From: Armatimonadota bacterium
GTDB taxonomy: Bacteria; Armatimonadota; UBA5829; DSUL01
Direction: 5' to 3'
DNA: 64,000 nt
Assembly (NCBI GenBank): GCA_025998755.1
Contig: AP024674.1
Coordinates: 806,001-870,000 of the forward strand
Shown: piece after piece, positions 1-64,000 of the stretch
Layout: every line of letters begins with the position of its first letter
Position numbering within the stretch: position 1 is the first letter of the stretch
Program-made: the position numbers and the translations under genes
The notes under the pieces: model-generated
Seen by the model: the letters and a program-made list of their open reading frames with translations, nothing else
Database searches by the model: none
What the model was told of the DNA's origin: nothing

Positions 1-140
1 GCGGCACGTCCCATCACCCGGGACGCAACGTCGGAGTGGGCAAGGACTATACGCTGTATGCGCTGATTGACGGCTTCGTCAAGTTCGAAGGAAGCGAGAG
101 ATCCCGCAGGCTGGTCAGCGTCCTGCCGGAACGCCAGTAG
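1..140 (+). CDS. rpmA: 50S ribosomal protein L27, C-terminal part
   Basis: The 5' end lies outside the window; the visible frame starts at base 3 and ends with TAG at 138-140. The residues read [20 protein letters not shown] and continue to a VSVLPERQ end. The HPG-NVG-GKD-TL core and the later DG-V-FE are the L27 signature. L27 sits near the peptidyl-transferase centre of the large subunit. It is followed 33 bases later by obg, the widespread rplU-rpmA-obg order, which supports the call. Confidence 0.93.
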
Positions 141-173
141 TCGCCGGGGAGTCCCCGGCAGGGACAACGGGAA

Positions 174-1508
174 TTGGACTTTGTTGACGAGGTCACGATC
201 CACGTCACGTCCGGGAAGGGCGGCGATGGCATCGTGGCCTTTCGTCGTGAAAAGTATGTCCCTCGCGGAGGGCCTGCGGGAGGGGACGGTGGCTGCGGGG
301 GCGATGTCGTTCTTCAGGCGGATGCTAGCCTGAATACTCTGGTAGACCTTCGCTACCAGACTCGTTACCGGGCCCCAGATGGAGGGCGCGGGGGGCCTAA
401 CAATCGCAGCGGCGCAAATCAACCGCCTTTGATAATCCGCGTACCGGTCGGCACCAGCGTCTACTGTGTGGAGAAAGACCGCTACATCGCGGATCTCACA
501 TATTCCGGCCAGACTGTGGTGGTAGCGAGAGGCGGCCGCGGCGGCCGCGGCAACGCGGCGTTCGCCACGCCGACGGAGCAGGCGCCCAAGTTCGCCGAAC
601 TGGGCGAGCCGGGCGAAAGCTTCACTCTCCGGCTGGAGTTGCGTCTACTGGCGGATGTGGGGGTGGTGGGCTTTCCCAACTGCGGCAAATCCACGCTCAT
701 CGCTTCCGTGTCAAACGCGCGGCCGAAGATAGGGGACTATCCCTTCACCACCCTGGTCCCGAACCTGGGTGTGGTCCGCGTGGGGCCAGGAGAATCGTTC
801 GTGATGGCCGACGTCCCGGGGCTGATCGAGGGAGCGCATCGCGGGGCGGGCCTGGGCCAGAGGTTTCTGAAGCACATTGAGCGCACCCGGGTCTTGATCC
901 ATCTGGTTGATTGCTCGCCTGCGACCGGCCGGGACCCTGTCTTGGACTATGAAGTCATCCGGGGTGAGCTGGAAGCCTACAGCCATTCAGTGGCGGCTTT
1001 GCCGGAGGTTGTCGGCCTGAACAAGGTGGACATTCCCGAAGCCCGGGAACGGGCCACGAAGGCGCAGCAGATCCTGACGGAGAAGTTTGAGAAGTCCGGT
1101 CGGGGTTGTCCGCTCATCCTGCCAGTCTCAGCAGCCACCGGAGAGGGTATCCAGCAACTGGTCTGGGCGGCGGCCCGGTTGTTGCGCAAAGCTCCTCCCC
1201 GGGCTCCAGTGGCTGTGGAGGAGGTTGTGCGCATCGAGGGACCGGAAGCGCCGTTCACGGTGGAGAGAGGACCGTCCGGAGAGTTCGTTGTCTCTGGCCG
1301 TCAGGCCGAGCGGCTTGTGGCGATGACGGACCTGGATAACGAGCAGGCCCTGCGCCGGCTTCAAGGCAGGCTGAATGCGCTGGGTGTCTTCCGCGAGCTG
1401 GAGAAGCGTGGCGTAAAGCACGGGGATACGGTGCGGGTGGGCTCGTTCGAGTTCGAATGGGTGGACGAGGGCGCGCAGCTGGGCGACGCTGGGCTGGCGG
1501 AAAAATGA
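174..1508 (+). CDS. obg: Obg/CgtA GTPase, 50S ribosome assembly
   Basis: A 444-residue Obg-family GTPase that acts in late large-subunit maturation and stress signalling. The N-terminal glycine-rich Obg fold (about residues 1-160) has the typical GGxGGxG loops. The G domain has a P-loop GFPNCGKST at 166-174, the switch sequence DVPGLIEGAHRGAGLG, and NKVD as the guanine-specificity motif. A C-terminal OCT domain follows (about 345-425). The start is TTG at 174, chosen because it gives the family-typical MDFVDEVTIHVTSGKGGDG opening. It lies directly after rpmA and 28 bases before proB, so it is probably co-transcribed with both. Confidence 0.97.
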   Translation: MDFVDEVTIHVTSGKGGDGIVAFRREKYVPRGGPAGGDGGCGGDVVLQADASLNTLVDLRYQTRYRAPDGGRGGPNNRSGANQPPLIIRVPVGTSVYCVEKDRYIADLTYSGQTVVVARGGRGGRGNAAFATPTEQAPKFAELGEPGESFTLRLELRLLADVGVVGFPNCGKSTLIASVSNARPKIGDYPFTTLVPNLGVVRVGPGESFVMADVPGLIEGAHRGAGLGQRFLKHIERTRVLIHLVDCSPATGRDPVLDYEVIRGELEAYSHSVAALPEVVGLNKVDIPEARERATKAQQILTEKFEKSGRGCPLILPVSAATGEGIQQLVWAAARLLRKAPPRAPVAVEEVVRIEGPEAPFTVERGPSGEFVVSGRQAERLVAMTDLDNEQALRRLQGRLNALGVFRELEKRGVKHGDTVRVGSFEFEWVDEGAQLGDAGLAEK

Positions 1509-1536
1509 CACGGCGGGAGGCAGCCGGAAGAGCGAT

Positions 1537-2640
1537 TTGAAACGGGTTGTGGTCAAAGTTGGCACGGCGACCCTGACGGATGAACGAGGCCATCTGGACG
1601 CGCAGTATATTGCCGCCCTCTGCGCGCAAGTGGTGCGGGCGCGTGAGGCGGGCTGGCAGGTAGCGCTGGTCAGCTCAGGCGCCATCCGCGCAGGAACGAT
1701 CCGCCTGCAGATGAAGCGGCGCCCGCGTTCGATTCCCGAAAAACAGGCCGCGGCGGCTGTGGGACAGGGCCTGTTGATGGACAAGTACGCCACAGAGCTG
1801 GACCGCTACGGCGCGCCGGCCGCACAGGTCCTGCTGACGCGGGACGATTTCTCGGATCGCACCCGGTACCTGAACGCCCGGAACACACTATTGACCCTGT
1901 TGCGCTTTGGAGCAGTACCGATCATCAACGAGAACGACACTGTCTCGGTGGAGGAGATCCGGTTCGGCGACAACGACATGCTGGCTGCTCTTGTTGGCAC
2001 GTTGGTCGACGCCGATCTGGTGCTGCTCCTGACGGATGTGCCTGGCCTTTGCACGGCGAAGCCAGGCGCGGGCCGTGATGCCGAAGTGATCCCGGAGGTG
2101 CGGGAGATCACGCCGGAGCTGCAGAGGATCGCCGGCGGAGGCGAGTCCGAGCGCGGGGGCACGGGAGGAATGTCCAGTAAGCTGGCTGCGGCGCAGATCG
2201 CGATGGCGGCGGGGATTCCGCTCACGATCGCGCATGGCCGGGAACCGGCGGTTGTGGAGCGCGTGCTAAGGGGCGAGAGACTGGGAACACGCTTTGTGCC
2301 CGGCACTTCGCGGCTGAACAGCCGTAAGCGGTGGATGGCCTTCGCCGTTCCAGCAAGGGGCAGCCTGCGGGTGAACGAGGGGGCTGCCCGGATGCTGGCG
2401 ACGCGGCGGGCATCGCTGCTCCCCGTGGGAGTGATCGAGGTTACAGGGAACTTCGGCCCGGGGGATCTGGTGCTGGTTGTCGATGAGGAGAACCGGACCG
2501 TGGCTCGCGGCTTCACGAACTACAGCGCGGATGAGGTCCGGCGGGTCATGGGTAAAAACTCCTCCGAGATCCGCCAAGTGCTGGGATATCACGAGTTCGA
2601 CGAGGTCATCCACCGGGACAATCTGGTGGTAGGAGTTTAA
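1537..2640 (+). CDS. proB: Glutamate 5-kinase
   Basis: Catalyses ATP-dependent phosphorylation of glutamate, the first and feedback-inhibited step of proline synthesis, in the cytoplasm. It has 367 residues, the usual length for the two-domain form. An amino-acid-kinase domain occupies about 1-260, opening with VVVKVGTATLTD and containing INENDTVS and a GTGGM motif. A C-terminal PUA domain covers about 275-360. The start is TTG. proA follows 18 bases after the stop, so the two consecutive proline enzymes form an operon with obg upstream and nadD downstream. Confidence 0.97.
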   Translation: MKRVVVKVGTATLTDERGHLDAQYIAALCAQVVRAREAGWQVALVSSGAIRAGTIRLQMKRRPRSIPEKQAAAAVGQGLLMDKYATELDRYGAPAAQVLLTRDDFSDRTRYLNARNTLLTLLRFGAVPIINENDTVSVEEIRFGDNDMLAALVGTLVDADLVLLLTDVPGLCTAKPGAGRDAEVIPEVREITPELQRIAGGGESERGGTGGMSSKLAAAQIAMAAGIPLTIAHGREPAVVERVLRGERLGTRFVPGTSRLNSRKRWMAFAVPARGSLRVNEGAARMLATRRASLLPVGVIEVTGNFGPGDLVLVVDEENRTVARGFTNYSADEVRRVMGKNSSEIRQVLGYHEFDEVIHRDNLVVGV

Positions 2641-2658
2641 GCGGCGGAGGAAACCGAA

Positions 2659-3921
2659 GTGGCAGATGAGATGACAGAGATGATCCGGGAGATGGCGCTG
2701 AAAGCGCGAACGGCGGCGCGTGGACTGGCGACAGCATCCACGAAGGTGAAGGATGCCGCCCTGCACGCCATGGCGGAGGCGCTGGTCTCGCGTCAGGACG
2801 AGATCATCGAGGCGAACGGAAGGGATCTCGCCGCTGCGCGAGAGAACGGACTGTCCGAGGCGCTCATAGACCGGTTGACGCTGAACCCGAAGCGCATTGC
2901 GGACATGGCGGAGGGATTGCGCCAGGTGGCCGCGCTTCCTGATCCGGTCGGGCGAGTCAGCAGGGGGTGGCGTTTGCCGAACGGGCTGGACATCAAGAAG
3001 GTCTCCGTTCCTATGGGCGTCATCGGGATCATCTTCGAGTCCCGTCCCAATGTCACCGTGGACGCCGCCGGGCTCTGCCTGAAGTCCGGGAACGCCGTCA
3101 TTTTGCGGGGCGGCAAGGAGGCCATTCACTCCAACTCGACCCTGACGCGGGTCATAGCGGACGCGGCTGAAAAGTCGGGGATCCCTGCGGGTGCGATGCA
3201 GCTGGTCGAGACCACCGACCGCGCCGCAGCCACGGCCATGATGGAGGCTTCCGGACTCATTGACTGCCTGATACCGAGGGGCGGCGCGGGGCTCATTCAG
3301 AGCGTCGTGCAGAACGCGAAGGTGCCGGTCATCGAGACAGGCGTCGGCAACTGCCATACCTACGTGGATGCTTCCGCCGACCTGCAAATGGCCTCCGACG
3401 TGGCCTTCAATGCCAAGGTGCAGCGCTGCGGCGTGTGCAACGCGATGGAGACCCTCCTGGTGCACGCGGATGTTGCCGGGCAGCTTCTGCCTTTGCTGTG
3501 TCAGCGGCTGGCCGATGCGGGTGTTGAGATTCGGGGGTGCGAGCGCACGCGCGCCCTGTTCCCGGCAGCCGTGCCCGCAACAGAGGAGGACTGGTTCACG
3601 GAGTATCTTGCGATGATTCTGGCGGTGCGTGTGGTGGACTCGCTGGACGAAGCCATACAGCACATCAACCACTATGGCTCCAAGCATTCGGAAGCCATCA
3701 TTACAAGAGACTTCGAGGCGGCGCGGAGGTTCGAGAACGAAATAGACGCGGCGGCGGTCTATGTAAATGCGTCCACGCGTTTCACTGACGGGTTTCAGTA
3801 CGGGTTAGGCGCAGAGATCGGCATCAGCACCCAGAAACTGCACGCGCGAGGCCCCATGGGCCTGGAAGAGCTGACCACATACAAGTATGTGGTCTACGGG
3901 AACGGTCAGATCCGGAGTTAG
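2659..3921 (+). CDS. proA: Gamma-glutamyl phosphate reductase
   Basis: NADPH-dependent reduction of gamma-glutamyl phosphate to glutamate semialdehyde, the second step of proline synthesis; it is thought to channel the labile product of ProB. It has 420 residues and an aldehyde-dehydrogenase fold. The catalytic cysteine is C232 in GVGNCHTYVD, and the family segment FESRPNVTVDAAGLCLKSGN is intact. The GTG start at 2659 follows a GGAGG Shine-Dalgarno sequence at about 2646-2650. It lies between proB and nadD on the same strand with spacings of 18 and 9 bases. Confidence 0.97.
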   Translation: MADEMTEMIREMALKARTAARGLATASTKVKDAALHAMAEALVSRQDEIIEANGRDLAAARENGLSEALIDRLTLNPKRIADMAEGLRQVAALPDPVGRVSRGWRLPNGLDIKKVSVPMGVIGIIFESRPNVTVDAAGLCLKSGNAVILRGGKEAIHSNSTLTRVIADAAEKSGIPAGAMQLVETTDRAAATAMMEASGLIDCLIPRGGAGLIQSVVQNAKVPVIETGVGNCHTYVDASADLQMASDVAFNAKVQRCGVCNAMETLLVHADVAGQLLPLLCQRLADAGVEIRGCERTRALFPAAVPATEEDWFTEYLAMILAVRVVDSLDEAIQHINHYGSKHSEAIITRDFEAARRFENEIDAAAVYVNASTRFTDGFQYGLGAEIGISTQKLHARGPMGLEELTTYKYVVYGNGQIRS

Positions 3922-3930
3922 CGGACGGAG

Positions 3931-4533
3931 TTGGGCGCGTATGGCATTATGGGCGGCACCTTCGACCCGGTGCACTTCGGCCATCTGTTGATGGCGGAGC
4001 GGGCGCGGGAGGAGTTCGGACTCCAGCGGGTGATCTTCGTGCCTGCCGGAGTTCCTGCCCACAAGCCTGCCTGGCGCGTGACAGAGGCGCAGCACCGCTG
4101 GAACATGGTCTGCCTCGCCATCGGAGACAACGCGTGTTTCGAGGCCTCGCGCATCGAGATCGACCGGCCCGGCCCGACATATTCCATAGACACCGTAAGG
4201 GAGTTCCGCCGGCTGTGGCCGGAGGATGAACCTTTCTTCATTGTGGGAATGGATACTGTGGAGGAGATTCCCGGATGGCATCGGGCGGAAGAGCTGGTCC
4301 ATCTGACACAGTTCATTGTGGCCTGCCGCCCCGGCTGGGATTGCAATCCGCGTGAGGTTCTTCCCGAAGGTTTTCCTGTCCGGTTGCATCTGGTCGAAAG
4401 CCCGTTGATGGAGATCTCTTCCACGGATATCCGGGAACGCGTCCGGCGGGGCAAAAGCATCCGCTACACCGCTCCGGCGTCTGTGGTGGACTATATTCAG
4501 GCGAACAATCTTTACAGGGATGGGGATGACTGA
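3931..4533 (+). CDS. nadD: Nicotinate-nucleotide adenylyltransferase
   Basis: Transfers AMP from ATP to nicotinate mononucleotide in NAD synthesis. It has 200 residues and a nucleotidyltransferase fold. The ATP-binding GGTFDPVHFGHL motif sits near residue 8 and the late ISSTDIR motif near residue 160; both diagnose the family. The start is TTG, 9 bases after proA. The last 14 bases overlap the LCP gene, indicating translational coupling. The order nadD, LCP gene, rsfS is common in Gram-positive-type and related genomes. Confidence 0.96.
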   Translation: MGAYGIMGGTFDPVHFGHLLMAERAREEFGLQRVIFVPAGVPAHKPAWRVTEAQHRWNMVCLAIGDNACFEASRIEIDRPGPTYSIDTVREFRRLWPEDEPFFIVGMDTVEEIPGWHRAEELVHLTQFIVACRPGWDCNPREVLPEGFPVRLHLVESPLMEISSTDIRERVRRGKSIRYTAPASVVDYIQANNLYRDGDD

Positions 4534-5707
4534 CTGGCGCAAAAACCTGCTGTGGGGTCTTGTTGTGGTGGGAGCTCTGGCGATGGCGGCCGGCGGGGCG
4601 GCCCTCCGGCTGGTAAGTGAGAAGCTGGAGACATCCGCTTCGCGCCTGGTGCTGGAGCGCCCGTTCGAGGGGAGGGACATTATCTACATCCTTGTGCTTG
4701 GTGAGGACAATACTCACAGCAAGAACCCGTCCGTGCGGGGCCGCACGGACACCATACTCGTGGCGGCTGTGGACCTGAAGAACCGAAGGGCGCAGGGGAT
4801 CAGTATTCCGCGCGACACGCGGGTGCAGTTGCCGGGACGCAGCTCCCACGAGAAGATCAACGCCGCATATGTCCACGGCGGTGCCCAGGCCTCGGCGCAG
4901 GCAGTGGCGGACCTGCTTGGCGTGCCCATCCACTACTATGTGAAGACCAACATCGAGGGTCTCAAGAATCTTGTGGACCTCCTCGGCGGTGTCGAGATAG
5001 ATATCGAGAAGGATATGCGCTATGTGGATCGCCGGGGCGGCCTGTATATTAACCTGAAGAAAGGTTACCGCCACCTGGACGGGGACAAAGCGCTGCAGTA
5101 TGTCCGCTTCCGGCACGACCGGATGGGCGACCTCTCCCGCATCCAGCGTCAACAGAAGTTCCTGCGCGCCCTGGCGCGGCGCGTCACGGCCCCGGAGAAC
5201 TGGACCAAACTCCCGCAGTCCATCGACGAGATTCTGGCCAATGTGGAGACGAACTTGAGCGCGCGGGAGATCCTGGCGCTGGCGAGGCTTGCGAAGGACA
5301 TTCCGGAGGATGCGGTGAAAACGGCGGTCCTGCCCGGCGCCCCGGCGAACATCGGTGGGATCAGCTACTATCTTCCGGCTACGGACGAGATCCCGGCGGT
5401 GGTCGCCGAGATGCTGAAGTTTGAAGCTCCCAAGCCCACTGTGGCCGTGCTGAACGGGTCCGGCGTGGCCGGGTCGGCGGAGCGCCTGGCGGAAGTGCTG
5501 CGCGGAGCGGGCTACCGCGTGACGAAGACGGGAAACGCCCGCCGGTTCGATTACGAGCGATCGGTGGTGCTGGCGCGGGATCCGGATGATGTCCAGACCC
5601 TCGCGATCGCCGAGCTGCTGAACTGCCGTCCGGGCCGTCTGGAGCCGGACGCGAGGTATCCGGCTGACGCCAGAGTCGTCGTCATCGTGGGCCGTGACTA
5701 CTATTGA
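4520..5707 (+). CDS. LytR-CpsA-Psr family cell-wall transferase
   Basis: A 395-residue LCP protein. Members move lipid-linked anionic glycopolymers onto peptidoglycan outside the membrane. There is one N-terminal membrane anchor (about residues 10-30). The LCP domain carries RGRTDTILVA, SIPRDTRVQLPG and the KINAAYVHGG segment, which include the conserved Asp/Arg residues of the active site. A LytR_C domain follows at about 305-390 (AVLNGSGVAGSAERLAEVL). The ATG start overlaps nadD by 14 bases. The exact polymer moved cannot be deduced. Confidence 0.93.
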   Translation: MGMTDWRKNLLWGLVVVGALAMAAGGAALRLVSEKLETSASRLVLERPFEGRDIIYILVLGEDNTHSKNPSVRGRTDTILVAAVDLKNRRAQGISIPRDTRVQLPGRSSHEKINAAYVHGGAQASAQAVADLLGVPIHYYVKTNIEGLKNLVDLLGGVEIDIEKDMRYVDRRGGLYINLKKGYRHLDGDKALQYVRFRHDRMGDLSRIQRQQKFLRALARRVTAPENWTKLPQSIDEILANVETNLSAREILALARLAKDIPEDAVKTAVLPGAPANIGGISYYLPATDEIPAVVAEMLKFEAPKPTVAVLNGSGVAGSAERLAEVLRGAGYRVTKTGNARRFDYERSVVLARDPDDVQTLAIAELLNCRPGRLEPDARYPADARVVVIVGRDYY

Positions 5708-5737
5708 GACGAAGCCGCCGGAAGGTGAACCGAAACA

Positions 5738-6112
5738 ATGCCCTCTCTATCGTCCAAGCTGCCTGCGGAACAGAAGCTGAAGTTGATCCTGGATTCTCTG
5801 GAGGAGAAGAAGGCCATCGCTCCGGAGGTGATGGATCTGACCGGCCGGACTCTGGTGGCGGATTATTTCGTGGTGACGCACGGAACGTCGGACGTGCACA
5901 TCCGGGCCCTTTCGGATGCCGTAGTCGAGGCCATGGAGGAGAAGGGGGGCCAGCGGGCCCGGCAGGAGGGGGACTATCACGCCAACTGGGTGCTGCTGGA
6001 CTACGGTGACGTGGTGGTTCACATCTTTACCGCTGAAGCGCGGGCGATGTACGATCTGGACTCTCTGTGGAGAACCATGGAGGAGCGCAGGGGAGACGCG
6101 AGCCAGGACTGA
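5738..6112 (+). CDS. rsfS: Ribosome silencing factor RsfS
   Basis: A 124-residue RsfS/Iojap-family protein that binds L14 on the large subunit and blocks subunit joining when nutrients are low. Characteristic segments are DYFVVTHGTSDVHIRALSDAV, EGDYHANWVLLDYGDVVVHIF and the closing YDLDSLW. Its TGA stop shares a base with the next ATG (TGATG), so the downstream TPR gene is probably translated by re-initiation. The order nadD-LCP-rsfS is typical. Confidence 0.95.
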   Translation: MPSLSSKLPAEQKLKLILDSLEEKKAIAPEVMDLTGRTLVADYFVVTHGTSDVHIRALSDAVVEAMEEKGGQRARQEGDYHANWVLLDYGDVVVHIFTAEARAMYDLDSLWRTMEERRGDASQD

Positions 6113-6801
6113 TGCGGGACGAGCCTGCGGCGGAGGAGTTTCAGAAGCTTCTCAGAAGCGCTGTGGTCTTCCTGCGGCGGGGAGACCTGGAGAGCGCTGA
6201 ACGCGCCTGCCGGCAGGCCATCGAGATCGGGGGAGAAGCGCCGGAGGCGCTGGAGCTTCTGGGGGATGTCCTTGCTGAGCGCGGCCAACGCGAAGCGGCG
6301 ATGGACGCCTATCGCAGGGCATTCACATCGAATCCATCTCTGGCGTCTGCTGAGACCAAATACGCAAAACTGGTCCTTGCTGCTACCGAGGCTGCCAGAC
6401 AGGCCGAAAAGCTTCAAACTGTTCTGGCGTCTGCCGGAGAAGCTGCCCGGCCACTGGGCAAGAGTGCAGCGCTCGCGTGTCTGGCTTCGGCAGCGTGGCC
6501 TGGGCTGGGGCAATGGTATAACGGAGAGACCGCCAAGGCGGCCATTCTCGCGGGCGCGTTCGGGGTGGTGATGGTTGTGTTGCTGCTGACCGGCGATTTC
6601 TTCCGCATCCTGACTCTGTTGACGTTGGGGTTCTCGTCGGCGGCGGGAAGGGTGGCTCCTGAGCGGGTCAGCCTGATCTCCTGGCTCCTCTGGGGCGGTG
6701 CAGGATGCGCGTGGCTGTATGCGGTCATAGACGCCTGGCTGCGGGCGCACCGGCCTGTCCGCTCCCCGGCTGCCAGCCACTACACGGAGCCGGACTTCTG
6801 A
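6112..6801 (+). CDS. TPR protein with C-terminal membrane domain
   Basis: A 229-residue protein with no recognised specific function. Residues about 5-95 form two TPR-like helical hairpins (FLRRGDLESAERACRQAI and ELLGDVLAERGQREAAMDAY). The C-terminal half has an AWPGLGQWYNGE motif, as in small TM2/DUF5683-like membrane modules, followed by about three hydrophobic helices. I chose the ATG at 6112 because it overlaps the rsfS stop as TGATG; a longer frame beginning at 6067 would lie inside rsfS. The PP2C gene begins two bases after its stop, so the two may work together in signalling or envelope control. Confidence 0.7.
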   Translation: MRDEPAAEEFQKLLRSAVVFLRRGDLESAERACRQAIEIGGEAPEALELLGDVLAERGQREAAMDAYRRAFTSNPSLASAETKYAKLVLAATEAARQAEKLQTVLASAGEAARPLGKSAALACLASAAWPGLGQWYNGETAKAAILAGAFGVVMVVLLLTGDFFRILTLLTLGFSSAAGRVAPERVSLISWLLWGGAGCAWLYAVIDAWLRAHRPVRSPAASHYTEPDF

Positions 6802-6802
6802 G

Positions 6803-7654
6803 TTGAGCGCGAACGATGGGGAGGTCCGCGATCCTGTGTTCCCTTCGGGAAAAGGGAGCCGAGCATTACCCCTGCCACCCGTGCGGCAGTTGCCGGGAAA
6901 GCTGCGGGTGCGCGCTTATGCGCTCAGCGCCACCGGGCGGAGACTCACGAACGAGGACGCTTTCGTCTGCGTCGTGGATCCTCCGTCGCCGGAGTGGGTA
7001 CAGGGTCTTTTCATAGTCGCGGACGGGATCGGCGGGAGGCAGAATGGCCAGATCGCCAGTTCCGTCGCCGTACGCGCCGCCCGGGAGGCTGTCCTGGGGG
7101 CCGAAGGGTTTTTCTCGCCGGAGCGTGCCCGGGATGCATTGCTGGAAGCATTCCGCCGGGCGGACCGTGAGGTCTACAAAGTCTCTCGGACCGATCCGCT
7201 GCTGGATGGGATGGGAACCACCCTGACGGTGGCGCTGCTGGCGCAGCGGCGTCTATTCGTGGCCAGTCTGGGCGACTCCCGCGCTTATTTGCATCGAGGG
7301 CGCAGGCTGGTGCAACTGACCGACGACGACTGGATGCGGACGTGCGCGGAAGCGTTGCCACCCGGCGGTGACGGGGTTCCTGATCAGGATCTGACCGTCG
7401 TGACTCGTGCGGTGGGATGGGGCGATGACGAACTGGCCCCTCAGACGATACAGATCGAGGTCGGGGCGGAAGACCTGATTCTGGTGTGCACGGACGGTCT
7501 CTGGGACGGTCTGAGCGAGCGGCAGATCGAGGAGGCCCTTCATCGTCACGGCAAGCATCCGGACGTGTGCGTCCGGAGGGTCGTCCAGATGGCGGCAGCG
7601 CGCCCGGATGCCGATAACGTGACGGCTATTGTGGCCCGTCTGGAACAGGCGTGA
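6803..7654 (+). CDS. PP2C-family serine/threonine phosphatase
   Basis: A 283-residue metal-dependent phosphatase. The PP2C motifs are in order: TNEDAF near residue 49, ADGIGGRQNGQIAS near 74, GMGTTLTVALL near 135, SLGDSRAYLHRG near 153, CTDGLWDGLSERQIEEA near 231 and the final DNVTAIV near 272. The aspartates of these motifs bind the catalytic Mg/Mn ions. The start is TTG, immediately after the TPR gene. No kinase gene is visible nearby, so its substrate is unknown. It ends the rpmA-to-PP2C gene run; a tRNA promoter follows. Confidence 0.92.
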   Translation: MSANDGEVRDPVFPSGKGSRALPLPPVRQLPGKLRVRAYALSATGRRLTNEDAFVCVVDPPSPEWVQGLFIVADGIGGRQNGQIASSVAVRAAREAVLGAEGFFSPERARDALLEAFRRADREVYKVSRTDPLLDGMGTTLTVALLAQRRLFVASLGDSRAYLHRGRRLVQLTDDDWMRTCAEALPPGGDGVPDQDLTVVTRAVGWGDDELAPQTIQIEVGAEDLILVCTDGLWDGLSERQIEEALHRHGKHPDVCVRRVVQMAAARPDADNVTAIVARLEQA

Positions 7655-7693
7655 AAGGGTGGGGCGCTGTCTAGTGAGACGGGTCCGTTTGTG

Positions 7694-7722
7694 TTGACAG
7701 TGCCTTCCGGCGGTGTTAGAAT
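7694..7722 (+). promoter_or_regulatory. Sigma-70 type promoter of the tRNA cluster
   Basis: A perfect TTGACA (-35) at 7694-7699, a 17-base spacer, and TAGAAT (-10) at 7717-7722. The predicted start is near 7729, 15 bases before tRNA-Leu. It is among the best promoters in the window and fits a highly expressed stable-RNA operon. Confidence 0.85.
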
Positions 7723-7743
7723 AACAGCGCCGGGGGATGGCGT

Positions 7744-7828
7744 GGGGATGTGGCGGAACTGGTAGACGCGCTGTCTTGAGGGGGCAGTGAGCTTGCTCGT
7801 GAGAGTTCAAATCTCTCCATCCCCACCA
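7744..7828 (+). tRNA. tRNA-Leu (anticodon GAG)
   Basis: An 85-base type II tRNA with a long variable arm. The acceptor stem GGGGATG (7744-7750) pairs with CATCCCC (7818-7824), followed by A and an encoded CCA. The anticodon loop TTGAGGG contains GAG, which reads CUC/CUU leucine codons. The T arm has the usual GTTCAAAT. Confidence 0.95.
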
Positions 7829-7866
7829 GTTTTTAAGCCGTGTCCGCCGGGCCCCGGGCTCATTGC

Positions 7867-7941
7867 GGGCGATTAGCGCAGTGGGAGCGCGCCTCGTTCA
7901 CACCGAGGAGGTCACTGGTTCAAATCCAGTATCGCCCACCA
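7867..7941 (+). tRNA. tRNA-Val (anticodon CAC)
   Basis: 75 bases. The acceptor stem GGGCGAT (7867-7873) pairs with ATCGCCC (7931-7937), and CCA is encoded. The anticodon stem CCTCG/CGAGG closes the loop TTCACAC, giving CAC for GUG codons. Confidence 0.95.
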
Positions 7942-7984
7942 TTGCCTTTTACAACCGCTGCAAGGCGGTGGAGCCGGACGACAG

Positions 7985-8058
7985 ACTGACGTGCGGTTTT
8001 TCAGGGCGCGGGAGCACATCAGTCGGGATGGCGCGACCTGACTGAAAACCGCATCAGT
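7985..8058 (+). repeat. Long imperfect inverted repeat in tRNA spacer
   Basis: The left arm ACTGA then TGCGGTTTTTCAG (7985-7989, 7992-8004) pairs with CTGAAAACCGCA then TCAGT (8042-8053, 8054-8058). There is one unpaired T and a two-base bulge. A further CGCG/CGCG pairing lies inside. The RNA would form an extended hairpin of about 74 bases between tRNA-Val and tRNA-Gly. It could be a processing signal, an attenuator or a small RNA; no protein frame explains it. Confidence 0.6.
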
Positions 8059-8075
8059 GCTGTCAGGCAGGGCGC

Positions 8076-8150
<75 letters not shown>

Positions 8151-8196
8151 GTTTGAAGCCCTGGAGCCCGGCAGGCCGGGGCTAAAGATTCTTGAA

Positions 8197-8241
8197 GAGG
8201 CGGACTAAGATGCTGGTCCGCCTCTCCCGTTCTCTTTTTTT
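8197..8241 (+). terminator. Hairpin with downstream T-run before tRNA-Cys
   Basis: The stem GAGGCGGAC (8197-8205) pairs with GTCCGCCTC (8216-8224). A pyrimidine stretch and seven Ts at 8235-8241 follow. The T-run begins 10 bases after the stem, so it is not a textbook terminator. It may cause partial termination or serve as a processing hairpin. A smaller GC hairpin lies just upstream at about 8167-8183. Confidence 0.4.
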
Positions 8242-8245
8242 GCGG

Positions 8246-8320
8246 GGCGGCGTAGCCAAGTGGTAAGGCAGGGGCCTGCAAAGCCCTTATGCATCGGTTC
8301 GATTCCGATCGCCGCCTCCA
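8246..8320 (+). tRNA. tRNA-Cys (anticodon GCA)
   Basis: 75 bases. The acceptor stem GGCGGCG (8246-8252) pairs with CGCCGCC (8310-8316), and CCA is encoded. The loop CTGCAAA contains anticodon GCA. It is the last of the four tRNAs and is separated from tRNA-Gly by a hairpin/T-run element, so its expression may differ from the first three. Confidence 0.95.
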
Positions 8321-8461
8321 GTTCCTTTCTCTCCCCGAACGGTGTCTGTGATTCCTGGACACGCAGGCAGGATTGTCCACGAGAAGCAGTTGGTGCAGGA
8401 GAAGCCTCCGCCGCGATAGAAAAGCCGGGTAGCACGAACTCTTTTGCGCGGAGGTTCTCTG

Positions 8462-10147
8462 GTGCCCGACCCGGATTTCGACCATTTCCTGCCCTATGCT
8501 GAGTTGACCGAGAAGCTGTTCGCCCTGGTGCACTCCCGTCCCGACATCTTGAGCATCCAGTCCATCGGGAAAAGCCACGAAGGGCGCGATATCTGGTGTG
8601 TCACCGTCACCAGTTGCGCCACCGGGCCGGACGCGGAAAAGCCAGCTTTCTGGGTGGACGGCAACATTCACGCAACAGAGCTTTCAGCTTCCAGCGCCTG
8701 CCTTTACTTTCTGAAGCGCCTCTCCCGGGAATACGGCAGCAATCCGGATGTCACCTACTGCCTGGATACTCGCGCGTTTTACGTGGTTCCGCGCCTGAAT
8801 CCGGACGGGGCAGAGCTGTATTTCTCCGATCCACCACGCTTCCTTCGCTCCAGCACGCGCCCCTATCCTTACGACGAAGAACCGCTGGAAGGGCTGCGGC
8901 GGCAGGATGTGGATGGCGACGGGCGCATCCTCAGCATGCGCATCCCGGATCCGAACGGTCCCTGGAAAAAGAGTCCGCAGGAGCCCCGCCTGATGGTGCG
9001 CCGGGAGCCTGAAGAGCGGGAAGGCGAGTTCTACCGCATCCTCCCGGAAGGTATCCTGGAAAACTGGGACGGCGTGACACTCAGCGTGATGCCCAACAAA
9101 GAGGGGCTGGATCTAAACAGGAACTTCCCGGCCCACTGGCGTCAAGAGTTCGAGCAGCACGGGGCGGGGCCTTTTCCCACCAGCGAACCCGAGGTCCGGG
9201 CGATGGCGGCCTTTCTCGCCTCGCATCCCAACATCACAGGGGGTGTTTCCTTTCACACCTACTCTGGAGTATTGCTCCGTCCCTACGGTACCCAGAGCGA
9301 CGAAGAGTTCCCCGCGGAGGATCTCTGGACCTACAAAAAGATTGGCCGGAAGGGCACCGAAATCACAGGATATCCCAACGTCAGCGTGTACCACGACTTC
9401 CGCTATCATCCCAAAGAGGTCATCACCGGAGTTTCGGACGACTGGATGTACGACCATCTGGGCATGTTCGCCTGGACAGTGGAGATCTGGAGCCCTCAGC
9501 GTCAGGCGGGGATCCAGGAGTACAAGTTCATCGACTGGTACAGGGAACATCCCTTCGAAGACGATCTCAAGATGCTGCGTTGGAGTGATGAGGTCCTCGA
9601 AGGCAAGGGTTACGTGGACTGGTACCCTTTCGAGCATCCCCAGCTGGGAGCCATCGAACTGGGTGGTTGGGACGAGATGTACTGTTTCCGCAACCCGCCA
9701 CCGCACCTTCTGGAGAAAGAGCTGGCCCTTTTCCCGGACTGGCTGGTCTGGCAGGCGCTCATCTCGCCTCGGCTGGAGCTGAGACGCCTGGACGTCGAGC
9801 CGCTGGGCGGCCGGACGTTCCGGATCCGGCTGGTGGTGGATAATACAGGGTGGCTCCCCACCTATGTGACGAAACGCGCGCTGGATCGGAAGGTGTTCCG
9901 GCCGGTGGTGGTGGAGATCGAACTGCCGGAGGACGCACAGTTGAAGTCCGGCAAGCTCCGGGAAGAGATGCGCCAACTGGAGGGACGGGCCTACACAGAT
10001 GTCAGTCCTTACGGCTGGCACGTGGATGCCACTGAGGAACGGCTGAAGGCGGAATGGGTCGTCACGGCGCCTGCTGGCGGCACAGTCCGGGTGATCGCTC
10101 GCCACGAAAGGGCGGGCACAGTGCGGGCGGAGGTATCTCTGGAGTGA
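8462..10147 (+). CDS. M14-family zinc carboxypeptidase
   Basis: A 561-residue metallocarboxypeptidase-like protein that should remove C-terminal residues from peptides or a related amide substrate. The zinc motif HxxE is at H70/E73 (GNIHATE). The third zinc ligand is the His of GVSFHTYSG, and a catalytic Glu candidate is in TVEIWSP. The region after about residue 430 is an extra beta-rich domain of unknown role. GTG at 8462 is preferred over an upstream TTG at 8444 because GGAGG at 8450-8454 is correctly spaced for it. No signal peptide is visible, so it is probably cytoplasmic. Confidence 0.87.
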   Translation: MPDPDFDHFLPYAELTEKLFALVHSRPDILSIQSIGKSHEGRDIWCVTVTSCATGPDAEKPAFWVDGNIHATELSASSACLYFLKRLSREYGSNPDVTYCLDTRAFYVVPRLNPDGAELYFSDPPRFLRSSTRPYPYDEEPLEGLRRQDVDGDGRILSMRIPDPNGPWKKSPQEPRLMVRREPEEREGEFYRILPEGILENWDGVTLSVMPNKEGLDLNRNFPAHWRQEFEQHGAGPFPTSEPEVRAMAAFLASHPNITGGVSFHTYSGVLLRPYGTQSDEEFPAEDLWTYKKIGRKGTEITGYPNVSVYHDFRYHPKEVITGVSDDWMYDHLGMFAWTVEIWSPQRQAGIQEYKFIDWYREHPFEDDLKMLRWSDEVLEGKGYVDWYPFEHPQLGAIELGGWDEMYCFRNPPPHLLEKELALFPDWLVWQALISPRLELRRLDVEPLGGRTFRIRLVVDNTGWLPTYVTKRALDRKVFRPVVVEIELPEDAQLKSGKLREEMRQLEGRAYTDVSPYGWHVDATEERLKAEWVVTAPAGGTVRVIARHERAGTVRAEVSLE

Positions 10148-10186
10148 GTACCCCGCTCTGGGAGTGAAAGCGAAAGGAGACCGCTT

Positions 10187-11458
10187 ATGACCAGACTCTG
10201 CGTTGCCATGGCGGCGCTCGTGGCTGCTATGGCTCTCTGGGGAGGGGATATGGCGATGGCGCTGACGATCAACGCCCGGGAGACGGGCGCTAGAGGCGAC
10301 GGGGTCTCAGATGACTCCGCAGCCATCCAGAAGGCGTTGGACGCCGCGGCCGAAGGAGGGGAGGTCTTCCTGCCCGCAGGGCGGTATCGCCTGGAAAAAG
10401 GTGTGGTTGTGCCTCCGGGAGTTACGCTGCGGGGCACGTGGCAGGCTCCACATCACGCTGAGCACCGCAAGGGCACCATACTGCTCGCATACGCGGGTAG
10501 GGGCTCGGAAACGGGCGATCCTCTGATCCGCCTTTCACCGAACAGCTGCATCCGCGGAGTCACCATCTACTATCCGGAGCAGCGTATTCCCGGCACGTTG
10601 GCTTATCCGTGGGCCATTCAGGGCGATGGGATGCACGGCAGCGTTATCGATGTGACCCTGGTTAATCCTTACAAAGGGATAGACTTCGGCGAGAAGCCGA
10701 ACGAACTGCACTATATCCGCAATGTGTTCGGATGCCCCCTCAAGGCCGGCATCCACATTGACAAATGCACCGACATCGGACGCATCGAGAACGTCCATTT
10801 CAACCCGCATTACTGGATGCGGTCTGGCGAGGAGAACATCCCGGAGTGGCCGGCGCTCCTAGACTATCTGTTCCAGAACTGTGTGGCGTTCTCCATCGGG
10901 CGGTCGGACTGGGAGTTCATGCACAATACCTTCAGCTACGGTTGCCGGGTGGGCTACCATTTCTACCGGAGTGAGGCTGGAGCGTGCAACGGCAATTTCC
11001 TGGGAATCGCTGCCGACTGGTCGCAGACCTGCGTCCTGGTGGAGGAGACGCAGGCTCCTGGGCTTCTGATCACGAACGGGGAGTTCGTCGGAGGCACCGG
11101 CTCGCAGGCGGCGGTGGACATCCGGGATTCCCACACAGGTGTGGTGCAGTTTTCCAACTGTGCCTTCTGGGGGCCTCACGAGATCGTCGCGCGCAGCGCC
11201 GGAAAAGGTTTTCTCAGCATGGGGCAGTGCAACTTCGTGAACTGGGACGCCTCCGGCAAAAACGTTCCATGCATTGACGCGGTCGGAGGGGAGATCAGCG
11301 TTACGAACTCTTTCTTTCGGGAGGACCGCCTGCAGATCCGGCTGGGAGAAGGGGTGCGATGTGCGGTTATCACCGGTAACCGGTTCGCCGGCGAGGCGCG
11401 CATCGAGAACGCCAGCAAGGGAGATGTCCAGATCGGAGTGAATGCTGTCTCAAGGTAG
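10187..11458 (+). CDS. Exported right-handed beta-helix protein
   Basis: A 423-residue protein with a signal peptide (residues 1-25, cleavage probably after MAMA). The mature start INARETGARGDGVSDDSAAI, with PAGRYRL shortly after, is the hallmark of the pectate-lyase-3 / GH28-like beta-helix superfamily. The rest has short repeated turns (GVTIYYP, NVFGCPL, NVHFNPH, NTFSYG) typical of a parallel beta-helix. A role in binding or cutting a polysaccharide outside the cytoplasm is likely; the substrate and catalytic residues are not identifiable. An AAAGGAG sequence precedes the ATG. A strong terminator closes the unit with the M14 gene. Confidence 0.75.
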   Translation: MTRLCVAMAALVAAMALWGGDMAMALTINARETGARGDGVSDDSAAIQKALDAAAEGGEVFLPAGRYRLEKGVVVPPGVTLRGTWQAPHHAEHRKGTILLAYAGRGSETGDPLIRLSPNSCIRGVTIYYPEQRIPGTLAYPWAIQGDGMHGSVIDVTLVNPYKGIDFGEKPNELHYIRNVFGCPLKAGIHIDKCTDIGRIENVHFNPHYWMRSGEENIPEWPALLDYLFQNCVAFSIGRSDWEFMHNTFSYGCRVGYHFYRSEAGACNGNFLGIAADWSQTCVLVEETQAPGLLITNGEFVGGTGSQAAVDIRDSHTGVVQFSNCAFWGPHEIVARSAGKGFLSMGQCNFVNWDASGKNVPCIDAVGGEISVTNSFFREDRLQIRLGEGVRCAVITGNRFAGEARIENASKGDVQIGVNAVSR

Positions 11459-11483
11459 GGGACAGTCCGGCTCTCAGGTAAGG

Positions 11484-11514
11484 GCCCGGCGCAAGGCTAG
11501 CGCCGGGCTTTTTT
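11484..11514 (+). terminator. Intrinsic terminator
   Basis: The perfect 9-base stem GCCCGGCGC (11484-11492) pairs with GCGCCGGGC (11500-11508) across a 7-base loop, followed directly by six Ts (11509-11514). It ends the M14/beta-helix unit 26 bases after the stop and insulates it from the ABC-transporter promoter. Confidence 0.92.
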
Positions 11515-11545
11515 GCCCCTTTCCCTTTCGGCATGCACAACGGTG

Positions 11546-11574
11546 TTGACAATGTGGTTTGGCAAGGGCATAAT
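11546..11574 (+). promoter_or_regulatory. Sigma-70 type promoter of the ABC importer operon
   Basis: A perfect TTGACA at 11546-11551, a 17-base spacer and CATAAT at 11569-11574. The predicted start is near 11581, only about 12 bases before the ATG at 11593, and no Shine-Dalgarno sequence is visible. It rules out the longer reading frame from 11533, which would place the promoter inside the gene. Confidence 0.85.
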
Positions 11575-11592
11575 GGACTAACTCAATCAACT

Positions 11593-12585
11593 ATGTCGAG
11601 ATTCGCTCTGAGCATGACTGTCCTGTTCTGCCTGCTGGCTCTCGGAGGCTGCACCCCCTCAGGAGACAGCCCAGACCAAGTCGTCCGGGTGGGCTTCTTC
11701 GCCAATGTAACCCATGCTCCGGTTCTGATCGGGCTCGCCGACGGCTCTTTTCAGAAGGCGCTCCCGCGTGGCTGGACCATCCAGTCTCGTGTTTTCCCCG
11801 CCGGACCGGAGTTGATGGTGGCTCTGGCATCGGGCGCGCTGGATATCGCCTACGTAGGGCCGGTGCCTTATCTCACCGCCAAAGCACGCGGGGTGCCGGT
11901 GGCGGCTCAGGCGGGAGTGTGCCGCGGCGGTGTGCGCCTCGTGGCCATCCCGGCAGTGGCTCGCCAGGGATTCGAGGGGTTGGGCGGCAGAGTTGTCCTG
12001 GTGCCGCAGTTTGGCAATACCCAGGACATACAGTTGCGGATGCTCCTGGAGCGGCTGGGTGTGGCCACGGACGGCCCAAATGGCGTGCGGCTGGCGCAGG
12101 CCAACCCGGCGGACGCGGACGCCCTGCTGCTATCTGGTCAGGCCGGAGCGGCTCTCTTGCCGGAGCCATGGGGAAGCGCCCTGATCCATTCCGGACGCGC
12201 CGTGGAGATGGACATCCCGGCCGGAGGAGAGATTCTCCGGGAGAGTCCGGTCACGGTGCTTGTGTCCTCGGAACACTTCGCCCGGCGGCATTCCGGCGTG
12301 CTTGGCGGATGGCTGGAGGCCCACCGGCAGGTAGTTCAGCGGATAAGGAAAGATCCTGGCCGTGCTGCAATGTTGACGGACGAGCAGATCCAGAAATGGA
12401 CAGGAAAGAGTTTGCCCCGGCGTGTAGCGCAGAAGGCATTTCGCTCCTGCGTCTTCGACGAGACCCTTGATTCCTCCATCCTCGCCAAGATGGCGCAGGT
12501 CAGCGCTCGTAATGGTTATCTCCCCCGGCGCGACGGGCTTGTTGAGTCACTGGTCGGAGAGATGGGGGGCCGGCAGGGGGGGTGA
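11593..12585 (+). CDS. ABC importer substrate-binding lipoprotein
   Basis: A 330-residue NMT1/SsuA/TauA-type periplasmic-binding protein. It has a lipoprotein signal peptide with lipobox LGGC and lipidated C20. The body begins VRVGFFANVTHAPVLIGLAD, and PAGPELMVALASGALDIAYVG is the usual second motif of nitrate/sulfonate/taurine/thiamine-precursor receptors. The start is set by the promoter just upstream. It precedes the ATPase by one base, so the three genes form a complete importer. The ligand cannot be told from sequence: no sulfur, nitrogen or thiamine gene and no riboswitch lies beside it. Confidence 0.85.
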   Translation: MSRFALSMTVLFCLLALGGCTPSGDSPDQVVRVGFFANVTHAPVLIGLADGSFQKALPRGWTIQSRVFPAGPELMVALASGALDIAYVGPVPYLTAKARGVPVAAQAGVCRGGVRLVAIPAVARQGFEGLGGRVVLVPQFGNTQDIQLRMLLERLGVATDGPNGVRLAQANPADADALLLSGQAGAALLPEPWGSALIHSGRAVEMDIPAGGEILRESPVTVLVSSEHFARRHSGVLGGWLEAHRQVVQRIRKDPGRAAMLTDEQIQKWTGKSLPRRVAQKAFRSCVFDETLDSSILAKMAQVSARNGYLPRRDGLVESLVGEMGGRQGG

Positions 12586-12586
12586 T

Positions 12587-13423
12587 ATGCTGAAACTGGT
12601 GGGAGTCACCAAATCATACGCTTCGAACGGACGTACGGTACAGGCGATCTCTCCCATTGACCTGGAGGTGCCGGAAGGCCAGTTCGTCAGCCTGGTGGGG
12701 CCGAGCGGTTGCGGGAAGTCCACGCTGCTGAACATTATCGCTGGACTGGACCGGTCAGACAGCGGAACGGTGATGCTGGACGGTGAACCGGTGACCGCGC
12801 CCGGGGTGGACAGAGTGGTCGTCTTTCAGGAAGCGGCACTGTTTCCTTGGCTGACGGCCCAGAAGAACGTGGAGTTTGGCCTGAAAATGGCCGGTATTCC
12901 ACGCGGAGAGCGTTCCGTAAGGGCGCGTCAGTTCCTCAAGATGGTGCATCTCTCCCGCTTTGCCGATTCCTATCCTCACGAGCTGTCCGGCGGGATGAGG
13001 CAAAGGGTCGCCATCGCGCGGGCGCTTGCGATGGAGCCGCGGGTGCTGCTGATGGATGAGCCTTTCGCGGCACTCGACGCGCAGACACGGGCGCTCCTGC
13101 ACGAGGAGTTGACCGCCATCTGGGCGGAGACCCGCAAGACCGTCATCTTCGTAACGCATAACGTGCGGGAGGCGGTCTACCTTTCGGACCGCATTCTGGT
13201 GCTTTCTGCCCGTCCGGCTTCCATCAAACAGGAGTTCCGCGTGCCCGCCGGGCGTCCAAGGGATTTGACGGAGCCGGGACTGGCCTACATCGAGAAACAA
13301 ATTATGGAATCCCTGCGCGTCGAGATAGACCGTGTCGCGCAGGCGGAGCTTGATTCGGACTGGGTGCATGAAACGGCTAAGCTTCTACCTCCTCCTGATC
13401 GTAATCTGGGAAGCGATATATAG
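12587..13423 (+). CDS. ABC importer ATP-binding protein
   Basis: A 278-residue ATPase of the SsuB/TauB/NrtD family that powers the importer encoded with its neighbours. Walker A is GPSGCGKST, the Q-loop is FQEAALFPWLT, the signature is LSGGMRQRVAIARALA, Walker B is VLLMDEPFAALD and the H-loop ends FVTHNV. The ATG at 12587 follows the receptor stop by one base. Its 3' end overlaps the permease by 56 bases, an unusually long overlap that implies tight coupling. Confidence 0.93.
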   Translation: MLKLVGVTKSYASNGRTVQAISPIDLEVPEGQFVSLVGPSGCGKSTLLNIIAGLDRSDSGTVMLDGEPVTAPGVDRVVVFQEAALFPWLTAQKNVEFGLKMAGIPRGERSVRARQFLKMVHLSRFADSYPHELSGGMRQRVAIARALAMEPRVLLMDEPFAALDAQTRALLHEELTAIWAETRKTVIFVTHNVREAVYLSDRILVLSARPASIKQEFRVPAGRPRDLTEPGLAYIEKQIMESLRVEIDRVAQAELDSDWVHETAKLLPPPDRNLGSDI

Positions 13424-14114
13424 GCTATCGCTGTGGCCGCCGTATCTGTTTCCGGGCCCGCTCGAGGTGGGTTCGAGCCTGGTGGAGGGTTTGGCGGACG
13501 GCACTCTGCTGGTCGCTGTGGCAGCCAGCTTCCAGCGGCTGGCCATCGGCTACGGTCTGGCGCTGGCGGTGGGGCTTTCGCTGGGACTGCTGCTCGCGCG
13601 GAACCGCACTGCGGATGAACTGCTGGGGCCGCTGGTCTCCGGTATGCAGGCCATCCCATCCATCGCCTGGCTGCCGCTCACGGTGCTTTGGCTGGGGTTG
13701 TCGGAGGCCTCCATTATCACTATCGTCTTCCTGGGAGCTGTGTGGAGCATCGTCGTCAACACGCAGGCAGGCATCCGCAATGTCCCGCCCCTCTGGATTC
13801 GCGCCGCCATGACCATGGGCGCAAACGGCCACAGGCTCTTCACGTCCGTCGTGCTGCCGGCAGCGCTTCCCCAGATGCTGTCCGGGTGGCGCCTGGCCTG
13901 GGCGTTCAGCTGGAGGGCCCTGATGGCGGGAGAGCTGCTGTCTCCCGGAAAAGGCCTGGGAGAGGTGCTGATCGTCAGCCGCAATGTGAACGACATGCCG
14001 GCTGTTCTGGCTGTGATTGTGATCATCGGCGTCTTCGGATCGCTGGTGGACAATCTGCTGTTCAAGCGCGCCGAAGAACAGACGCGGCGCAAGTGGGGGC
14101 TGGCCCCCGCCTGA
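13368..14114 (+). CDS. ABC importer permease (SsuC/TauC type)
   Basis: A 248-residue integral membrane protein with about six hydrophobic helices. It contains the ATPase-docking EAA-like loop (RAAMTMGANGHRLFTSVVLPAALP) typical of binding-protein-dependent permeases. The ATG at 13368 gives a normal membrane N terminus; a longer in-frame start at 13332 adds only a charged leader. It lies inside the end of the ATPase gene and closes the three-gene operon. Confidence 0.9.
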   Translation: MKRLSFYLLLIVIWEAIYRLSLWPPYLFPGPLEVGSSLVEGLADGTLLVAVAASFQRLAIGYGLALAVGLSLGLLLARNRTADELLGPLVSGMQAIPSIAWLPLTVLWLGLSEASIITIVFLGAVWSIVVNTQAGIRNVPPLWIRAAMTMGANGHRLFTSVVLPAALPQMLSGWRLAWAFSWRALMAGELLSPGKGLGEVLIVSRNVNDMPAVLAVIVIIGVFGSLVDNLLFKRAEEQTRRKWGLAPA

Positions 14115-14169
14115 GCACTGGGGCCAGTGTCATAGCGAAGGGCGGGCATCTGGCAGGCATTGCAAACAC

Positions 14170-14202
14170 TTGTTCGATCTTTTGGGTTGTGATATAGTCA
14201 CA
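14170..14202 (+). promoter_or_regulatory. Extended -10 promoter with overlapping palindrome
   Basis: TGA-TATAGT forms an extended -10 (14190-14198), with a weak TTGTTC at 14170-14175 at a 17-base spacing. The perfect palindrome TGTGA-N5-TCACA covers 14188-14202 and so overlaps the -10. The predicted start is near 14205, and the XRE gene begins at 14220. A repressor bound here would block RNA polymerase, and the XRE protein itself is the obvious candidate. Confidence 0.7.
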
Positions 14203-14219
14203 CCGGAGCGGCCCTTCAG

Positions 14220-14627
14220 ATGGAACAGATCGGAGCATACCTGAAGAATTTGAGGGAGCGGGCGGGGCTTTCGGTGAAGGAAGCGGCGCGCAGGGCGGAG
14301 ATGTCGTCGCCCTATCTGTATCAGATAGAGGATGAACGGCGCAGGCCTTCCGCCAAGGTGCTGGCGCGTCTGGCGGGGGTCTACCAGGTCCCCGTGGAGG
14401 ATATCCTCAGGAAGGCTGGTTTCCTACCGCCGGTGGTGCTGCCGGAAAAGGAGGGGGAATCCAGGGAAGAACGCATCCAGCGGGCTTTTGAGTTTGTTAT
14501 GAAGGATCCGGAGGTCCGCGCTGGATCCTCTGCCATGCTGTCTCTCCCAACAGAAGCCAAGCTCGCCATCATCCGGTTGTATGAGCGGGCGGAGGGTCTG
14601 CGCATTCTGCCCGAGGAGTTTGTCTGA
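14220..14627 (+). CDS. XRE-family DNA-binding regulator
   Basis: A 135-residue protein. Residues about 5-60 form a Cro/CI-type helix-turn-helix (LKNLRERAGLSVKEAARRAE, then SSPYLYQIEDERRRPS). The C-terminal half is helical and may dimerise. It is preceded by a palindrome over the promoter, consistent with autorepression. Its TGA shares a base with the ATG of an ImmA/IrrE-like gene; that pairing is well known in systems where the protease-like partner cuts or inactivates the XRE repressor. GGAG at 14205-14208 may serve as ribosome-binding site. Confidence 0.88.
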   Translation: MEQIGAYLKNLRERAGLSVKEAARRAEMSSPYLYQIEDERRRPSAKVLARLAGVYQVPVEDILRKAGFLPPVVLPEKEGESREERIQRAFEFVMKDPEVRAGSSAMLSLPTEAKLAIIRLYERAEGLRILPEEFV

Positions 14628-15235
14628 TGCCGTCGAATCCGGGGGTTACTGAGTCAAGGGGCCCGGTCGCTCCTCTTGCATCCACCGCAAAGGAGCTGGA
14701 CGCGCTGATGCGACGCCTGGTCCTGCAGTGGGGCAGCATCCGAGCTGGCAATATCGCTTCCTTTGCCGGCTATTTCTGCCGCTGCCTGGGGCTCTGCCAG
14801 ATTCCACGTGATCCGTTGGCAGTGCTGGTAAGGTTGGGGGTTCGGGTGGAGCCGGCTCTGTTGCCGCGGGGGGTAAAGGCGGTATGGTGTCGCACCAGCC
14901 AGGGATATGCAATCAGCTACTCCCGGCATCTGGCCGGAAAGGTCTCGCTGGCGCTCTGGCACGAGCTCTTCGAGATTCTGGCTCATAATCCGCAACTTCC
15001 TCTTCGTTTGTCCCTCCAGGATCAGGAGCGGCTGGCATCGCTGTTTGCGGTCAATGTGATGATGCCGGGCGAAGAGGTTCGCCGTCAGGCGGCGGAGCTT
15101 GGGCATCCAAGGAGGACGAATAAGTCCCGGGTGCTGGCGGCGAGGTTCGGCGTGTCCGCTGCCGCAATGCGCTTCCGCTTGCGCCAGCTCGGACTGGAGC
15201 ACCCGTCGGATGCTGCTCAGAGGGCGGTGCTGTGA
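14627..15235 (+). CDS. ImmA/IrrE-like (M78) protein with altered metal motif
   Basis: A 202-residue protein. The segment LALWHELFEILAHN and the downstream ERLASLFAVNVMMPGEEV match the ImmA/IrrE family, in which HExxH binds zinc. A winged-helix-like end (RVLAARFGVSAAAMRFRLRQ) also fits. Here the motif reads H112-E113-L-F-E116, with Glu in place of the second His, so zinc binding could be changed or lost. It overlaps the regulator stop by one base and the next gene by four. By analogy it would control the XRE repressor; that link is inferred. Confidence 0.78.
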   Translation: MPSNPGVTESRGPVAPLASTAKELDALMRRLVLQWGSIRAGNIASFAGYFCRCLGLCQIPRDPLAVLVRLGVRVEPALLPRGVKAVWCRTSQGYAISYSRHLAGKVSLALWHELFEILAHNPQLPLRLSLQDQERLASLFAVNVMMPGEEVRRQAAELGHPRRTNKSRVLAARFGVSAAAMRFRLRQLGLEHPSDAAQRAVL

Positions 15236-15453
15236 GGAAGTTACCTCTTCTGGGGGAACCTGCTTTCCGTCCGCGTCCCGGGCTGCTGGACCGGTTTCGC
15301 CGGAGAATGATGAGGTTCTGGCGCGTCCTCCGTGCGCGGGTGGGGGCACCCAAATACCTGTGCGACAGTTGCCGCTTCGACTACCGTGATGCCTGCCGCA
15401 GACCCGAGCGCCCCAACGCGATAGACTGTCCGGACTATCGTCCACGCAGGTAA
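15232..15453 (+). CDS. Small Cys-rich basic protein
   Basis: 73 residues with no recognised family. The N-terminal half is strongly basic (RFRRRMMRFWRVLRARVG), and the C-terminal half has four cysteines spaced C-x2-C-x7-C-x10-C, suggesting a small zinc knuckle. Its GTG start overlaps the stop of the ImmA/IrrE-like gene (GTGA), so it is translated from the same operon. It could be an effector or nucleic-acid-binding partner of the regulatory pair. Confidence 0.6.
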   Translation: MRKLPLLGEPAFRPRPGLLDRFRRRMMRFWRVLRARVGAPKYLCDSCRFDYRDACRRPERPNAIDCPDYRPRR

Positions 15454-15557
15454 AGGCCCGAGTGCGGTAAAATCATGGTGTCAGGGGTGCTCTTGCCGCC
15501 GCGAAGCTGTGGGCGAGTGGCGGGCCGTTAGAGCTGCCGAACCGGAGGGTGCAGCCC

Positions 15558-15797
15558 ATGCCTGCAGAAGATGCAGCCACAACCAGACTGGTCCGGCGCG
15601 AGATCGTCCGGCGCCGGATAGACGACACGATGCTGCAGGTGAACTCCATGCATGGAGTCGTCTATATCCGGGGGGAGGTTCGCTCGCTTCGGGGAGAGAA
15701 CTGCGACCTTGAGGCCGAGATGAATATCATTCATCGTATTCTCCGCTCGCGCCCTGGCATCCGCGACGTGATCATCGAGGTCAACTACCGCCGGTGA
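15558..15797 (+). CDS. Small BON-like domain protein
   Basis: 79 residues. The pattern LQVNSMHGVVYIRGEVRSL, followed by a helix and PGIRDVIIEVNY, resembles one BON domain (a beta-alpha-beta fold for ligand or membrane contact). There is no signal peptide. ATG at 15558 is chosen because GGAGG at 15544-15548 is well spaced for it; a GTG at 15549 would be too close. The last 17 bases overlap rqcH on the other strand. A TAAAAT at 15468-15473 could be its -10 box. Confidence 0.55.
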   Translation: MPAEDAATTRLVRREIVRRRIDDTMLQVNSMHGVVYIRGEVRSLRGENCDLEAEMNIIHRILRSRPGIRDVIIEVNYRR

Positions 15798-17499
15798 TGT
15801 GGATCGTCTTCTCGTGCGTGTAGGTGGCGAGCCCGGGAGGGGAGCCCTTCGGCTTGCGCACATACTTCCTCAGCGTCCAGTCCACTGGAATGTAGGATGA
15901 ATGCCTCGCGGCGGAGTTTCGCGCGGCGATCTCTGCCGCCTGTCGCAGGGTAGCGGGTGGGGCGATTCGTCCTTTCCCGGTCCTGATGATGACATGTGCC
16001 CCCGTGACGGATCGCGCATGAAGCCACACGTCATCCGGACGCGCCACCTTCTGAGTCAGGTAGTCGTTCGCCTCCGCAGTTTCCCCGTAGAGAATCTCAA
16101 GTCCGTCCTCGGAGAGGACAGTACGAATGCGATGGCCCTCAAATGGCCGCTCCTTCGTTTGTGCCGCCTCCGAGGCCTGCGGTGGTGGAAGCAATCGCGC
16201 ATTCTCCAGCGCTGCCCTGCGCTCCTGCACTTCGGCGACCGATGTGGATTCCTCCACCTGCCGGCGAGTCTCTTCCAGGGTGGCAAGGTCCCGACGGAGA
16301 CTGGGCAGCCTGTCCGCCGCGTGCTGGATACGGTCGGCCGCACGGCGTGCCTGACGGAAGGCCCGTTCCACGTTCTCCGAAGGGCTGAGATCTGGTCTCA
16401 GCGGGATCGCGACCGGCCTCATTGAGGGATCGAAATAATCCGGGACTTCCACGCACGAGCTTCCGGGCCGGATGAGGTGGTACGAGGCCGCCAGGTTCTC
16501 GGCCATCTTTCTCAACGTTTCAGGTTCTTCGCGCTGTTGGAGGAGGGCTTCCAGCTCCCGGATCTCCCCATGGTGCCGCTCCAAGGCGCGCCGTATCGCC
16601 GCAAGAGTCCGCGATCGCTCTTCCTCAAGCTCAAGTGTGGCCATCTCCTCCCGGACAGCGTGCTCAAGGGCTTCCGAGATGCGAGGCCTGGGATGTTGAG
16701 CCGCGGAGGTTCTGTGTTTGAGAGGAACGGGATAAACCTCTTCGACGTGCCGGCCCGGTTCTCGCAGGATCACCGGCGCAAACGGACCCCTCGGAATGAG
16801 CGCCAGCAGGGCTTCCAGCTCGCGAAACACCGCTTGAGGCTCAGCACTACCGGCGCGGTGGATCGCCTCTGCGGCAAGTATGGGGCTGACTCCGGAGAAC
16901 TTGCCGACCAGCCAGGCCGCCACTTCGGCAGGTTCCCCGGGATTGTCACCGAACTTCTCGGCCCACAACCGCTGGAACTCCAGGGGCCCGGCAGATGCAA
17001 GTTCCAGCTTGCCTGTGGGCGGCGGTTCGTACAGGCGGCCCGGCAGGATCTGCCGGGCCCGGCTCTGCCGCGCACCCACAGTCTTGGCAGCTCCCAGAAT
17101 GGTTCCCTCACCGTCCAGAAGGATGATGTTGGAATGACGGCCCATCACCTCGCAGATCAGCGTGCGGGTGTGACTATCTGTTCCCACGAAAGTGAGGCGA
17201 AGAATGCGATCTTTGCCCTCCTGCAGGACAGACTGAACGCGCCTTCCCTCCAGGTGCTTGCGAAGAAGCTGGCAGAAATGCGGCGGGGTGGGGGGAACGG
17301 GGCGGCGGATTCCGGTGAGATGCGCTCGGGCGAATCGGGCGTCCGCGCTGAAGAGCGCCTCTGCCTGGCGTCGGCCGGCCCGGCATACCAAAATCACCTC
17401 CAGTTCGAGCGGCTGGCGCACCTGATGGACTATCATCCCTGTAAGCGCCTGGGACATCTCGGCTGCGCACGCCGCCATGGTAAGCGCGTCGTAAATCAT
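15781..17499 (-). CDS. rqcH: RqcH/NFACT ribosome quality-control protein
   Basis: A 572-residue NEMF/Rqc2/RqcH-family protein that binds stalled large subunits and recruits Ala-tRNA to add an alanine tail to trapped peptides. The NFACT-N domain opens MIYDALTMAACAAEM, long coiled coils fill the middle (about 300-430), and the NFACT-R domain contains EANDYLTQKVARPDDVWLHA and GAHVIIRTGKG. With the ATG at 17499, the Asp-Arg pair required for tailing in Bacillus RqcH falls at D97-R98, the same numbering, which supports both function and start. Older annotations call it fibronectin-binding protein A. Confidence 0.9.
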   Translation of the reverse strand: MIYDALTMAACAAEMSQALTGMIVHQVRQPLELEVILVCRAGRRQAEALFSADARFARAHLTGIRRPVPPTPPHFCQLLRKHLEGRRVQSVLQEGKDRILRLTFVGTDSHTRTLICEVMGRHSNIILLDGEGTILGAAKTVGARQSRARQILPGRLYEPPPTGKLELASAGPLEFQRLWAEKFGDNPGEPAEVAAWLVGKFSGVSPILAAEAIHRAGSAEPQAVFRELEALLALIPRGPFAPVILREPGRHVEEVYPVPLKHRTSAAQHPRPRISEALEHAVREEMATLELEEERSRTLAAIRRALERHHGEIRELEALLQQREEPETLRKMAENLAASYHLIRPGSSCVEVPDYFDPSMRPVAIPLRPDLSPSENVERAFRQARRAADRIQHAADRLPSLRRDLATLEETRRQVEESTSVAEVQERRAALENARLLPPPQASEAAQTKERPFEGHRIRTVLSEDGLEILYGETAEANDYLTQKVARPDDVWLHARSVTGAHVIIRTGKGRIAPPATLRQAAEIAARNSAARHSSYIPVDWTLRKYVRKPKGSPPGLATYTHEKTIHITGGS

Positions 17500-17555
17500 C
17501 CTTGGCACACTATACCACGTGCGACCCGCAGACAACCGGACGCTGGAGAGACGCA

Positions 17556-17750
17556 ATGGAGATCCGCCAGACGGACGACTACCTGCCCGAAGAAGAGGAC
17601 CGCTACGGCGTCAACGAGATCAACGAGCACGACTTTGAATACTGGATGCCGGCGGAGGCCCGGGATCGCAGACGGCGGATGTTGCTGCGCGCGACAGCGG
17701 CGGCCCTTGCGCTTGCATTCGGCGTGATGACGCTCTGGCTATTCCGCTAA
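17556..17750 (+). CDS. Small single-helix membrane protein
   Basis: A 64-residue protein of unknown family. An acidic N-terminal half (EEEDRYGVNEINEHDFEYW) precedes a basic RDRRRRM and one hydrophobic helix at about 44-62, so it is probably tail-anchored. ATG at 17556 follows GGAGAG at 17545-17550. It is divergent from rqcH and ends ten bases before the convergent coiled-coil gene. Confidence 0.6.
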   Translation: MEIRQTDDYLPEEEDRYGVNEINEHDFEYWMPAEARDRRRRMLLRATAAALALAFGVMTLWLFR

Positions 17751-17760
17751 AGGCAACCTT

Positions 17761-18858
17761 TCAGCCACCGAAAAGACGGGACCAGAATCCTCGCTTTCTG
17801 GAAGCCCCGCCGGTCGCGTGTGCGTCCCGCTCCTCCTGCTCCCGGACAAGCCGGTCCAGCGCCTCGCGGGCTTGTGCGGCTTCGCTGCCGTCCCGGTCGT
17901 CCGTGCTAAGGGGTTGATCAACCTTTGTGCGGGACGGTGTGCCCCCAGAGACTGCGCCGGTAAACAACTTGCGGCGCGGGGTTGGTGCGGGACTTACGAA
18001 AATATCCTTCGGTGGTGGGACCGCCGTCCGGTGCGGGCTGGAAAAGCTCTGCTCATGATGTCCTCCGAGGGCTGATGCCGTCTCCGGAGCGGAAGGACTC
18101 TCCTGCTCCGTCACTTCGGAAAACACGGCTTCCCGGACGTCCGTGCGTTGAGGCCCGGCAGCATCGCCGGTCGCCTCCTCCGTCGCCGGTTGTTCTTCGA
18201 CGACCTCAGCAACGGTAGCCTCCGATTCCTCTTCCTGGGTGGGCGCGGGCGGGACCTGCTGCGGCGCTGCTGTTTCTTGAGGGGCGGAAGGGCATGGTGC
18301 GGGGGAGGCTGCGGCGGCAGGTTTCTCCTTCTGGATCGAAGGCTCCTGCGGAGGACTCTGCACGGTTGTTGCCCCTCCTCCTTGCATTGCCTTCTCCGTA
18401 CCCTCCAGCGTCTCCGCGATCTCCTGGGAGAGTTCGCCGGTCATGCGGAACAGGTCGTTGATGCGCCGGATGCGGTCGTCAATCTCATATTGCACGGTCT
18501 GAGCCTGTTCCGGGTCGGCTTCCGCCTGGGCGGAGACTGTCTCCGGAAGCGCGCGCGCCAGCTCTCCGAACTCCAGACTGAGCATCGCGGTTGCGTTCTG
18601 TGCCTTCGCCAGCATGATGTGCGAGCGGTTCAGCATGACGTGCATTTCGCGCTGCCGCTCCAGCAATGTCTCCACAGTGTTGTCCTGTCGAAGCTCGCGG
18701 GAGCGGTATTTTTCCAGCTCCTCGCTGAGCAGGCGCGCTTTGGCCGCATAGACACTGCGCTCCCGCTGCAGGCGGGCGACCTTCTGCTCCAGCTCACGAA
18801 CCTGCGCCAGCAGTTCCTGAACCGTCGGGGAGTTCTGCTCCTGATAGTCTGTATCCAC
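17761..18858 (-). CDS. Coiled-coil protein, unknown function
   Basis: 365 residues and no known family. Residues about 10-60 form a strong coiled coil (VQELLAQVRELEQKVARLQR), with a second helical region to about 165. A long Pro/Glu/Ala-rich disordered linker (about 165-310) and a basic tail ending in KRGFWSRLFGG follow. The amphipathic SRLFGG end may touch membrane. It starts 22 bases after fmt and is the last gene of the remA operon. A scaffolding role in division or the envelope is possible but unsupported. Confidence 0.6.
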   Translation of the reverse strand: MDTDYQEQNSPTVQELLAQVRELEQKVARLQRERSVYAAKARLLSEELEKYRSRELRQDNTVETLLERQREMHVMLNRSHIMLAKAQNATAMLSLEFGELARALPETVSAQAEADPEQAQTVQYEIDDRIRRINDLFRMTGELSQEIAETLEGTEKAMQGGGATTVQSPPQEPSIQKEKPAAAASPAPCPSAPQETAAPQQVPPAPTQEEESEATVAEVVEEQPATEEATGDAAGPQRTDVREAVFSEVTEQESPSAPETASALGGHHEQSFSSPHRTAVPPPKDIFVSPAPTPRRKLFTGAVSGGTPSRTKVDQPLSTDDRDGSEAAQAREALDRLVREQEERDAHATGGASRKRGFWSRLFGG

Positions 18859-18880
18859 CGTTGCTGTTCCTGTCCCGTGG

Positions 18881-19846
18881 TCAGTCCTGATCCGTGGGGG
18901 GATGTGTGTCGAACCGGTCTCCCGGTTTCAGATGACGCCCCCGGGCAAAGGCCGCGCCGGACATTCTGCCTCTGCCTGCCGGCTGGACCTCGCATAGCAT
19001 TATCGGGCGCGCGTCCCCGCAAACTGCAACAATGCCCTGCTCCGGGATGGCCACGATGGTCCCCGGCGGCGCTTCTGTCGGAGAAAAACCATCCTCCGGG
19101 AGGGCGGAACGCCACACCCGGACGGGCACTCCATTGAGATATACCCTTGCCCCGGGCCTGGGGGTGCATCCCCGTATGCGGTTGTGGGTGCGCACGGCGG
19201 CCTCCTGGAAGAACACGTCTCCCGCTTCAGGCCCAAGCGACCGCGCCCACGTTGCCTGAGAGTCGTCCTGCGGCGCAGGAGTCAGGTTGCCAGCCTCCAT
19301 TTCATCCAGTGTCAGCACCAGCACCCGCGCGCCCACATCAGCCAGCCGCATTTCGAGCTCTCCCGCTGTCTCGTCCGGCAGGATTGGTACCCGTTCCTGA
19401 AGCAGGATGGGGCCGCAGTCCAGCCCCTCCTCCATCAGCATTGTGGTTACACCGGTCTCGGTGCATCCATCAATGATAGCCTGCTGAATGGGCGCTGCGC
19501 CCCTGTACTTCGGCAGGAGGCTAGCGTGCACGTTAACACATCCGCGCGGCGGCAGCTCCAGAATGTCTTTTTTCAGGATGAGCCCGAATGCCGCCACAGC
19601 GGCGACATCCGGTCGCCACTGGTGCAGCGCCTCCCGCAGAGCCGGGTCCAGGGCATTTTCCGGCTTGACCACCGGCAGGCCATGCTCTGAGGCCAGCAAG
19701 GCCACCGGCGAAGGAGAGACGGTCCGGCCCCTTCCGGAAGGACGGTCCGGCCGCGTTACCACTCCCACCACCCGGTGACTGCTCCGGAGCAGTGTGTCCA
19801 GGATGGTCGCGGCGAAAGCGGGCGTCCCCATGAAGACCACACGCAT
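18881..19846 (-). CDS. fmt: Methionyl-tRNA formyltransferase
   Basis: Adds a formyl group from 10-formyl-THF to initiator Met-tRNA. It has 321 residues. The formyltransferase domain shows MRVVFMGTPAFAATIL at the start, HASLLPKYRGAAPIQQAI (catalytic HxSLLP and the folate-site segment) and EEGLDCGPIL. A C-terminal tRNA-binding domain follows. It starts four bases after def, which later removes the same formyl group; this def-fmt pairing is very widely conserved. Confidence 0.96.
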   Translation of the reverse strand: MRVVFMGTPAFAATILDTLLRSSHRVVGVVTRPDRPSGRGRTVSPSPVALLASEHGLPVVKPENALDPALREALHQWRPDVAAVAAFGLILKKDILELPPRGCVNVHASLLPKYRGAAPIQQAIIDGCTETGVTTMLMEEGLDCGPILLQERVPILPDETAGELEMRLADVGARVLVLTLDEMEAGNLTPAPQDDSQATWARSLGPEAGDVFFQEAAVRTHNRIRGCTPRPGARVYLNGVPVRVWRSALPEDGFSPTEAPPGTIVAIPEQGIVAVCGDARPIMLCEVQPAGRGRMSGAAFARGRHLKPGDRFDTHPPTDQD

Positions 19847-19850
19847 GCTT

Positions 19851-20333
19851 CTAGATCCCCGTGACCGCCGTCATCGGAGCCGGCCTCAGCGTGCCCGGCT
19901 CGGCCCTGTCCACAAATAGCACTCCGTCCAGGTGGTCCACCTCGTGCTGCAAGACACGCGCCAGCAGGCCTTCAGCTCGGAACTCAACGGCCCGGCCATT
20001 CAGGTCCTGCCCGCGGGCTAATACTTCGACGGCCCTTCGCACGTCAGCGGCCATGCCTGGAATGCTCAGGCATCCTTCAATACCCACCTCCGTCTCTTCG
20101 CCGAGAGACAGTTCCGGATTGATCAGTACCCCTTCCTGCCCGCCGATCTTCCAGATGATCACGCGGCGATGTTGGCCGATCTGAGGGGCAGCCAGGCCGA
20201 TGCCGCCGAATTGCTCCATCATCTCGCGCATTCTGCGCACCAACGCTGCGCACTCCGCCGGATCCCTCACCGGTTCAGACGGTTGCTTCAGTCGGGGGTC
20301 GCCATATACAAGTACGGGTCGTGGCTTGATCAT
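19851..20333 (-). CDS. def: Peptide deformylase
   Basis: A metalloenzyme that removes the formyl group from new proteins. It has 160 residues and all three motifs: GIGLAAPQIG, EGCLSIPG (Cys metal ligand) and QHEVDHLDG (two His ligands and the catalytic Glu). AGGAG lies just before the ATG. It sits between priA (55 bases upstream) and fmt (4 bases downstream). Confidence 0.97.
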   Translation of the reverse strand: MIKPRPVLVYGDPRLKQPSEPVRDPAECAALVRRMREMMEQFGGIGLAAPQIGQHRRVIIWKIGGQEGVLINPELSLGEETEVGIEGCLSIPGMAADVRRAVEVLARGQDLNGRAVEFRAEGLLARVLQHEVDHLDGVLFVDRAEPGTLRPAPMTAVTGI

Positions 20334-20388
20334 TCTCCTCGGGGCGAAACGTGTCTGCCTGTTGCGGCGTGAGCGCTGTCTTACCAGG

Positions 20389-22788
20389 TCACATCAGATT
20401 GACCGGATCCACGTCCACCTGCACATCCTGTTTCCAGGCGCGCGCTCCCGCGGATTCCAGCACTCCCAGTATACTCTCTCTGTCGTAGCTTCTCAGCAGG
20501 AGGTGCCAGCGATACCGTCCTTTCAGCCGTTCCAACGGCGCGGCGGAAGGGCCGAGGACCTCCACTCCGGGATGCCCTTCGAGTTTGCCTGCCAGCTCTC
20601 GGCACCGATCCCTGCACCGCTCGGAGCTGGAATCCTGCACCAGAACCCGGGCGATGGCTCCGAAAGGCGGCCACCCCAGCTCCTCGCGAAAACGGATCTC
20701 CTGCTCGTAGAAGGCGCGATAGTCCTGCTTAACAGCTGCTGCGATTGCGTAATGCTCTGGCTGGAACGTCTGCAGGACCACAAGTCCTGCGCGCGGCCCG
20801 CGTCCTGCCCGTCCGGCCACCTGTGTCAGAAGCTGGAACCCCCGTTCGGCGGCCCGGAAATCCGGCATATGAAGTCCGGTGTCGGCGTTTATCACTCCAA
20901 CAAGGAGCACGCCGGGGAAGTCTAGCCCCTTCGCCACCATCTGAGTGCCAATCAGGATGTCTGCTTCGTGTCTTCGAAACCTGCCGATCAGTGACACGAA
21001 CGCATCCTTGCCACCAGTGGTGTCCCGGTCCATCCGAAGAATGCGTGCTGTTGGAAGCAGTGACTGCAGTTCCTCTTCCACGCGCTGAGTACCCACTCCA
21101 AAACTGGCGATCTTTGTACCCTGGCAGGAAGGACACTGGATGGGTGCTGGCCCACGCCAGCCGCAGTGATGGCAGCGGACGGTCTGGTCCTCTCGGTGGT
21201 GTTTGGTGCTCACGGCGCAGTTCGGGCAAACGCAGACATATCCGCATTCGCGGCACAGCACGAAGGTCCCGTAAGCCCTCCTGTTCAGGAACACGATGGC
21301 CTGTCCGCCCTCCCGGTGGTTGCGAAGAAGCTCTTCCTTGAGCGGGTCGCTCAGGACGTGCAAAGCCCCCTTGCGCGCGATCTCCCGCATGTCGATAACC
21401 CGCACCTTCGGGGCGGGCCGGCTGTCCACGCGCCCCGGCAGTTCGCAGAGATCCACCTGACCCAGTTCGGCCCGCCGGAAGGTCTCCACTGCCGGTGTGG
21501 CGCTGCCGAGCAGCAAAGGAACCCTGTGCCGCTCAGCCAGCCAGCGGCAGACATCACGGGCATGGTAGCGTGGGTCGCCGTCTTGCTTGAATGCAGGCTC
21601 GTGCTCCTCGTCAATAATGAAAATGCCCGGATCCGGCAGAGGGGCAAACACCGCCGAGCGGGGTCCAAGGACGACACGCGCCTCTCCGCGCTCGATCCGC
21701 CGCCATTCGTCGGCGCGCTCGCCCGATGAAAGGCGGCTATGCAAGACCGCCAGCGTATCGCCGAACCGCCCCCGGAAGTGCGCCAATGCGTGAACGGTGA
21801 GCGCGATCTCCGGCATCAAAACGATGGCTCCGCGTCCCATCGAAAGGGCCGCCTCGATGGCGCGGGTATAGACTTCCGTCTTTCCGCTGGCCGTCACACC
21901 AAACAGCAGGATCTCACGGAAGGATCCTTCTCGGATAGCATTTTCCAAGCTGCCAACGGCTTGTGCCTGGTCGTAGGTCAGCGCAAAGCGGGATTGAGAT
22001 CTCGCGGCCTCCTCGGCTGGTCTGCGCAGCACTCGGCGAAGCTCCTCACGCACAAGCCCGGCATCCACAAGTGGGCCAAGGCGGGAAGCTGCGGAGGGAT
22101 GCTGGGGCAAAATCTCCGCGCGAGAAATGGGGGTGCCAAGCTCCACCAGAAAGGTCAGGAGCGCGGCCTGCGCCGGGCGGCGGTTCCGGTTGGCGTCGAT
22201 CCACCTCCGTGCAGCCATCGGGTCCGGAACGCAGTACACCCGCTCGGTCTTCGGCGAGGAGCCGGGGTGGAGGATCTCCGCTTCTTCTGAGATCAGCCCA
22301 AGCTTGCGCAGGCCTGTCACGGCACTGTGGACCGCCTCTCTCCCGAACTTCCTTGTCAGGGCCGCAAGACTGACGGGGCCGGAATCGATCAGCAGGTCCA
22401 GCAAATCGGCTGCGGTTCCGCGCAGTCCCTCCGGCCGATGTTTGCAGATAGCACGTAGCCGCCGCTGGATGCGTCCGCGCAGCGCCGGGGGCATCATCAA
22501 CCGCAGACAAGATCCCACAGGAGCGCACCAGTGCTTCGCCATCCATCGGGCGAGCTTCACGCGCTCGTCGGGGATGTCGGAAGCTTCCACTCGGCCGATG
22601 GCAGCGCGCACCCTTGGGACGTCGGGTTCTGGCAACATCTCCACCAGATACCCGAGGCGCACCATGTTCTGAAAGGGAACCAGCAGGCAGGCCCCTGGGC
22701 GGACGCCGAAGAACTGCTCCGGGATCTGGTATGTGTAGGTCTCGGTCAGGGCGCCTCTCTCGGTCAGAATGGCGACCCTTGCATACAA
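20389..22788 (-). CDS. priA: Primosomal replication-restart helicase PriA
   Basis: A 799-residue 3'-5' helicase that reloads the replisome at broken forks. The N-terminal DNA-binding domain starts YARVAILTERGALTETYTY. The helicase core has FGVTASGKTEVY (Walker A), IIDEEHEPAFKQD (DEEH box) and the zinc-binding cluster CRECGYVCVCPNC plus CHHCGW and CPSC, with eight Cys ligands. The TTG at 22788 is chosen because it begins two bases after the metK stop and gives the family N terminus; 26 further codons upstream lie inside metK. Confidence 0.95.
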   Translation of the reverse strand: MYARVAILTERGALTETYTYQIPEQFFGVRPGACLLVPFQNMVRLGYLVEMLPEPDVPRVRAAIGRVEASDIPDERVKLARWMAKHWCAPVGSCLRLMMPPALRGRIQRRLRAICKHRPEGLRGTAADLLDLLIDSGPVSLAALTRKFGREAVHSAVTGLRKLGLISEEAEILHPGSSPKTERVYCVPDPMAARRWIDANRNRRPAQAALLTFLVELGTPISRAEILPQHPSAASRLGPLVDAGLVREELRRVLRRPAEEAARSQSRFALTYDQAQAVGSLENAIREGSFREILLFGVTASGKTEVYTRAIEAALSMGRGAIVLMPEIALTVHALAHFRGRFGDTLAVLHSRLSSGERADEWRRIERGEARVVLGPRSAVFAPLPDPGIFIIDEEHEPAFKQDGDPRYHARDVCRWLAERHRVPLLLGSATPAVETFRRAELGQVDLCELPGRVDSRPAPKVRVIDMREIARKGALHVLSDPLKEELLRNHREGGQAIVFLNRRAYGTFVLCRECGYVCVCPNCAVSTKHHREDQTVRCHHCGWRGPAPIQCPSCQGTKIASFGVGTQRVEEELQSLLPTARILRMDRDTTGGKDAFVSLIGRFRRHEADILIGTQMVAKGLDFPGVLLVGVINADTGLHMPDFRAAERGFQLLTQVAGRAGRGPRAGLVVLQTFQPEHYAIAAAVKQDYRAFYEQEIRFREELGWPPFGAIARVLVQDSSSERCRDRCRELAGKLEGHPGVEVLGPSAAPLERLKGRYRWHLLLRSYDRESILGVLESAGARAWKQDVQVDVDPVNLM

Positions 22789-22789
22789 C

Positions 22790-23935
22790 CTACAGGCCAG
22801 CCTCCCGGCGCAACATTTCGGCCATATCGGTCCGCTCCCAGGGCACGTCCAGATCCGTCCGACCAAAGTGCCCGTACGCCGCCGTCCGCTCGTACATCGG
22901 CTGACGCAGGTCCAGATGTTTGATGATGGCCTGAGGAGTCAGATCGAAGTACCGCGTGATGAGAGCCGAGATGCGCTCATCGGCCACCTTGCCGGTGCCG
23001 AACGTGTCTACGACGACATTCATCGGTTCCGCCTCGCCGATGGCATAGGCTACCTGGATCTCGCAGCGGTCCGCCAGTCCGGCAGCGACAACGTTCTTGG
23101 CGATGTAGCGCATCATATACGCCGCCGAGCGGTCCACCTTGGTGGGGTCCTTCCCGGAGAACGCCCCGCCGCCGTGGCGGCCCATGCCGCCGTAAGTGTC
23201 CACGATGATCTTTCGTCCCGTTAGGCCCGTGTCGCCGTGCGGTCCGCCGACGGTGAAGCTGCCGGTCGGGTTCACAAAGTACTTGGTCTTGTCGTCCAGC
23301 AGCTCCGGCGGGACGATCGGCTTGATGACCCGCTCAATGATATCCTCCCGGATGGTGGCCTGCGGGATGGCAGGATGGTGCTGAGCGGAAACCACGATCT
23401 TGTCTATGCGCACCGGGCGGTAGCCCTCATACTCCACGGTGACCTGCGTCTTGCCGTCCGGACGCAGATAGTCCGGCGAGCCGCTCCGCCGGACCGCGCT
23501 GAGCTGACGCGCCAACCGGTGTGCCAGCATGATTGGCATCGGCATCAGCTCGGGCGTCTCTGTGCAGGCGAACCCGAACATCATTCCCTGGTCGCCCGCC
23601 CCTCCGGTATCCACTCCCTGTGCGATATCGGGAGACTGCTCGTGAACACTGATCAGCACGCCGCAAGTCGCTCCGTCGATGCCAAAATCCGGGTCGGTGT
23701 AACCCGCACGCTGGAGCGTACGGCGGACGATGGAGGGGATGTCCACGTAAGTGCTGGTTGTGATCTCTCCCGCCACCAGCACCAGGCCGGTCGTCAGGAG
23801 CGTCTCGCATGCCACCCGCGAGAGAGGATCTCCCGTCAACAGGGCATCCAGGACGGCATCCGAGATCTGATCCGCCAGCTTGTCCGGATGGCCTTCCGTG
23901 ACGGATTCACTGGAAAACAGATAGCGCTTGTCCAC
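22790..23935 (-). CDS. metK: S-adenosylmethionine synthetase
   Basis: Makes SAM from methionine and ATP. It has 381 residues. Motifs are [15 protein letters not shown] near residue 10, [12 protein letters not shown] near 115 and [19 protein letters not shown] near 255, all intact. The GTG at 23935 matches the usual start just before [13 protein letters not shown], with AGGA nearby. It lies between coaBC and priA, a place occupied by neither metK nor any other gene in the Bacillus version of this cluster. No SAM riboswitch is visible in the 72-base gap upstream. Confidence 0.96.
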
Positions 23936-24007
23936 TTTCCTGCAGTCTCCTTCCAGGGGGCGGCCCCTTTGTCTCGCGAGCGCGAAGAGGCGCACTCCCT
24001 ATATACA

Positions 24008-25234
24008 TCATCCTTGCTGGAGAAACCTTTCGCGGATGAACGTCAACAAATGTTCGGCAATTTCCTGCTTGCTCATCAAGGGGAGAGGATGATCCTCGCC
24101 CCCACGAGTTAGAAACCGCACCTTGGACGGGCCGGGCCCGAACGGCTGCTCGCCTTCTGCCGCGCTGTTGGCGACGATCATATCCAGGTTCTTGCCCTCC
24201 AGCTTCTGTCTGGCGTTGGCGACCAGATCCTCCGTCTCCAGCGCAAAACCCACCAGAATCTGGTTCTGCTTCTGACGGCCCATCTCCGCCAGGATGTCCG
24301 GAGTCTGCTGCAGCTCCAGGGTCCTGCGCTCGCCCTCCTGCTCCAGCTTTTTCAGCTTTCGCGGGGACTTTACGGGCGAAAAGTCGCTTACGGCGGCCGC
24401 GCTGATAAGCACCCGGCAGGATCCGAAATGGCTGCGCACCGCTTCCAGCATCTCCGAGGCAGTCTGCACCCGCACCAGGCGAGAGACATCCGGAGGTTGC
24501 ATCTCCGTCGGGCCGGTTACCAAGGTGACTTCCGCGCCCCGTTCCTGAGCAGCGGCTGCGATGGCAAAGCCCATGCTGCCCGTTGAATAGTTGGACAGAT
24601 ACCGAACCGGATCGATGGGCTCGCGCGTTGGACCGGCGGTGATCAGGACGGGGACGTCTTCCCAGTCGTGCCGGGCGGCGCCCAGGAGAAGGCGTTCCAC
24701 AGATTGCAGGATCTGCTCCACCGGCGCCATCTTCCCTACGCCTTCATACCCGCAGGCTAGCCTGCCCTCCACGGGATCGACAAAGTGGTAGCCCATATTT
24801 CTCAGGCGGTCCACGTTTGCCATGACGATGGGATTCGTCCACATATGCGTGTTCATCGCCGGGGCCAGAAGCACCGGACAGGGCGCGGCCATGGCCAGCG
24901 TGCTGACGATCTCATCTGCAATGCCGTTGGCGATTTTGCCGATGATATTCCCCGTTGCTGGAGCGATGACCAGAAGATCGGCATTCTCCACCAGTGCAAC
25001 GTGCGCCACTGTGCGCTCTTCGATCTCGTCGAAGACGCCCGTCAGGGGGGTATGTCCGGTCAGGGCGCGGAACGTGGCGGGACCGACGAAGTGCAAGGCG
25101 CTCGGTGTCATCGCCACGTGCACATCGGCCCTCAGCCCTGCAAGAGAGCTCGCCAGCTCTGCCGCCTTATACGCCGCGATGCTTCCTGTGACTCCCAGGA
25201 CGATGCGCTTGCCTTCCAGACTTCGAAAACTCAT
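24008..25234 (-). CDS. coaBC: Bifunctional CoaBC (coenzyme A synthesis)
   Basis: A fusion of phosphopantothenoylcysteine synthetase and decarboxylase, two successive steps of CoA synthesis. It has 408 residues. The flavin-dependent CoaC half (about 1-190) has VTGSIAAYKAAELAS, PAMNTHMW and the substrate-flap LACGYEGVGKM. The CoaB half has ITAGPTREPIDPVRYLSNYS and the KLKK motif needed for the acyl-cytidylate step. The ATG overlaps the gmk stop by three bases (ATGA). Confidence 0.95.
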   Translation of the reverse strand: MSFRSLEGKRIVLGVTGSIAAYKAAELASSLAGLRADVHVAMTPSALHFVGPATFRALTGHTPLTGVFDEIEERTVAHVALVENADLLVIAPATGNIIGKIANGIADEIVSTLAMAAPCPVLLAPAMNTHMWTNPIVMANVDRLRNMGYHFVDPVEGRLACGYEGVGKMAPVEQILQSVERLLLGAARHDWEDVPVLITAGPTREPIDPVRYLSNYSTGSMGFAIAAAAQERGAEVTLVTGPTEMQPPDVSRLVRVQTASEMLEAVRSHFGSCRVLISAAAVSDFSPVKSPRKLKKLEQEGERRTLELQQTPDILAEMGRQKQNQILVGFALETEDLVANARQKLEGKNLDMIVANSAAEGEQPFGPGPSKVRFLTRGGEDHPLPLMSKQEIAEHLLTFIRERFLQQG

Positions 25235-25833
25235 GACGCCTTCACGATCCTGAGGTGTTCGGCCCGCAGAATGGCCCTGAGATCTTCTGCCGCCCGCTCT
25301 GTCGAGTCGTGGATGATGAGGTAATCGTATTCCGAAGCGGCTTGCATTTCGCGGCGCGCCTCGGCCAGCCGACGCCTGAGAGATTCTTCCGTCTCTGTGT
25401 TCCGCCCTTTCAGCCGCCGCTCCAGTTCTTCAAAAGAAGGCGGGGCAAGAAACACAAGTATGGCCCCCGGCTCAGCCTGCCGAACCGAGACACCGCCCTG
25501 CACGTCAATGCGCATAATGACATCCAGACCCCGCGCGGTCTGCTCCTCCACGAACTTCCGGGGCGAGCCGTAAAAGTGCCCAAAGACCTCGGCACTTTCA
25601 AGGAGTTCCCCCGCCTCCTGCATGCGGCGAAACTCCTCGGTACTCACAAACTGGTAATCCACGCCGTCCTTTTCGTCGGGTCGGGGTGGGCGGGTGGTGC
25701 AGGTGACCAGCCGGACGCAGCTCGGAGTCGTCCTCAGAAAATACTGCAGCAAAGTGTCCTTCCCGACTCCCGAGGGACCGGAAAGGACCACGATGAGGCC
25801 GCCCGTTCGGCTAAACGTCCTGGGCTCCCTCAT
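25231..25833 (-). CDS. gmk: Guanylate kinase
   Basis: Phosphorylates GMP to GDP. It has 200 residues: P-loop SGPSGVGKDTLLQ, the GMP-binding stretch TCTTRPPRPDEKDGVDYQFV, FYGSPRKFVEE and the lid ERRLKGRNTETEESLRRRL. The ATG at 25833 gives the normal length and overlaps remA by 23 bases; a longer frame would run through remA. gmk directly touches coaBC, so rpoZ, which usually lies between them, is absent here. Confidence 0.95.
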   Translation of the reverse strand: MREPRTFSRTGGLIVVLSGPSGVGKDTLLQYFLRTTPSCVRLVTCTTRPPRPDEKDGVDYQFVSTEEFRRMQEAGELLESAEVFGHFYGSPRKFVEEQTARGLDVIMRIDVQGGVSVRQAEPGAILVFLAPPSFEELERRLKGRNTETEESLRRRLAEARREMQAASEYDYLIIHDSTERAAEDLRAILRAEHLRIVKAS

Positions 25834-26080
25834 CCGGAGAGTCGTGCACCGGACCGGGCTGCCCCAGCCTCTTTGTGAGAGTCTCCCTGGCCAGTCCCGA
25901 GACGATGATCTGACCGCTGTCGGCGAAAATGACGCTGCGCGTTCGATGGCCTTGGGTGGCGTCAATCAGGCGGCCCGTCCGCCGCGCTTCCTGGATGACC
26001 CTGCGTATTGGGGCCGAATCGCTGCTGACAATCGCGATGATCCGTTCCTTGACCACCGCATTGCCGAATCCCACGCTCAT
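25811..26080 (-). CDS. remA: RemA/DUF370 DNA-binding regulator
   Basis: 89 residues. MSVGFGNAVVKERIIAIV, SAPIRRVIQEARRTGRLIDAT and SVIFADSGQIIVSG match the RemA (YlzA/DUF370) family, which forms rings that wrap DNA; in Bacillus it activates matrix and osmoprotection genes. The ATG at 26080 is used; AAGGAGG lies 23 bases upstream, too far for a normal site, so initiation may use a different signal. It is the first gene of the remA-gmk-coaBC-metK-priA-def-fmt operon. Confidence 0.88.
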   Translation of the reverse strand: MSVGFGNAVVKERIIAIVSSDSAPIRRVIQEARRTGRLIDATQGHRTRSVIFADSGQIIVSGLARETLTKRLGQPGPVHDSPDEGAQDV

Positions 26081-26204
26081 TGCAGTGACGCTGATTGTAG
26101 GGGTCCTCCTTGTCCGCAGTGTGAGCCCGCCCCGGGCGCGGCCTTCCGGGGCCGCGCGCCGGTTGATTGTCACCCGAATAATGCGGAATAAGCGGGTCCG
26201 GGGG

Positions 26205-26234
26205 AGTATATGCCATATTTCAGCCCTCTGTCAA
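26205..26234 (-). promoter_or_regulatory. Sigma-70 type promoter of the remA operon
   Basis: On the minus strand, TTGACA (26229-26234) and TATACT (26205-26210) are separated by 18 bases. The predicted start near 26198 leaves about 118 bases of leader before remA. The leader includes the AAGGAGG mentioned under remA. Confidence 0.75.
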
Positions 26235-26258
26235 TCACCCTCCAGCGGTCAGGTTCGC

Positions 26259-26264
26259 TATAAT
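26259..26264 (+). promoter_or_regulatory. Candidate -10 box for mnmG
   Basis: A perfect TATAAT with no recognisable -35. If used, the transcript starts near 26271, only about eight bases before the mnmG ATG at 26279, so the message would be almost leaderless. It lies back to back with the remA operon promoter. Confidence 0.4.
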
Positions 26265-26278
26265 GTGAAAGGGCCGAG

Positions 26279-28177
26279 ATGCAGACGCAGACTGGTGACA
26301 ACAAGACGGCAAGCGCCCGTTTCGATGTCGTTGTGGTGGGCGCAGGACACGCTGGCTGCGAAGCCGCGCTTGCCGCGGCTCGCCTGGGCGTCTCTACAGC
26401 GGTGGTGACTCTGTCGGCCGAGCGAGTGGCGCTGATGCCCTGCAACTGCAGTATCGGAGGACTGGCGAAAGGCCAGGTCGTCCGCGAGGTGGACGCGCTG
26501 GGGGGTCAGATGGCCCTAAACGCCGATGCCACCACAACGCACATCAGAATGCTGAATACCGGAAAGGGACCGGCCGTTCAAGCGCTTCGGGCGCAGTGCG
26601 ATACCGAACTCTACCGTGCCGAGATGGCCCGGACGCTCTTGCTGCAGCCCGGTCTCGAACTCATCGAGGGTAAGGTCGCCTCGATCCTCACGGAGGATGG
26701 CAGGGTACGAGGCGTGCAGCTCGTGGACGGGCGGGCGCTGGAAGCGGACGCAGTGGTCATCACAACCGGCACTTTCTTGAACGGCCTCTGCCATTGCGGC
26801 GAGAAGCAGATTCCGGCGGGAAGGCGCAATGAGGAACCGGCCAATGAGTTGTCCGAGTCCCTCCGTTCTCTGGGGTTTCCACTCGGCCGCCTGAAGACCG
26901 GTACCACGGCGAGGGTGGACCGGGAAAGTCTCCTTTTCGACCGTCTAGAGGAGCAGCCGTCGGATCCCGACGCAGGCGCGTTCTCTTACCTCAATCCTCC
27001 GGCACGACGGGAAGGTCTTCTTTCCTGCTGGATGACCGCTACCACGCCAGAGACTCGTAAAATAATCCTGGAGAATCTTCACCGCTCGGCCATGTACGGG
27101 GGGCGGATTGAAGGGATCGGGCCTCGATACTGTCCTTCGATCGAGGACAAGATCGTCAAATTCCCGCACAGGGAGCGTCATCAGGTATTTCTGGAGCAGG
27201 AGGGGTGGAACACTCGGTCCATCTACGTGCAGGGGATGTCCACCAGCCTGCCGGAGGATGTGCAGCTCCGTTTCCTGCGCACCATTCCCGGGCTTGAGGA
27301 GTGTGTCATGCTGCTGCCCGGGTACGCCGTGGAGTACGATTTTGTCCCGCCGACGGAGCTGTATCCCACGCTGGAGACAAAGCGCCTGTCGGGATTGTTT
27401 CTGGCGGGGCAGATCAATGGCACGTCTGGTTACGAAGAGGCTGCGGGGCAGGGACTGATCGCCGGGATCAACGCGGCTCTGAAGATCCAGGGCCGAGGGC
27501 CTTTCATACTCGGCCGAAGTCAGGCCTACATCGGCGTCATGATAGACGACCTGGTCACCCGAGGCGTGGACGAGCCCTACCGCCTGCTGACCAGCAGGGC
27601 AGAGCATCGCCTTTTGCTTCGTCACGACAACGCCGACTGCCGCCTGACGCCCCTGGGGCGCGAGCTGGGGCTGGTGACGGATGAGCGCTGGGAGCTGTTC
27701 CGCGAGAGGCAGCGTCTTCTCCAGAGCGAAAAGCGGCGCCTGACCGAGACCCGCCTGCCTGCGGACCTTGCCGGTCAACTGGGCCTTCCCTCTAATGCGG
27801 GCCTCACGTTTGCGGCTGCTCTGCGCAGACCGGAGATCACCTGGGAGCAGATTGCTCGGTTCGATGGGCTTAGGGCGCTTCCCCCGGACGTTTCCCGCCA
27901 ACTGGAGATCGAGATCAAGTACGAAGGCTACATCCGGATGCAGCAGGACGAAGCGGATCGCAGGCGAGGAGTGGAGGACTGGCGCATCCCGGAGGACTTT
28001 GACTATCACGCCTGTCAGGCCCTGTCACGTGAGGGGAGGGACAAGCTTTCCCGCGTGCGTCCCACCACCATCGGCCAGGCGGGCCGAATCCCTGGCATCA
28101 CGCCCGCGGATCTAGGAATCCTGATGGTGTTGCTGCGCCGGCAGCGGGAGCGGGAAGCGCAGGCCAGCCGTGCGTAA
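26279..28177 (+). CDS. mnmG: tRNA uridine-5-carboxymethylaminomethyl modification enzyme MnmG (GidA)
   Basis: An FAD enzyme that, with MnmE, installs the cmnm5 group on U34 of several tRNAs. It has 632 residues, the family norm. The FAD-binding start is [21 protein letters not shown], followed by [44 protein letters not shown] and [14 protein letters not shown]. The C-terminal helical domain is intact. The ATG gives MQTQTGDNK before the flavin fold. The next gene overlaps its end by eight bases. Confidence 0.97.
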
Positions 28178-28979
28178 GAAGGTGGCGCTTGCGGCGGCGA
28201 CGCTCGTTGGGCTCATGGCCCTGCCGGTGCAGGCGGTAACCGCTGAGGCTATCACCCTGACCAACGTAGTCGTTACCAGCTCCCAGTCTCTGGAGAGGCG
28301 GGACTTCGCCGACGAGGTTTTCTATGTTGCCAGAGGTAACCGCAGTGCCGGCTTTAAGATCCGGAACCTGGCCGCTCCCTTTGCAGGCTGGGTGGATCGC
28401 GGTGACATCGCAAGGATTGAGGGAATCTTGCAGGTTGAGTCCGGGTCTGGCGAGGCGTGCGTTGTGACCTTCGGCGAGATCACAGTAAGTCCGTTCGGAA
28501 AGGGTGATATACGTCCCTTAATTATGAAGACGACGGACCTGGGCGGCCGACCGGTCCACGAAGGTTCTCCCGATGAGCGCCCCGGCGTCACTCGGCCTGC
28601 CCCGCACGGCCCCTATAACAAAGGGCTGCTCGTCAGCATCACGGGCAAGGTGACGCAGGTCAACCATTTCAACCGGTTCTTCTACGTGGACGACGGCTGC
28701 GGTCTGGACGACGGTTACGGGCCCCTCGGAGTGCGGGTGAGTTGCGACTATCAGGACCTCTCGTTGGGTCAAATCCCCGTTGCGTTGCCGGACATCGGCG
28801 ATTTCGTGGCCATCACGGGAATCAGCTCGAGTGAGGTCTGGCAGGGAGAGATTATCCGCTTGGTGAAAGTGCGGGATGCGAACGACATCCGGATCATCCG
28901 GCCCTGGCCGATGAATACTGACGCCGACCGAGGCGTTCCGGCCGCATTCGCTGCAGGCTGTAGGCGCGCATTCCGATAA
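28170..28979 (+). CDS. Exported protein with OB-like repeats
   Basis: A 269-residue protein of no named family, with a signal peptide (about 1-22). Two beta-rich modules follow. The second reads [25 protein letters not shown] and FVAITGISS, the same order of motifs as in the protein at 40050-41312. Tandem OB-like folds are likely, perhaps binding a ligand in the periplasm or at the surface. It starts inside the end of mnmG (eight-base overlap). It ends in a Cys-containing basic tail (AAGCRRAFR). Confidence 0.6.
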
Positions 28980-29033
28980 TCCTTCTGACCGTCGCCCGGA
29001 TTCGACGGGCGTGATCCTGGAAGGAGAGCTCCC

Positions 29034-29636
29034 GTGCAAGACGAGCCTGAAAAAAGGATCTGGAACCTGGTGAGCGGAGCCGCCGCCCGGGGAGATCTTG
29101 CGGCCGTCGCCGCGTGGACGTTTGAATCGCGCCAGGTAGCCAATCTGAAAGGGGACGGCGGGTGGACTCCTCTTCACGTGGCGGTCTCCAGGGACGAGCT
29201 TGCGGCGGCCCGGTTGCTGCTGGAGGTCGGAGCCGATCCGGACTGTCGCTCCGAACACGGGTGGACACCTCTTCACGTGTGCGCTGCTTCCGGAAAGGAT
29301 GACGGCGTGACATTGCTGCTCCAGTGGGGTGCCGCGGTAGATGCGAGGAACACCTCCAGCGCCACTCCTTTGCACCTTGCTGTTTCAAGCGATCACCGCA
29401 GCACTGTGGAACTCTTACTGGGGTGGGGAGCCGATCCAAACCTGCGGGACGGGCGCGGATGGAATGCGCTCCACCGCGCTGCGTATGCGCGGAATCCCGG
29501 GCTGGTGGAAGTGCTGCTGGCAAAAGGTGCCGACGCCCTGGCGCGAACCGCCGACGGGCTGACTCCGCGGGATATCGCCTTGCGGGTCCTCGCACCGGAG
29601 TTGGCGGAGCGGTTGCGCCGCGCTGCTGCACGCTGA
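29034..29636 (+). CDS. Ankyrin-repeat protein
   Basis: 200 residues made almost wholly of ankyrin repeats. Four full repeats (GWTPLHVAVSRDELAAARLL, GWTPLHVCAASGKDDGVTLL, SATPLHLAVSSDHRSTVELL, GWNALHRAAYARNPGLVEVL) are followed by a partial one. There is no signal peptide, so it is probably cytosolic; such repeats bind other proteins. The GTG at 29034 follows AAGGAGAG. It lies 54 bases after the OB-like gene, with no obvious partner. Confidence 0.88.
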   Translation: MQDEPEKRIWNLVSGAAARGDLAAVAAWTFESRQVANLKGDGGWTPLHVAVSRDELAAARLLLEVGADPDCRSEHGWTPLHVCAASGKDDGVTLLLQWGAAVDARNTSSATPLHLAVSSDHRSTVELLLGWGADPNLRDGRGWNALHRAAYARNPGLVEVLLAKGADALARTADGLTPRDIALRVLAPELAERLRRAAAR

Positions 29637-29706
29637 CCCGCAGAAGACCGGTAGACCCATCCACGCATACGGCTGCGTCTTAATCGTGAAGGGGGAATTC
29701 TCTCCG

Positions 29707-30612
29707 ATGGCGCGCTTTGTCTGCCTGGTATCTTTCCTTGTGCTTGTCGCAGGAGCCGGCAACAATACGGCTGCTGCCGGTAATGACCTCTTTGCCGCAG
29801 CCTCAGCTAGGGCGACCTTCCCGGCGCTGGAACCTTCCGCCATCCCTGCAGGCTTTGCCTTGGCTGGAGTGGAGCTTCTGGGCAACCCTCCGGACACTCT
29901 AGTAGCGACGTATCACGCACCGGATGGGCGGTCGCTCTTTCTAATGGAGGGCGATCCGGATGGGCTCACCTGCCCGGAGTGCCGCGAGACAACCGTGGGT
30001 ACGCGAAAGGCCTCCTACCGCGTCGACCAGGCGGAGGACGGTTCCCGACTCTTGAGCCTGGTGTTTGTTATGGACCGTGCCGGCATCTCCGTCGGCCTGC
30101 GGGATGACGGGAGTGCATCGGAGGCCGACGCGCTGAGCATTCTCCGTGAGTTTGCCGCTTCGCTCCAGCCTGTGGTGGCTGCTGCCGCCCGGCAGAAGGA
30201 TCCGCTGGAGGAAGCAGCCCGTCAGGCGTCCTTCCCGGTTTATGCCCCGTCCTGGCTGCCGCAGTATTTCACGCTGAAGAGCGTGACCTACACTCCTGCC
30301 CCTGACACGACATCCACCGATCAGGGTTTGGACGAACAGGTCACGCTGGTTTATGAGGATCCCGTCAAGACTATCAGCCTGGCCGTCCGCGGAGCAGGGA
30401 GGGTCAAGTTGCCGTCTGGACCGGGAACTAGGAAGCTATCGGCTGGCGGATGGCCGGCCGCCATTCAGGAGACGGAAGGGCGCCGCCTGCTGGTGGTCTC
30501 AACAGGCGACGCGTCCATCGTTCTGACCGGGACGGTGCAGGAAGACACGTTGATCCGCGTCGCCCGGTCCCTGAGGCGCGTTCAGACGGAGGCCCAGCCT
30601 TCTACCCGTTGA
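29707..30612 (+). CDS. Exported protein with two DUF4367-like domains
   Basis: A 301-residue secreted protein (signal peptide about 1-23). Two halves resemble each other: each starts with a proline-rich ATFPALEPSAIPAGFAL / ASFPVYAPSWLPQYFTL stretch followed by a beta-rich domain (V-ATYHAPDGRSLFLMEG / VTLVYEDPVKTISLAVRG). This is the pattern of DUF4367 domains seen in sigma-factor regulators and envelope-stress proteins. The ATG at 29707 is preferred for its AAGGGGGA site; an upstream GTG at 29686 has none. Its end overlaps the ACT gene by 11 bases. Function unknown. Confidence 0.6.
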   Translation: MARFVCLVSFLVLVAGAGNNTAAAGNDLFAAASARATFPALEPSAIPAGFALAGVELLGNPPDTLVATYHAPDGRSLFLMEGDPDGLTCPECRETTVGTRKASYRVDQAEDGSRLLSLVFVMDRAGISVGLRDDGSASEADALSILREFAASLQPVVAAAARQKDPLEEAARQASFPVYAPSWLPQYFTLKSVTYTPAPDTTSTDQGLDEQVTLVYEDPVKTISLAVRGAGRVKLPSGPGTRKLSAGGWPAAIQETEGRRLLVVSTGDASIVLTGTVQEDTLIRVARSLRRVQTEAQPSTR

Positions 30613-31000
30613 TCGCCTTCAGAGCGGCCTCGTTGTCGTTGGTGTTGAATACGAGCAGAGCTTGAGCGCCTCCGGCCGAGCTGCCGTGGGAGTGGCCAAC
30701 GCTGAGGCCGGCGCCTGCGATGGCGGCTGCAACAGATGCTGCCGCGCCAACCGTGTCATCTGTGGTGACCAGCAGGACGGCCTTCTCGGTGAAATGATAC
30801 CCAGCGGCGCTCAGCGCATCCTTTGCGGCGTCCACATCCGAGGCGACCGCCTTCAGGTAGCCGAATTCCCCGTCCACATATGCGGTGTAGGCGCGAAGGT
30901 TCACACCTTTGTCCGCAAGCGACTTCAAGATCTTGGCAAGCTCGCCGGGCCGGTTCGGCGCGGCTACGGTCAACTCCAGAGCTGTCTCAGCCCTCGCCAT
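30602..31000 (-). CDS. Two-domain ACT protein
   Basis: 132 residues with two ACT-like domains. The first has APNRPGELAKILKSLADKGVNLRAYTAY, the classic ligand-binding loop; the second runs from about residue 72. Such small proteins sense amino acids or act as regulatory subunits. A promoter 66 bases upstream drives it alone. No amino-acid enzyme gene is adjacent, so the ligand is not known. Confidence 0.82.
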   Translation of the reverse strand: MARAETALELTVAAPNRPGELAKILKSLADKGVNLRAYTAYVDGEFGYLKAVASDVDAAKDALSAAGYHFTEKAVLLVTTDDTVGAAASVAAAIAGAGLSVGHSHGSSAGGAQALLVFNTNDNEAALKAING

Positions 31001-31072
31001 CTCGTTCTTACCTCACAGATTTGATCATCACCGGCTACCCGGAGGATTACAGGCCGCGCCGGCGACATCGGC

Positions 31073-31102
31073 AGTATGGCGGCCGCCAGGGTTTCCTGTC
31101 AA
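31073..31102 (-). promoter_or_regulatory. Sigma-70 type promoter of the ACT gene
   Basis: On the minus strand, TTGACA (31097-31102) and CATACT (31073-31078) are separated by 18 bases. The start near 31066 leaves a leader of about 65 bases with GAGG close to the ATG. Confidence 0.7.
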
Positions 31103-31130
31103 TACGATAGGCGGGAGAGGCAAAGCCAAT

Positions 31131-31192
31131 CCCGGGGCGGGACACCTGCTGTCCTGTGGGAGAGAAACCGGCCGATGACGTTCCGCCCCGGG
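31131..31192. repeat. Inverted repeat in a 322-base gene-free stretch
   Basis: CCCGGGGCGGGA (31131-31142) pairs with TTCCGCCCCGGG (31181-31192) around a 38-base loop. The gene-free stretch 31001-31322 holds this repeat and the ACT promoter, and I see no other signal in it. No T-run follows in either direction, so it is not a clear terminator for the gene ending at 31323. Confidence 0.5.
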
Positions 31193-31322
31193 TGGGGCCG
31201 CCCGCCCGCGACGAGTCCCCCACGGCGCGCCGCAGACCAGCAGCCCACCATTCAGTCTAGCCACGGAGTCTCACCGGAAGGTCAACGTCGGCTCACGGTT
31301 CCGTCAACCGGCGGGTGATAAG

Positions 31323-32717
31323 TCACGGCCAGGAGCCTTCGCGGATGGCAAGCCCGTTGCCTGATCGGACGACAGTGGCTGTGCGCGAGCCAGCCGAGGA
31401 GCCATCGGCACGGATGAAAGCCGCTGTCAGCGCCTGACCCTCGTGTGCCCTGTCAAGTGCCAGACGGAACGGGCGCACATTGCTGATGGCCAGCGTGCGT
31501 CCCTCGCTTGAGAAAACGGCGTAGGCGGTTCCAGGCGGCAACGTTCCGCGGAGCTCCCAGACCACTGCCCCGTGTTTGCCGCCGCTCGCTTCAAATGTGC
31601 GCTCCGCCCTCCGGATAGCATGCGCGATGACATTCTTGTCTCTGACCGGCAGGCGGATCCGGAAAGCTTCCACATCGCCCTGGACGGTAAGGCCGACGCG
31701 AGCAAGCCCATCCTTTGTGAATGCATCGTCCTGCTTGCCGACGATGGCAGGCAAGGAGATCCAGCCTCTGCCCGGAACCAGCATCTCCACCACAGGGGAG
31801 CCATCGCCCAGGGTCAGTGCTCCTCCAAAAAGCGGCGGTCGCCCTTCAAGCAGCGAGTCCCCGTCGAGAGGCGCCACAACCATGCTCTGGGGCATCACAG
31901 GCTGTGTCCGGGCGTGCGCGGCCGGAACGATCTGAAACCCTCCCCGGCACTCCGGAGGTTGTCCTTCGTCCTCAGGACGAAGGGCCGGCGCCGTGGAGAT
32001 GGTAACAACTCCTCCGTGATTCGTGTTCAAAGCTCCCACACCGGTGTATGCCGTTCCGTCGAACCTGCCGGTACCGCGAACCGGACGCAGCACCGTCGCG
32101 ATGCGCTTGCGGGACCCATCCCTGAGGAGCGCCTCCACGCTTCCCCCGGCCTTGTTCCAGAGGACAATCTCCACGGGCCGATCCGGCAGTTCGCGGCTAT
32201 CTATACGCAGAATGTCGCCGGGCGTTGGCCGCCAGTCCGGGGGAATCTCGCGAACGCTTCCGGACTGCTCCAGCCGCACGGGATCCCCGGCAAGCGGGGC
32301 CAGATCACGGAAGATGGCAGTGCCCGCAGGAATATCGGTGAGGATGGCGGACGGCCCTGGGACGTGTCCTCCGTAGCGACGCGGCATATGCCCGAACTCA
32401 CGCGGCTGAATACTGATTCCTTGCAGATTGCCGCCGGATGCCGGCAGGCGGATCCTTATTCCGTGGACAGCTGTGGCCGCGACACTTCCCGGCGGAGTGT
32501 ACCGGGCTGCCGGGAATGTCGTCACAGCCTGAGTGGCCGGTCTGATGACGCGGCCCACCGTCGCCCAGGCGCCTTCCGTCCCCGCGCGAGCCTGCACCCG
32601 TCCACCCGGCGAGTTCTCGATCCGCAGCTGAAGGATGGTTTCAGCCGGGAAGCAGATCCCGGCTGCGGCCAGGGTAAGAAGCGCGGTCAGCTCAATGCGA
32701 CCGCAAATACGCTTCAT
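31323..32717 (-). CDS. Exported protein of unknown function
   Basis: 464 residues, with a signal peptide (about 1-26, ending near CFPAE). The mature part is beta-rich and contains a paired theme: APLAGDPVRLEQ with IPPDWRPTPGDILRI and a later SSAGSRTATVVR end. No catalytic motif is recognisable. It overlaps the preceding gene by 26 bases and is third in an operon of exported proteins, suggesting a joint function. ATG at 32717 gives the signal peptide; a longer frame starting at 32774 does not. Confidence 0.55.
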   Translation of the reverse strand: MKRICGRIELTALLTLAAAGICFPAETILQLRIENSPGGRVQARAGTEGAWATVGRVIRPATQAVTTFPAARYTPPGSVAATAVHGIRIRLPASGGNLQGISIQPREFGHMPRRYGGHVPGPSAILTDIPAGTAIFRDLAPLAGDPVRLEQSGSVREIPPDWRPTPGDILRIDSRELPDRPVEIVLWNKAGGSVEALLRDGSRKRIATVLRPVRGTGRFDGTAYTGVGALNTNHGGVVTISTAPALRPEDEGQPPECRGGFQIVPAAHARTQPVMPQSMVVAPLDGDSLLEGRPPLFGGALTLGDGSPVVEMLVPGRGWISLPAIVGKQDDAFTKDGLARVGLTVQGDVEAFRIRLPVRDKNVIAHAIRRAERTFEASGGKHGAVVWELRGTLPPGTAYAVFSSEGRTLAISNVRPFRLALDRAHEGQALTAAFIRADGSSAGSRTATVVRSGNGLAIREGSWP

Positions 32718-34344
32718 GGAGCGCGGAGCGCAGTTCTGGCATCCTGTGGGGCAGGGTGGGGACCTCGCCTGCAAAGACCTGCTTCAAAAGGTCCCACCAG
32801 CCATACTGCTCGATATACACCAGATCGAAGAGCATCACCCCCTGCGACGCCTGGCGGCACATCTCGATCGCACGGATGAACTGCTCCGGATTGTTGCGGT
32901 AGTCCAGCAGATACAGACCGGCGTAAAAGAAACTGGCGTTCCCGATGACGTGGGCCGACCCTTCGGCAGCTGCCTGTACGGTGGCTGCCTGACTGGTCCC
33001 TTTTTCGGCGGCCTCCTCCCGGCTGACTGTAGGATAATAGCAGCCGGTGGTGATCCAGTCCATCAGCGGAGCGTATCCTGTCTGGTGATAGTCCGGGGTC
33101 GCCCACGCGGCGACCGGCCGGAAACGGTCCGAGGCCCAGTTGACTCCCAGCGGATAATAGCTCCAATACCAGGAGCCCACGTAAACCGCCATTTCGAGGT
33201 CTGGTCGAGCAGACTTGATTACGGCTCGCGCTTCTTGCGCGAAGGACTTGATGTTCAGTGCCCGCCAGTGCAGCCACTTCTGGAACAGCGGTCCCCAGAG
33301 CGGTTGCTGCGTGCCAAGCGCGGGAAGCAGCAGGACATCTTCCGGCCATCGCTCAACGGGTCTGCCCAGCCAGCATTCGAAACTGCGCCGGGACAGCTCG
33401 CTGAAGTCCGCGTTCAAACCGGAGTAGCGCATCCTGTCCAGCACGATGCCGTCTATATCGTAGTTGTCGACGATCTCGCGGATGATGGAGAGTTCGTAAT
33501 CGCGGACCTGACGGTTCGCCGGGTTGACGAAGATGGCATTGTGCATCTCCTGGGCGTGCCGCGAAGCGATGAAGCGAGGACGGGTTACCACTTCTGCCGC
33601 ATCGCCCGGCTTTAGGGACCGGAGCCATTCGCCGGCCGCTCCCGTTGCGGCGAGAAGCAGCGCGCCTGACGGTGATTTCTCTCCCGCCGGCAGCACGGTT
33701 CTTTTTGCCGGATCCAGCAGCACTCGGATCTCGCCCGCTCCGGGTTCGCCGGCCGCGTCCGGTTCTTCGAACAGAGCAAGGCGGCCTTCGGGGGCCTTGC
33801 GGTTGATCCGGGCGACGGGGTAGCCGGGTCCCTCTCCCGCGACGACCCACGCCTCCGGATCCTGCACCACCGCCTCCCACTCCGGGTGGTCGAACACCGG
33901 GCCCCCCTCGGCCTTGCGCCCCTCGGCGAATACATTGATGGCCGCATAGATCGCTATACCGTTAGCGCGGCACTCCTCCGATGCCGTGCGGAGCAGATCG
34001 AATCCCGGGGCATTGCGGGCGCCGGAGTATTCTTCCAGCCGCGGCGCAATGCGGCTGTCATAGAGAACCCGTCCTGTCAGATCCTTCACAACCACTACGA
34101 GGGCATTGATCCCAGCCTCTCGGCTTTTGCGGACAAGTTCCCTTACACCCTCGGGATGGCACAGTTGGGTGAAGTTCGCCGTTGCGTCCACCCACAGAAT
34201 GCGCGCTTCCGCCCCGGTCCGGTGTACCAGACGCGTTGCTTCAGTCTGCTTCACGGCGCAGCGTCCTTCCGAAATGAACAGAGCGCAGGCCGCGGCTGTC
34301 AGAAGTCCTGCGGTCTGCGCACGTATCAAGGCCGGCCGCGTCAC
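32692..34344 (-). CDS. Exported GHL10/DUF187-like glycosidase
   Basis: A 550-residue secreted protein. Its TIM-barrel-like sequence (ILWVDATANF, INALVVVVKDLTGRVLY, GIAIYAAINVFAEGR, then NYDIDGIVLDRMRYSG and DLEMAVYVGSWYW) is typical of the glycosyl-hydrolase-like GHL10 family, distantly related to alpha-amylase-type barrels. The Asp in GIVLDRMRY is a likely catalytic residue. It begins with GTG, overlapping the upstream stop as GTGA. Probably cuts an extracellular sugar polymer; the substrate is unknown. Confidence 0.72.
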   Translation of the reverse strand: MTRPALIRAQTAGLLTAAACALFISEGRCAVKQTEATRLVHRTGAEARILWVDATANFTQLCHPEGVRELVRKSREAGINALVVVVKDLTGRVLYDSRIAPRLEEYSGARNAPGFDLLRTASEECRANGIAIYAAINVFAEGRKAEGGPVFDHPEWEAVVQDPEAWVVAGEGPGYPVARINRKAPEGRLALFEEPDAAGEPGAGEIRVLLDPAKRTVLPAGEKSPSGALLLAATGAAGEWLRSLKPGDAAEVVTRPRFIASRHAQEMHNAIFVNPANRQVRDYELSIIREIVDNYDIDGIVLDRMRYSGLNADFSELSRRSFECWLGRPVERWPEDVLLLPALGTQQPLWGPLFQKWLHWRALNIKSFAQEARAVIKSARPDLEMAVYVGSWYWSYYPLGVNWASDRFRPVAAWATPDYHQTGYAPLMDWITTGCYYPTVSREEAAEKGTSQAATVQAAAEGSAHVIGNASFFYAGLYLLDYRNNPEQFIRAIEMCRQASQGVMLFDLVYIEQYGWWDLLKQVFAGEVPTLPHRMPELRSALHEAYLRSH

Positions 34345-36152
34345 GACCGGACCACTATCGTTGCAGGGTAGTTAGAACCTGCCAGCGGCACGGTGGTCAG
34401 GCGCACCTCTCTGCGTTCCCCGGGCGCCAGGGTATAACGCACGAGGGGGTGTTCCCGGCTGCCCACCACATGCGACTTGCCTACAAACTGACCGTCAATG
34501 ACGGAAGCGAAGCCCGCAATCCCGGCGGTCGGATCGAACAGGAGCTGAAAAACCTTCGATTCGCTGCTGGGGTTCTCCAGCGTCAACGCAATGTTGTAGG
34601 AAACGCCGTAGTTGCCGTACAGCACCTTCTCCTCCCCATCGTCCGGAATGGCGTGCTTGCCCACTCGGATGAACAGCCAGCGGTCTCCTGCGGCGTAGCG
34701 CTCGGAGATGGTGCGCACAGGGCTGGGATAACGGTGCCTGACCACGCGGGGCGGTGTATCTCCGTGCTCCAGCGCGGCGATGTCGAAGCTGGTCCGCCGG
34801 ACGGATGCGGGCTCGCTCACCACCCGTGTAACCACAGAGTCCGGTGCGCCCGTGATCTGCCGCATCTCTATAATGCCGCTCGCAGTCTCCATGCGCTTCA
34901 GTACCGCCGTCCAGAGCAGCATACGGCTGCGCGGTGGGATGGTCGCGATATATCCGGTTTCCGAGGCAAGATGCCGCAGGAAACGAGCCCCGGCCACGTA
35001 TCCCACCAACACCGTGTCGAGGATGGGACCGGCGTTGGCTGACAGCAGATGCACCTCCGCCGGCTGATCCGAAGTATTGGCCAGCACGATGCTAAGGCGC
35101 AGTTCGGATCGGGTGCCGTTCTGATGATGATAAAGCAGCCGGGCAGGCTTCCCCGGCTCCAGCAATGCCGCATACAGAGGCTGCGCAGTCTTCACCTGCT
35201 CCGGGAAGTTGCTATACAGCAACACCTCGGTGTCCCGTGCGGCAAGACTGGTGCGCTGGACCTCCACCGACGTTTGGATGCGCGCCGTCAGGAAACCTAC
35301 GCCATCCATCTTGATGTTCACTGGGACCCGCAGTGATGTCGCTCCCTGGGGCAAAGCCGGAGCCTTTCCGTCCACGGAAACCACGGCGAACGCTCCGGGC
35401 TGCAGTTGGCAGGCCACACGTGCTGCGCGAAGCACAGACTCTTCCACCACCTCCGCGGGAATTGCCGAACGGCCGGTCACGCGTGCCACAGGCACCGGCT
35501 GGCTGAGGGTTCCTGCATAGTGAGCCACGCGGACAGGGATGGAATCTGAGCCTTCGGGGCAGGTGATGGTCAATCGGGCATTCGCTGGATTCTTTCCCAA
35601 CACCGAGACCGTCCCGGAGCGCTCAATCCGGATTTCTGCCGCGTCCGGAGGGTCCAGCATAACCTGGAAGGGGCCGCGGGAACTGCCGGTTATCGTGGCC
35701 CGACGGGTCTCCCCGACGGGAATGGCGAGTTCGCGCTCCCGGAGTCTGACCGGCGGAAGGGTCAGCTGGCGTGTCAATTGCTGCGCCCACGTGCGGGCAA
35801 GGGCAAGAGTTGTGGTAGACTGAGCCGCCGCCTCTGCCGCGGTGGCATACGCCAGCACCTGGTGACCCCAGTACAGCTTCGCGGATCGTGCTGTGCCGGT
35901 TGCCCGGATCTTGGAAGGCGACTGACCCTGCGCTGCGAGTTGGGAGATCCTTCGTGCCACTAGGGCCGCCCGCTGTTGCGGGTCCAGCCCGGCATTGGAA
36001 GTCCGAACGGACAGGACCGGCCCGTTGTTAACATAGACGACAGCCGTTTTGCCCGAGACTCGGACATCAACTGTGACAACAGCTTCTCCCGGGCGCGCCG
36101 CCAGGGTTATCAGGATCAGGGGAATAACGGATAAGAGTCGGGATCGTCGCAT
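34341..36152 (-). CDS. Large exported beta-rich protein, unknown family
   Basis: 603 residues. The signal peptide covers about 1-24. The N-terminal region (about 25-130) contains many Ala and a VDVRVSGKTAVVYVNNGPVL stretch. The rest is a series of beta-sandwich-like segments (AIPVGETRRATITG, VPVNIKMDGVGFLTARI, YTLAPGERREVRLTTVPL), fitting surface or periplasmic structural domains. The ATG at 36152 is two bases after AAGGAGG, a very short spacing. First gene of the three-gene operon that runs to 31323. Confidence 0.6.
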   Translation of the reverse strand: MRRSRLLSVIPLILITLAARPGEAVVTVDVRVSGKTAVVYVNNGPVLSVRTSNAGLDPQQRAALVARRISQLAAQGQSPSKIRATGTARSAKLYWGHQVLAYATAAEAAAQSTTTLALARTWAQQLTRQLTLPPVRLRERELAIPVGETRRATITGSSRGPFQVMLDPPDAAEIRIERSGTVSVLGKNPANARLTITCPEGSDSIPVRVAHYAGTLSQPVPVARVTGRSAIPAEVVEESVLRAARVACQLQPGAFAVVSVDGKAPALPQGATSLRVPVNIKMDGVGFLTARIQTSVEVQRTSLAARDTEVLLYSNFPEQVKTAQPLYAALLEPGKPARLLYHHQNGTRSELRLSIVLANTSDQPAEVHLLSANAGPILDTVLVGYVAGARFLRHLASETGYIATIPPRSRMLLWTAVLKRMETASGIIEMRQITGAPDSVVTRVVSEPASVRRTSFDIAALEHGDTPPRVVRHRYPSPVRTISERYAAGDRWLFIRVGKHAIPDDGEEKVLYGNYGVSYNIALTLENPSSESKVFQLLFDPTAGIAGFASVIDGQFVGKSHVVGSREHPLVRYTLAPGERREVRLTTVPLAGSNYPATIVVRS

Positions 36153-36233
36153 GGCCTCCTTGCTCCCGGCTTCCTGATGTTCCGCAAGAGTGGTTGTGGG
36201 ATTGTACTCCCCCTGCACTCCGGTGTCAAACCA

Positions 36234-38609
36234 TCAGCCTTTTCCGCAGACTATTTGCTCCGTCCGGTCTATGTCCGAAGGTCGCCCCATGACAATCAGT
36301 TCATCACCCGGCTGGATGATGAAATCCGGGTCAGGGTTCGTGTGCACCTTCTCCCCGTTCCGTTTGATTGCCAGCACGGTTATGCCATATTCCTGGCGCA
36401 CCCGGGCCTCGCGGAGGCTCTTGCCGGAGAGGGGGCATCCCTCCGAGACCTGCAAGTCTCCCAGTTCCAGGTCCTCGCTCTCGTTGTGGACTACCAGGTC
36501 CAGGAAGTCCATGGTCCGGGGCTTGATTACGGCGGCGGCAATTCGCTTCCCGCCCAGAGTGTAGGGCGACATGACCCGGTCCGCACCGGCGCGCTTTAGC
36601 TTCTGTTCGTTCTCATCGCGGATGGACCGGGCCACAATATAAAGATTGGGATTCAATCCCCGCGCCGTCAGGACGATGAAGACGTTCTCTTCATCCGTCG
36701 CGGTGACGGCGATCAACCCTTTCGCCTTGCTGATGTTCGCCCGGTGGAGCACCTCGTCGTCAGTCGCTTTTCCTTCGATGTAGAGCGTGTCGTGCTCGAT
36801 GAGCGAAGGGATCTGCTCCGGGTTCCACTCTATGACGACGTAGGGGATGTTGTTCGCCCGCAGATCTTTGACGATCTGCTTCCCCATGCGGCCGTACCCG
36901 CAGACGATATAATGGTCCTTCAGTCTGGCGATTGCGTCGTCCATTCGTCTTCGCTTCTCCCTGGCTTCCGTTTCCTCCAGCAGGTCGGCCGCCTCTGCGG
37001 CCGCATCGGAAAAAGGCTCAAGCACCACGTGCGCGCCGGCTTTCAAAAGCTCCGGCGTGTCCTCGGGACGCTGGGCTGTCAGCGCAAGGTTTCCGTCATA
37101 GCCGTGCGCCTTCAGACTGTGCGCCAGCGTCAAGTTGACATCCCGTGAGGGGATAGCGCTCAACACCCAGCGCGCTGTTGAGAGCGGCAGCATGGCCGGA
37201 AACTCCGGGTCCTGCGCGTCACCGAACCAGGCCGCCCTACCCATTCTGTTCCATTCGCGGACGGTCTGGGGATCGAAATCTACTCCCAGCACCCGCCGCC
37301 CGCGCTGCTCCAGCTCCCGGACGATACCGCTGCCGTATCTCCCGCAGCCGAACAGAATGGTGTCCGCCGCTGCTCCCTCCCCGTGCTCGGTGTCCAGCTC
37401 CTGTTCACGGAATGCGTTTTTGCGCTCAAAAATGCGCAAGTACGGCGACAGAATTCCGTACAACTGCTGGGAATAAAGGATCAAATAAGTGGAAAGGCCG
37501 ATGGTCACCAGGCCCACCAGCGTGACCACGCCCACATCGCCCTCGTCAATATGCCCCAGGCTGAAACCAAGCGACGCCAGGATGAGCGAGAACTCGCTAA
37601 TCTGCGCAACGGTCAGACCGGCGAGGAAACTGGTGCGGCTGCGATAGCCCATCACCCCCATGATGATCATCACGATGATCGGGTTTCCGATGAGCACGAA
37701 AAGCGACAGCGGGACTGCCCTCCACACCTGGCTTCCCAGCAGGCCCAGATTCAGTCTGGCTCCCAGCTCGATGAAAAAGAACAGCAGCAGAAAGTCGCGC
37801 AGGCTGACAAGCCTGGCTCCGAGGATCTCCCGATAGCGTGTCGAGGCCAGGGAGATGCCGGCCAGAAACGCGCCCACCTCTTTGCTAAAGCCCAACCATT
37901 CGCACAGCCCGGCCAAAGCGACAGCCCAGGAGATTGCGCCCAGCACCAGCAGCTCCGATGATCGGGCGAAGAAGTCCACAACCCGAGGGATAGCGAAGGC
38001 CATGAGAAGGCCGAGACCAGCGATCAGTGCCGCTCCTTTGGCGACAATGACCACAATATGCGCCCATAGCGGTAGGTCGCTCTGGCCGCCGAAGGCCGAC
38101 AGAAAGATCATCGCCAGCACCACTACCACGTCCTGCACGATCAGAAAGCCAATGGCGATGCGTCCATGAAGCGAGTCGGTCTCCCGCTTGTCTGACAGCA
38201 GCTTGACGATGATAATGGTGCTGGAGAATGTCAGCGCGACAGCCACATAGAGCGCGCTGATCGGCCGGAGTCCCAGAGCGATGCAGATGATGTAGCCGCC
38301 GATCGTGGTAAACGCCACCTGCCCCAGACCTGTGGCCAGCGCGACGGGCCCCATCGTGCGGATAAGACCCACGTCCAGCTTGAGCCCCACCACGAACAGC
38401 AGCAGGGCCAATCCCAGTTCCGCCAGTAGATGGATCTGGTCGGACTTGTCTACCCAGCCCAGTCCGCTGGGGCCCACCAGGATCCCCACACCGATGAAAC
38501 CTACGAGCAGGGGCTGGCGGAGCCGAATGGCGACAGCGCCCACCGCTGCAGCTACAAGCAGCAGCAGCACAATCTGATCGAACAGGTTGCGGCTGATCTC
38601 AATGCCCAA
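36234..38609 (-). CDS. CPA2 cation/proton antiporter with two RCK-N domains
   Basis: A 791-residue membrane protein. Residues about 1-395 form the KefB/RosB-type exchanger (12 or so helices; TFSSTIIIVKLLSDK, FLIVQDVVVVLAM and KEVGAFLAG motifs). Then come two nucleotide-binding RCK-N domains: FGCGRYGSGIV near 418 and CGYGRMGKQIV near 566, each with an intact GxGxxG and a following acidic residue. One RCK-C domain (about 700-785) ends it. Family members exchange K+ or Na+ for H+ and are gated by nucleotides. Two tandem RCK-N domains in one chain are unusual. Confidence 0.88.
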   Translation of the reverse strand: MGIEISRNLFDQIVLLLLVAAAVGAVAIRLRQPLLVGFIGVGILVGPSGLGWVDKSDQIHLLAELGLALLLFVVGLKLDVGLIRTMGPVALATGLGQVAFTTIGGYIICIALGLRPISALYVAVALTFSSTIIIVKLLSDKRETDSLHGRIAIGFLIVQDVVVVLAMIFLSAFGGQSDLPLWAHIVVIVAKGAALIAGLGLLMAFAIPRVVDFFARSSELLVLGAISWAVALAGLCEWLGFSKEVGAFLAGISLASTRYREILGARLVSLRDFLLLFFFIELGARLNLGLLGSQVWRAVPLSLFVLIGNPIIVMIIMGVMGYRSRTSFLAGLTVAQISEFSLILASLGFSLGHIDEGDVGVVTLVGLVTIGLSTYLILYSQQLYGILSPYLRIFERKNAFREQELDTEHGEGAAADTILFGCGRYGSGIVRELEQRGRRVLGVDFDPQTVREWNRMGRAAWFGDAQDPEFPAMLPLSTARWVLSAIPSRDVNLTLAHSLKAHGYDGNLALTAQRPEDTPELLKAGAHVVLEPFSDAAAEAADLLEETEAREKRRRMDDAIARLKDHYIVCGYGRMGKQIVKDLRANNIPYVVIEWNPEQIPSLIEHDTLYIEGKATDDEVLHRANISKAKGLIAVTATDEENVFIVLTARGLNPNLYIVARSIRDENEQKLKRAGADRVMSPYTLGGKRIAAAVIKPRTMDFLDLVVHNESEDLELGDLQVSEGCPLSGKSLREARVRQEYGITVLAIKRNGEKVHTNPDPDFIIQPGDELIVMGRPSDIDRTEQIVCGKG

Positions 38610-38664
38610 AGCAAAAGCGCCCGGGGACGCGGCGGATGTGGTCTTTCCGGCCGCGTCCCCGACG

Positions 38665-38670
38665 TATAAT
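38665..38670 (+). promoter_or_regulatory. Candidate -10 box for the transglutaminase gene
   Basis: A perfect TATAAT. No good -35 is seen at the right distance. The start would be near 38677, about 65 bases before the ATG. It shares the 132-base divergent region with the antiporter gene on the other strand, in which I see nothing else. Confidence 0.4.
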
Positions 38671-38741
38671 AGTGTCAGTTGGTGGCGTCCAACAAGAGGG
38701 CAGAATGGGGGACCGGCTGAGGCCGCACGGGAAGGCTCAAA

Positions 38742-40001
38742 ATGAAAACGGGAGTGGAAAAGCTTTCAAAGCAGTTTTTGATCTGGGTGGCAGTGGCACT
38801 TGCGCTGGGCTTGAGCATTCCCGCTACCTGCGAGGAGGACCGCTACGCCCGCGCGGACGCCGTGGCGCTGGCTGTCCGGAGCGAGCATGCCGCTTCCATC
38901 GCCTCACTTGCAAGGGCCCTGACAGCCGGACTGACATCGGACGAAGAGCGCGCGCGGGCGATATTCCGCTGGATCGCGGAGAACGTGTCCTACTCGGCCA
39001 GGACTCCGGCTTCAAGCGGTGGGGTAGACGCTGTCCTGCGCAGCCGTACCGCCGCCTGCGAGGGATACGCCGGTCTTTTCGCGGCGATCTGCCGGGCGGC
39101 GGGGATGGAGGCACAGGTGGTCGGCGGCTACTCCAAAGGCTATCACTACAGGGCGGGAGGAGCGCTTTCCCCGAAACCGGACCACGCCTGGAATGCGGTG
39201 AAGATCGACGGGGTCTGGAGGCTGGTGGATTGCACCTGGGGGACAGGCTATCTGGACGACTCAGGGCGTTTTCATCGCCTCTTCAACAGTCACTACTTCC
39301 TGACCCCACCCGAAGAGTTCATCTTCGATCATTTACCCGAGGATCCGAAGTGGCAACTGCTGCCCAGGCCTCTGTCCCGGGAGGAGTATCACCAGCTTGT
39401 TATGGTGCGGCCCCCGTTCTTCCGGTATAGCTTGCGACCTGTTAGTCACAGGCAGGCTGAGATCCGTCTGCGAGGTCCGGGGTCTGTGACGATGGGCGCT
39501 CCCGCGAACGTGGCTCTGATGGCACGCCTGTATTCGGGCGATGCGGAGGTGGCTGGCACTCCCGTATTTGTGCGGCGCTCCTCAAACGCCGAAGTGCTGA
39601 TCAATCCGCCGGCTGCGGGAGCGTACCGGCTCCGCCTTTTCGCAAAGAGCTGTGATAGCAGCGGTCCCTACGAGTGGGCGGCGGAATACTCCATCAAGGC
39701 GGACGTCCCGGGGGAGCCTGACGCATATCCTCGCGCTTATGAGGCCTACTACAAAAGAAGCGTTTGCCTCGATGGTCCCGTCAGCAGGCGTCTCACTGCA
39801 GGACAACCCGTGAACTTCCGCGTCAGGGTTCCGGAAGCAGGCCAGGTGGCCCTGGTCTCGGGAGACGAATGGACGTTCCTTGAAGAGGAGGAGGGCTGGC
39901 GGGTAGGAACGGTCCTCCCGAAGAAGGGGACTCTTCAGCTGGCGGCAGCATTTGCCGGATCGGACCGGTTTGAAGTGTTGCTGTCATACGATGTCCAATA
40001 G
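38742..40001 (+). CDS. Exported transglutaminase-like protein (kyphoscoliosis-peptidase type)
   Basis: A 419-residue exported protein (signal peptide about 1-29). The transglutaminase core has the catalytic triad C105 (AACEGYAGLFAAICR), H148 (PDHAWNAVKI) and D163 (WRLVDCTWG). A beta-sandwich C-terminal half resembles the extra domains of kyphoscoliosis-peptidase proteins. Such enzymes cut or crosslink peptides outside the cell. A GGAAGG site precedes the ATG. The OB-like gene follows 48 bases later. Confidence 0.85.
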   Translation: MKTGVEKLSKQFLIWVAVALALGLSIPATCEEDRYARADAVALAVRSEHAASIASLARALTAGLTSDEERARAIFRWIAENVSYSARTPASSGGVDAVLRSRTAACEGYAGLFAAICRAAGMEAQVVGGYSKGYHYRAGGALSPKPDHAWNAVKIDGVWRLVDCTWGTGYLDDSGRFHRLFNSHYFLTPPEEFIFDHLPEDPKWQLLPRPLSREEYHQLVMVRPPFFRYSLRPVSHRQAEIRLRGPGSVTMGAPANVALMARLYSGDAEVAGTPVFVRRSSNAEVLINPPAAGAYRLRLFAKSCDSSGPYEWAAEYSIKADVPGEPDAYPRAYEAYYKRSVCLDGPVSRRLTAGQPVNFRVRVPEAGQVALVSGDEWTFLEEEEGWRVGTVLPKKGTLQLAAAFAGSDRFEVLLSYDVQ

Positions 40002-40049
40002 AGTTGTTGCGCGGTGCGCGTCCCGGAGAGATGGTGAAAGGGAGGCGAG

Positions 40050-41312
40050 ATGGTGAAACCCGTGCTTTGCGCAATCTTCACCCTGGTGGTGCTCTTAGGC
40101 CTGACGGCTGCCTGCGGGGCGGATAGCGTAGCGCTTGCGAAGTTGAAGCCCGATGGCGTGCCTGCCGCGCTGGCTGGCGTGTCCGTGACCGCAGTGTACG
40201 ATAACGCTTTCTATGTGCAGTCGCCCGGGTCTCACTGTGGGCTCAGGGTCCAGCTCCCAGAACACACCGTGGCGGTCGGGGATCTGGTGAATGTTTCCGG
40301 CGTGATGGGCACGCTGTCTACCGGCGAGCGCTTCTTGCAGGCGGATACCGTCACGCCTTCAGGGCAATCGCTGGTGCAGCCTGTCTGGCTCCGGACGCGC
40401 GATGTGGGGGGAGGCGACTGGTTGTTCGATCCGGATACCGGGGCTGGCCAGCGTGGCGTCCCGGGTGGGGCCGGCCTGAACAACGTCGGACTGCTGATCA
40501 GCGTCGCAGGAAAGGTGACCGCGGCCGGACCCGACTGGTTTGCTGTGGATGACGGTTCGGGATCTCCTGGCGCCTCCGGTGTCGGAGGTCTTCGCATATC
40601 GGCGGCAAACGTCCTGGTCCCTCCTACCGGCGCGCCGGTGCGGGTAACGGGCATCAGTTCTCTCCGCACGGAGGCCGGGACGCCTGCCGCGTTGCTCTTC
40701 CCGCGCACGGCCTCAGACGTGGCGCTCATCGGAGGCGCAATATCGGGCCGCGTGTTGATGTCCGCGAACCAGATTGTGTCTCTGAATATTGGGTCGCCTC
40801 ATCCGTGTCCGGATAGCTATGTGGGCATGTGGGAAGTTTTTGCTCCGGCCGGAGCGCTGCGGTTCCGAATGCATTTCACGCAGGTGGATCTGGACGTCCT
40901 GGACGTGCTGCAGATTCTGGGGCCGGGCGGAGAGCTGAGGCAGGAGATCAGTTGGCTGCTCTACAACTTACCCCTGACCGATTTCTGGAGCGCATGGATC
41001 CCGGGGAACTCCGCCACGCTGCGTCTGGAGACGGACGAGCGGTTCTTCCTGCCCTCGCGATACGGCTTCCAGTGCGATCGTCTTGAAGCGGAGATGGCGG
41101 GGACCGGCGTGCCGGGGGTGACGCTGACCATTACACCCGGAGGATACAGTGCGGTTAGTGGTCCGGATGGACGATATCTGATCCCCGCGTTGCCAGAGGG
41201 TGCCTACCGGTTGACCCCGTCACTATCCGGGGCGAGTTTTCTGCCTCCGTTCGCGGACATCTTGGTGATGGACGGAGAGGCGCTCCACGGACTGGATTTC
41301 TTGAAACAGTAA
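40050..41312 (+). CDS. Exported OB-like repeat protein with Ig-like tail
   Basis: A 420-residue protein, signal peptide about 1-23. The N-terminal part repeats OB-like modules (GDLVNVSGVMGTLSTGER, GLLISVAGKVT, WFAVDDGSGS, GLRISAAN, VRVTGISS), clearly the same family as the 28170-28979 product. A middle domain (about 250-345) precedes a carboxypeptidase-regulatory-like beta sandwich (GVTLTITPGGYSAVSGPDG, YLIPALPEGAYRL). GGGAGG lies before the ATG. Function unknown; a surface or periplasmic binding role is plausible. Confidence 0.65.
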   Translation: MVKPVLCAIFTLVVLLGLTAACGADSVALAKLKPDGVPAALAGVSVTAVYDNAFYVQSPGSHCGLRVQLPEHTVAVGDLVNVSGVMGTLSTGERFLQADTVTPSGQSLVQPVWLRTRDVGGGDWLFDPDTGAGQRGVPGGAGLNNVGLLISVAGKVTAAGPDWFAVDDGSGSPGASGVGGLRISAANVLVPPTGAPVRVTGISSLRTEAGTPAALLFPRTASDVALIGGAISGRVLMSANQIVSLNIGSPHPCPDSYVGMWEVFAPAGALRFRMHFTQVDLDVLDVLQILGPGGELRQEISWLLYNLPLTDFWSAWIPGNSATLRLETDERFFLPSRYGFQCDRLEAEMAGTGVPGVTLTITPGGYSAVSGPDGRYLIPALPEGAYRLTPSLSGASFLPPFADILVMDGEALHGLDFLKQ

Positions 41313-41327
41313 AGGCTCGGGAACGCT

Positions 41328-41348
41328 GGCGGCATTCAGAATGCCGCC
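41328..41348 (+). other. Perfect hairpin in the hexomutase leader
   Basis: GGCGGCATT (41328-41336) pairs with AATGCCGCC (41340-41348) around the loop CAG. It buries the ATG at 41341, which argues for translation from the ATG at 41368. With no T-run it is not a terminator. Confidence 0.6.
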
Positions 41349-41367
41349 GGAACGGAAAGGATTCTGC

Positions 41368-43089
41368 ATGCTGGACCTTCTGCGAGAGGCGCTGAAGGAT
41401 AGCGCGCTCGTGCAAAGCTTCTCCGGAGTCAGGACTCGCTTCGGGGATTCCGGCCGCATCAGCCCTGCCCACGAAGCGCTGGCGGCGGTGTATGGCTACT
41501 GCTATGCGCGGGACCTCCCCGAGAAGGATGCTCCGCTCGTGCTCGCGCGGGATCCGCGTCCCAGCGGACCTGCCATCACGCAGGCGCTGGTCAGAGGCTT
41601 CCTTGCCGCCGGCTGCCGCCGGATAGTGGACCTGGGAGTCATTACAACCCCTCTGGGGCAGGCTGCCGTACGCTCGTTCAAGGCAGGGGGTGGAGTCATT
41701 GTCACGGCGAGCCACAACCCTCTTTCGGACAACGGCTGGAAGTTCCTGACAGGATTGGCCGGCTACCGGTCGGGAGACGCTCCGGCCGGCGCCCTTCTGT
41801 CCGCTCCGCGGATGGAACGCATCGTGCAGAGCGTGGCGGATGTCGCCACTCTGGGTGATGTGGCTGTCCAGCGGGCGATCGAGAGCGTCTCGGGAGAAGA
41901 GGCGTTCACGGCGCTTGTGCGGTCAGGATCCCGGCGTGTCCACACCCGGGCAGTGGATGCCTATCTGGAGACTGTCACGAACGACTGGGGGCTGGACGTC
42001 GAAGCTCTTATGCGACGGCCGATGGGTCCGGTTCTGCTCGATCCGAATGGCGGCGCGGCGTCAGGAGTGGCAAGCGCGGTTCTGGAGGCGCTTGGCATTC
42101 GAGTGTATGAAATGAACGCCGAGCTTGGACGTCCTTCCCATCCCATTGACACAGACAGCGTCAACCCCGAAACGGGAGAGCACATTCTCACCCGTGTGGC
42201 GCGGGCTGTGCGCTCCTGTGAGGCGCAGTTCGGAGTGGCATTCGACTACGACGCGGATCGGGGAAATGTGGTCCTCCCCGGCGACACATCCGATGCCGTG
42301 GTCGCTCCGCAGGAGATCAGCGCACTGAATGTGGCGCTGGCGCTTGCGCGTGTTGAAGTATCGGGAAGCGGCGGACGCCGGGTCTGCGTGGTGGCTTCGG
42401 ACGCCACCTCCGGCCGGGTGGATCAGATTGCGGCTCAGTTCGGAGCGGAGGTGCATCGGGTCGAGACGGGCGAGGTGAATGTGGTCACCCGGATGCGCCA
42501 GCTTTTCGAGGAAGGCGCCCTCGTCCCGGTGGGCGTGGAGGGCCCGAACGGCGGAACGGTGTTCGCCGGGTCCACCTGCCGTGACGGCGTGCTTACAGCT
42601 CTCTCCTGCGCGCTGGCGGTTTCCGGGGAGGATGCCACACGCATCTGGCGTGAGAAAAGCGGGCACGGTGCGGGAACTTGCGCCCTGGAAGAACTGCTGC
42701 AAACCCTTCCGCAATGGAGCACACCGGCGGCGCGTGTGGTGCTGGAGAACACCGGACCGCATTCCGAGGTCAAAAAACAGATGGAGGAACGCTTCCGGAA
42801 GGAGATCTGGCCCAGGCTAGCCACACGGTTCCGCGACTACCGCATTCTCAACTATGAAGGCACAGAGTGCGTGGAGACTCGCCGCGGCGACGAGGCGGGA
42901 GGGTGGCGCGTGGACCTGCTCCGGAATGGAGAGTGCTGCTTCATTTTCGCTCGCGGGTCCCGGACAGAGGCCGGTGTATGGCGGGTCATCGCGGACTCAC
43001 CGGATGCCGATGAGGCGAGGCTTCTTCTGGATCTGGGACAGGATCTGCTGCGCAGCGTGGAAAGCGCGGCGGTTGGCGGGAAAGAGTAG
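41368..43089 (+). CDS. Phosphoglucomutase/phosphomannomutase-family protein
   Basis: A 573-residue alpha-D-phosphohexomutase, which moves a phosphate between C1 and C6 of a hexose. The phosphoserine is S115 in TASHNPLSDNG. The metal-binding loop is D293-Y-D295-A-D297-R (family DGDxDR; Tyr here replaces Gly). The sugar loop reads EGPNGGTVF, unlike the usual GEMSGH, and the final phosphate loop is RGSRTEAGV. These changes suggest a substrate other than glucose or mannose phosphate. AAAGGA is spaced correctly for 41368. The next gene follows by 12 bases. Confidence 0.85.
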   Translation: MLDLLREALKDSALVQSFSGVRTRFGDSGRISPAHEALAAVYGYCYARDLPEKDAPLVLARDPRPSGPAITQALVRGFLAAGCRRIVDLGVITTPLGQAAVRSFKAGGGVIVTASHNPLSDNGWKFLTGLAGYRSGDAPAGALLSAPRMERIVQSVADVATLGDVAVQRAIESVSGEEAFTALVRSGSRRVHTRAVDAYLETVTNDWGLDVEALMRRPMGPVLLDPNGGAASGVASAVLEALGIRVYEMNAELGRPSHPIDTDSVNPETGEHILTRVARAVRSCEAQFGVAFDYDADRGNVVLPGDTSDAVVAPQEISALNVALALARVEVSGSGGRRVCVVASDATSGRVDQIAAQFGAEVHRVETGEVNVVTRMRQLFEEGALVPVGVEGPNGGTVFAGSTCRDGVLTALSCALAVSGEDATRIWREKSGHGAGTCALEELLQTLPQWSTPAARVVLENTGPHSEVKKQMEERFRKEIWPRLATRFRDYRILNYEGTECVETRRGDEAGGWRVDLLRNGECCFIFARGSRTEAGVWRVIADSPDADEARLLLDLGQDLLRSVESAAVGGKE

Positions 43090-43101
43090 GGTTATCCGGA
43101 C

Positions 43102-44448
43102 ATGAGAAGCTCGATTTTGGTCGGTCTGGCCCTCTGTTTGCTGACAGGGCCGGCAGTTCAGGCAGCGCCGCCGCAGATGACTCCTGCGCCCGATGAGATC
43201 GTCGTGCGGGGTATCGTAACCGAGGCGCCTTCGAAAGGACGCTTCACCGTTCGAGCCACCGCCGTCCGGTTGCATGGTCAGAGCACGGACACGCTGCTTG
43301 AGCAGCCCGCTCCGAAAGTCGTGACCACCACGGCAACCACCACCTTTGCCTTTGCGGATGGCCGCTCGGCGGGGGTCGCAGAGGTCGTGGAGGGCATAGA
43401 GGTAGCAGTGGTGGGGAAGAACCTGGGCCGCGGACAGCCGCTACCGGCGCGCGCCGTGGTTCTTTTCAACCCCGAGAGCACTCCTGCTCCCGCTCCCGCG
43501 CGGGATGAGCCAGCCTTACCTGGAACCTCCACGCCGCCCGCCCCCGGGGCGCCTGCGGAGCCGGAGGATCCCAGAGTCATCCGGCCCGATAGCGCCTTCA
43601 GCCGGTGGCGGGATCCCGCCGGGGTGGAATACCTTTACCCGAAAGACTGGATGCCTTCCGCCTCGCCGGGAGCCAATCCGGTGACCTTCCAGAAAGGACC
43701 GCTGGCGCTCCACGTGCGGCGTATTCCGGTGGAGGCCGGAATGGATCCGCAGGGGACGGCCGAATCGGCGCTGCAGGTGGCAAGATCCGTTGCTTCCGGC
43801 AAGGGCTGGCGCTCCGTTGAGGGCCAGATGACCATCGCCGGCATGCGCTGCAAAACCCTTACCATCACAGGCGAGATGCCACCCCGCGACCTAGCGCTTG
43901 TCCTGGGAATGGATGAGAAACAGATCCCTCGTCCCGTGGACGCCGTGGTGCGGATGGCTTTCTTGCCTGTGCCGATCAATCCAGCGCGCGAGCCGTGGGT
44001 TCTTCAGATCGCGATCGGCGGGCCGCAGGCGCGGATGGGCGAGCTGGTTTCGGCCTTCAACCGGGTGGCTCAGAGTGTGGTCCTGATGCGGCAGGAAGCG
44101 GCGGATACTCCAGGCACGGTAACCCCCATGAGGGCCGCCAACACAGTCCAGGTCGAGAACGCGCTACGTCAGGTCGGCACCGCGCTGATGATGTATTTTA
44201 CTGACAACGATGACGTGGTTCCGCCAAACTGGGAGGCTCTTCGACCGTATCTGTCCGATCCGCGGCTCTTGACCAACCTCACAAGAGGATGGCCCAACTA
44301 CGGAGTGGGTCCGGTGCAGCTTATGGCTCCGGGGACGCGGGTCTCTCAGATGGGCAATCCGTCTCAAGTGGTCATTGCCATGGCGGCTGGTCCCGGCTAT
44401 GACATTGCCCTCTATGCCGATGGACACGTTGCCCGTGTGAGGCGGTGA
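43102..44448 (+). CDS. Exported protein with pilin-like C-terminal module
   Basis: A 448-residue exported protein (signal peptide about 1-22). The N-terminal 100 residues form a beta-barrel-like domain, then a Pro/Ala linker and a middle domain (about 170-325). The last ~110 residues (ENALRQVGTALMMYFTDNDDVVPP … YDIALYADGHVARVRR) resemble the globular part of type II pseudopilins/DUF1559 proteins, including the tail motif ADGHV. The pilin N-terminal helix and cleavage site are absent, so this module has been moved into a secreted protein. Function unknown. Confidence 0.6.
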   Translation: MRSSILVGLALCLLTGPAVQAAPPQMTPAPDEIVVRGIVTEAPSKGRFTVRATAVRLHGQSTDTLLEQPAPKVVTTTATTTFAFADGRSAGVAEVVEGIEVAVVGKNLGRGQPLPARAVVLFNPESTPAPAPARDEPALPGTSTPPAPGAPAEPEDPRVIRPDSAFSRWRDPAGVEYLYPKDWMPSASPGANPVTFQKGPLALHVRRIPVEAGMDPQGTAESALQVARSVASGKGWRSVEGQMTIAGMRCKTLTITGEMPPRDLALVLGMDEKQIPRPVDAVVRMAFLPVPINPAREPWVLQIAIGGPQARMGELVSAFNRVAQSVVLMRQEAADTPGTVTPMRAANTVQVENALRQVGTALMMYFTDNDDVVPPNWEALRPYLSDPRLLTNLTRGWPNYGVGPVQLMAPGTRVSQMGNPSQVVIAMAAGPGYDIALYADGHVARVRR

Positions 44449-44451
44449 TCT

Positions 44452-46647
44452 GTGATGCGCCGGCGGGCGGTTGTCTGCCTGAGCCTTTTTGCGCTGGCCA
44501 GTAGCATCTTACTCACGCCTCCGGCGCGGGCGGCTGGCACGCAGCGGCCAAGGGTCGGCCTGGCTCTTGGTGGCGGAGCGGCGAGGGGTTATGCACACAT
44601 CGGTGTTCTGCGCTGGTTGGACGAGCACCGCATCCCCGTGGATTTCATCGCCGGCACAAGCATGGGCGCCCTGGTGGGCGGCGCTTATGCGATGGGCTAT
44701 TCCCCCGACGAGATCGTTTCCTTCGCCGAATCTCTGGACTGGGACACCGCCCTCCAGCCTGAAGTGCCGTATGCCTCGCTTTCGTTCCGGCGCAAGGAGG
44801 ACCGTCGGGATTACCCGTTCGCGCTGACATTTGGGCTCCGTGACCGCTTCCGCCTTCCATCTGGCCTGAGCCCCGTTCACGCGGTAGGGATGCTGCTCAG
44901 CCGGATCAGCCTGCCCTACGGAGATCTTGAGTCGTTCGACAGTCTGCCAGTCCCTTTCCGGTGTGTGGCGGTGGACATTGAATCCGGAGAACAGGTCGTG
45001 CTGGGCGACGGGCCACTCTGGCAGGCTCTCAGAGCGTCCATGGCCATTCCCGGTGTCTTCACGCCTGTGGAGCGCAGAGGCCGGCTTCTGGTGGACGGAG
45101 GGCTTCTGAACAACGTCCCGGCAGATGTCGTCCGCCGAATGGGCGCCGATGTGGTCATTGCCGTGGACGTGAGCGAGGATCTTGCAGACCGATCCGCTCT
45201 GGACTCCCTGCTGGGACTGGCGAATCAGTCTGTGGCTGTGATGGTGTTGAACAACACCAGGGAGATGCTCCGTCACGCCGATTTAGTCTTGGCGCCGGAT
45301 GTTCGGGCCATATCCGGCGCGGATTATACCCAAATCAGGGAGACGGAGGCATTGGGCTATGCCGCCGCCGAGGAGCGGGCGCGATTTTTGGAGACCCTGT
45401 CTCTGGATGAGCAGTCCTGGAAGGAGTATCTCCGGGAACGCCAGAGCCGAAAGCGCCAAGGATTCCCCAAAGCTGCAAAGGCAATAGTCGCCGGCCTGCC
45501 CGAGGACGAGGCGGCCGACGGGAGTGCGAGACTCCAGAGACTAACCCGACAGGGCCTCGATCCTGCGCGGCTGGAACGGGAGCTGCAAAGGCTCCAGGGG
45601 AGCGGGCGTTACGGCATTGTGGGCTATCACGTAGTGCAATCCTCGGATGGCGGAGCGCTGGTGGTGACGGCTTCTGCACCTCGGCACGGACCTCCCTTCC
45701 TGAACACCTCCTTCAGAGTGCGCAGCACCCGCCTGACGGACATCCAGATGCGGCTTGGGACGCGCTTCACAACATTCGATCTCTTTCGGAGAGGCGATGA
45801 GGTGCGCATAGATGCCGGTGTCGGCAGGAACGCGCTGGTCCGAGCAGAGTGGTATGTTCCACTGAGCCGGAGAGGTCCTTTCATCGCGCCACGACTGTCT
45901 TATGTCAAAACGGTTCAAGACGTATTCTTGACGGGAAGGCGCGTCTCTGAGCAGCAGGCGAGGGAGGCAGAGGCAGGCCTCGATGTGGGGTGGCATCCCG
46001 GACCGGACTCCGAGATCCGCCTGGGCTACTTCACGGGGCACCTGCTTTCGTCCCCCGCCGCGGGTCTGTTCAAACTGGGACGGGACGACGGATCCGTCCA
46101 AGGTGTCAGGATGCGTCTGGCTTACGACGGGCAAGATGGGCTGGTGCCTACGCGGGGAGCGAGGCTGGAGCTTCTGGCCGACTGGTACCTGCAAACGCCG
46201 GGCACCCCCGATCCTTATCTTTCGGCGGAGTTGCGCTCAAGCTTCTACCGGCAGGCTGGTGAGCGCGGTGTGGTGTTTCTGACGGCATCCGGGGGCAGCT
46301 CTTTCGGCGAGAGTGCTCCGGTCTCTCGCCAGTTTACGCTGGGCGGCCCTCTCCGCCTGGGCGCTTACGGAGTGAACGAGCTGCGCGGGAGTGAATATCT
46401 CTTCGGCAGCGCCGGATATATGAGGAGGGTCGGACGGTTGCCGCAGTTCGCGGGCGGCAAGGTCTATGTCGGTGCCTCCGTCGAGTACGGGTCGGCATTC
46501 GAGCGTCTGAGAGATGCCGATTTCGCAGCATGCTTTTCAGCGGGTGTTGTGATGGAAACCCTGGCGGGGCCGGTTTTCTTCGGGGGAAGCTGGGGAGAGG
46601 GAAGCCGCCGGACCGCGTATTTCGCCATTGGCCATCCTTTCCCGTGA
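44452..46647 (+). CDS. Patatin-like phospholipase fused to an Omp85 barrel
   Basis: 731 residues with a signal peptide (about 1-27). The patatin domain has the oxyanion GGGAARG, the nucleophile S70 in GTSMG and the dyad D215 in VDGGLLNN. After about 370 come a POTRA-like domain and a BamA/Omp85-type 16-strand barrel (strand-like LRLGAYGVNELRGSEYLFG near the end). Such PlpD-type proteins secrete their lipase domain through their own barrel, implying an outer membrane. The GTG at 44452 may be replaced by the adjacent ATG at 44455. Confidence 0.85.
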   Translation: MMRRRAVVCLSLFALASSILLTPPARAAGTQRPRVGLALGGGAARGYAHIGVLRWLDEHRIPVDFIAGTSMGALVGGAYAMGYSPDEIVSFAESLDWDTALQPEVPYASLSFRRKEDRRDYPFALTFGLRDRFRLPSGLSPVHAVGMLLSRISLPYGDLESFDSLPVPFRCVAVDIESGEQVVLGDGPLWQALRASMAIPGVFTPVERRGRLLVDGGLLNNVPADVVRRMGADVVIAVDVSEDLADRSALDSLLGLANQSVAVMVLNNTREMLRHADLVLAPDVRAISGADYTQIRETEALGYAAAEERARFLETLSLDEQSWKEYLRERQSRKRQGFPKAAKAIVAGLPEDEAADGSARLQRLTRQGLDPARLERELQRLQGSGRYGIVGYHVVQSSDGGALVVTASAPRHGPPFLNTSFRVRSTRLTDIQMRLGTRFTTFDLFRRGDEVRIDAGVGRNALVRAEWYVPLSRRGPFIAPRLSYVKTVQDVFLTGRRVSEQQAREAEAGLDVGWHPGPDSEIRLGYFTGHLLSSPAAGLFKLGRDDGSVQGVRMRLAYDGQDGLVPTRGARLELLADWYLQTPGTPDPYLSAELRSSFYRQAGERGVVFLTASGGSSFGESAPVSRQFTLGGPLRLGAYGVNELRGSEYLFGSAGYMRRVGRLPQFAGGKVYVGASVEYGSAFERLRDADFAACFSAGVVMETLAGPVFFGGSWGEGSRRTAYFAIGHPFP

Positions 46648-46698
46648 GGCGGGTAGGGAACGGCGAGATTCGGGAGTGAAGTAATAGCTGATACCGCA

Positions 46699-46739
46699 TC
46701 ACAGTGATTGCCCGGCTTTGCCGGGAGGCGCAGCTGTGA
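46699..46739 (+). other. Two-part hairpin before a membrane-protein gene
   Basis: TCACAG (46699-46704) pairs with CTGTGA (46734-46739), and inside it CCCGGC (46711-46716) pairs with GCCGGG (46720-46725) with a TTT loop. It lies in the 120-base gap before the gene starting at 46768. It could be a leader structure or the end of the patatin transcript; no T-run follows. Confidence 0.45.
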
Positions 46740-46767
46740 CTCACTTGTAGGGAAGGCGGGTACCGCG

Positions 46768-48000
46768 ATGATGGCAGTTTGGCTGGTATCAGCGGTTGCG
46801 GGGGGCGTTGCGCTGGCGGTGTTCGTTCCACTGTACTGCGCGCTGCGGCCTGATCTTCCCCGGCTTCTGCACTGTGCAATATTGGGAGCGGCTGCCGGGG
46901 CGTCCACGGGTTATCTGCTGGTGGCGGCCGGCGTGCTGCAATGGGTGCTGCCCGGTGATTCGTCGCCGGGGCCGATGGCCTATGCCGGCTGGATGGCAGG
47001 AGGTGCGCTGGCAGGATCGTATTCTGCTCTTGGCGTGGCAGCCGTGCGGCTGGGTCCCCGATGGCGGAGGCACGGCGGCAGCCTGGGGCTCTCACTGGGA
47101 CTGATGACGGGCCTCGTGCTGGTGCTCGCAATCAACTTGCGCATTCCGGGGTTGACAGAGTACCTTCCTCCTGCTGTCTCTGTTCTCATCGGTCTTGTGG
47201 TTTTGCTGTTCGCCGCTCCCTTGGGGGCGATGGCCGGTTCGCTGGCCGCGCATGACCCGTCCAATTACTACTTGCCCTCGCGCTGGCGCGTATTTATCTC
47301 CATTCCTGCTGCCGTGCTGGCCTTACTTCCTCTCATAGGTGGCCTGAAACTGGTGGAATCCGGCCTGTACGTGGAGAGCGTGACGGAAATGGCCGAGAGG
47401 GCCGATGTCAACGGGCTGCTGTACAAACTCTCTTACGGGGATCGGGGCGACCGTCAGATGGCAGCGGACGCTCTGGGGCCGTTTGCGGCGGATCCGCGCG
47501 TGCGGGACTCCCTGATTGCCGCGACGGCGGATCCTGAGGAATTCGTTGCCTGCGCGGCAGCCCAGGCCCTGGAGCACTGCAGCGGCCCTGAGGTCATTGC
47601 CGCGCTGGAGGCGATGCTGCGGCACCCTGCTGTCTCGGTCCGTTATACCGCGGCGTGGTCGCTGGCCCGGAAGTGCCTCAAGGGGGATACCACGGCCCGG
47701 GAGGCGCTGAAGATCGCGGAGCAGGACCCGGATCGTAACGTCCGGGCCGTGGCGCTGCGGGGGCTGCAGAAACTTTACGTGGTGCGCTGCGGGACCTACG
47801 GTTTGAAGGCCGGGGCGGATATCGCGCTGAAGTCGCTGCAGCGCCAAGGGTTGGAAGGGGAGGTTGTTCCGGTCAGCTCCGGACGGCGTCAGGCTTATGC
47901 GGTGGTCCTGGGAGCCTTCCCGGAAGAGCGCCAGGCCGAGCAGATCGCCCAGCAAGCGCGCTCCGCCGGGTTTCGCGTGTTCGTCGAAGCGCCAGAGTGA
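46768..48000 (+). CDS. Membrane protein with HEAT repeats and SPOR domain
   Basis: 410 residues. About six membrane helices fill the first 200. A cytosolic or periplasmic HEAT/Armadillo-like region follows (about 210-325: DRQMAADALGPFAADPRVRD, ACAAAQALEHCSGPEVIAAL). It ends in a SPOR domain (YVVRCGTYGLK … AYAVVLGAFPEERQAEQIA), which binds denuded peptidoglycan at division sites. A role in septation or the envelope is likely. ATG at 46768 follows GGAAGG; an in-frame ATG at 46771 is also possible. It is convergent with the serine hydrolase gene. Confidence 0.7.
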   Translation: MMAVWLVSAVAGGVALAVFVPLYCALRPDLPRLLHCAILGAAAGASTGYLLVAAGVLQWVLPGDSSPGPMAYAGWMAGGALAGSYSALGVAAVRLGPRWRRHGGSLGLSLGLMTGLVLVLAINLRIPGLTEYLPPAVSVLIGLVVLLFAAPLGAMAGSLAAHDPSNYYLPSRWRVFISIPAAVLALLPLIGGLKLVESGLYVESVTEMAERADVNGLLYKLSYGDRGDRQMAADALGPFAADPRVRDSLIAATADPEEFVACAAAQALEHCSGPEVIAALEAMLRHPAVSVRYTAAWSLARKCLKGDTTAREALKIAEQDPDRNVRAVALRGLQKLYVVRCGTYGLKAGADIALKSLQRQGLEGEVVPVSSGRRQAYAVVLGAFPEERQAEQIAQQARSAGFRVFVEAPE

Positions 48001-48012
48001 ATCCGGGCGATC

Positions 48013-49047
48013 TCATCGGCCGCCAGCCGGCGGTGCCATGCGTATTGTCGCTGGGGTGAATTTCGGGCGAATACGGTCGAGCTGGATGGCCTGCACGATC
48101 TCTTTCGCGATCCAGGCGGGTATCTCAGCGTATTTGTAGCTGGTGTTGGTGAACACAACCAGCACGAAGGGAGAGCCGATGGGAAGCTCCACGTAAGCGG
48201 CGTCGTGGTTTGTGGAGCTGGTCCATCCGGCCTTGGACCACAGGCTGGATCCTGACGGGATACCGCCTCCAATGCGCCGTGCTTGAATGTCCTTCGGGTC
48301 GCCCGGACGCCGTCGCATGTGCTTCAGGATCTCCGCACACGCTGGCCGGCTGACGGCTTTCCCGCGCTTGATGATCCAGAGCAGGCGTGCGGTGTCCGCG
48401 GCGGTCATGCGATTGCGGTTTTCGTAGTTGGGTCCCAGGAACTGGAGATCCCGCCCGAACGGTGCATCATCCCAGGTCTTTTGGCAGGCATTAATGTCCC
48501 GTAACCCAAGGCGTCGGAGATATTCGTTCACAGCCTGGCGCTTCGCGGCGAATTCCGCCAGCTCCGCCGCTTCGAGCTCCGGCCCGGACTCCGTGCCCGT
48601 AAGGATGTCCAGAATGCGATTGGTTGCAGCGTTGGAGCTGACACGCAGCATCAGGTCCAGGTCGCGCAGCACCTCTGGTGTCCGGGCGACACGCCCGTCT
48701 GCGAATGCCTCCTCCAGAGCCAATGCGTAACACAGCTTCACAACGCTCGCTGGATAGAACGGACGGTTCATATTGTAACCGCCGATTACAGGCTCCCTAT
48801 CCTCCTCATCCAGAATAAGGGCGATCGCCAGGCTATCGCGGGTCAAGCCGGCCTCCTTGAAACGCCGGCACGCCCTGTCCGCAACGGCATGTAGGTATAC
48901 AGATATCTCCGGCTCCGTAGCGATCCGTCGAAGGGCGGCCCGCGTTGAGTCCGCAGAGATGCGGACCGGGTTGTCTGCGGCCGCACACGATTGTGCCGCT
49001 GCCAGGGCGGCGGCGAGTGCAAGTGTGGCAAAGCGCGGCTGGAGCAT
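48013..49047 (-). CDS. Beta-lactamase-fold serine hydrolase
   Basis: A 344-residue exported protein related to class A beta-lactamases. The nucleophile motif is S101-V-V-K104, a second motif SSN (RVSSNAATNRI) fits SxN, and the third, KAG (WSKAGWTSS), stands in for KTG. The signal peptide ends near SCAAADN; the Cys may be lipidated, but the lipobox is weak. It lacks the Glu of a real beta-lactamase omega loop that I could identify, so a peptidoglycan or ester hydrolase is as likely as antibiotic resistance. The ATG at 49047 gives the signal peptide; a frame starting at 49155 adds no signal. Confidence 0.75.
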   Translation of the reverse strand: MLQPRFATLALAAALAAAQSCAAADNPVRISADSTRAALRRIATEPEISVYLHAVADRACRRFKEAGLTRDSLAIALILDEEDREPVIGGYNMNRPFYPASVVKLCYALALEEAFADGRVARTPEVLRDLDLMLRVSSNAATNRILDILTGTESGPELEAAELAEFAAKRQAVNEYLRRLGLRDINACQKTWDDAPFGRDLQFLGPNYENRNRMTAADTARLLWIIKRGKAVSRPACAEILKHMRRRPGDPKDIQARRIGGGIPSGSSLWSKAGWTSSTNHDAAYVELPIGSPFVLVVFTNTSYKYAEIPAWIAKEIVQAIQLDRIRPKFTPATIRMAPPAGGR

Positions 49048-49161
49048 CTGGCCTGTTCTCCCGTTCCTGCTGCTGTTTGCACCGGCCTTGGAATGGTTGC
49101 CGATCAGCACAGGCAGTATATCACCCAGTCGGTGTTTGGGCACAGGGCGGAACATGTGCTA

Positions 49162-49193
49162 AGACGGCCTCCGTCGATCGACGAAGGCCGTCT
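49162..49193. repeat. Near-perfect 32-base palindrome
   Basis: AGACGGCCTcCGTCGA (49162-49177) mirrors TCGACGaAGGCCGTCT (49178-49193), with one mismatch pair. It lies between the hydrolase gene and cheW. It could end the cheW transcript, though the T tract is poor (TTAG), or be an operator. The flanking gap is otherwise featureless. Confidence 0.55.
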
Positions 49194-49222
49194 CGGGTGT
49201 GGGAGGATGATGCAAGCTGTGC

Positions 49223-49723
49223 TCATGCGGCCACGGGCTCGCTGGCTCCAAGGACTGCCGCGTCCAGCATCTCGCCCTGGTCCAGAAGCTGGTCTAGGTC
49301 CAGCAGGACAAGAAGCTTGTCCCCTGCTTTGCCGATGCCGCGAACATACCGCGCGCTGGACGAGACGATCGTCTCGGAAGGCGGCTCGATGTCTTTCGCA
49401 GACAGCCGGACGGTCTCCGTGACCGCGTCCACGATCAATCCCACCATCCGGGACGCGCTCTCCACCACCACGATGCGGGAGGCTCTATCGGCTTCCTTCA
49501 AGGGCAGCCCGAACTTCTTTCGAGGGTCTATGACTGGCAGAATGCTGCCGCGCAGGTTGATCACGCCCTCCACAAAATGCTCGCATCCGGGGACCTTGGT
49601 AATGGTCTCCATCCGGATGATGGTGTTGATCCGCTCGATACTGATGGCGAACAGTTCCCCGGAAAGGTCGAAGACGACCAGCTGTTCCTCTTTCTGGTCC
49701 ACCTGTGCGTCGTTGTTGGACAT
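49223..49723 (-). CDS. Stand-alone CheW-like adaptor
   Basis: 166 residues with one CheW domain: QLVVFDLSGELFAISIERI, GVINLRGSILPVIDPRKKFGLP and SRIVVVESASRMVGLIVDAV. CheW links chemoreceptors to the kinase CheA. No receptor, CheA or other chemotaxis gene lies nearby, so it may serve a distant cluster or a twitching-type system. AGGAG precedes the ATG at 49723. Confidence 0.9.
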   Translation of the reverse strand: MSNNDAQVDQKEEQLVVFDLSGELFAISIERINTIIRMETITKVPGCEHFVEGVINLRGSILPVIDPRKKFGLPLKEADRASRIVVVESASRMVGLIVDAVTETVRLSAKDIEPPSETIVSSSARYVRGIGKAGDKLLVLLDLDQLLDQGEMLDAAVLGASEPVAA

Positions 49724-49849
49724 GGAACGGCTCCTGTTTGTGCTCCTCAGGTTGACGCCCCCTTCCCGGGGTGCGCCGGTGTATCAAGATTATCGGAAGC
49801 GCGTCTGGGCTCTTTAGGGTGGGGCGGATGGCAAGTCACTGGGGTTGTG

Positions 49850-49855
49850 TATAAT
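49850..49855 (+). promoter_or_regulatory. Candidate -10 box for the TPR gene
   Basis: A perfect TATAAT with no good -35. The start would be near 49862, leaving about 90 bases of leader. A small GAGC/GCTC hairpin there presents the AGGAG ribosome-binding site in its loop. Confidence 0.4.
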
Positions 49856-49951
49856 GCCGGAAGGTGCGGCTTGAGGGGGAAAACCGGCCACGACCTGACT
49901 GGGTCTCATAACACGGGGTAGATAATCCGCATAGAGCAGGAGGCTCCATCT

Positions 49952-51136
49952 GTGTCCGTCTTTACCGGGCAGCTGAATAAAGGGCTGCGGTCTTTCTTTA
50001 TCGGATTGGCCTGCTGGGCAGCCGTGATAGTGGCCTCGCCCACTCTGGCCGCCCCTCCCGTCCTGCGGGAACTGGGCGGCATTAAGCTGGGCGCGACCGG
50101 CAGCGAGGTGACCGCTCTAATGGGCGAGCCGGCCGAGACGTCCAGCGACTTCGAGTTGCCTCAGGAGGTGGCGCCAGCGGGAGGCATCACGTACAGAGTC
50201 TGCGACTCAGCCCGTCTTGTGTTGCTGGTGGGTAAGATCGCGCCGATGCACGCACGGGTGGTTCAGGTGACCATCAATGGCGATCCGTGCCCCGAGGCGG
50301 CAAAGTTCTCCGTGCAGGGCATCGGACTTGGCGCCACGGAGAAGGAGATTCTGGCGAAGTTCGGCGAGCCGGACCGTTCCATCGAGCGCACGGATTCTCC
50401 GCTCAAGACCGTCGCCTACAGCGCCTCGAATGTCGCGTTTACTCTGGAGGACGGCGTGCTGAAGAGTCTCAGCATCGTCTACCGGAACCAGATGATGGTG
50501 GAAGACCTGGTCTCAAGTGGCAAGATGACCGAAACCGAGGCGTGGAAAGCGATCGGCGACATGCGTCTTCGGGGCAGGCAGTTCGATCTTGCCCGGGAGG
50601 CGTTCGAGAAAGTGGTTCAGGCGGAGCCTAAGTCCGTGGACGCGCTTATCAAGTTGGGCGGCGCTTACTTTGCCCTGGATAAACGGGACAAAGCCGCGCA
50701 GTCATACAGAAGCGCCCTGGCGCTGGACCCGAACAATGCTCTGGCCACCTACAACCTGGGCCGTATTGCGCTGCGGGAAAACCGGTTGGAGGAGGCCCGC
50801 AAGCTCCTGACCCGCGCGGGCCAGCTTGACCCGCGCAATCCGGCGGTCCACAACGAGCTGGGTCTGCTGGAAGAGCAAGAGAACAAATTGGACGCCGCCG
50901 AGAGGAGCTACCGGCGCGCCGCGGAACTTGCGCCTGAGTCGTCGCAGCCGCACCAGAACTTGGGGCGTCTGCTGGTGCGCAAAGGCGACCGGCAGGGCGC
51001 AATCGAGGCGTACCGACGCGCCGTGGTGCTTGAGCTGCAAAGCCCCGCTCCCAACCGGGAGCTGGTGGCCGCACTCCGGAAAGCCATAGAGACGCTTTCC
51101 GCCGAAGACGCACCCCGCAGGGCGCCGGGCTCCTGA
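49952..51136 (+). CDS. Exported TPR-repeat protein
   Basis: A 394-residue protein with a long N-terminal hydrophobic segment (about 12-34) acting as signal or anchor. The N-terminal half contains two copies of a short motif (GGIKLGATGSEVTALMGEP and GIGLGATEKEILAKFGEP), as in SmpA/DUF-like outer-membrane proteins. The C-terminal half has about five TPRs (FDLARE…PKSVDALIKLGGAYF; NALATYNLGRIALRENRLEEA). The GTG follows AGGAGG. The TPRs suggest a protein-docking role. Confidence 0.8.
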   Translation: MSVFTGQLNKGLRSFFIGLACWAAVIVASPTLAAPPVLRELGGIKLGATGSEVTALMGEPAETSSDFELPQEVAPAGGITYRVCDSARLVLLVGKIAPMHARVVQVTINGDPCPEAAKFSVQGIGLGATEKEILAKFGEPDRSIERTDSPLKTVAYSASNVAFTLEDGVLKSLSIVYRNQMMVEDLVSSGKMTETEAWKAIGDMRLRGRQFDLAREAFEKVVQAEPKSVDALIKLGGAYFALDKRDKAAQSYRSALALDPNNALATYNLGRIALRENRLEEARKLLTRAGQLDPRNPAVHNELGLLEEQENKLDAAERSYRRAAELAPESSQPHQNLGRLLVRKGDRQGAIEAYRRAVVLELQSPAPNRELVAALRKAIETLSAEDAPRRAPGS

Positions 51137-51145
51137 GGGAATACT

Positions 51146-52435
51146 TCAGACGGAAAGCGTGCCCACGCTTTCCAGCAGCGCGGCTGTGCCCTCGATGGCC
51201 TGCTCCAGGATCTCCAGTGCGCGGTCGAGCAGATACTTCTCGATGATGAGCGGCGGCTCGATGCGGATGACCAGAGGATTGTTCAGACTGTAGGCCACCA
51301 GCAGTTTCTCGGAGGCGCAGGCCGCGATCACCAGCTTGGCCACGTCTTCTGAGTGGAACTCCACGCCGGCCAGAAGTCCGAGACCCCGCACCTCGCGTAT
51401 CATCTGCGGATGGCGTGCCGCCACCTCCTTGAGCCTCTGCAGCAGGTATTCCCCCAGTTCCGCGGACCGGCGGGGAAGATCCAGCCGGCGCGTGGTCTCA
51501 ATGGCGGCGATGGCTGCCGCGCAGGCCAGGGGGTTGCCTCCAAAGGTGGATGTATGGAGATACGGGTTCTCGGAGAAGAGAGTCTGCCAGATCTCCGCAG
51601 TTCCCAGAAAAGCCCCCACTGGCATGACGCCGCCTCCAAGAGCCTTCGCCATGGTCAGCAGGTCCGGGCGGACTCCTTCGTGCTCGCAGGCGAACATACG
51701 CCCAGTGCGGCCGAGTCCGGTCCTTACTTCGTCAACAATCAGCAGCGCCCCGGCCTCGCGAGTGATCTCCCGGAGCCGCGTGAGGTAGCCGGGCGGTGCG
51801 ACATTCACGCCTCCTTCGCCCTGCACCACCTCCACAATCACCGCTGCCGTCTCCGGGCCGACAACGCGTTGAACAGCATCCGCGTCCCCGAACGGTACGA
51901 GCGTGAAACCTTGCAGCAGAGGCTCGAAAGGCTTGCGGTAGATTTCCCGGCCGGATGCTGACAGGGCGCCGAAGGTCTTGCCGTGGTAACCATTCAGCGT
52001 GCCGACGATACCTGGGCGTCCCGTGTGGATACGGGCCGCCTTGAGCGCTCCCTCGACGGCCTCGGTCCCCGAGTTGCACAGAAACGCGTAATCGAGCCCT
52101 TCCGGGCTGATCTCGGCCAGCATCTCGCATACCTGGCCAAGACCGATGCTCAGGAAGTAGTGGGTCTTCAGCGTCAGGCGGTCCATCTGTTCCCGGACCG
52201 CTCTGACGACCTCTGGGTGCCTGTGTCCCAGGCTGAAGACGCCGTAGCCGCCGACACAGTCGATATACTCGTTTCCGGCGATATCCCGGATAAAGCAGCC
52301 CTCGGCGTCCCATTCGGGATACTCGAATCCGCTGAACTTCAGCAGGCTGGCGATGCCAGGGTTGACGTGGCGCTGGTAACGCTCAAATGTGAGCCGGGCG
52401 ATACCCTCAACATCGCCGTCATAAGGTTGGGTCAA
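51146..52435 (-). CDS. Class III PLP-dependent aminotransferase
   Basis: A 429-residue fold-type I enzyme related to ornithine, acetylornithine and putrescine aminotransferases. It has FLCNSGTEAVEGALKAAR, GYHGKTFGALS, LIVDEVRTGLGRTG and the PLP lysine K264 in TMAKALGGG, then HTSTFGGNPLACAAA. TTG at 52435 is chosen because GGAG lies eight bases upstream; a GTG at 52468 adds an unlikely N-terminal tail. The small gene next to it gives no hint to the substrate. Confidence 0.85.
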   Translation of the reverse strand: MTQPYDGDVEGIARLTFERYQRHVNPGIASLLKFSGFEYPEWDAEGCFIRDIAGNEYIDCVGGYGVFSLGHRHPEVVRAVREQMDRLTLKTHYFLSIGLGQVCEMLAEISPEGLDYAFLCNSGTEAVEGALKAARIHTGRPGIVGTLNGYHGKTFGALSASGREIYRKPFEPLLQGFTLVPFGDADAVQRVVGPETAAVIVEVVQGEGGVNVAPPGYLTRLREITREAGALLIVDEVRTGLGRTGRMFACEHEGVRPDLLTMAKALGGGVMPVGAFLGTAEIWQTLFSENPYLHTSTFGGNPLACAAAIAAIETTRRLDLPRRSAELGEYLLQRLKEVAARHPQMIREVRGLGLLAGVEFHSEDVAKLVIAACASEKLLVAYSLNNPLVIRIEPPLIIEKYLLDRALEILEQAIEGTAALLESVGTLSV

Positions 52436-52481
52436 ATCTGTTCTCCAGGTTGCCCCTCGCCTCGGCACAGGCGAGCAGGTT

Positions 52482-52892
52482 TCATTTCAGCAACTCGCGC
52501 AGCAGGGATGCCTCTCGCTTCAGGTCTCCGGCAGCCGTCTTGGCGGTGTCGCCCTGCAGCACTGCGGACCGGATCTCCTCCAGAGTCTTTATCCGCTCCG
52601 CAATGGCCGTGGACATATCCCGGGTGGCTATCCGCTCCGCCGCTTTCAGCAGAGATGCAGCCGACGCGATGCCCGCCTGCGCGTTCCCCAGATTCAGGCT
52701 GCCCGTCTGATCCGCGGCCTCGTCCAGAATGGACTGTGCCTCCGAGAGAAGGGCGGCTACGGTTTCGGCGCGGATGCGGTCCCGCTCGGTGGAAATGCTC
52801 GTCAGGCGGTTTGTCTGTATCCAGCCGAACAGCAGAAGCAGAACGGTAATCCCCGCCCAGACGCCGTAGAAAATCTTTCTGCCCTTCGACAC
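52482..52892 (-). CDS. Small membrane-anchored coiled protein
   Basis: 136 residues: one membrane helix (about 11-28, FYGVWAGITVLLLLFGWI), then a long helical region (ERDRIRAETVAALLSEAQSI and further) lying outside. Unknown family. GTG at 52892 is chosen because GGGGAGG precedes it by nine bases; a TTG at 52910 does not have a site. It may be co-transcribed with the aminotransferase 46 bases downstream. Confidence 0.6.
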   Translation of the reverse strand: MSKGRKIFYGVWAGITVLLLLFGWIQTNRLTSISTERDRIRAETVAALLSEAQSILDEAADQTGSLNLGNAQAGIASAASLLKAAERIATRDMSTAIAERIKTLEEIRSAVLQGDTAKTAAGDLKREASLLRELLK

Positions 52893-52960
52893 GCCGATCA
52901 CCCTCCCCAAAAGCGCGGTGCCCCTTCGCTGCGCGGTAGCGCCGTCCGGACGCCCTGCTT

Positions 52961-52966
52961 TATTAT
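52961..52966 (+). promoter_or_regulatory. Candidate -10 box for the C39-like gene
   Basis: TATTAT ten bases before the ATG at 52976. The transcript would start at about 52973, so it would be virtually leaderless. No -35 and no Shine-Dalgarno sequence are visible. Confidence 0.35.
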
Positions 52967-52975
52967 AGGGACAGA

Positions 52976-54157
52976 ATGGGCCAAGTCAAGCTGAACAGCC
53001 CTTTGCTGGCATTCGTCCTGGGGGTCATGGTAGCCGTGTCCACCGCAGATACGCCCGTGTGTAGCGCCGCTCTAAAGGTCTTTGAAGGGGAGGAGTTCGC
53101 CTCCTGGTCGCTTGAGGGATGTTCGTTCGATGCGGGAGCGAAGGCCATTTCACTAATGCCTGACCGGCCGGTGTCCTCGGTGTTTTCCGCGGGGCCGTCT
53201 GCGGGTATCCGGCATGCGCGCGGGCGGGTCACGTCTCCGGAGATTCCCGCGACTGAGCCGTTCGACCAGGTCATCGTGTCGTGGAACGCTGCATGTCCGG
53301 AAGGGAGCTGGCTGGTCATAGAGGCCCGGGCCAGGCTGAAAGAGCGATGGACGAAGTGGTTCAACCTGGGCTGGTGGACCGGAGACGACCGCCTTTTCCC
53401 CCGCACCAGTCCCGAGCCTCAGAAAGACGCTGACGGGCGTGTGGATACGGATATTTTGCTGCTGACTTCGCCCGCGTCGGCCGTGCAGCTGCGGGTCATC
53501 CTCTGTGCCCGCGACCCGGAGAAGAGTCCCGTCCTGCGCCGCGTAGCCTGCAGTCTGTCGCGTAGTGGGGCATCGCCCAGGGAGGAATCCACTCGCTCGT
53601 CCAGCGGGGCAGTTGTGCTGGATGTCCCCGAGATTTCCCAGCTATCCTATCCACCTCGTGGCAACGTATGGTGCAGTCCGACGTCGGTGGCCATGGTGTT
53701 GAACTACTGGGCGGCAGAACGGGACAACGCGCTCTGGAAGACCGACGTGAGGAAAGCCGCCGCGGCCATTCACGACCTTCGATGGGGCGGCACGGGCAAC
53801 TGGACGTTCAACACCGCCTTTGCCGGTTCGTTCCCCGGGATCTACGCTGTGTGCGCCCGGCTGAGCGGTTTTGCTGACGTGGAGAAATGGGTCCGGCAGG
53901 GAGTGCCGGTTGTCCTGAGCATCTCTAACAATGTGCTCCACGGCCGGGGCGAGAGTGGCGGTGGGCACCTCATCGTGTGCGTGGGCTTCGACGAAAAAGG
54001 CAACCCTGTGGTAAACGACCCGTACGCGGATCTCACCAAGGGCGAGCGCGTTCGCCGCACCTACCCGCGCGACCGCCTGCTGGAGGCGTGGTGGAGCTCG
54101 CTCGGCACCGTCTATCTCATCCTGCCGGAAGACCTTAACGCCAGCGGGAGAGAGTAG
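52976..54157 (+). CDS. Exported C39-like cysteine peptidase
   Basis: A 393-residue exported protein (signal peptide about 1-25). The N-terminal half is a beta-rich carbohydrate-binding-like domain. The C-terminal half is a papain-fold peptidase of the C39-like type: catalytic C233 in WCSPTSVAMVLNYW, H331 in GGGHLIVCVGF and the Asp of VVNDPY. Probable targets are proteins or peptides outside the cell. It is convergent with the FAD gene, with only eight bases between them. Confidence 0.83.
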   Translation: MGQVKLNSPLLAFVLGVMVAVSTADTPVCSAALKVFEGEEFASWSLEGCSFDAGAKAISLMPDRPVSSVFSAGPSAGIRHARGRVTSPEIPATEPFDQVIVSWNAACPEGSWLVIEARARLKERWTKWFNLGWWTGDDRLFPRTSPEPQKDADGRVDTDILLLTSPASAVQLRVILCARDPEKSPVLRRVACSLSRSGASPREESTRSSSGAVVLDVPEISQLSYPPRGNVWCSPTSVAMVLNYWAAERDNALWKTDVRKAAAAIHDLRWGGTGNWTFNTAFAGSFPGIYAVCARLSGFADVEKWVRQGVPVVLSISNNVLHGRGESGGGHLIVCVGFDEKGNPVVNDPYADLTKGERVRRTYPRDRLLEAWWSSLGTVYLILPEDLNASGRE

Positions 54158-54165
54158 GGCCGGTC

Positions 54166-55722
54166 TCAGACCGGGTGAGCCTCCGGCCACTCCAGGGGGA
54201 CGCCGCGGGCTTTCAGCAAAGACTGAATGCGCGCCAGACGCTCCGGATTCTCACGGGCCGCCTGTGCCGGTACTCCGCCGAACACGCAGTAAGACGCCGT
54301 CACTCCGGCGGCTTCGCCGATGTTCCATTCCACCGGATGAAGCCTATAGGCGCCGTTGGTGATGTGCGTGGTGCCAATGTTCTTGCAGCCCGCCAGAAGG
54401 TTGCGCATCCTTCGCGGAATCAGCGCACCCAGCGGGATCTGGAACGGGCAACAGGCCAGGTCCACGAATTCCCCGGTTTCTGCGGAGGGGTGGAGGTCTA
54501 TCCGGTAAAGACCGATCCCTACCGAGTCCTGAAAAGGCTCCGCATACTGGGTCTTCCGCGACTCCTGAGCGATGTGCTGCTCCAGCACCCGGAACATCGG
54601 CAGTATACGCCGGGACTCACGAATGTACGGATACTGAGCCAGCCCGTCGTGAGTGCCGGCGAGGTCGGGTCTGAGGCGCAGCCCTGGGAATCCGGCACCA
54701 CCGTCCGGGCGGGGAGCTTCTGTCTGTAGCCAATACAGGAGGCTCAGGCTAAGCCTTTTGCCGGCTTCAAGGATGCGCATCTTTTCGTCATGCGGCTTGT
54801 CTATGAAGTTTCCGCGGTAGTCGTTCTGGGGCCAGTTGACCAGCGTCACATCCGAGGGGAAGGATCCCTCCGAAAACTGGGCCCTGTCCAGCACGCGCCG
54901 GTAGGTCCACAGAGGCACCCCCTCCCAGCCCGGAGCGTGCCACAGGATGAAGTGGCGTGGTTCCCGCGTGACAGGGTGGACCTGCGTCCACTGGAGCGGC
55001 TGGGTGTCCCGGAACTCTTCATAACCTTCTGGCCGTTCGATCGTATGGTCTTCGCCTTCCCGGTAGTCCATCAGGAAGCACCAGGTGAAGGATTGCACAT
55101 CGCCCGGCCGCGCAGGTCCTGAGACGGCATGAGGTTCGCCCGTGTCCTCCTGCGACTCGGCGCCACAGACGTACTCCGTGCCGGTCAGTGGGAGCAGCTC
55201 ACCGGTCTCCGTGGCGTCTATGACGAAGATGGGCTCAACGGTGATGCCAGGGCCGCCGTTGAGGCTGCGGAAACTTACCGCTTTGACGGTGTCGCCATCT
55301 ACCTCAGCGGATTCCGGCGCGTAGCGGGTGTACAGTCGGATGCGGCCGGCAGTGATGTGCGGCGCGAGCATCTGCTGCAGCACGGCGAGCGAGACGCGGG
55401 GCTCGTGGCACAGGCGGCTCACCCATCCGTTTCCGGGATTGAAGAGCGGGTCCGCTGCAATGCGGGGCTTTATCGGAAAGTGGCGGCGGTAGTATTCGCG
55501 AATGCCTGCCCTGAGTTGCTGGTAAGTCAGCGTGCAGCCAAAAGTCTCGATCCACGGATTTTCATCCGGGCAAGACACTGCCTGTGCGGTGAGCTGTCCG
55601 CCGACCCACTCACACTCTTCCGTGAGAATCACGGAGCATCCGGCATCAGCGGCGGCGAGAGCGGCGGCCACCCCCCCAAGGCTCGCTCCGGCCACAAGAA
55701 TGTCGCACTTCATCTCTCTCAT
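54166..55722 (-). CDS. FAD-dependent oxidoreductase
   Basis: A 518-residue flavoprotein of the FAD_oxidored family (PF12831 type). The dinucleotide fold CDILVAGASLGGVAAALAAA is at 5-24, then GGQLTAQAVSCPDENPWIE, a VIDATETGELLPLTG segment (ATG motif), and RRMRNLLAGCKNIGTTHI near the end. Relatives in Armatimonadota and Planctomycetota sit near carbohydrate genes, but the substrate is unknown. The ATG at 55722 has AGGA upstream; a second ATG in frame lies at 55713. No signal peptide. Confidence 0.82.
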   Translation of the reverse strand: MREMKCDILVAGASLGGVAAALAAADAGCSVILTEECEWVGGQLTAQAVSCPDENPWIETFGCTLTYQQLRAGIREYYRRHFPIKPRIAADPLFNPGNGWVSRLCHEPRVSLAVLQQMLAPHITAGRIRLYTRYAPESAEVDGDTVKAVSFRSLNGGPGITVEPIFVIDATETGELLPLTGTEYVCGAESQEDTGEPHAVSGPARPGDVQSFTWCFLMDYREGEDHTIERPEGYEEFRDTQPLQWTQVHPVTREPRHFILWHAPGWEGVPLWTYRRVLDRAQFSEGSFPSDVTLVNWPQNDYRGNFIDKPHDEKMRILEAGKRLSLSLLYWLQTEAPRPDGGAGFPGLRLRPDLAGTHDGLAQYPYIRESRRILPMFRVLEQHIAQESRKTQYAEPFQDSVGIGLYRIDLHPSAETGEFVDLACCPFQIPLGALIPRRMRNLLAGCKNIGTTHITNGAYRLHPVEWNIGEAAGVTASYCVFGGVPAQAARENPERLARIQSLLKARGVPLEWPEAHPV

Positions 55723-55969
55723 CGCATCCTGCCTTCCTGGTGCATGGCATTTCCCCGGGGCTGAAGATGCAGCCTCCGAGCATGATTGTGGAGAGCTCAC
55801 CGCGAATCCTTCATCCCTCTACACGCTGAAAATGGAACCGGCAGGTCCGCGGCAGGAGGAACATTCTGAGCCAGCGAACAGATTCGCGACGAGGGAATCC
55901 GCGCTTCGGGATGAAGGCCTGATTGCACATCGTGGGCGTGAAACGATTCTGGTGGGGAGAGGTCCGAAG

Positions 55970-58033
55970 ATGAGCTCCGTTGTTGTTGTCCCGTCCGTCC
56001 GCCGGCCGGCTGCTTTCGCTGCGGCGGTTTTTTTGCTTCTGACTTTTGTCTTGGCGTCATCCCCAGGGAGGGCAGAGCCGGATCCCGCCAGAGTGCAGGC
56101 CGCTATCGCCCGTGTTCTTCCCGCGCTGATCCGAATTCGCGTGGTGGCTTCGGAGTTCCGCGATGGCCGTGAGGTAAAGACCGAGTCCGCCGGGAGCGGG
56201 GTTATCATCCGGGAGGATGGCTATGCCATCACCAATCATCACGTCGCCGGAGACGCAAAGGTTCTGTTCGTCACCCTTGCCGACAAGACGGAAATGGAAG
56301 CTGATCTCGTGGGGACGGACCCGCTTGCGGATATAGCTGTCATTCGCCTGAAGGGTCGGCCGGGTCAGAAGTTTCCGGTGGCTGTGTTCGGCGACTCGTC
56401 AAAAGTCCGGGTGGGGGACGATGTGCTGGCTATGGGCAGTCCGGTGGCGCTTTCGCAGTCCGTCACATCCGGCATCGTCAGCAACACTCAGATGATCCTG
56501 CCAGATTTCTGGTGGCCTTTCAACAGGCTGACGCTGGAAGGCGAGGACGTGGGGTCTATGGTGCGCTGGATCGGTCACGACGCGCTCATCCGGGGTGGAA
56601 ACTCGGGTGGTCCGTTGGTGAATCTGGACGGCGAGATCATCGGGATCAATGAAGTGGAGGTGGGCCTTTCCGGCGCCATTCCCTCTAATCTGGCGCGCTC
56701 CGTGGCGGCGGAGTTGATCGAGCGAGGGGCGGTTCGCCGGAGTTGGCTGGGGTTGGATGTGCAGCCCCTGCTCAAAAGCTCTCCCGTGAAGGACGGAGCG
56801 CTGGTAGCCGGCGTTATCGAGGGCTCGCCGGCGGAACAGGCAGGTATACGGTCCGGTGACATCATTCTGAGGCTGAATGGGGAGAGCGTCTCGGTGCGCT
56901 TCGGCGAGGAGGTCCCGCTGTTCAACCAGAGGCTTGCGGCGCTTCCGGTCGGCGAAGCAGCGCAGTTCGTGCTTTTGCGGGACGGACAACAGCAGACGGT
57001 TGAGGTTGTCCCTGTAGAGCGGGAGAAGGCGCAACCGCGGCAACGGGAGTTACGCGACTGGGGAATGACAGTGCGCGACATCTCTTTGGTGATGGCCCGG
57101 GAGCTGCAACGCGAAAGCCGGGATGGCGTGTATGTGGCCACTGTCGCGAGCGGCGGCCCCGCCGACGAGGGAAAACCGCCTCTGCGCGCAGGCGACATCA
57201 TCGTCGCGGTTGGTGGAGAGCCGGTACGGTCGGTGGCTGATCTGTTGCGGTCCACGGAATCGCTGCTAAGGGGGAAAGAAGGACGCGTTTCGGCTCTGGT
57301 GGAGTTCGAACGCAAGACGGAGCGCTATGTGACGGTCGTCAGGGTGGGGCAGGATCCGCTGCGGGATCCTGGACTGGAGGCCGCCAAGGCTTGGCTGCCG
57401 GTGGCTACTCAAGTGCTGACCGCGGATGTGGCTCAGGCGCTCGGGCTACCCGGTGTCAAAGGCTTCCGCGTTACCGAGGTCTTCAAGGGCAGGTCCGCCG
57501 AGAAAGCAGGACTCAAGGTGGGAGATATCATTACTGCGCTGGACGGGGAGCCCGTCGAGGCATCCCAGCCTCAGGACTTCGAGATGCTCGCGGCGCTGGT
57601 GCGCCAGAAGCCGATCGGGTCCACCGCCGAGGTCACTGTGCTGCGGGAAGGCCAACCGATGAAGCTCGCTGTGGAGCTTGAAGCGTCACCCAAACTTCCG
57701 CGGGAGATGAAGCGCTACCGCAGCGAGGATTTCGAGTTCACGGCTCGCAACATCACGTTCGGCGACAGACCCCGCACTCTGTCCGGCGGAGAGAAGCCGG
57801 TGGAGGGCGTGGTGGTGGAGTCGGTCACGGAGGGTGGCTGGGCGGCCGTGGCCCGCCTGGCGGTAGGAGATATCATCACGCGCGTGGGCGATGCTGCCGT
57901 AAAGGATGTGGAGGAACTCCGGCAGGCTCTAGAGAAGGCGCGGGACTCCCGCGCCTCCAGCGTGGTATTTCTTGTGAGGCGGGGTATCCGTCAGCTATTC
58001 GTGGAGATCCAGCCCGGCTGGACCTCTCTTTAG
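55970..58033 (+). CDS. HtrA-type protease with four PDZ domains
   Basis: A 687-residue exported serine protease of the S1C/Deg family, acting on misfolded proteins. A signal peptide (about 1-35) is followed by the triad H91 (ITNHHVAG), D121 (LADIAVIR) and S212 (GGNSGGPL). Then come four PDZ domains, with the GD-I repeat near residues 305, 405, 520 and 645 (each has AGIRSGDIILRLNG-like text: LRAGDIIVAVGG, LKVGDIITALDG, LAVGDIITRVGD). Typical members have one or two. The ATG at 55970 has GGGGAGAGG upstream; a frame opening at 55532 lies over the FAD gene. Confidence 0.9.
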   Translation: MSSVVVVPSVRRPAAFAAAVFLLLTFVLASSPGRAEPDPARVQAAIARVLPALIRIRVVASEFRDGREVKTESAGSGVIIREDGYAITNHHVAGDAKVLFVTLADKTEMEADLVGTDPLADIAVIRLKGRPGQKFPVAVFGDSSKVRVGDDVLAMGSPVALSQSVTSGIVSNTQMILPDFWWPFNRLTLEGEDVGSMVRWIGHDALIRGGNSGGPLVNLDGEIIGINEVEVGLSGAIPSNLARSVAAELIERGAVRRSWLGLDVQPLLKSSPVKDGALVAGVIEGSPAEQAGIRSGDIILRLNGESVSVRFGEEVPLFNQRLAALPVGEAAQFVLLRDGQQQTVEVVPVEREKAQPRQRELRDWGMTVRDISLVMARELQRESRDGVYVATVASGGPADEGKPPLRAGDIIVAVGGEPVRSVADLLRSTESLLRGKEGRVSALVEFERKTERYVTVVRVGQDPLRDPGLEAAKAWLPVATQVLTADVAQALGLPGVKGFRVTEVFKGRSAEKAGLKVGDIITALDGEPVEASQPQDFEMLAALVRQKPIGSTAEVTVLREGQPMKLAVELEASPKLPREMKRYRSEDFEFTARNITFGDRPRTLSGGEKPVEGVVVESVTEGGWAAVARLAVGDIITRVGDAAVKDVEELRQALEKARDSRASSVVFLVRRGIRQLFVEIQPGWTSL

Positions 58034-58094
58034 GAACGCACGGACGCAAGGAGCGCCAATCTTCTCCGATTACGGTTCTTTTGTAACGGGAGAT

Positions 58095-58439
58095 GTGCCG
58101 CGCCTCTGGCAGAAGTGCCTGCCGCGCGAGCAAGAAGTCGCCTCGTCACTCCCGGCGCTCCTGGGCAAAGCAGATCTCACGGCGAATGCCAAGATAGCCG
58201 CGGCGACAGTCTTCCTGCGGGTGTCACCGCTTGGCAAGTGACAACCGCTTCTGCTGAATGTGGATCCGCCGGCTCCAGAATGCGAGACGGCGCTCCTTCG
58301 CCTTGCCCGCCTGTATCCGGAGCAGTGGAAGGATCCGAAGGCCGCAAGGATGTATCTTGACGCCCTCCTCAGCCGCGCTCCATACGGCGCGCTGGCTGAC
58401 GAAGCCCGGATGATGCTGTCCCGCACCGCCGGTGGTTGA
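58095..58439 (+). pseudogene. Short TPR-like gene interrupted by an in-frame TGA
   Basis: One frame from GTG 58095 to TGA 58437 is broken once, by TGA at 58239-58241. Both sides read as protein: before it AKIAAATVFLRVSPLGK, after it CETALLRLARLYPEQWKDP and APYGALADEARMML, the helical pattern of TPR/YfiO-like proteins. The most likely reading is a gene fragment with a point mutation (one-base change from CGA); stop-codon readthrough is another. No signal peptide is visible, so the 5' end may also be lost. The rest of the gene-free 58034-58553 contains only a small hairpin. Confidence 0.5.
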
Positions 58440-58511
58440 GATACGCCTGAAAACCCTGCTGGCACGGCAGGAAGATGGGCTCCGGGGTGTCGAAAAGAAG
58501 AGCCAGGGTGC

Positions 58512-58537
58512 AGCCTGCGAGTGTCACGCCGCAGGCT
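58512..58537 (+). other. Hairpin over the GH127 ribosome-binding region
   Basis: AGCCTGCG (58512-58519) pairs with CGCAGGCT (58530-58537) around ten bases. The AGG that could serve a GTG start at 58542 lies in the stem. It might reduce translation of the GH127 gene. Confidence 0.4.
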
Positions 58538-58553
58538 CTGAGTGGTTTGGGGG

Positions 58554-60491
58554 ATGAGGTTGCCTATTTCTTGCCGCTTGTCCGCCGGAACTGCGGCCGT
58601 CCTGATGGTTTCCCTGTCAATTGCCTCGACGGTATCACCCGGGGAGGAGAGCGCATTGATCGAACACGGATCCCTTGGCGTCATCGCCACGTGCGACAGC
58701 CAGCGAGTAAAGGTAACTCCGGCTCCCATCGGTTGCGTCACGATGGAAGGCGGGTTCTGGAGGAGGTGGATGGACGCCAACAGGACTCTGGGGATCCCTG
58801 CTCTGTACCGTCAACTTGAGGATCACGGCGTGGTCGAGAACTTCCGCGTGGTCGGCAGCCGCAGCAAGGGGGATCTGAAGGGTCCCGTCTTCCGGGATTC
58901 GGACCTGTATAAATGGATGGAAGGCGCCGCGACTGCCCTGGAGTCCTCGGATGATCCGCAGCTTCGTGAGTTGCTGGAGAGCGTGATTGACGATGTCGCG
59001 TCCGCGCAGCAGCCGGACGGGTATCTCAACACATTCTTTGTGGGTGAACTTTCTGGTCAAAGATTCCGCAATCTGCCCGTGGAGCACGAGCTCTACTGCG
59101 CGGGGCACATGTTCCAGGCTGCGATTGCTCACTACCGCGCCACCGGAAGCCGCAAGTTCCTTGACGTTGCCATACGCTTCGCGGATTACCTGACCTCTGC
59201 GTTCGGTCCGGGCAAGATCGAGCAGCCGGACGGTCATCCTGAGGTCGAAATGGCGCTGGTGGAACTGTACCGCATCACCGGCAAGAGGGATTACCTGGAC
59301 CTGGGGGGGTTCTTTTTGAAGCAGCAGGCGCTCGGAAGAGCCGGCCAGATCAGCGGCCATGCCGTGCGATTTGCCTATCTGATGGCCGGAGTGGCCGACT
59401 GGTATGCAGAGACGGGTGATCGCGACGCGTGGAGGGCGCTGCAGGATCTGTGGGAAGACACCGCATCCGGCCGGGTCTACATCACGGGTGGGCTGGGAGC
59501 CCGGTATGCCGGAGAGGCGATAGGCGAGCGCTACGAGCTTCCGAACGAGTGGGCCTATTCCGAGACCTGCGCGGCCATTGCAAACGCAATGTGGAATGTG
59601 CGGATGCTGGGGCTGACCGGCGATGCGCGCTACGCGGACATGATGGAGCGCGCTCTTTACAACAACGTGCTGGCCGGTGTGTCGCTCGACACAACGCACT
59701 GGTTCTATGTGAATCCCCTGGCCTGTTTCCGGGAGCATCAGCGCCAGCCGTGGTTCGGATGCACCTGCTGCCCCACGAATATGGTGCGCACTCTGGCAGC
59801 TGTTCCCGGCTACATGTACGGCCGGAGCAAAGAGGGCATCTGGGTTCATCTTTACGACGCATCGCGGCTAAACTGGACGCTTGATGGCGGAACGGCAGTG
59901 GTCTTGCGTCAACAGACCCGTTATCCGTGGGATGGGAGGGTGAATCTTACAGTTGACCCGGCCGAAGCCGCTACCTTCTCGCTGTTCCTGCGGGTGCCCG
60001 CCTGGTGCCAGGCATATTCCGCTAAGGTCAACGGTCAATCGTTTGAAGGAAAGGTGCGTGGCGGGTACCTGGAGATCCGGCGCCGGTGGCAGCCGGGGGA
60101 CCGGGTTGCGCTGGAGATGCGGATGCCCGTCCAGCTAATGGAGTCCGACCCTCGCGTGCGATGCAACCTGGGAAGTGTGGCCGTCCAGCGTGGCCCCCTG
60201 GTGTTCTGCGCGGAAAGCGTGGACAACCCGGCAGTGAATCTGCGGGACCTTGAACTGAAGGGTCGTCCTGCCATCAAGGCGGAGTTCCGCGGGGATCTGC
60301 TTGAAGGGGTTGTCACCCTGCGGGCGAAGGGCCGCGACGTTTCCCCGGATGCGTCTCGCGGTCCGCTGTACCGGCCGCTGAAGAGCTTCGAGAGTCAGTG
60401 GAGAGACGTGGACGTGACCCTGATCCCGTATTATGCTTGGGCTAACCGCGGAGTGAGCCATATGGTGGTCTGGATGCCCTATGCAAGGTGA
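58554..60491 (+). CDS. GH127 beta-L-arabinofuranosidase-like enzyme
   Basis: A 645-residue exported glycosidase (signal peptide about 1-30). The catalytic zinc site of GH127 is present: E337-x-C339 in SETCAAIAN and C405-C406 in FGCTCCPTN, plus E321 as acid/base. The spacing E321-E337-C339 equals that of E322-E338-C340 in Bifidobacterium HypBA1, as I recall it. It should release arabinose from plant or glycoprotein sugars. ATG at 58554 is used; GTG at 58542 is an alternative. The last 11 bases overlap the GH38 gene. Confidence 0.9.
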   Translation: MRLPISCRLSAGTAAVLMVSLSIASTVSPGEESALIEHGSLGVIATCDSQRVKVTPAPIGCVTMEGGFWRRWMDANRTLGIPALYRQLEDHGVVENFRVVGSRSKGDLKGPVFRDSDLYKWMEGAATALESSDDPQLRELLESVIDDVASAQQPDGYLNTFFVGELSGQRFRNLPVEHELYCAGHMFQAAIAHYRATGSRKFLDVAIRFADYLTSAFGPGKIEQPDGHPEVEMALVELYRITGKRDYLDLGGFFLKQQALGRAGQISGHAVRFAYLMAGVADWYAETGDRDAWRALQDLWEDTASGRVYITGGLGARYAGEAIGERYELPNEWAYSETCAAIANAMWNVRMLGLTGDARYADMMERALYNNVLAGVSLDTTHWFYVNPLACFREHQRQPWFGCTCCPTNMVRTLAAVPGYMYGRSKEGIWVHLYDASRLNWTLDGGTAVVLRQQTRYPWDGRVNLTVDPAEAATFSLFLRVPAWCQAYSAKVNGQSFEGKVRGGYLEIRRRWQPGDRVALEMRMPVQLMESDPRVRCNLGSVAVQRGPLVFCAESVDNPAVNLRDLELKGRPAIKAEFRGDLLEGVVTLRAKGRDVSPDASRGPLYRPLKSFESQWRDVDVTLIPYYAWANRGVSHMVVWMPYAR

Positions 60492-62928
60492 CGCTTGCCG
60501 CCGCCCCGATGACGGGGTGCTTCACGCGATCGGTAATGCCCATATAGACCCGGTCTGGTTGTGGCGGTGGAACGAAGGACTTGAGGCCATCCGGGCGACA
60601 TTCCGCTCGGCGCTGGACCGGATGAACGAGTTCCCGGAGTTTGTCTTCACCTCCTCATCCGCAGCGTTCTACGATCTGCTCCAGCAGGTTGACCCGGAGA
60701 TGCTGGACGAGATCCGCCAGCGCATCCGCGAGGGGCGATGGGAGATCGTCGGAGGGTGGTGGGTGGAGCCGGATCTGAACGTTCCTTCCGGTGAGTCGCT
60801 CGTCCGGCAGGCCCTGCACGGGCAAACGTGGTTCCGGGAGCATCTGGGGGTAATGGCACGCACCGGCTATAATCCGGACTCCTTCGGACACCCGCGGACG
60901 CTTCCGCAGATCCTCAAAGGTGCGGGGCTGGACAGCTATGTCTTTATGCGCCCGATGCCGCAGGAGAAGGATCTTCCGGAGAACGTTTTCTGGTGGGAGG
61001 GGCCGGACGGGACCCGGGTGCTGGCTTCACGCATTACCCGGGCCTACTGCACCTGGTTCGACGAAATGGACGAACATGTCCGGATCAACCATGAGGCAAG
61101 GCCTTCATGCGTCCGGGACTATACCGTTTTCTACGGAGTGGGCAATCACGGAGGCGGCCCCACCATAGCCAACCTGCACTCCCTTCAGCGGATTGCCTCC
61201 GATCCTGCAATGCCCCCAGTGCGTCTGAGCAGCTTGCGAGAGTATTTTTCTTCCCTCAGCCGCGACATCCAGAAGGGGGTGGATATACCCGTGGTGCGGG
61301 ACGATCTCCAGCACCATGCGCGTGGCTGCTACAGTGCGCATTCCCGGATCAAGACGCTGCATCGCAGGGCAGAGAACCTGCTTTATCAGGCGGAGACTCT
61401 GGCTACGTTGGCGTTGACAAGTGCGGGGCGTCCCTGGCCGGCGGATGTCCTGCGGCATGCCTGGAGAACGCTGCTGTTCAACCAGTTCCATGACATCCTG
61501 GCGGGGACCAGCCTCAGGGAGGCGTGCGAGGACGCGAGTCACGAACTGGGCAAAGTGATTGCAGACGCTTCGCGTGAAGTGCACTTCGCTGCTCAGTCCA
61601 TCGCCCGTCAGGTGGATACACGGGGAGACGGACAGGCGCTCGTTGTGTTCAACCCTCTGCCCTGGTCAGTCCGGGTTCCTGTGGAGGTGGAGCCCGCGAC
61701 AGGTAATCAGATCACCAGTGCGGACGGCCAGCCGCTGGCGGCGCAGACCGTTCAGCCGGAGGCGACGGTGGACAAACAGCGCCGCCTCGTCTTTGTTGCG
61801 GATCTACCCTCGGCCGGCTATGCGCTGTTCCGCCAGAAGGACGATGATATCGCTGCGGCGGCGGCCGATGGTGAGCTTTCCGCCGGTGACACCTGGCTGC
61901 AGAACCGGTTCCTGCGCGTGGAGTTCGACTCTGCGACGGGCGAAATGGTCTCGCTGCTGGACAGGCGATCGGGCAGGGAGTTGCTTGCCGCTCCCGGTCA
62001 TCGCCTGGTGGTCCTCAACGACCCCGGCGATACGTGGAGCCACGATATAGCGGCTTTCACGGAGGAGGTTGGAGCGTTCCGGGATGCCTCCGTGTGCCTG
62101 GAAGAAAATGGACCCGTGCGAGCCGCTCTGCGCATCCGGTCACGCTGGCATGAGTGCTGCGCCACGCAGCGCATCCTGCTGTATCGCGACCTTGACTTCG
62201 TGGAGTGCCGCATCCTAATGGACTGGCGACAGCCACGCCGCGTGCTCAAACTCGCCTATCCGCTGGCATTGGACACTCCATCTGTAACTGCCGAATGCCC
62301 TTACGGCTTCTCGGAGTGGCCGGCGGACGGTGAGGAGCACCCGTGTCAGAAATGGGTTGACGTGTCCGGCGGAACTGGGAGGGCGCGGGCCGGTTTGGCT
62401 CTCCTGAACGATTCCAAGTACGGTTTCGACTGCCGCGGCTCAGAGCTGCGTCTCACGCTTCTCCGAACTCCGGCCTACGCTCATCACGACCCTGTAACGC
62501 TGGATCCTGCCAGGATATACCGCTTCATGGACCTCGGGGAGCACGAGATTGTGCTGCGGCTGGTCCCCCACGCTGGCGACTGGCGCGAGGCCGCAGTCCA
62601 CCGAAGGGCCTGGGAGTTGAACGTTGCTCCTGTGTATGTGAACGAGTATTCGCACTCCGGTTATCTGCCCCAGAGTGCATCTTTTGTCGTAGCAGAGCAT
62701 CCCGGTGTCAGCGTTTCTGTGGTGAAACAGGCGGATGACGGGGAGGGTGTGATCGTGCGAGCATACGAGACGTGCGGCCTGCGGGCGACCGATGTGGAGT
62801 TCATTCTCCCGATGCTGGGGCTATCGTGGAGGTCCGATTTCGAACCGAGCCAGATTCGCACCTGGCGCGTGCGGCCTGGAACGGAGCTGCCCGTGGTAGA
62901 GACGGATCTGCTGGAGCGACCCGTGTAA
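60481..62928 (+). CDS. GH38 alpha-mannosidase
   Basis: An 815-residue enzyme. The zinc ligands H21 and D23 lie in NAHIDPVWLW. The nucleophile is D133 in GYNPDSFGHP, and QFHDILAGTS near 340 supplies the third His/Asp. The C-terminal half is the beta-domain of GH38. It has no signal peptide, so it would act on mannosides brought into the cell, perhaps produced by the exported GH127 enzyme. Its ATG overlaps the GH127 stop by 11 bases. Confidence 0.93.
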   Translation: MQGDACRRPDDGVLHAIGNAHIDPVWLWRWNEGLEAIRATFRSALDRMNEFPEFVFTSSSAAFYDLLQQVDPEMLDEIRQRIREGRWEIVGGWWVEPDLNVPSGESLVRQALHGQTWFREHLGVMARTGYNPDSFGHPRTLPQILKGAGLDSYVFMRPMPQEKDLPENVFWWEGPDGTRVLASRITRAYCTWFDEMDEHVRINHEARPSCVRDYTVFYGVGNHGGGPTIANLHSLQRIASDPAMPPVRLSSLREYFSSLSRDIQKGVDIPVVRDDLQHHARGCYSAHSRIKTLHRRAENLLYQAETLATLALTSAGRPWPADVLRHAWRTLLFNQFHDILAGTSLREACEDASHELGKVIADASREVHFAAQSIARQVDTRGDGQALVVFNPLPWSVRVPVEVEPATGNQITSADGQPLAAQTVQPEATVDKQRRLVFVADLPSAGYALFRQKDDDIAAAAADGELSAGDTWLQNRFLRVEFDSATGEMVSLLDRRSGRELLAAPGHRLVVLNDPGDTWSHDIAAFTEEVGAFRDASVCLEENGPVRAALRIRSRWHECCATQRILLYRDLDFVECRILMDWRQPRRVLKLAYPLALDTPSVTAECPYGFSEWPADGEEHPCQKWVDVSGGTGRARAGLALLNDSKYGFDCRGSELRLTLLRTPAYAHHDPVTLDPARIYRFMDLGEHEIVLRLVPHAGDWREAAVHRRAWELNVAPVYVNEYSHSGYLPQSASFVVAEHPGVSVSVVKQADDGEGVIVRAYETCGLRATDVEFILPMLGLSWRSDFEPSQIRTWRVRPGTELPVVETDLLERPV

Positions 62929-62977
62929 TCCCGCCATCTGTTTGGCCGGGAATGTCCTACTCGGCAGTGCCGAAAGA

Positions 62978-64000
62978 CTACATCAGGAACCGTTTTCCCG
63001 TAGCTTCCTCGTAGATGGCCAGAACATTTTCCAGTGGCGTGTCCGGCTGAATGGCGTGGGCGGGCGCAAATATGTAGCCTCCACCCTTTCCTATGACGTC
63101 CAGCCGATGGCGCGCCTCAGCGCGGCACTGCTCCACCGTTCCGTGAGGAAGAGTCTGCTGGGTGCTGATCATTCCGCAGAAGGTCAGGCGGTCTCCGAAC
63201 TCCCGTTTGAGTTTCTCCGGATCCATACCTTCCGGTTCGGGCTGCACCGCGTCCAGTATATCCAGTCCCATTTCGATCAGGCGTGGCTGGAGCATTCGTG
63301 TGGAGCCGCACGAGTGCATCATCACGCGGCAGCCATACTGGTGTCCCAGGTCGAAGAACCTTTGCAGCCGGGGACGGAAAAACGAGTCGAACATGGCCGG
63401 GCTCATTGTGGGTCCTTTCTGCGATCCCAGATCCTCGCCCAGGCACAGAATATCTATCCGGCCTTCTCCCGCCTCCAGAGAGCGCCGGCAATATTCGTAG
63501 TAGAAGTCTACTCTCCGGTCAATGATGGCGACTCCAACCTCGTCCTCGGTAATGATGTCCGTCAAAACCTGCTCCATCCCCCGTCCTCTGCCCACGCCGT
63601 TGATGATATCAGGGATCCCTGCATTTCCCAGGCAGACCGCGAACTCTTCCACTGCGTCAATCTGGGCGGAAATGACGCTGTAGTTGTAGTCATCGGGGTC
63701 CGGCCAGGGGTAGCGCTCCACGTCGTCCATCGTCTCCAGCCGGGCCAGGGCGAGGTCTCTCGCCTCCGGATACAGGCCGCCCGCATTGTTCGGGACCATC
63801 TCATATCCCACGCCCCATTCATCGTAGTAATCGATTCGGCTGCCTGGCTCCGGCATGCGCGGAGGCTTCAGAGGGTGGGGAGCCACACTCCGGAAGTCCA
63901 CCTCGAACGCTTCGAGATAGCGTAGCGGTGCGAAATGCTGCCGCAGGGCTTCGTCTATCTCCGGTGTAACATAGATTTGAATGGGCGCCCGGTCCGGCTC
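62978..64000 (-). CDS. Uroporphyrinogen-decarboxylase-like protein, 5' end missing
   Basis: The last 340 residues of a (beta/alpha)8-barrel protein of the UroD/MtaA family; the start is beyond base 64000. GGLYPEARDLALARLETM, LGEDLGSQKGPTMSPAMFD, HSCGSTRMLQPRLIEMG and FGDRLTFCGMISTQQTLPHG are typical of the HSCG-containing subgroup linked to methyl transfer rather than haem synthesis. Such genes are common beside sugar-catabolism genes in Armatimonadota and Planctomycetota. It is convergent with GH38; a weak TCGGC/GCCGA hairpin (62961-62973) sits between them. Confidence 0.85.
   Translation of the reverse strand, partial: EPDRAPIQIYVTPEIDEALRQHFAPLRYLEAFEVDFRSVAPHPLKPPRMPEPGSRIDYYDEWGVGYEMVPNNAGGLYPEARDLALARLETMDDVERYPWPDPDDYNYSVISAQIDAVEEFAVCLGNAGIPDIINGVGRGRGMEQVLTDIITEDEVGVAIIDRRVDFYYEYCRRSLEAGEGRIDILCLGEDLGSQKGPTMSPAMFDSFFRPRLQRFFDLGHQYGCRVMMHSCGSTRMLQPRLIEMGLDILDAVQPEPEGMDPEKLKREFGDRLTFCGMISTQQTLPHGTVEQCRAEARHRLDVIGKGGGYIFAPAHAIQPDTPLENVLAIYEEATGKRFLM

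Follow-up and report, generated by a model that had tools for sequence, protein, structure and literature searches.

Genes A, B and C, which overlap one another on the minus strand, form a real operon that codes for a likely glycosidase of the GHL10/DUF4985 kind (B) and two further exported proteins (A and C). Its retention across many lineages suggests that the three products have a task in common, probably at the cell envelope, and not that they build one fixed three-part machine. The window, i.e. the whole stretch of DNA analysed, comprises 64,000 nucleotides from an Armatimonadota bacterium. Our leading explanation, held tentatively and as somewhat short of probable, is an old Armatimonadota operon that maintains or modifies a glycan of the cell's own envelope or exopolysaccharide. 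It is based on the wide retention of gene order and strand, the descent of B and its near-single-copy state, the lack of a constant sugar-uptake neighbour, recurring extra genes that look polymer-related, an S-layer-type Ig domain in A, and the alignment of R306 of B with Arg202 of a GH156 enzyme.

In this explanation, A, B and C would be co-expressed from one operon and take part in one process, each workable without the others and with no obligate complex. B would hydrolyse a glycosidic bond at an acidic sugar, the carboxylate being held by R306, with a candidate base in D53, where the first barrel strand ends; the target would be a self-made polymer or fragments thereof. A may be associated with the wall or the surface, as a scaffold or as a binding protein, and C may be an exported factor in its own right, perhaps an enzyme, that acts on the same layer of the envelope. 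Little work has been done on Armatimonadota, and the construction of their envelope is hardly known; one Armatimonadota genome paper infers a two-membrane envelope (PMC4072686), and SlpA/OmpM-like tethers have been listed for Armatimonadetes (PMC9388160). A near-single-copy, probably old operon that combines one recognisable enzyme type with two exported proteins of unnamed families offers a direct way into this envelope, and sets both the DUF4985 proteins and the C family in a genomic context that is conserved. The three genes are as follows.

34341..36152, minus strand: gene A, exported modular beta protein of 603 residues (open reading frame; long matches in 75 of 101 genomes)
32692..34344, minus strand: gene B, GHL10 plus DUF4985 glycosidase-like protein of 550 residues, GTG start
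31323..32717, minus strand: gene C, exported protein of 464 residues and no known family (open reading frame, AlphaFold model)

The open reading frame of A extends over 34341-36218, with AAGGAGG just before the ATG at 36152; that of C covers 31323-32774, and its ATG at 32717 precedes a signal-like segment. A and B overlap by 4 bases (34341-34344), the GTG start of B lying over the stop of A, and B and C by 26 bases (32692-32717). These coordinates bear out the three-gene operon proposed in the initial annotation, and we infer co-transcription. That the genes are real follows from same-family relatives with 50-54% identity and from the low dN relative to dS of A against a same-genus relative (0.064 and 0.42 over 365 codons, values for A only and at that distance). 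Signal peptides had been proposed for all three proteins. Read by eye, each N-terminus in the window is charged and then hydrophobic, and a crude hydropathy test agrees for most relatives, with a hydrophobic stretch within the first 90 residues in 27 of 28 A rows, 22 of 24 B rows (including only one from family f2, discussed below) and 20 of 21 C rows.

Conservation was assessed in 101 Armatimonadota genomes. A was counted as present on long matches only (75 genomes, some matches being cut by contig ends; any match, 82). Of the 65 genomes with a match to C, 62 were scored as having the gene: three weak matches (G068, G086 and G092; 19.5-25.2 bits) were dropped, and G095 (24.2 bits) was retained since its open reading frame scores 125 bits against the C profile. 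B was counted by its DUF4985 domain (50 of 101 genomes), because a plain search with B (90 of 101) also picks up GHL10 paralogues. Genes were called linked when match midpoints lay within 6 kb (A-B), 4 kb (B-C) or 8 kb (A-C). On this basis, 30 genomes have all three genes, and in 14 of these the trio is linked; A and B are linked in 25 of 38, and B and C in 19 of 34. In one genome (G002) A and B each run up to the edge of a contig, and a break in the assembly probably explains why they count as unlinked. The flanking genes are therefore conserved beside the glycosidase, and the opposite outcome, which the initial annotation had named as evidence against its proposal, did not occur.

Gene order and strand recur in many families; this was scored by a script on 33 fetched loci with at least two of the genes and otherwise by eye, and in two loci (L071 and L079) a longer opposite frame hid one of the genes when open reading frames were called. 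DUF4985-type B is nearly single copy, with one copy in 44 of the 50 positive genomes. Its tree mostly tracks genome families, and linked copies are found on both sides of the midpoint split; the linkage of A, B and C is thus probably old.

The presence of one gene is uncorrelated with that of another, both across the 101 genomes (Fisher p 0.82 for A-B, 0.22 for B-C and 0.36 for A-C) and in the 80 genomes at least 90% complete (1.0, 0.36 and 0.44). DUF4985-type B is missing from 37 genomes with A, and A from 14 genomes with C; genes missed in drafts may contribute to both figures. The lack of co-occurrence above chance counts against our leading explanation. It would also be in keeping with genes that are merely side by side, coupled through genome compactness with no shared function, as would family f2, where mutL immediately precedes A in all 5 loci with no evident link (MutS, MutL and MiaB domains were confirmed in L073). 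Such mere proximity is nevertheless very improbable: order and strand agree across many families, which fall on either side of the midpoint split of the B tree, and drift should have disrupted such an arrangement.

The initial annotation had gone further and read the tight coupling as a joint extracellular complex, which might both bind and cleave a single polymer. Besides the overlaps and the 14 genomes with a linked trio, this could draw on the Ig-type modules in A and C, which are of a kind known from binding proteins, and on Bacteroides surface glycan-binding proteins in the Foldseek list for A, albeit with TM-scores of at most 0.11 by query length. The distribution of the genes does not sustain it. 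Their presence is not associated more than chance would give, A-B and C are separated in all eight family-f3 genomes with a full B, and in G008 A adjoins C with no DUF4985-type B present. Moreover, in all four B-bearing genomes of family f2, the B protein begins at the catalytic domain or slightly ahead of it, and in-frame stops lie upstream; B therefore lacks a signal peptide and is probably a cytosolic protein in that family, where A and C are still exported. One joint complex is accordingly rather improbable, and tight operon coupling need not imply one where genes occur independently. B thus appears to change compartment in one family, which also fits poorly with a polymer outside the cell, unless the enzyme acts there on fragments or a precursor.

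B itself is GHL10-like, as first proposed, with 68.3 bits against PF02638 (curated cut-off 27.9). Two of its features matter here.

32779..33108, minus strand: DUF4985 domain, B residues 413-522 (PF16373, 118 bits against a cut-off of 39.3, E 3.7e-34)
33424..33438, minus strand: DRMRY motif, B residues 303-307, at the end of barrel strand 4 (aligned relatives)

A limited text search of the literature found no paper naming DUF4985. Among characterised GHL10 proteins, DigH (YddW) of E. coli is active on denuded glycan; its barrel segments are homologous to B in three collinear stretches, whereas its motif is DDYFY, the protein stops at the barrel end (439 residues), and its annotated neighbours, judged by name, are unlike A or C. 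The C. difficile lytic transglycosylase Cwp19 (PDB 5oq2) has a GHL10 domain homologous to B (profile E 1.3e-19, three stretches) and, like B, is exported. Unlike B, it carries CWB2 cell-wall repeats, and the parts of its published accounts used here report no DUF4985 (PMC5765458, PMC6016235). These likenesses would suit a septal or autolytic peptidoglycan glycosidase, with A and C aiding the separation of daughter cells. We regard this as quite unlikely, since the Asp-Asp-Tyr that Cwp19 (D195-D196-Y197) and DigH have at the end of barrel strand 4 is replaced by Asp-Arg-Met in B, and all 34 aligned relatives share D303, R304 and R306; in addition, a Pfam scan found no SPOR, LysM or SLH domain, and B is probably cytosolic in family f2.

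The same motif links B to the GH156 exosialidase EnvSia156 (PDB 6rzd) over 30 ungapped residues (6rzd 174-203, pattern D-x-M-R-Y/F, E 4e-4), in which R202-F203 align with R306-Y307 of B. In the portion of the GH156 study used here, Arg202 coordinates the substrate carboxylate, and the numbering of Arg202 and Phe203 matches the 6rzd chain (PMC6811678). By analogy with this distant enzyme over that short match, R306 may bind a carboxylate in B. The remainder of EnvSia156 is unaligned to B, and the match does not imply that B is specific for sialic acid. By position, D53, close to the first barrel strand, is a candidate base; the catalytic pair of GH156, Asp14 and His134, falls outside the aligned segment.

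Neighbour clusters, listed if they had at least three independent members, were compared across loci. Neither a sugar-uptake system nor a second hydrolase occupies a constant place beside the linked trio. Four independent loci have a gene for a polytopic membrane protein inserted between A and B (no Pfam match in the one scanned), and a gene for a TPR plus polysaccharide-deacetylase protein directly follows C in two family-f6 genomes (L122 and L124); both of these recurring extras look polymer-related. Three loci with C but no B (L110, L128 and L129) have GH2 genes nearby, and a GH130 gene precedes B-C in G018 (L094). These neighbours are of catabolic type and count against an envelope role, in which our confidence was slightly lowered on their account, as does a response-regulator gene at most four genes from C in five independent loci. 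They would favour a saccharolytic locus, in which B degrades an external polysaccharide as food and A and C are binding proteins, as would the abundance of GHL10 paralogues in the genomes searched and the occurrence of DUF4985, among 14 control genomes, only in Bacteroides. Such a locus is unlikely, given the neighbour comparison and a B that is near single copy and of largely vertical descent.

Proteins A and C had both been described as beta-rich and of no known family. The AlphaFold models are indeed beta-rich (mean pLDDT 87.0 for A and 92.2 for C), and C matches no Pfam family; for A the second part of the description is not quite right, as it has a domain in common with Deinococcus proteins and, weakly, with DUF3370. 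Three parts can be distinguished in A.

35763..36071, minus strand: mobile exported alpha/beta module, A residues 28-130 (N-terminal-only matches, architectures)
35517..35759, minus strand: BIG2/S-layer-type Ig domain, A residues 132-212 (VIA-align to SbsC)
34344..35225, minus strand: C-terminal beta-rich part, A residues 310-603 (conserved YSNxPE, YHHQN and GNYGVxY motifs)

In other genomes the first module stands by itself or is joined to ankyrin repeats or to an M48 peptidase. The second has a BIG2 fold, superposing on the S-layer protein SbsC (4uid_B) with a VIA-align Z of 12.4 and 2.0 Å over 80 residues; a Big_2 sequence match is found in 4 of 28 A relatives. Foldseek rows for A (E 1e-8 to 1e-5) were left unused because they are mostly long multi-domain chains, many of them animal, with TM-scores below 0.2 by query length. 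The best PDB sequence match has E 0.084.

The C-terminal part has counterparts of about 290 residues in Deinococcus plasmid proteins (WP_249395387.1 and relatives), which score 46.2, 43.5 and 38.0 bits; 2000 shuffles of one of these sequences reached 4.3 bits at most. Their front part differs from A, containing PKD and, in one, a weak copper-amine-oxidase-like match; 4 of 4 fetched loci hold no B or C gene within about 6 kb on each side. The sole Pfam signal in the window's A is a weak match of residues 512-539 to DUF3370 (PF11850; 21 bits, under the 25-bit cut-off), and of 61 genomes only G003 has an A that just reaches the cut-off (25.2 bits). At E ≤0.5, 24 of 28 A relatives match (best 9.3e-6), and the match is A in 34 of the 35 genomes (61 searched) that have one, although only about 30 of the 422 DUF3370 positions align. 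The 14 control genomes have DUF3370 in Synechococcus only, and a limited text search of the literature found no paper on it. Identity of the domain with DUF3370 is unconfirmed, because the Deinococcus relatives do not match it even at E 10. Together, these matches suggest a domain common to Armatimonadota, Deinococcus and perhaps cyanobacterial DUF3370 proteins.

Protein C consists largely of a single conserved domain followed by a smaller tail.

31818..32642, minus strand: highly conserved beta domain, C residues 26-300 (no Pfam or significant PDB match)
31356..31571, minus strand: Ig/FnIII-like tail, C residues 383-454 (Big_7 in relatives, VIA-align)

Conserved residues in the first domain are H85, R88, R218, D220, N231, H234, E256, R258 and H268. 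Against PDB and BFVD, the whole-C model had no Foldseek match at E ≤0.001, and tblastn of C against 72,556 plasmids gave none at E 0.1; with regard to a phage origin, A, B and C have no PHROG match at E 0.1. Tat export as a sign of a cofactor was set aside, as RRxFL occurs in 3 of 35 relatives (L136, L139 and L144; a loose pattern, 6 of 35). In a bolder form of the envelope explanation, doubtful when taken as a whole, C would found a new family of exported enzymes with an unseen fold and a polar, perhaps metal, site (H85, D220, N231, H234, E256 and H268), acting on the same envelope polymer as an acidic-sugar-specific B, and the domain of A would belong to a family common to diderm Armatimonadota, Deinococcota and Cyanobacteria that serves an undescribed envelope layer.

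In the tail, Big_7 is found in 17 of 21 C relatives and is absent from C of the window, whose PDB sequence matches under E 0.01 are two FnIII-like modules, both at the tail. The highest VIA-align score (Z 7.1) is to the FnIII-like module of CbhA, with rows covering only residues 378-463 or so.

The three genes, termed A, B and C, lie where the initial annotation had placed them, with the same coordinates, strand and overlaps.

34341-36152, minus strand: A, exported beta-rich protein; its ATG at 36152 is preceded by AAGGAGG
32692-34344, minus strand: B, glycosidase-like protein with GHL10 and DUF4985 domains; shares 4 bases with A
31323-32717, minus strand: C, exported beta-rich protein; shares 26 bases with B

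The genome is a single contig of 3.29 Mb. An antiporter gene of the Na+/H+-exchanger type (36234-38609), on the same strand as A, lies 81 bases before its ATG; on the opposite strand, near the operon, a gene at 29034-29636 encodes a 200-residue ankyrin-repeat protein. A is under purifying selection (dN 0.064 and dS 0.42 over 365 codons against a same-genus relative), and relatives of all three proteins in the same family are 50-54% identical; together, this indicates that A, B and C are real genes.

The distribution of the genes was examined in 101 genomes, namely the source genome and 100 relatives up to phylum level. Of these, 75 have a long match to A, 50 encode a B with DUF4985, and 62 have C. 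Genes were counted as linked when their match midpoints lay within 6 kb (A-B), 4 kb (B-C) or 8 kb (A-C). On this basis, A-B linkage is seen in 25 of 38 genomes with the pair, B-C linkage in 19 of 34, and A-C linkage in 15 of 48. The order A>B>C on one strand is found in all 33 fetched loci with at least two of the genes, a count that includes several genomes fetched twice. A polytopic membrane protein sits between A and B in three genomes (G028, G084, G056) and a Capsulimonas locus (L141), the G084 copy having no match in a Pfam scan, and G055 has an additional 1.9 kb at this position. A tree of 36 B proteins (a short search, with branch support by SH-aLRT only) largely tracks genome families, and linked copies fall on either side of its midpoint split, which separates G084 from the rest. 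The linked arrangement is thus likely to be ancestral, having since been broken up several times. As an association around a known enzyme type, the operon is unusual and probably old.

Tight gene coupling had been taken to imply a joint extracellular complex, perhaps one that binds and cuts one polymer. Conservation of the trio is upheld, as all three genes are linked in 14 of the 30 genomes that have them (11 of 25 among the 80 genomes of at least 90% completeness), but an obligate complex of A, B and C is disfavoured on three counts. Firstly, presence is uncorrelated for any pair, whether in all 101 genomes (Fisher p 0.82 for A-B, 0.22 for B-C and 0.36 for A-C) or in the 80 more complete ones (1.0, 0.36 and 0.44). 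Secondly, not all genomes keep the three genes together. In family f3, A and B are joined with C elsewhere in all eight genomes with a full B; B and C are joined with A apart in G017 (f4) and G018 (f5); all three are joined in G024 (f4); and in G008 A adjoins C, with no DUF4985-bearing B. Thirdly, in all four f2 genomes with B (G004, G006, G010, G012), the reading frame of this gene opens at the catalytic domain or only slightly ahead of it, and is preceded by in-frame stops. Such a B is probably cytosolic, unlike A and C, which retain signal segments (read in L135, the G006 locus) and are still in its operon. The f2 genes concerned (L073:8090-9583, L072:6639-8120, L074:7554-8798, L075:7933-9150) encode no signal peptide; those of G010 and G012 also lack a block equivalent to about residues 161-255 of the window's B.

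B matches GHL10 with 68.3 bits and DUF4985 with 118 bits. A search with a profile built from 24 relatives has Cwp19 (5oq2) as its best match, at 1.3e-19, followed by the exosialidase GH156 (6rzd) at 4e-4; DigH aligns with B in three collinear stretches. Cwp19 is described as a lytic transglycosylase (PMC6016235), with D196, Y197, W36, R132 and others named by its authors as probable active-site residues (PMC5765458). At the positions of D196 and Y197, B has Arg and Met instead. D303, R304 and R306 of B are identical in all 34 aligned sequences, and R306 aligns with GH156 R202, reported to coordinate the sialic-acid carboxylate (PMC6811678). We infer from these alignments that the substrate may be an acidic sugar. 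The family name GHL10 gives no function by itself, since starch activity is reported for another member, Deinococcus DogH (PMC9967864).

The model of A (pLDDT 87.0) is a row of beta-rich domains. Residues 28-130 form a mobile exported module that occurs elsewhere alone, with ankyrin repeats or with an M48 peptidase; no Pfam model covered it in the loci where it was seen outside A (L156, L157-L159, L160, L161). Residues 132-212 are an S-layer-type (BIG2) Ig domain, matching SbsC with Z 12.4 and 2.0 A over 80 residues. Conserved motifs mark residues 310-603, a part shared with Deinococcus plasmid proteins (46.2, 43.5 and 38.0 bits, against 4.3 for the best of 2000 shuffles), where it follows different front parts in three loci (L116, L153, L155). 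No B or C gene lies within about 6 kb in four of four Deinococcus loci. Among 61 genomes searched, 35 have a DUF3370 match, which in 34 corresponds to this part of A and covers only about 30 positions; the Deinococcus relatives do not match DUF3370.

C is the most novel component of the operon. Its model is confident (pLDDT 92.2), and searching the whole of it against PDB and BFVD gave no significant match. Residues 26-300 hold most conserved positions: N35, N188, R218 and H234 in 35 of 35 sequences, and H85, D220, N231, E256, R258 and H268 in 32 or 33. This density of polar residues looks like that of a catalytic or metal site. The only Pfam family matched by most relatives (17 of 21) is the Ig-type Big_7, placed at the tail, where the fold matches FnIII-like modules. 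Relatives on 36 named contigs are from Armatimonadota, Armatimonadetes or Armatimonadaceae (26), Capsulimonas, Abditibacteriota and UBP13 (one each), or labelled 'bacterium' only (seven). Two unclassified drafts (L148, L151) carry relatives at 30-32% identity, with no A match found. C also occurs in genomes where no A, or only its N-terminal module, was found (six of six tested, of completeness not given); its role thus need not depend on A.

Co-expressed but separately acting, A, B and C would process an envelope or exopolysaccharide glycan. This reading is tentatively favoured because the DUF4985-bearing B is near single copy and descends mostly vertically, and A has an S-layer-type domain. 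In L122 and L124 a polysaccharide deacetylase gene comes immediately after C. A deacetylase paired with a GHL-type barrel is reminiscent of PgaB, part of a poly-N-acetylglucosamine deacetylase and the closest structural match reported by the Cwp19 authors (PMC5765458). A saccharolytic locus is an unlikely alternative, raised slightly at the expense of envelope glycan processing by GH2 genes near C outside the operon, with no B (L110:4116-6083, L128:6690-8126, L129:12263-14650), and by a GH130 gene ahead of B-C in G018.

At a distance of up to four genes from A, B or C, neighbour clusters that have at least three independent members, their representatives scanned with Pfam, include response regulators with an HD domain, MiaB-, MutS- and MutL-type genes, ABC-transporter ATPases, the GH2 glycosidases near a C lacking B, Gfo/Idh/MocA oxidoreductases and several more, as well as the membrane protein that separates A from B in some loci. 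With the exception of the latter, none has a constant place beside the trio outside f2. In f2, a mutL-type gene directly precedes A in five of five loci (L072, L073, L074, L075, L084), with mutS- and miaB-type genes ahead of it in four.
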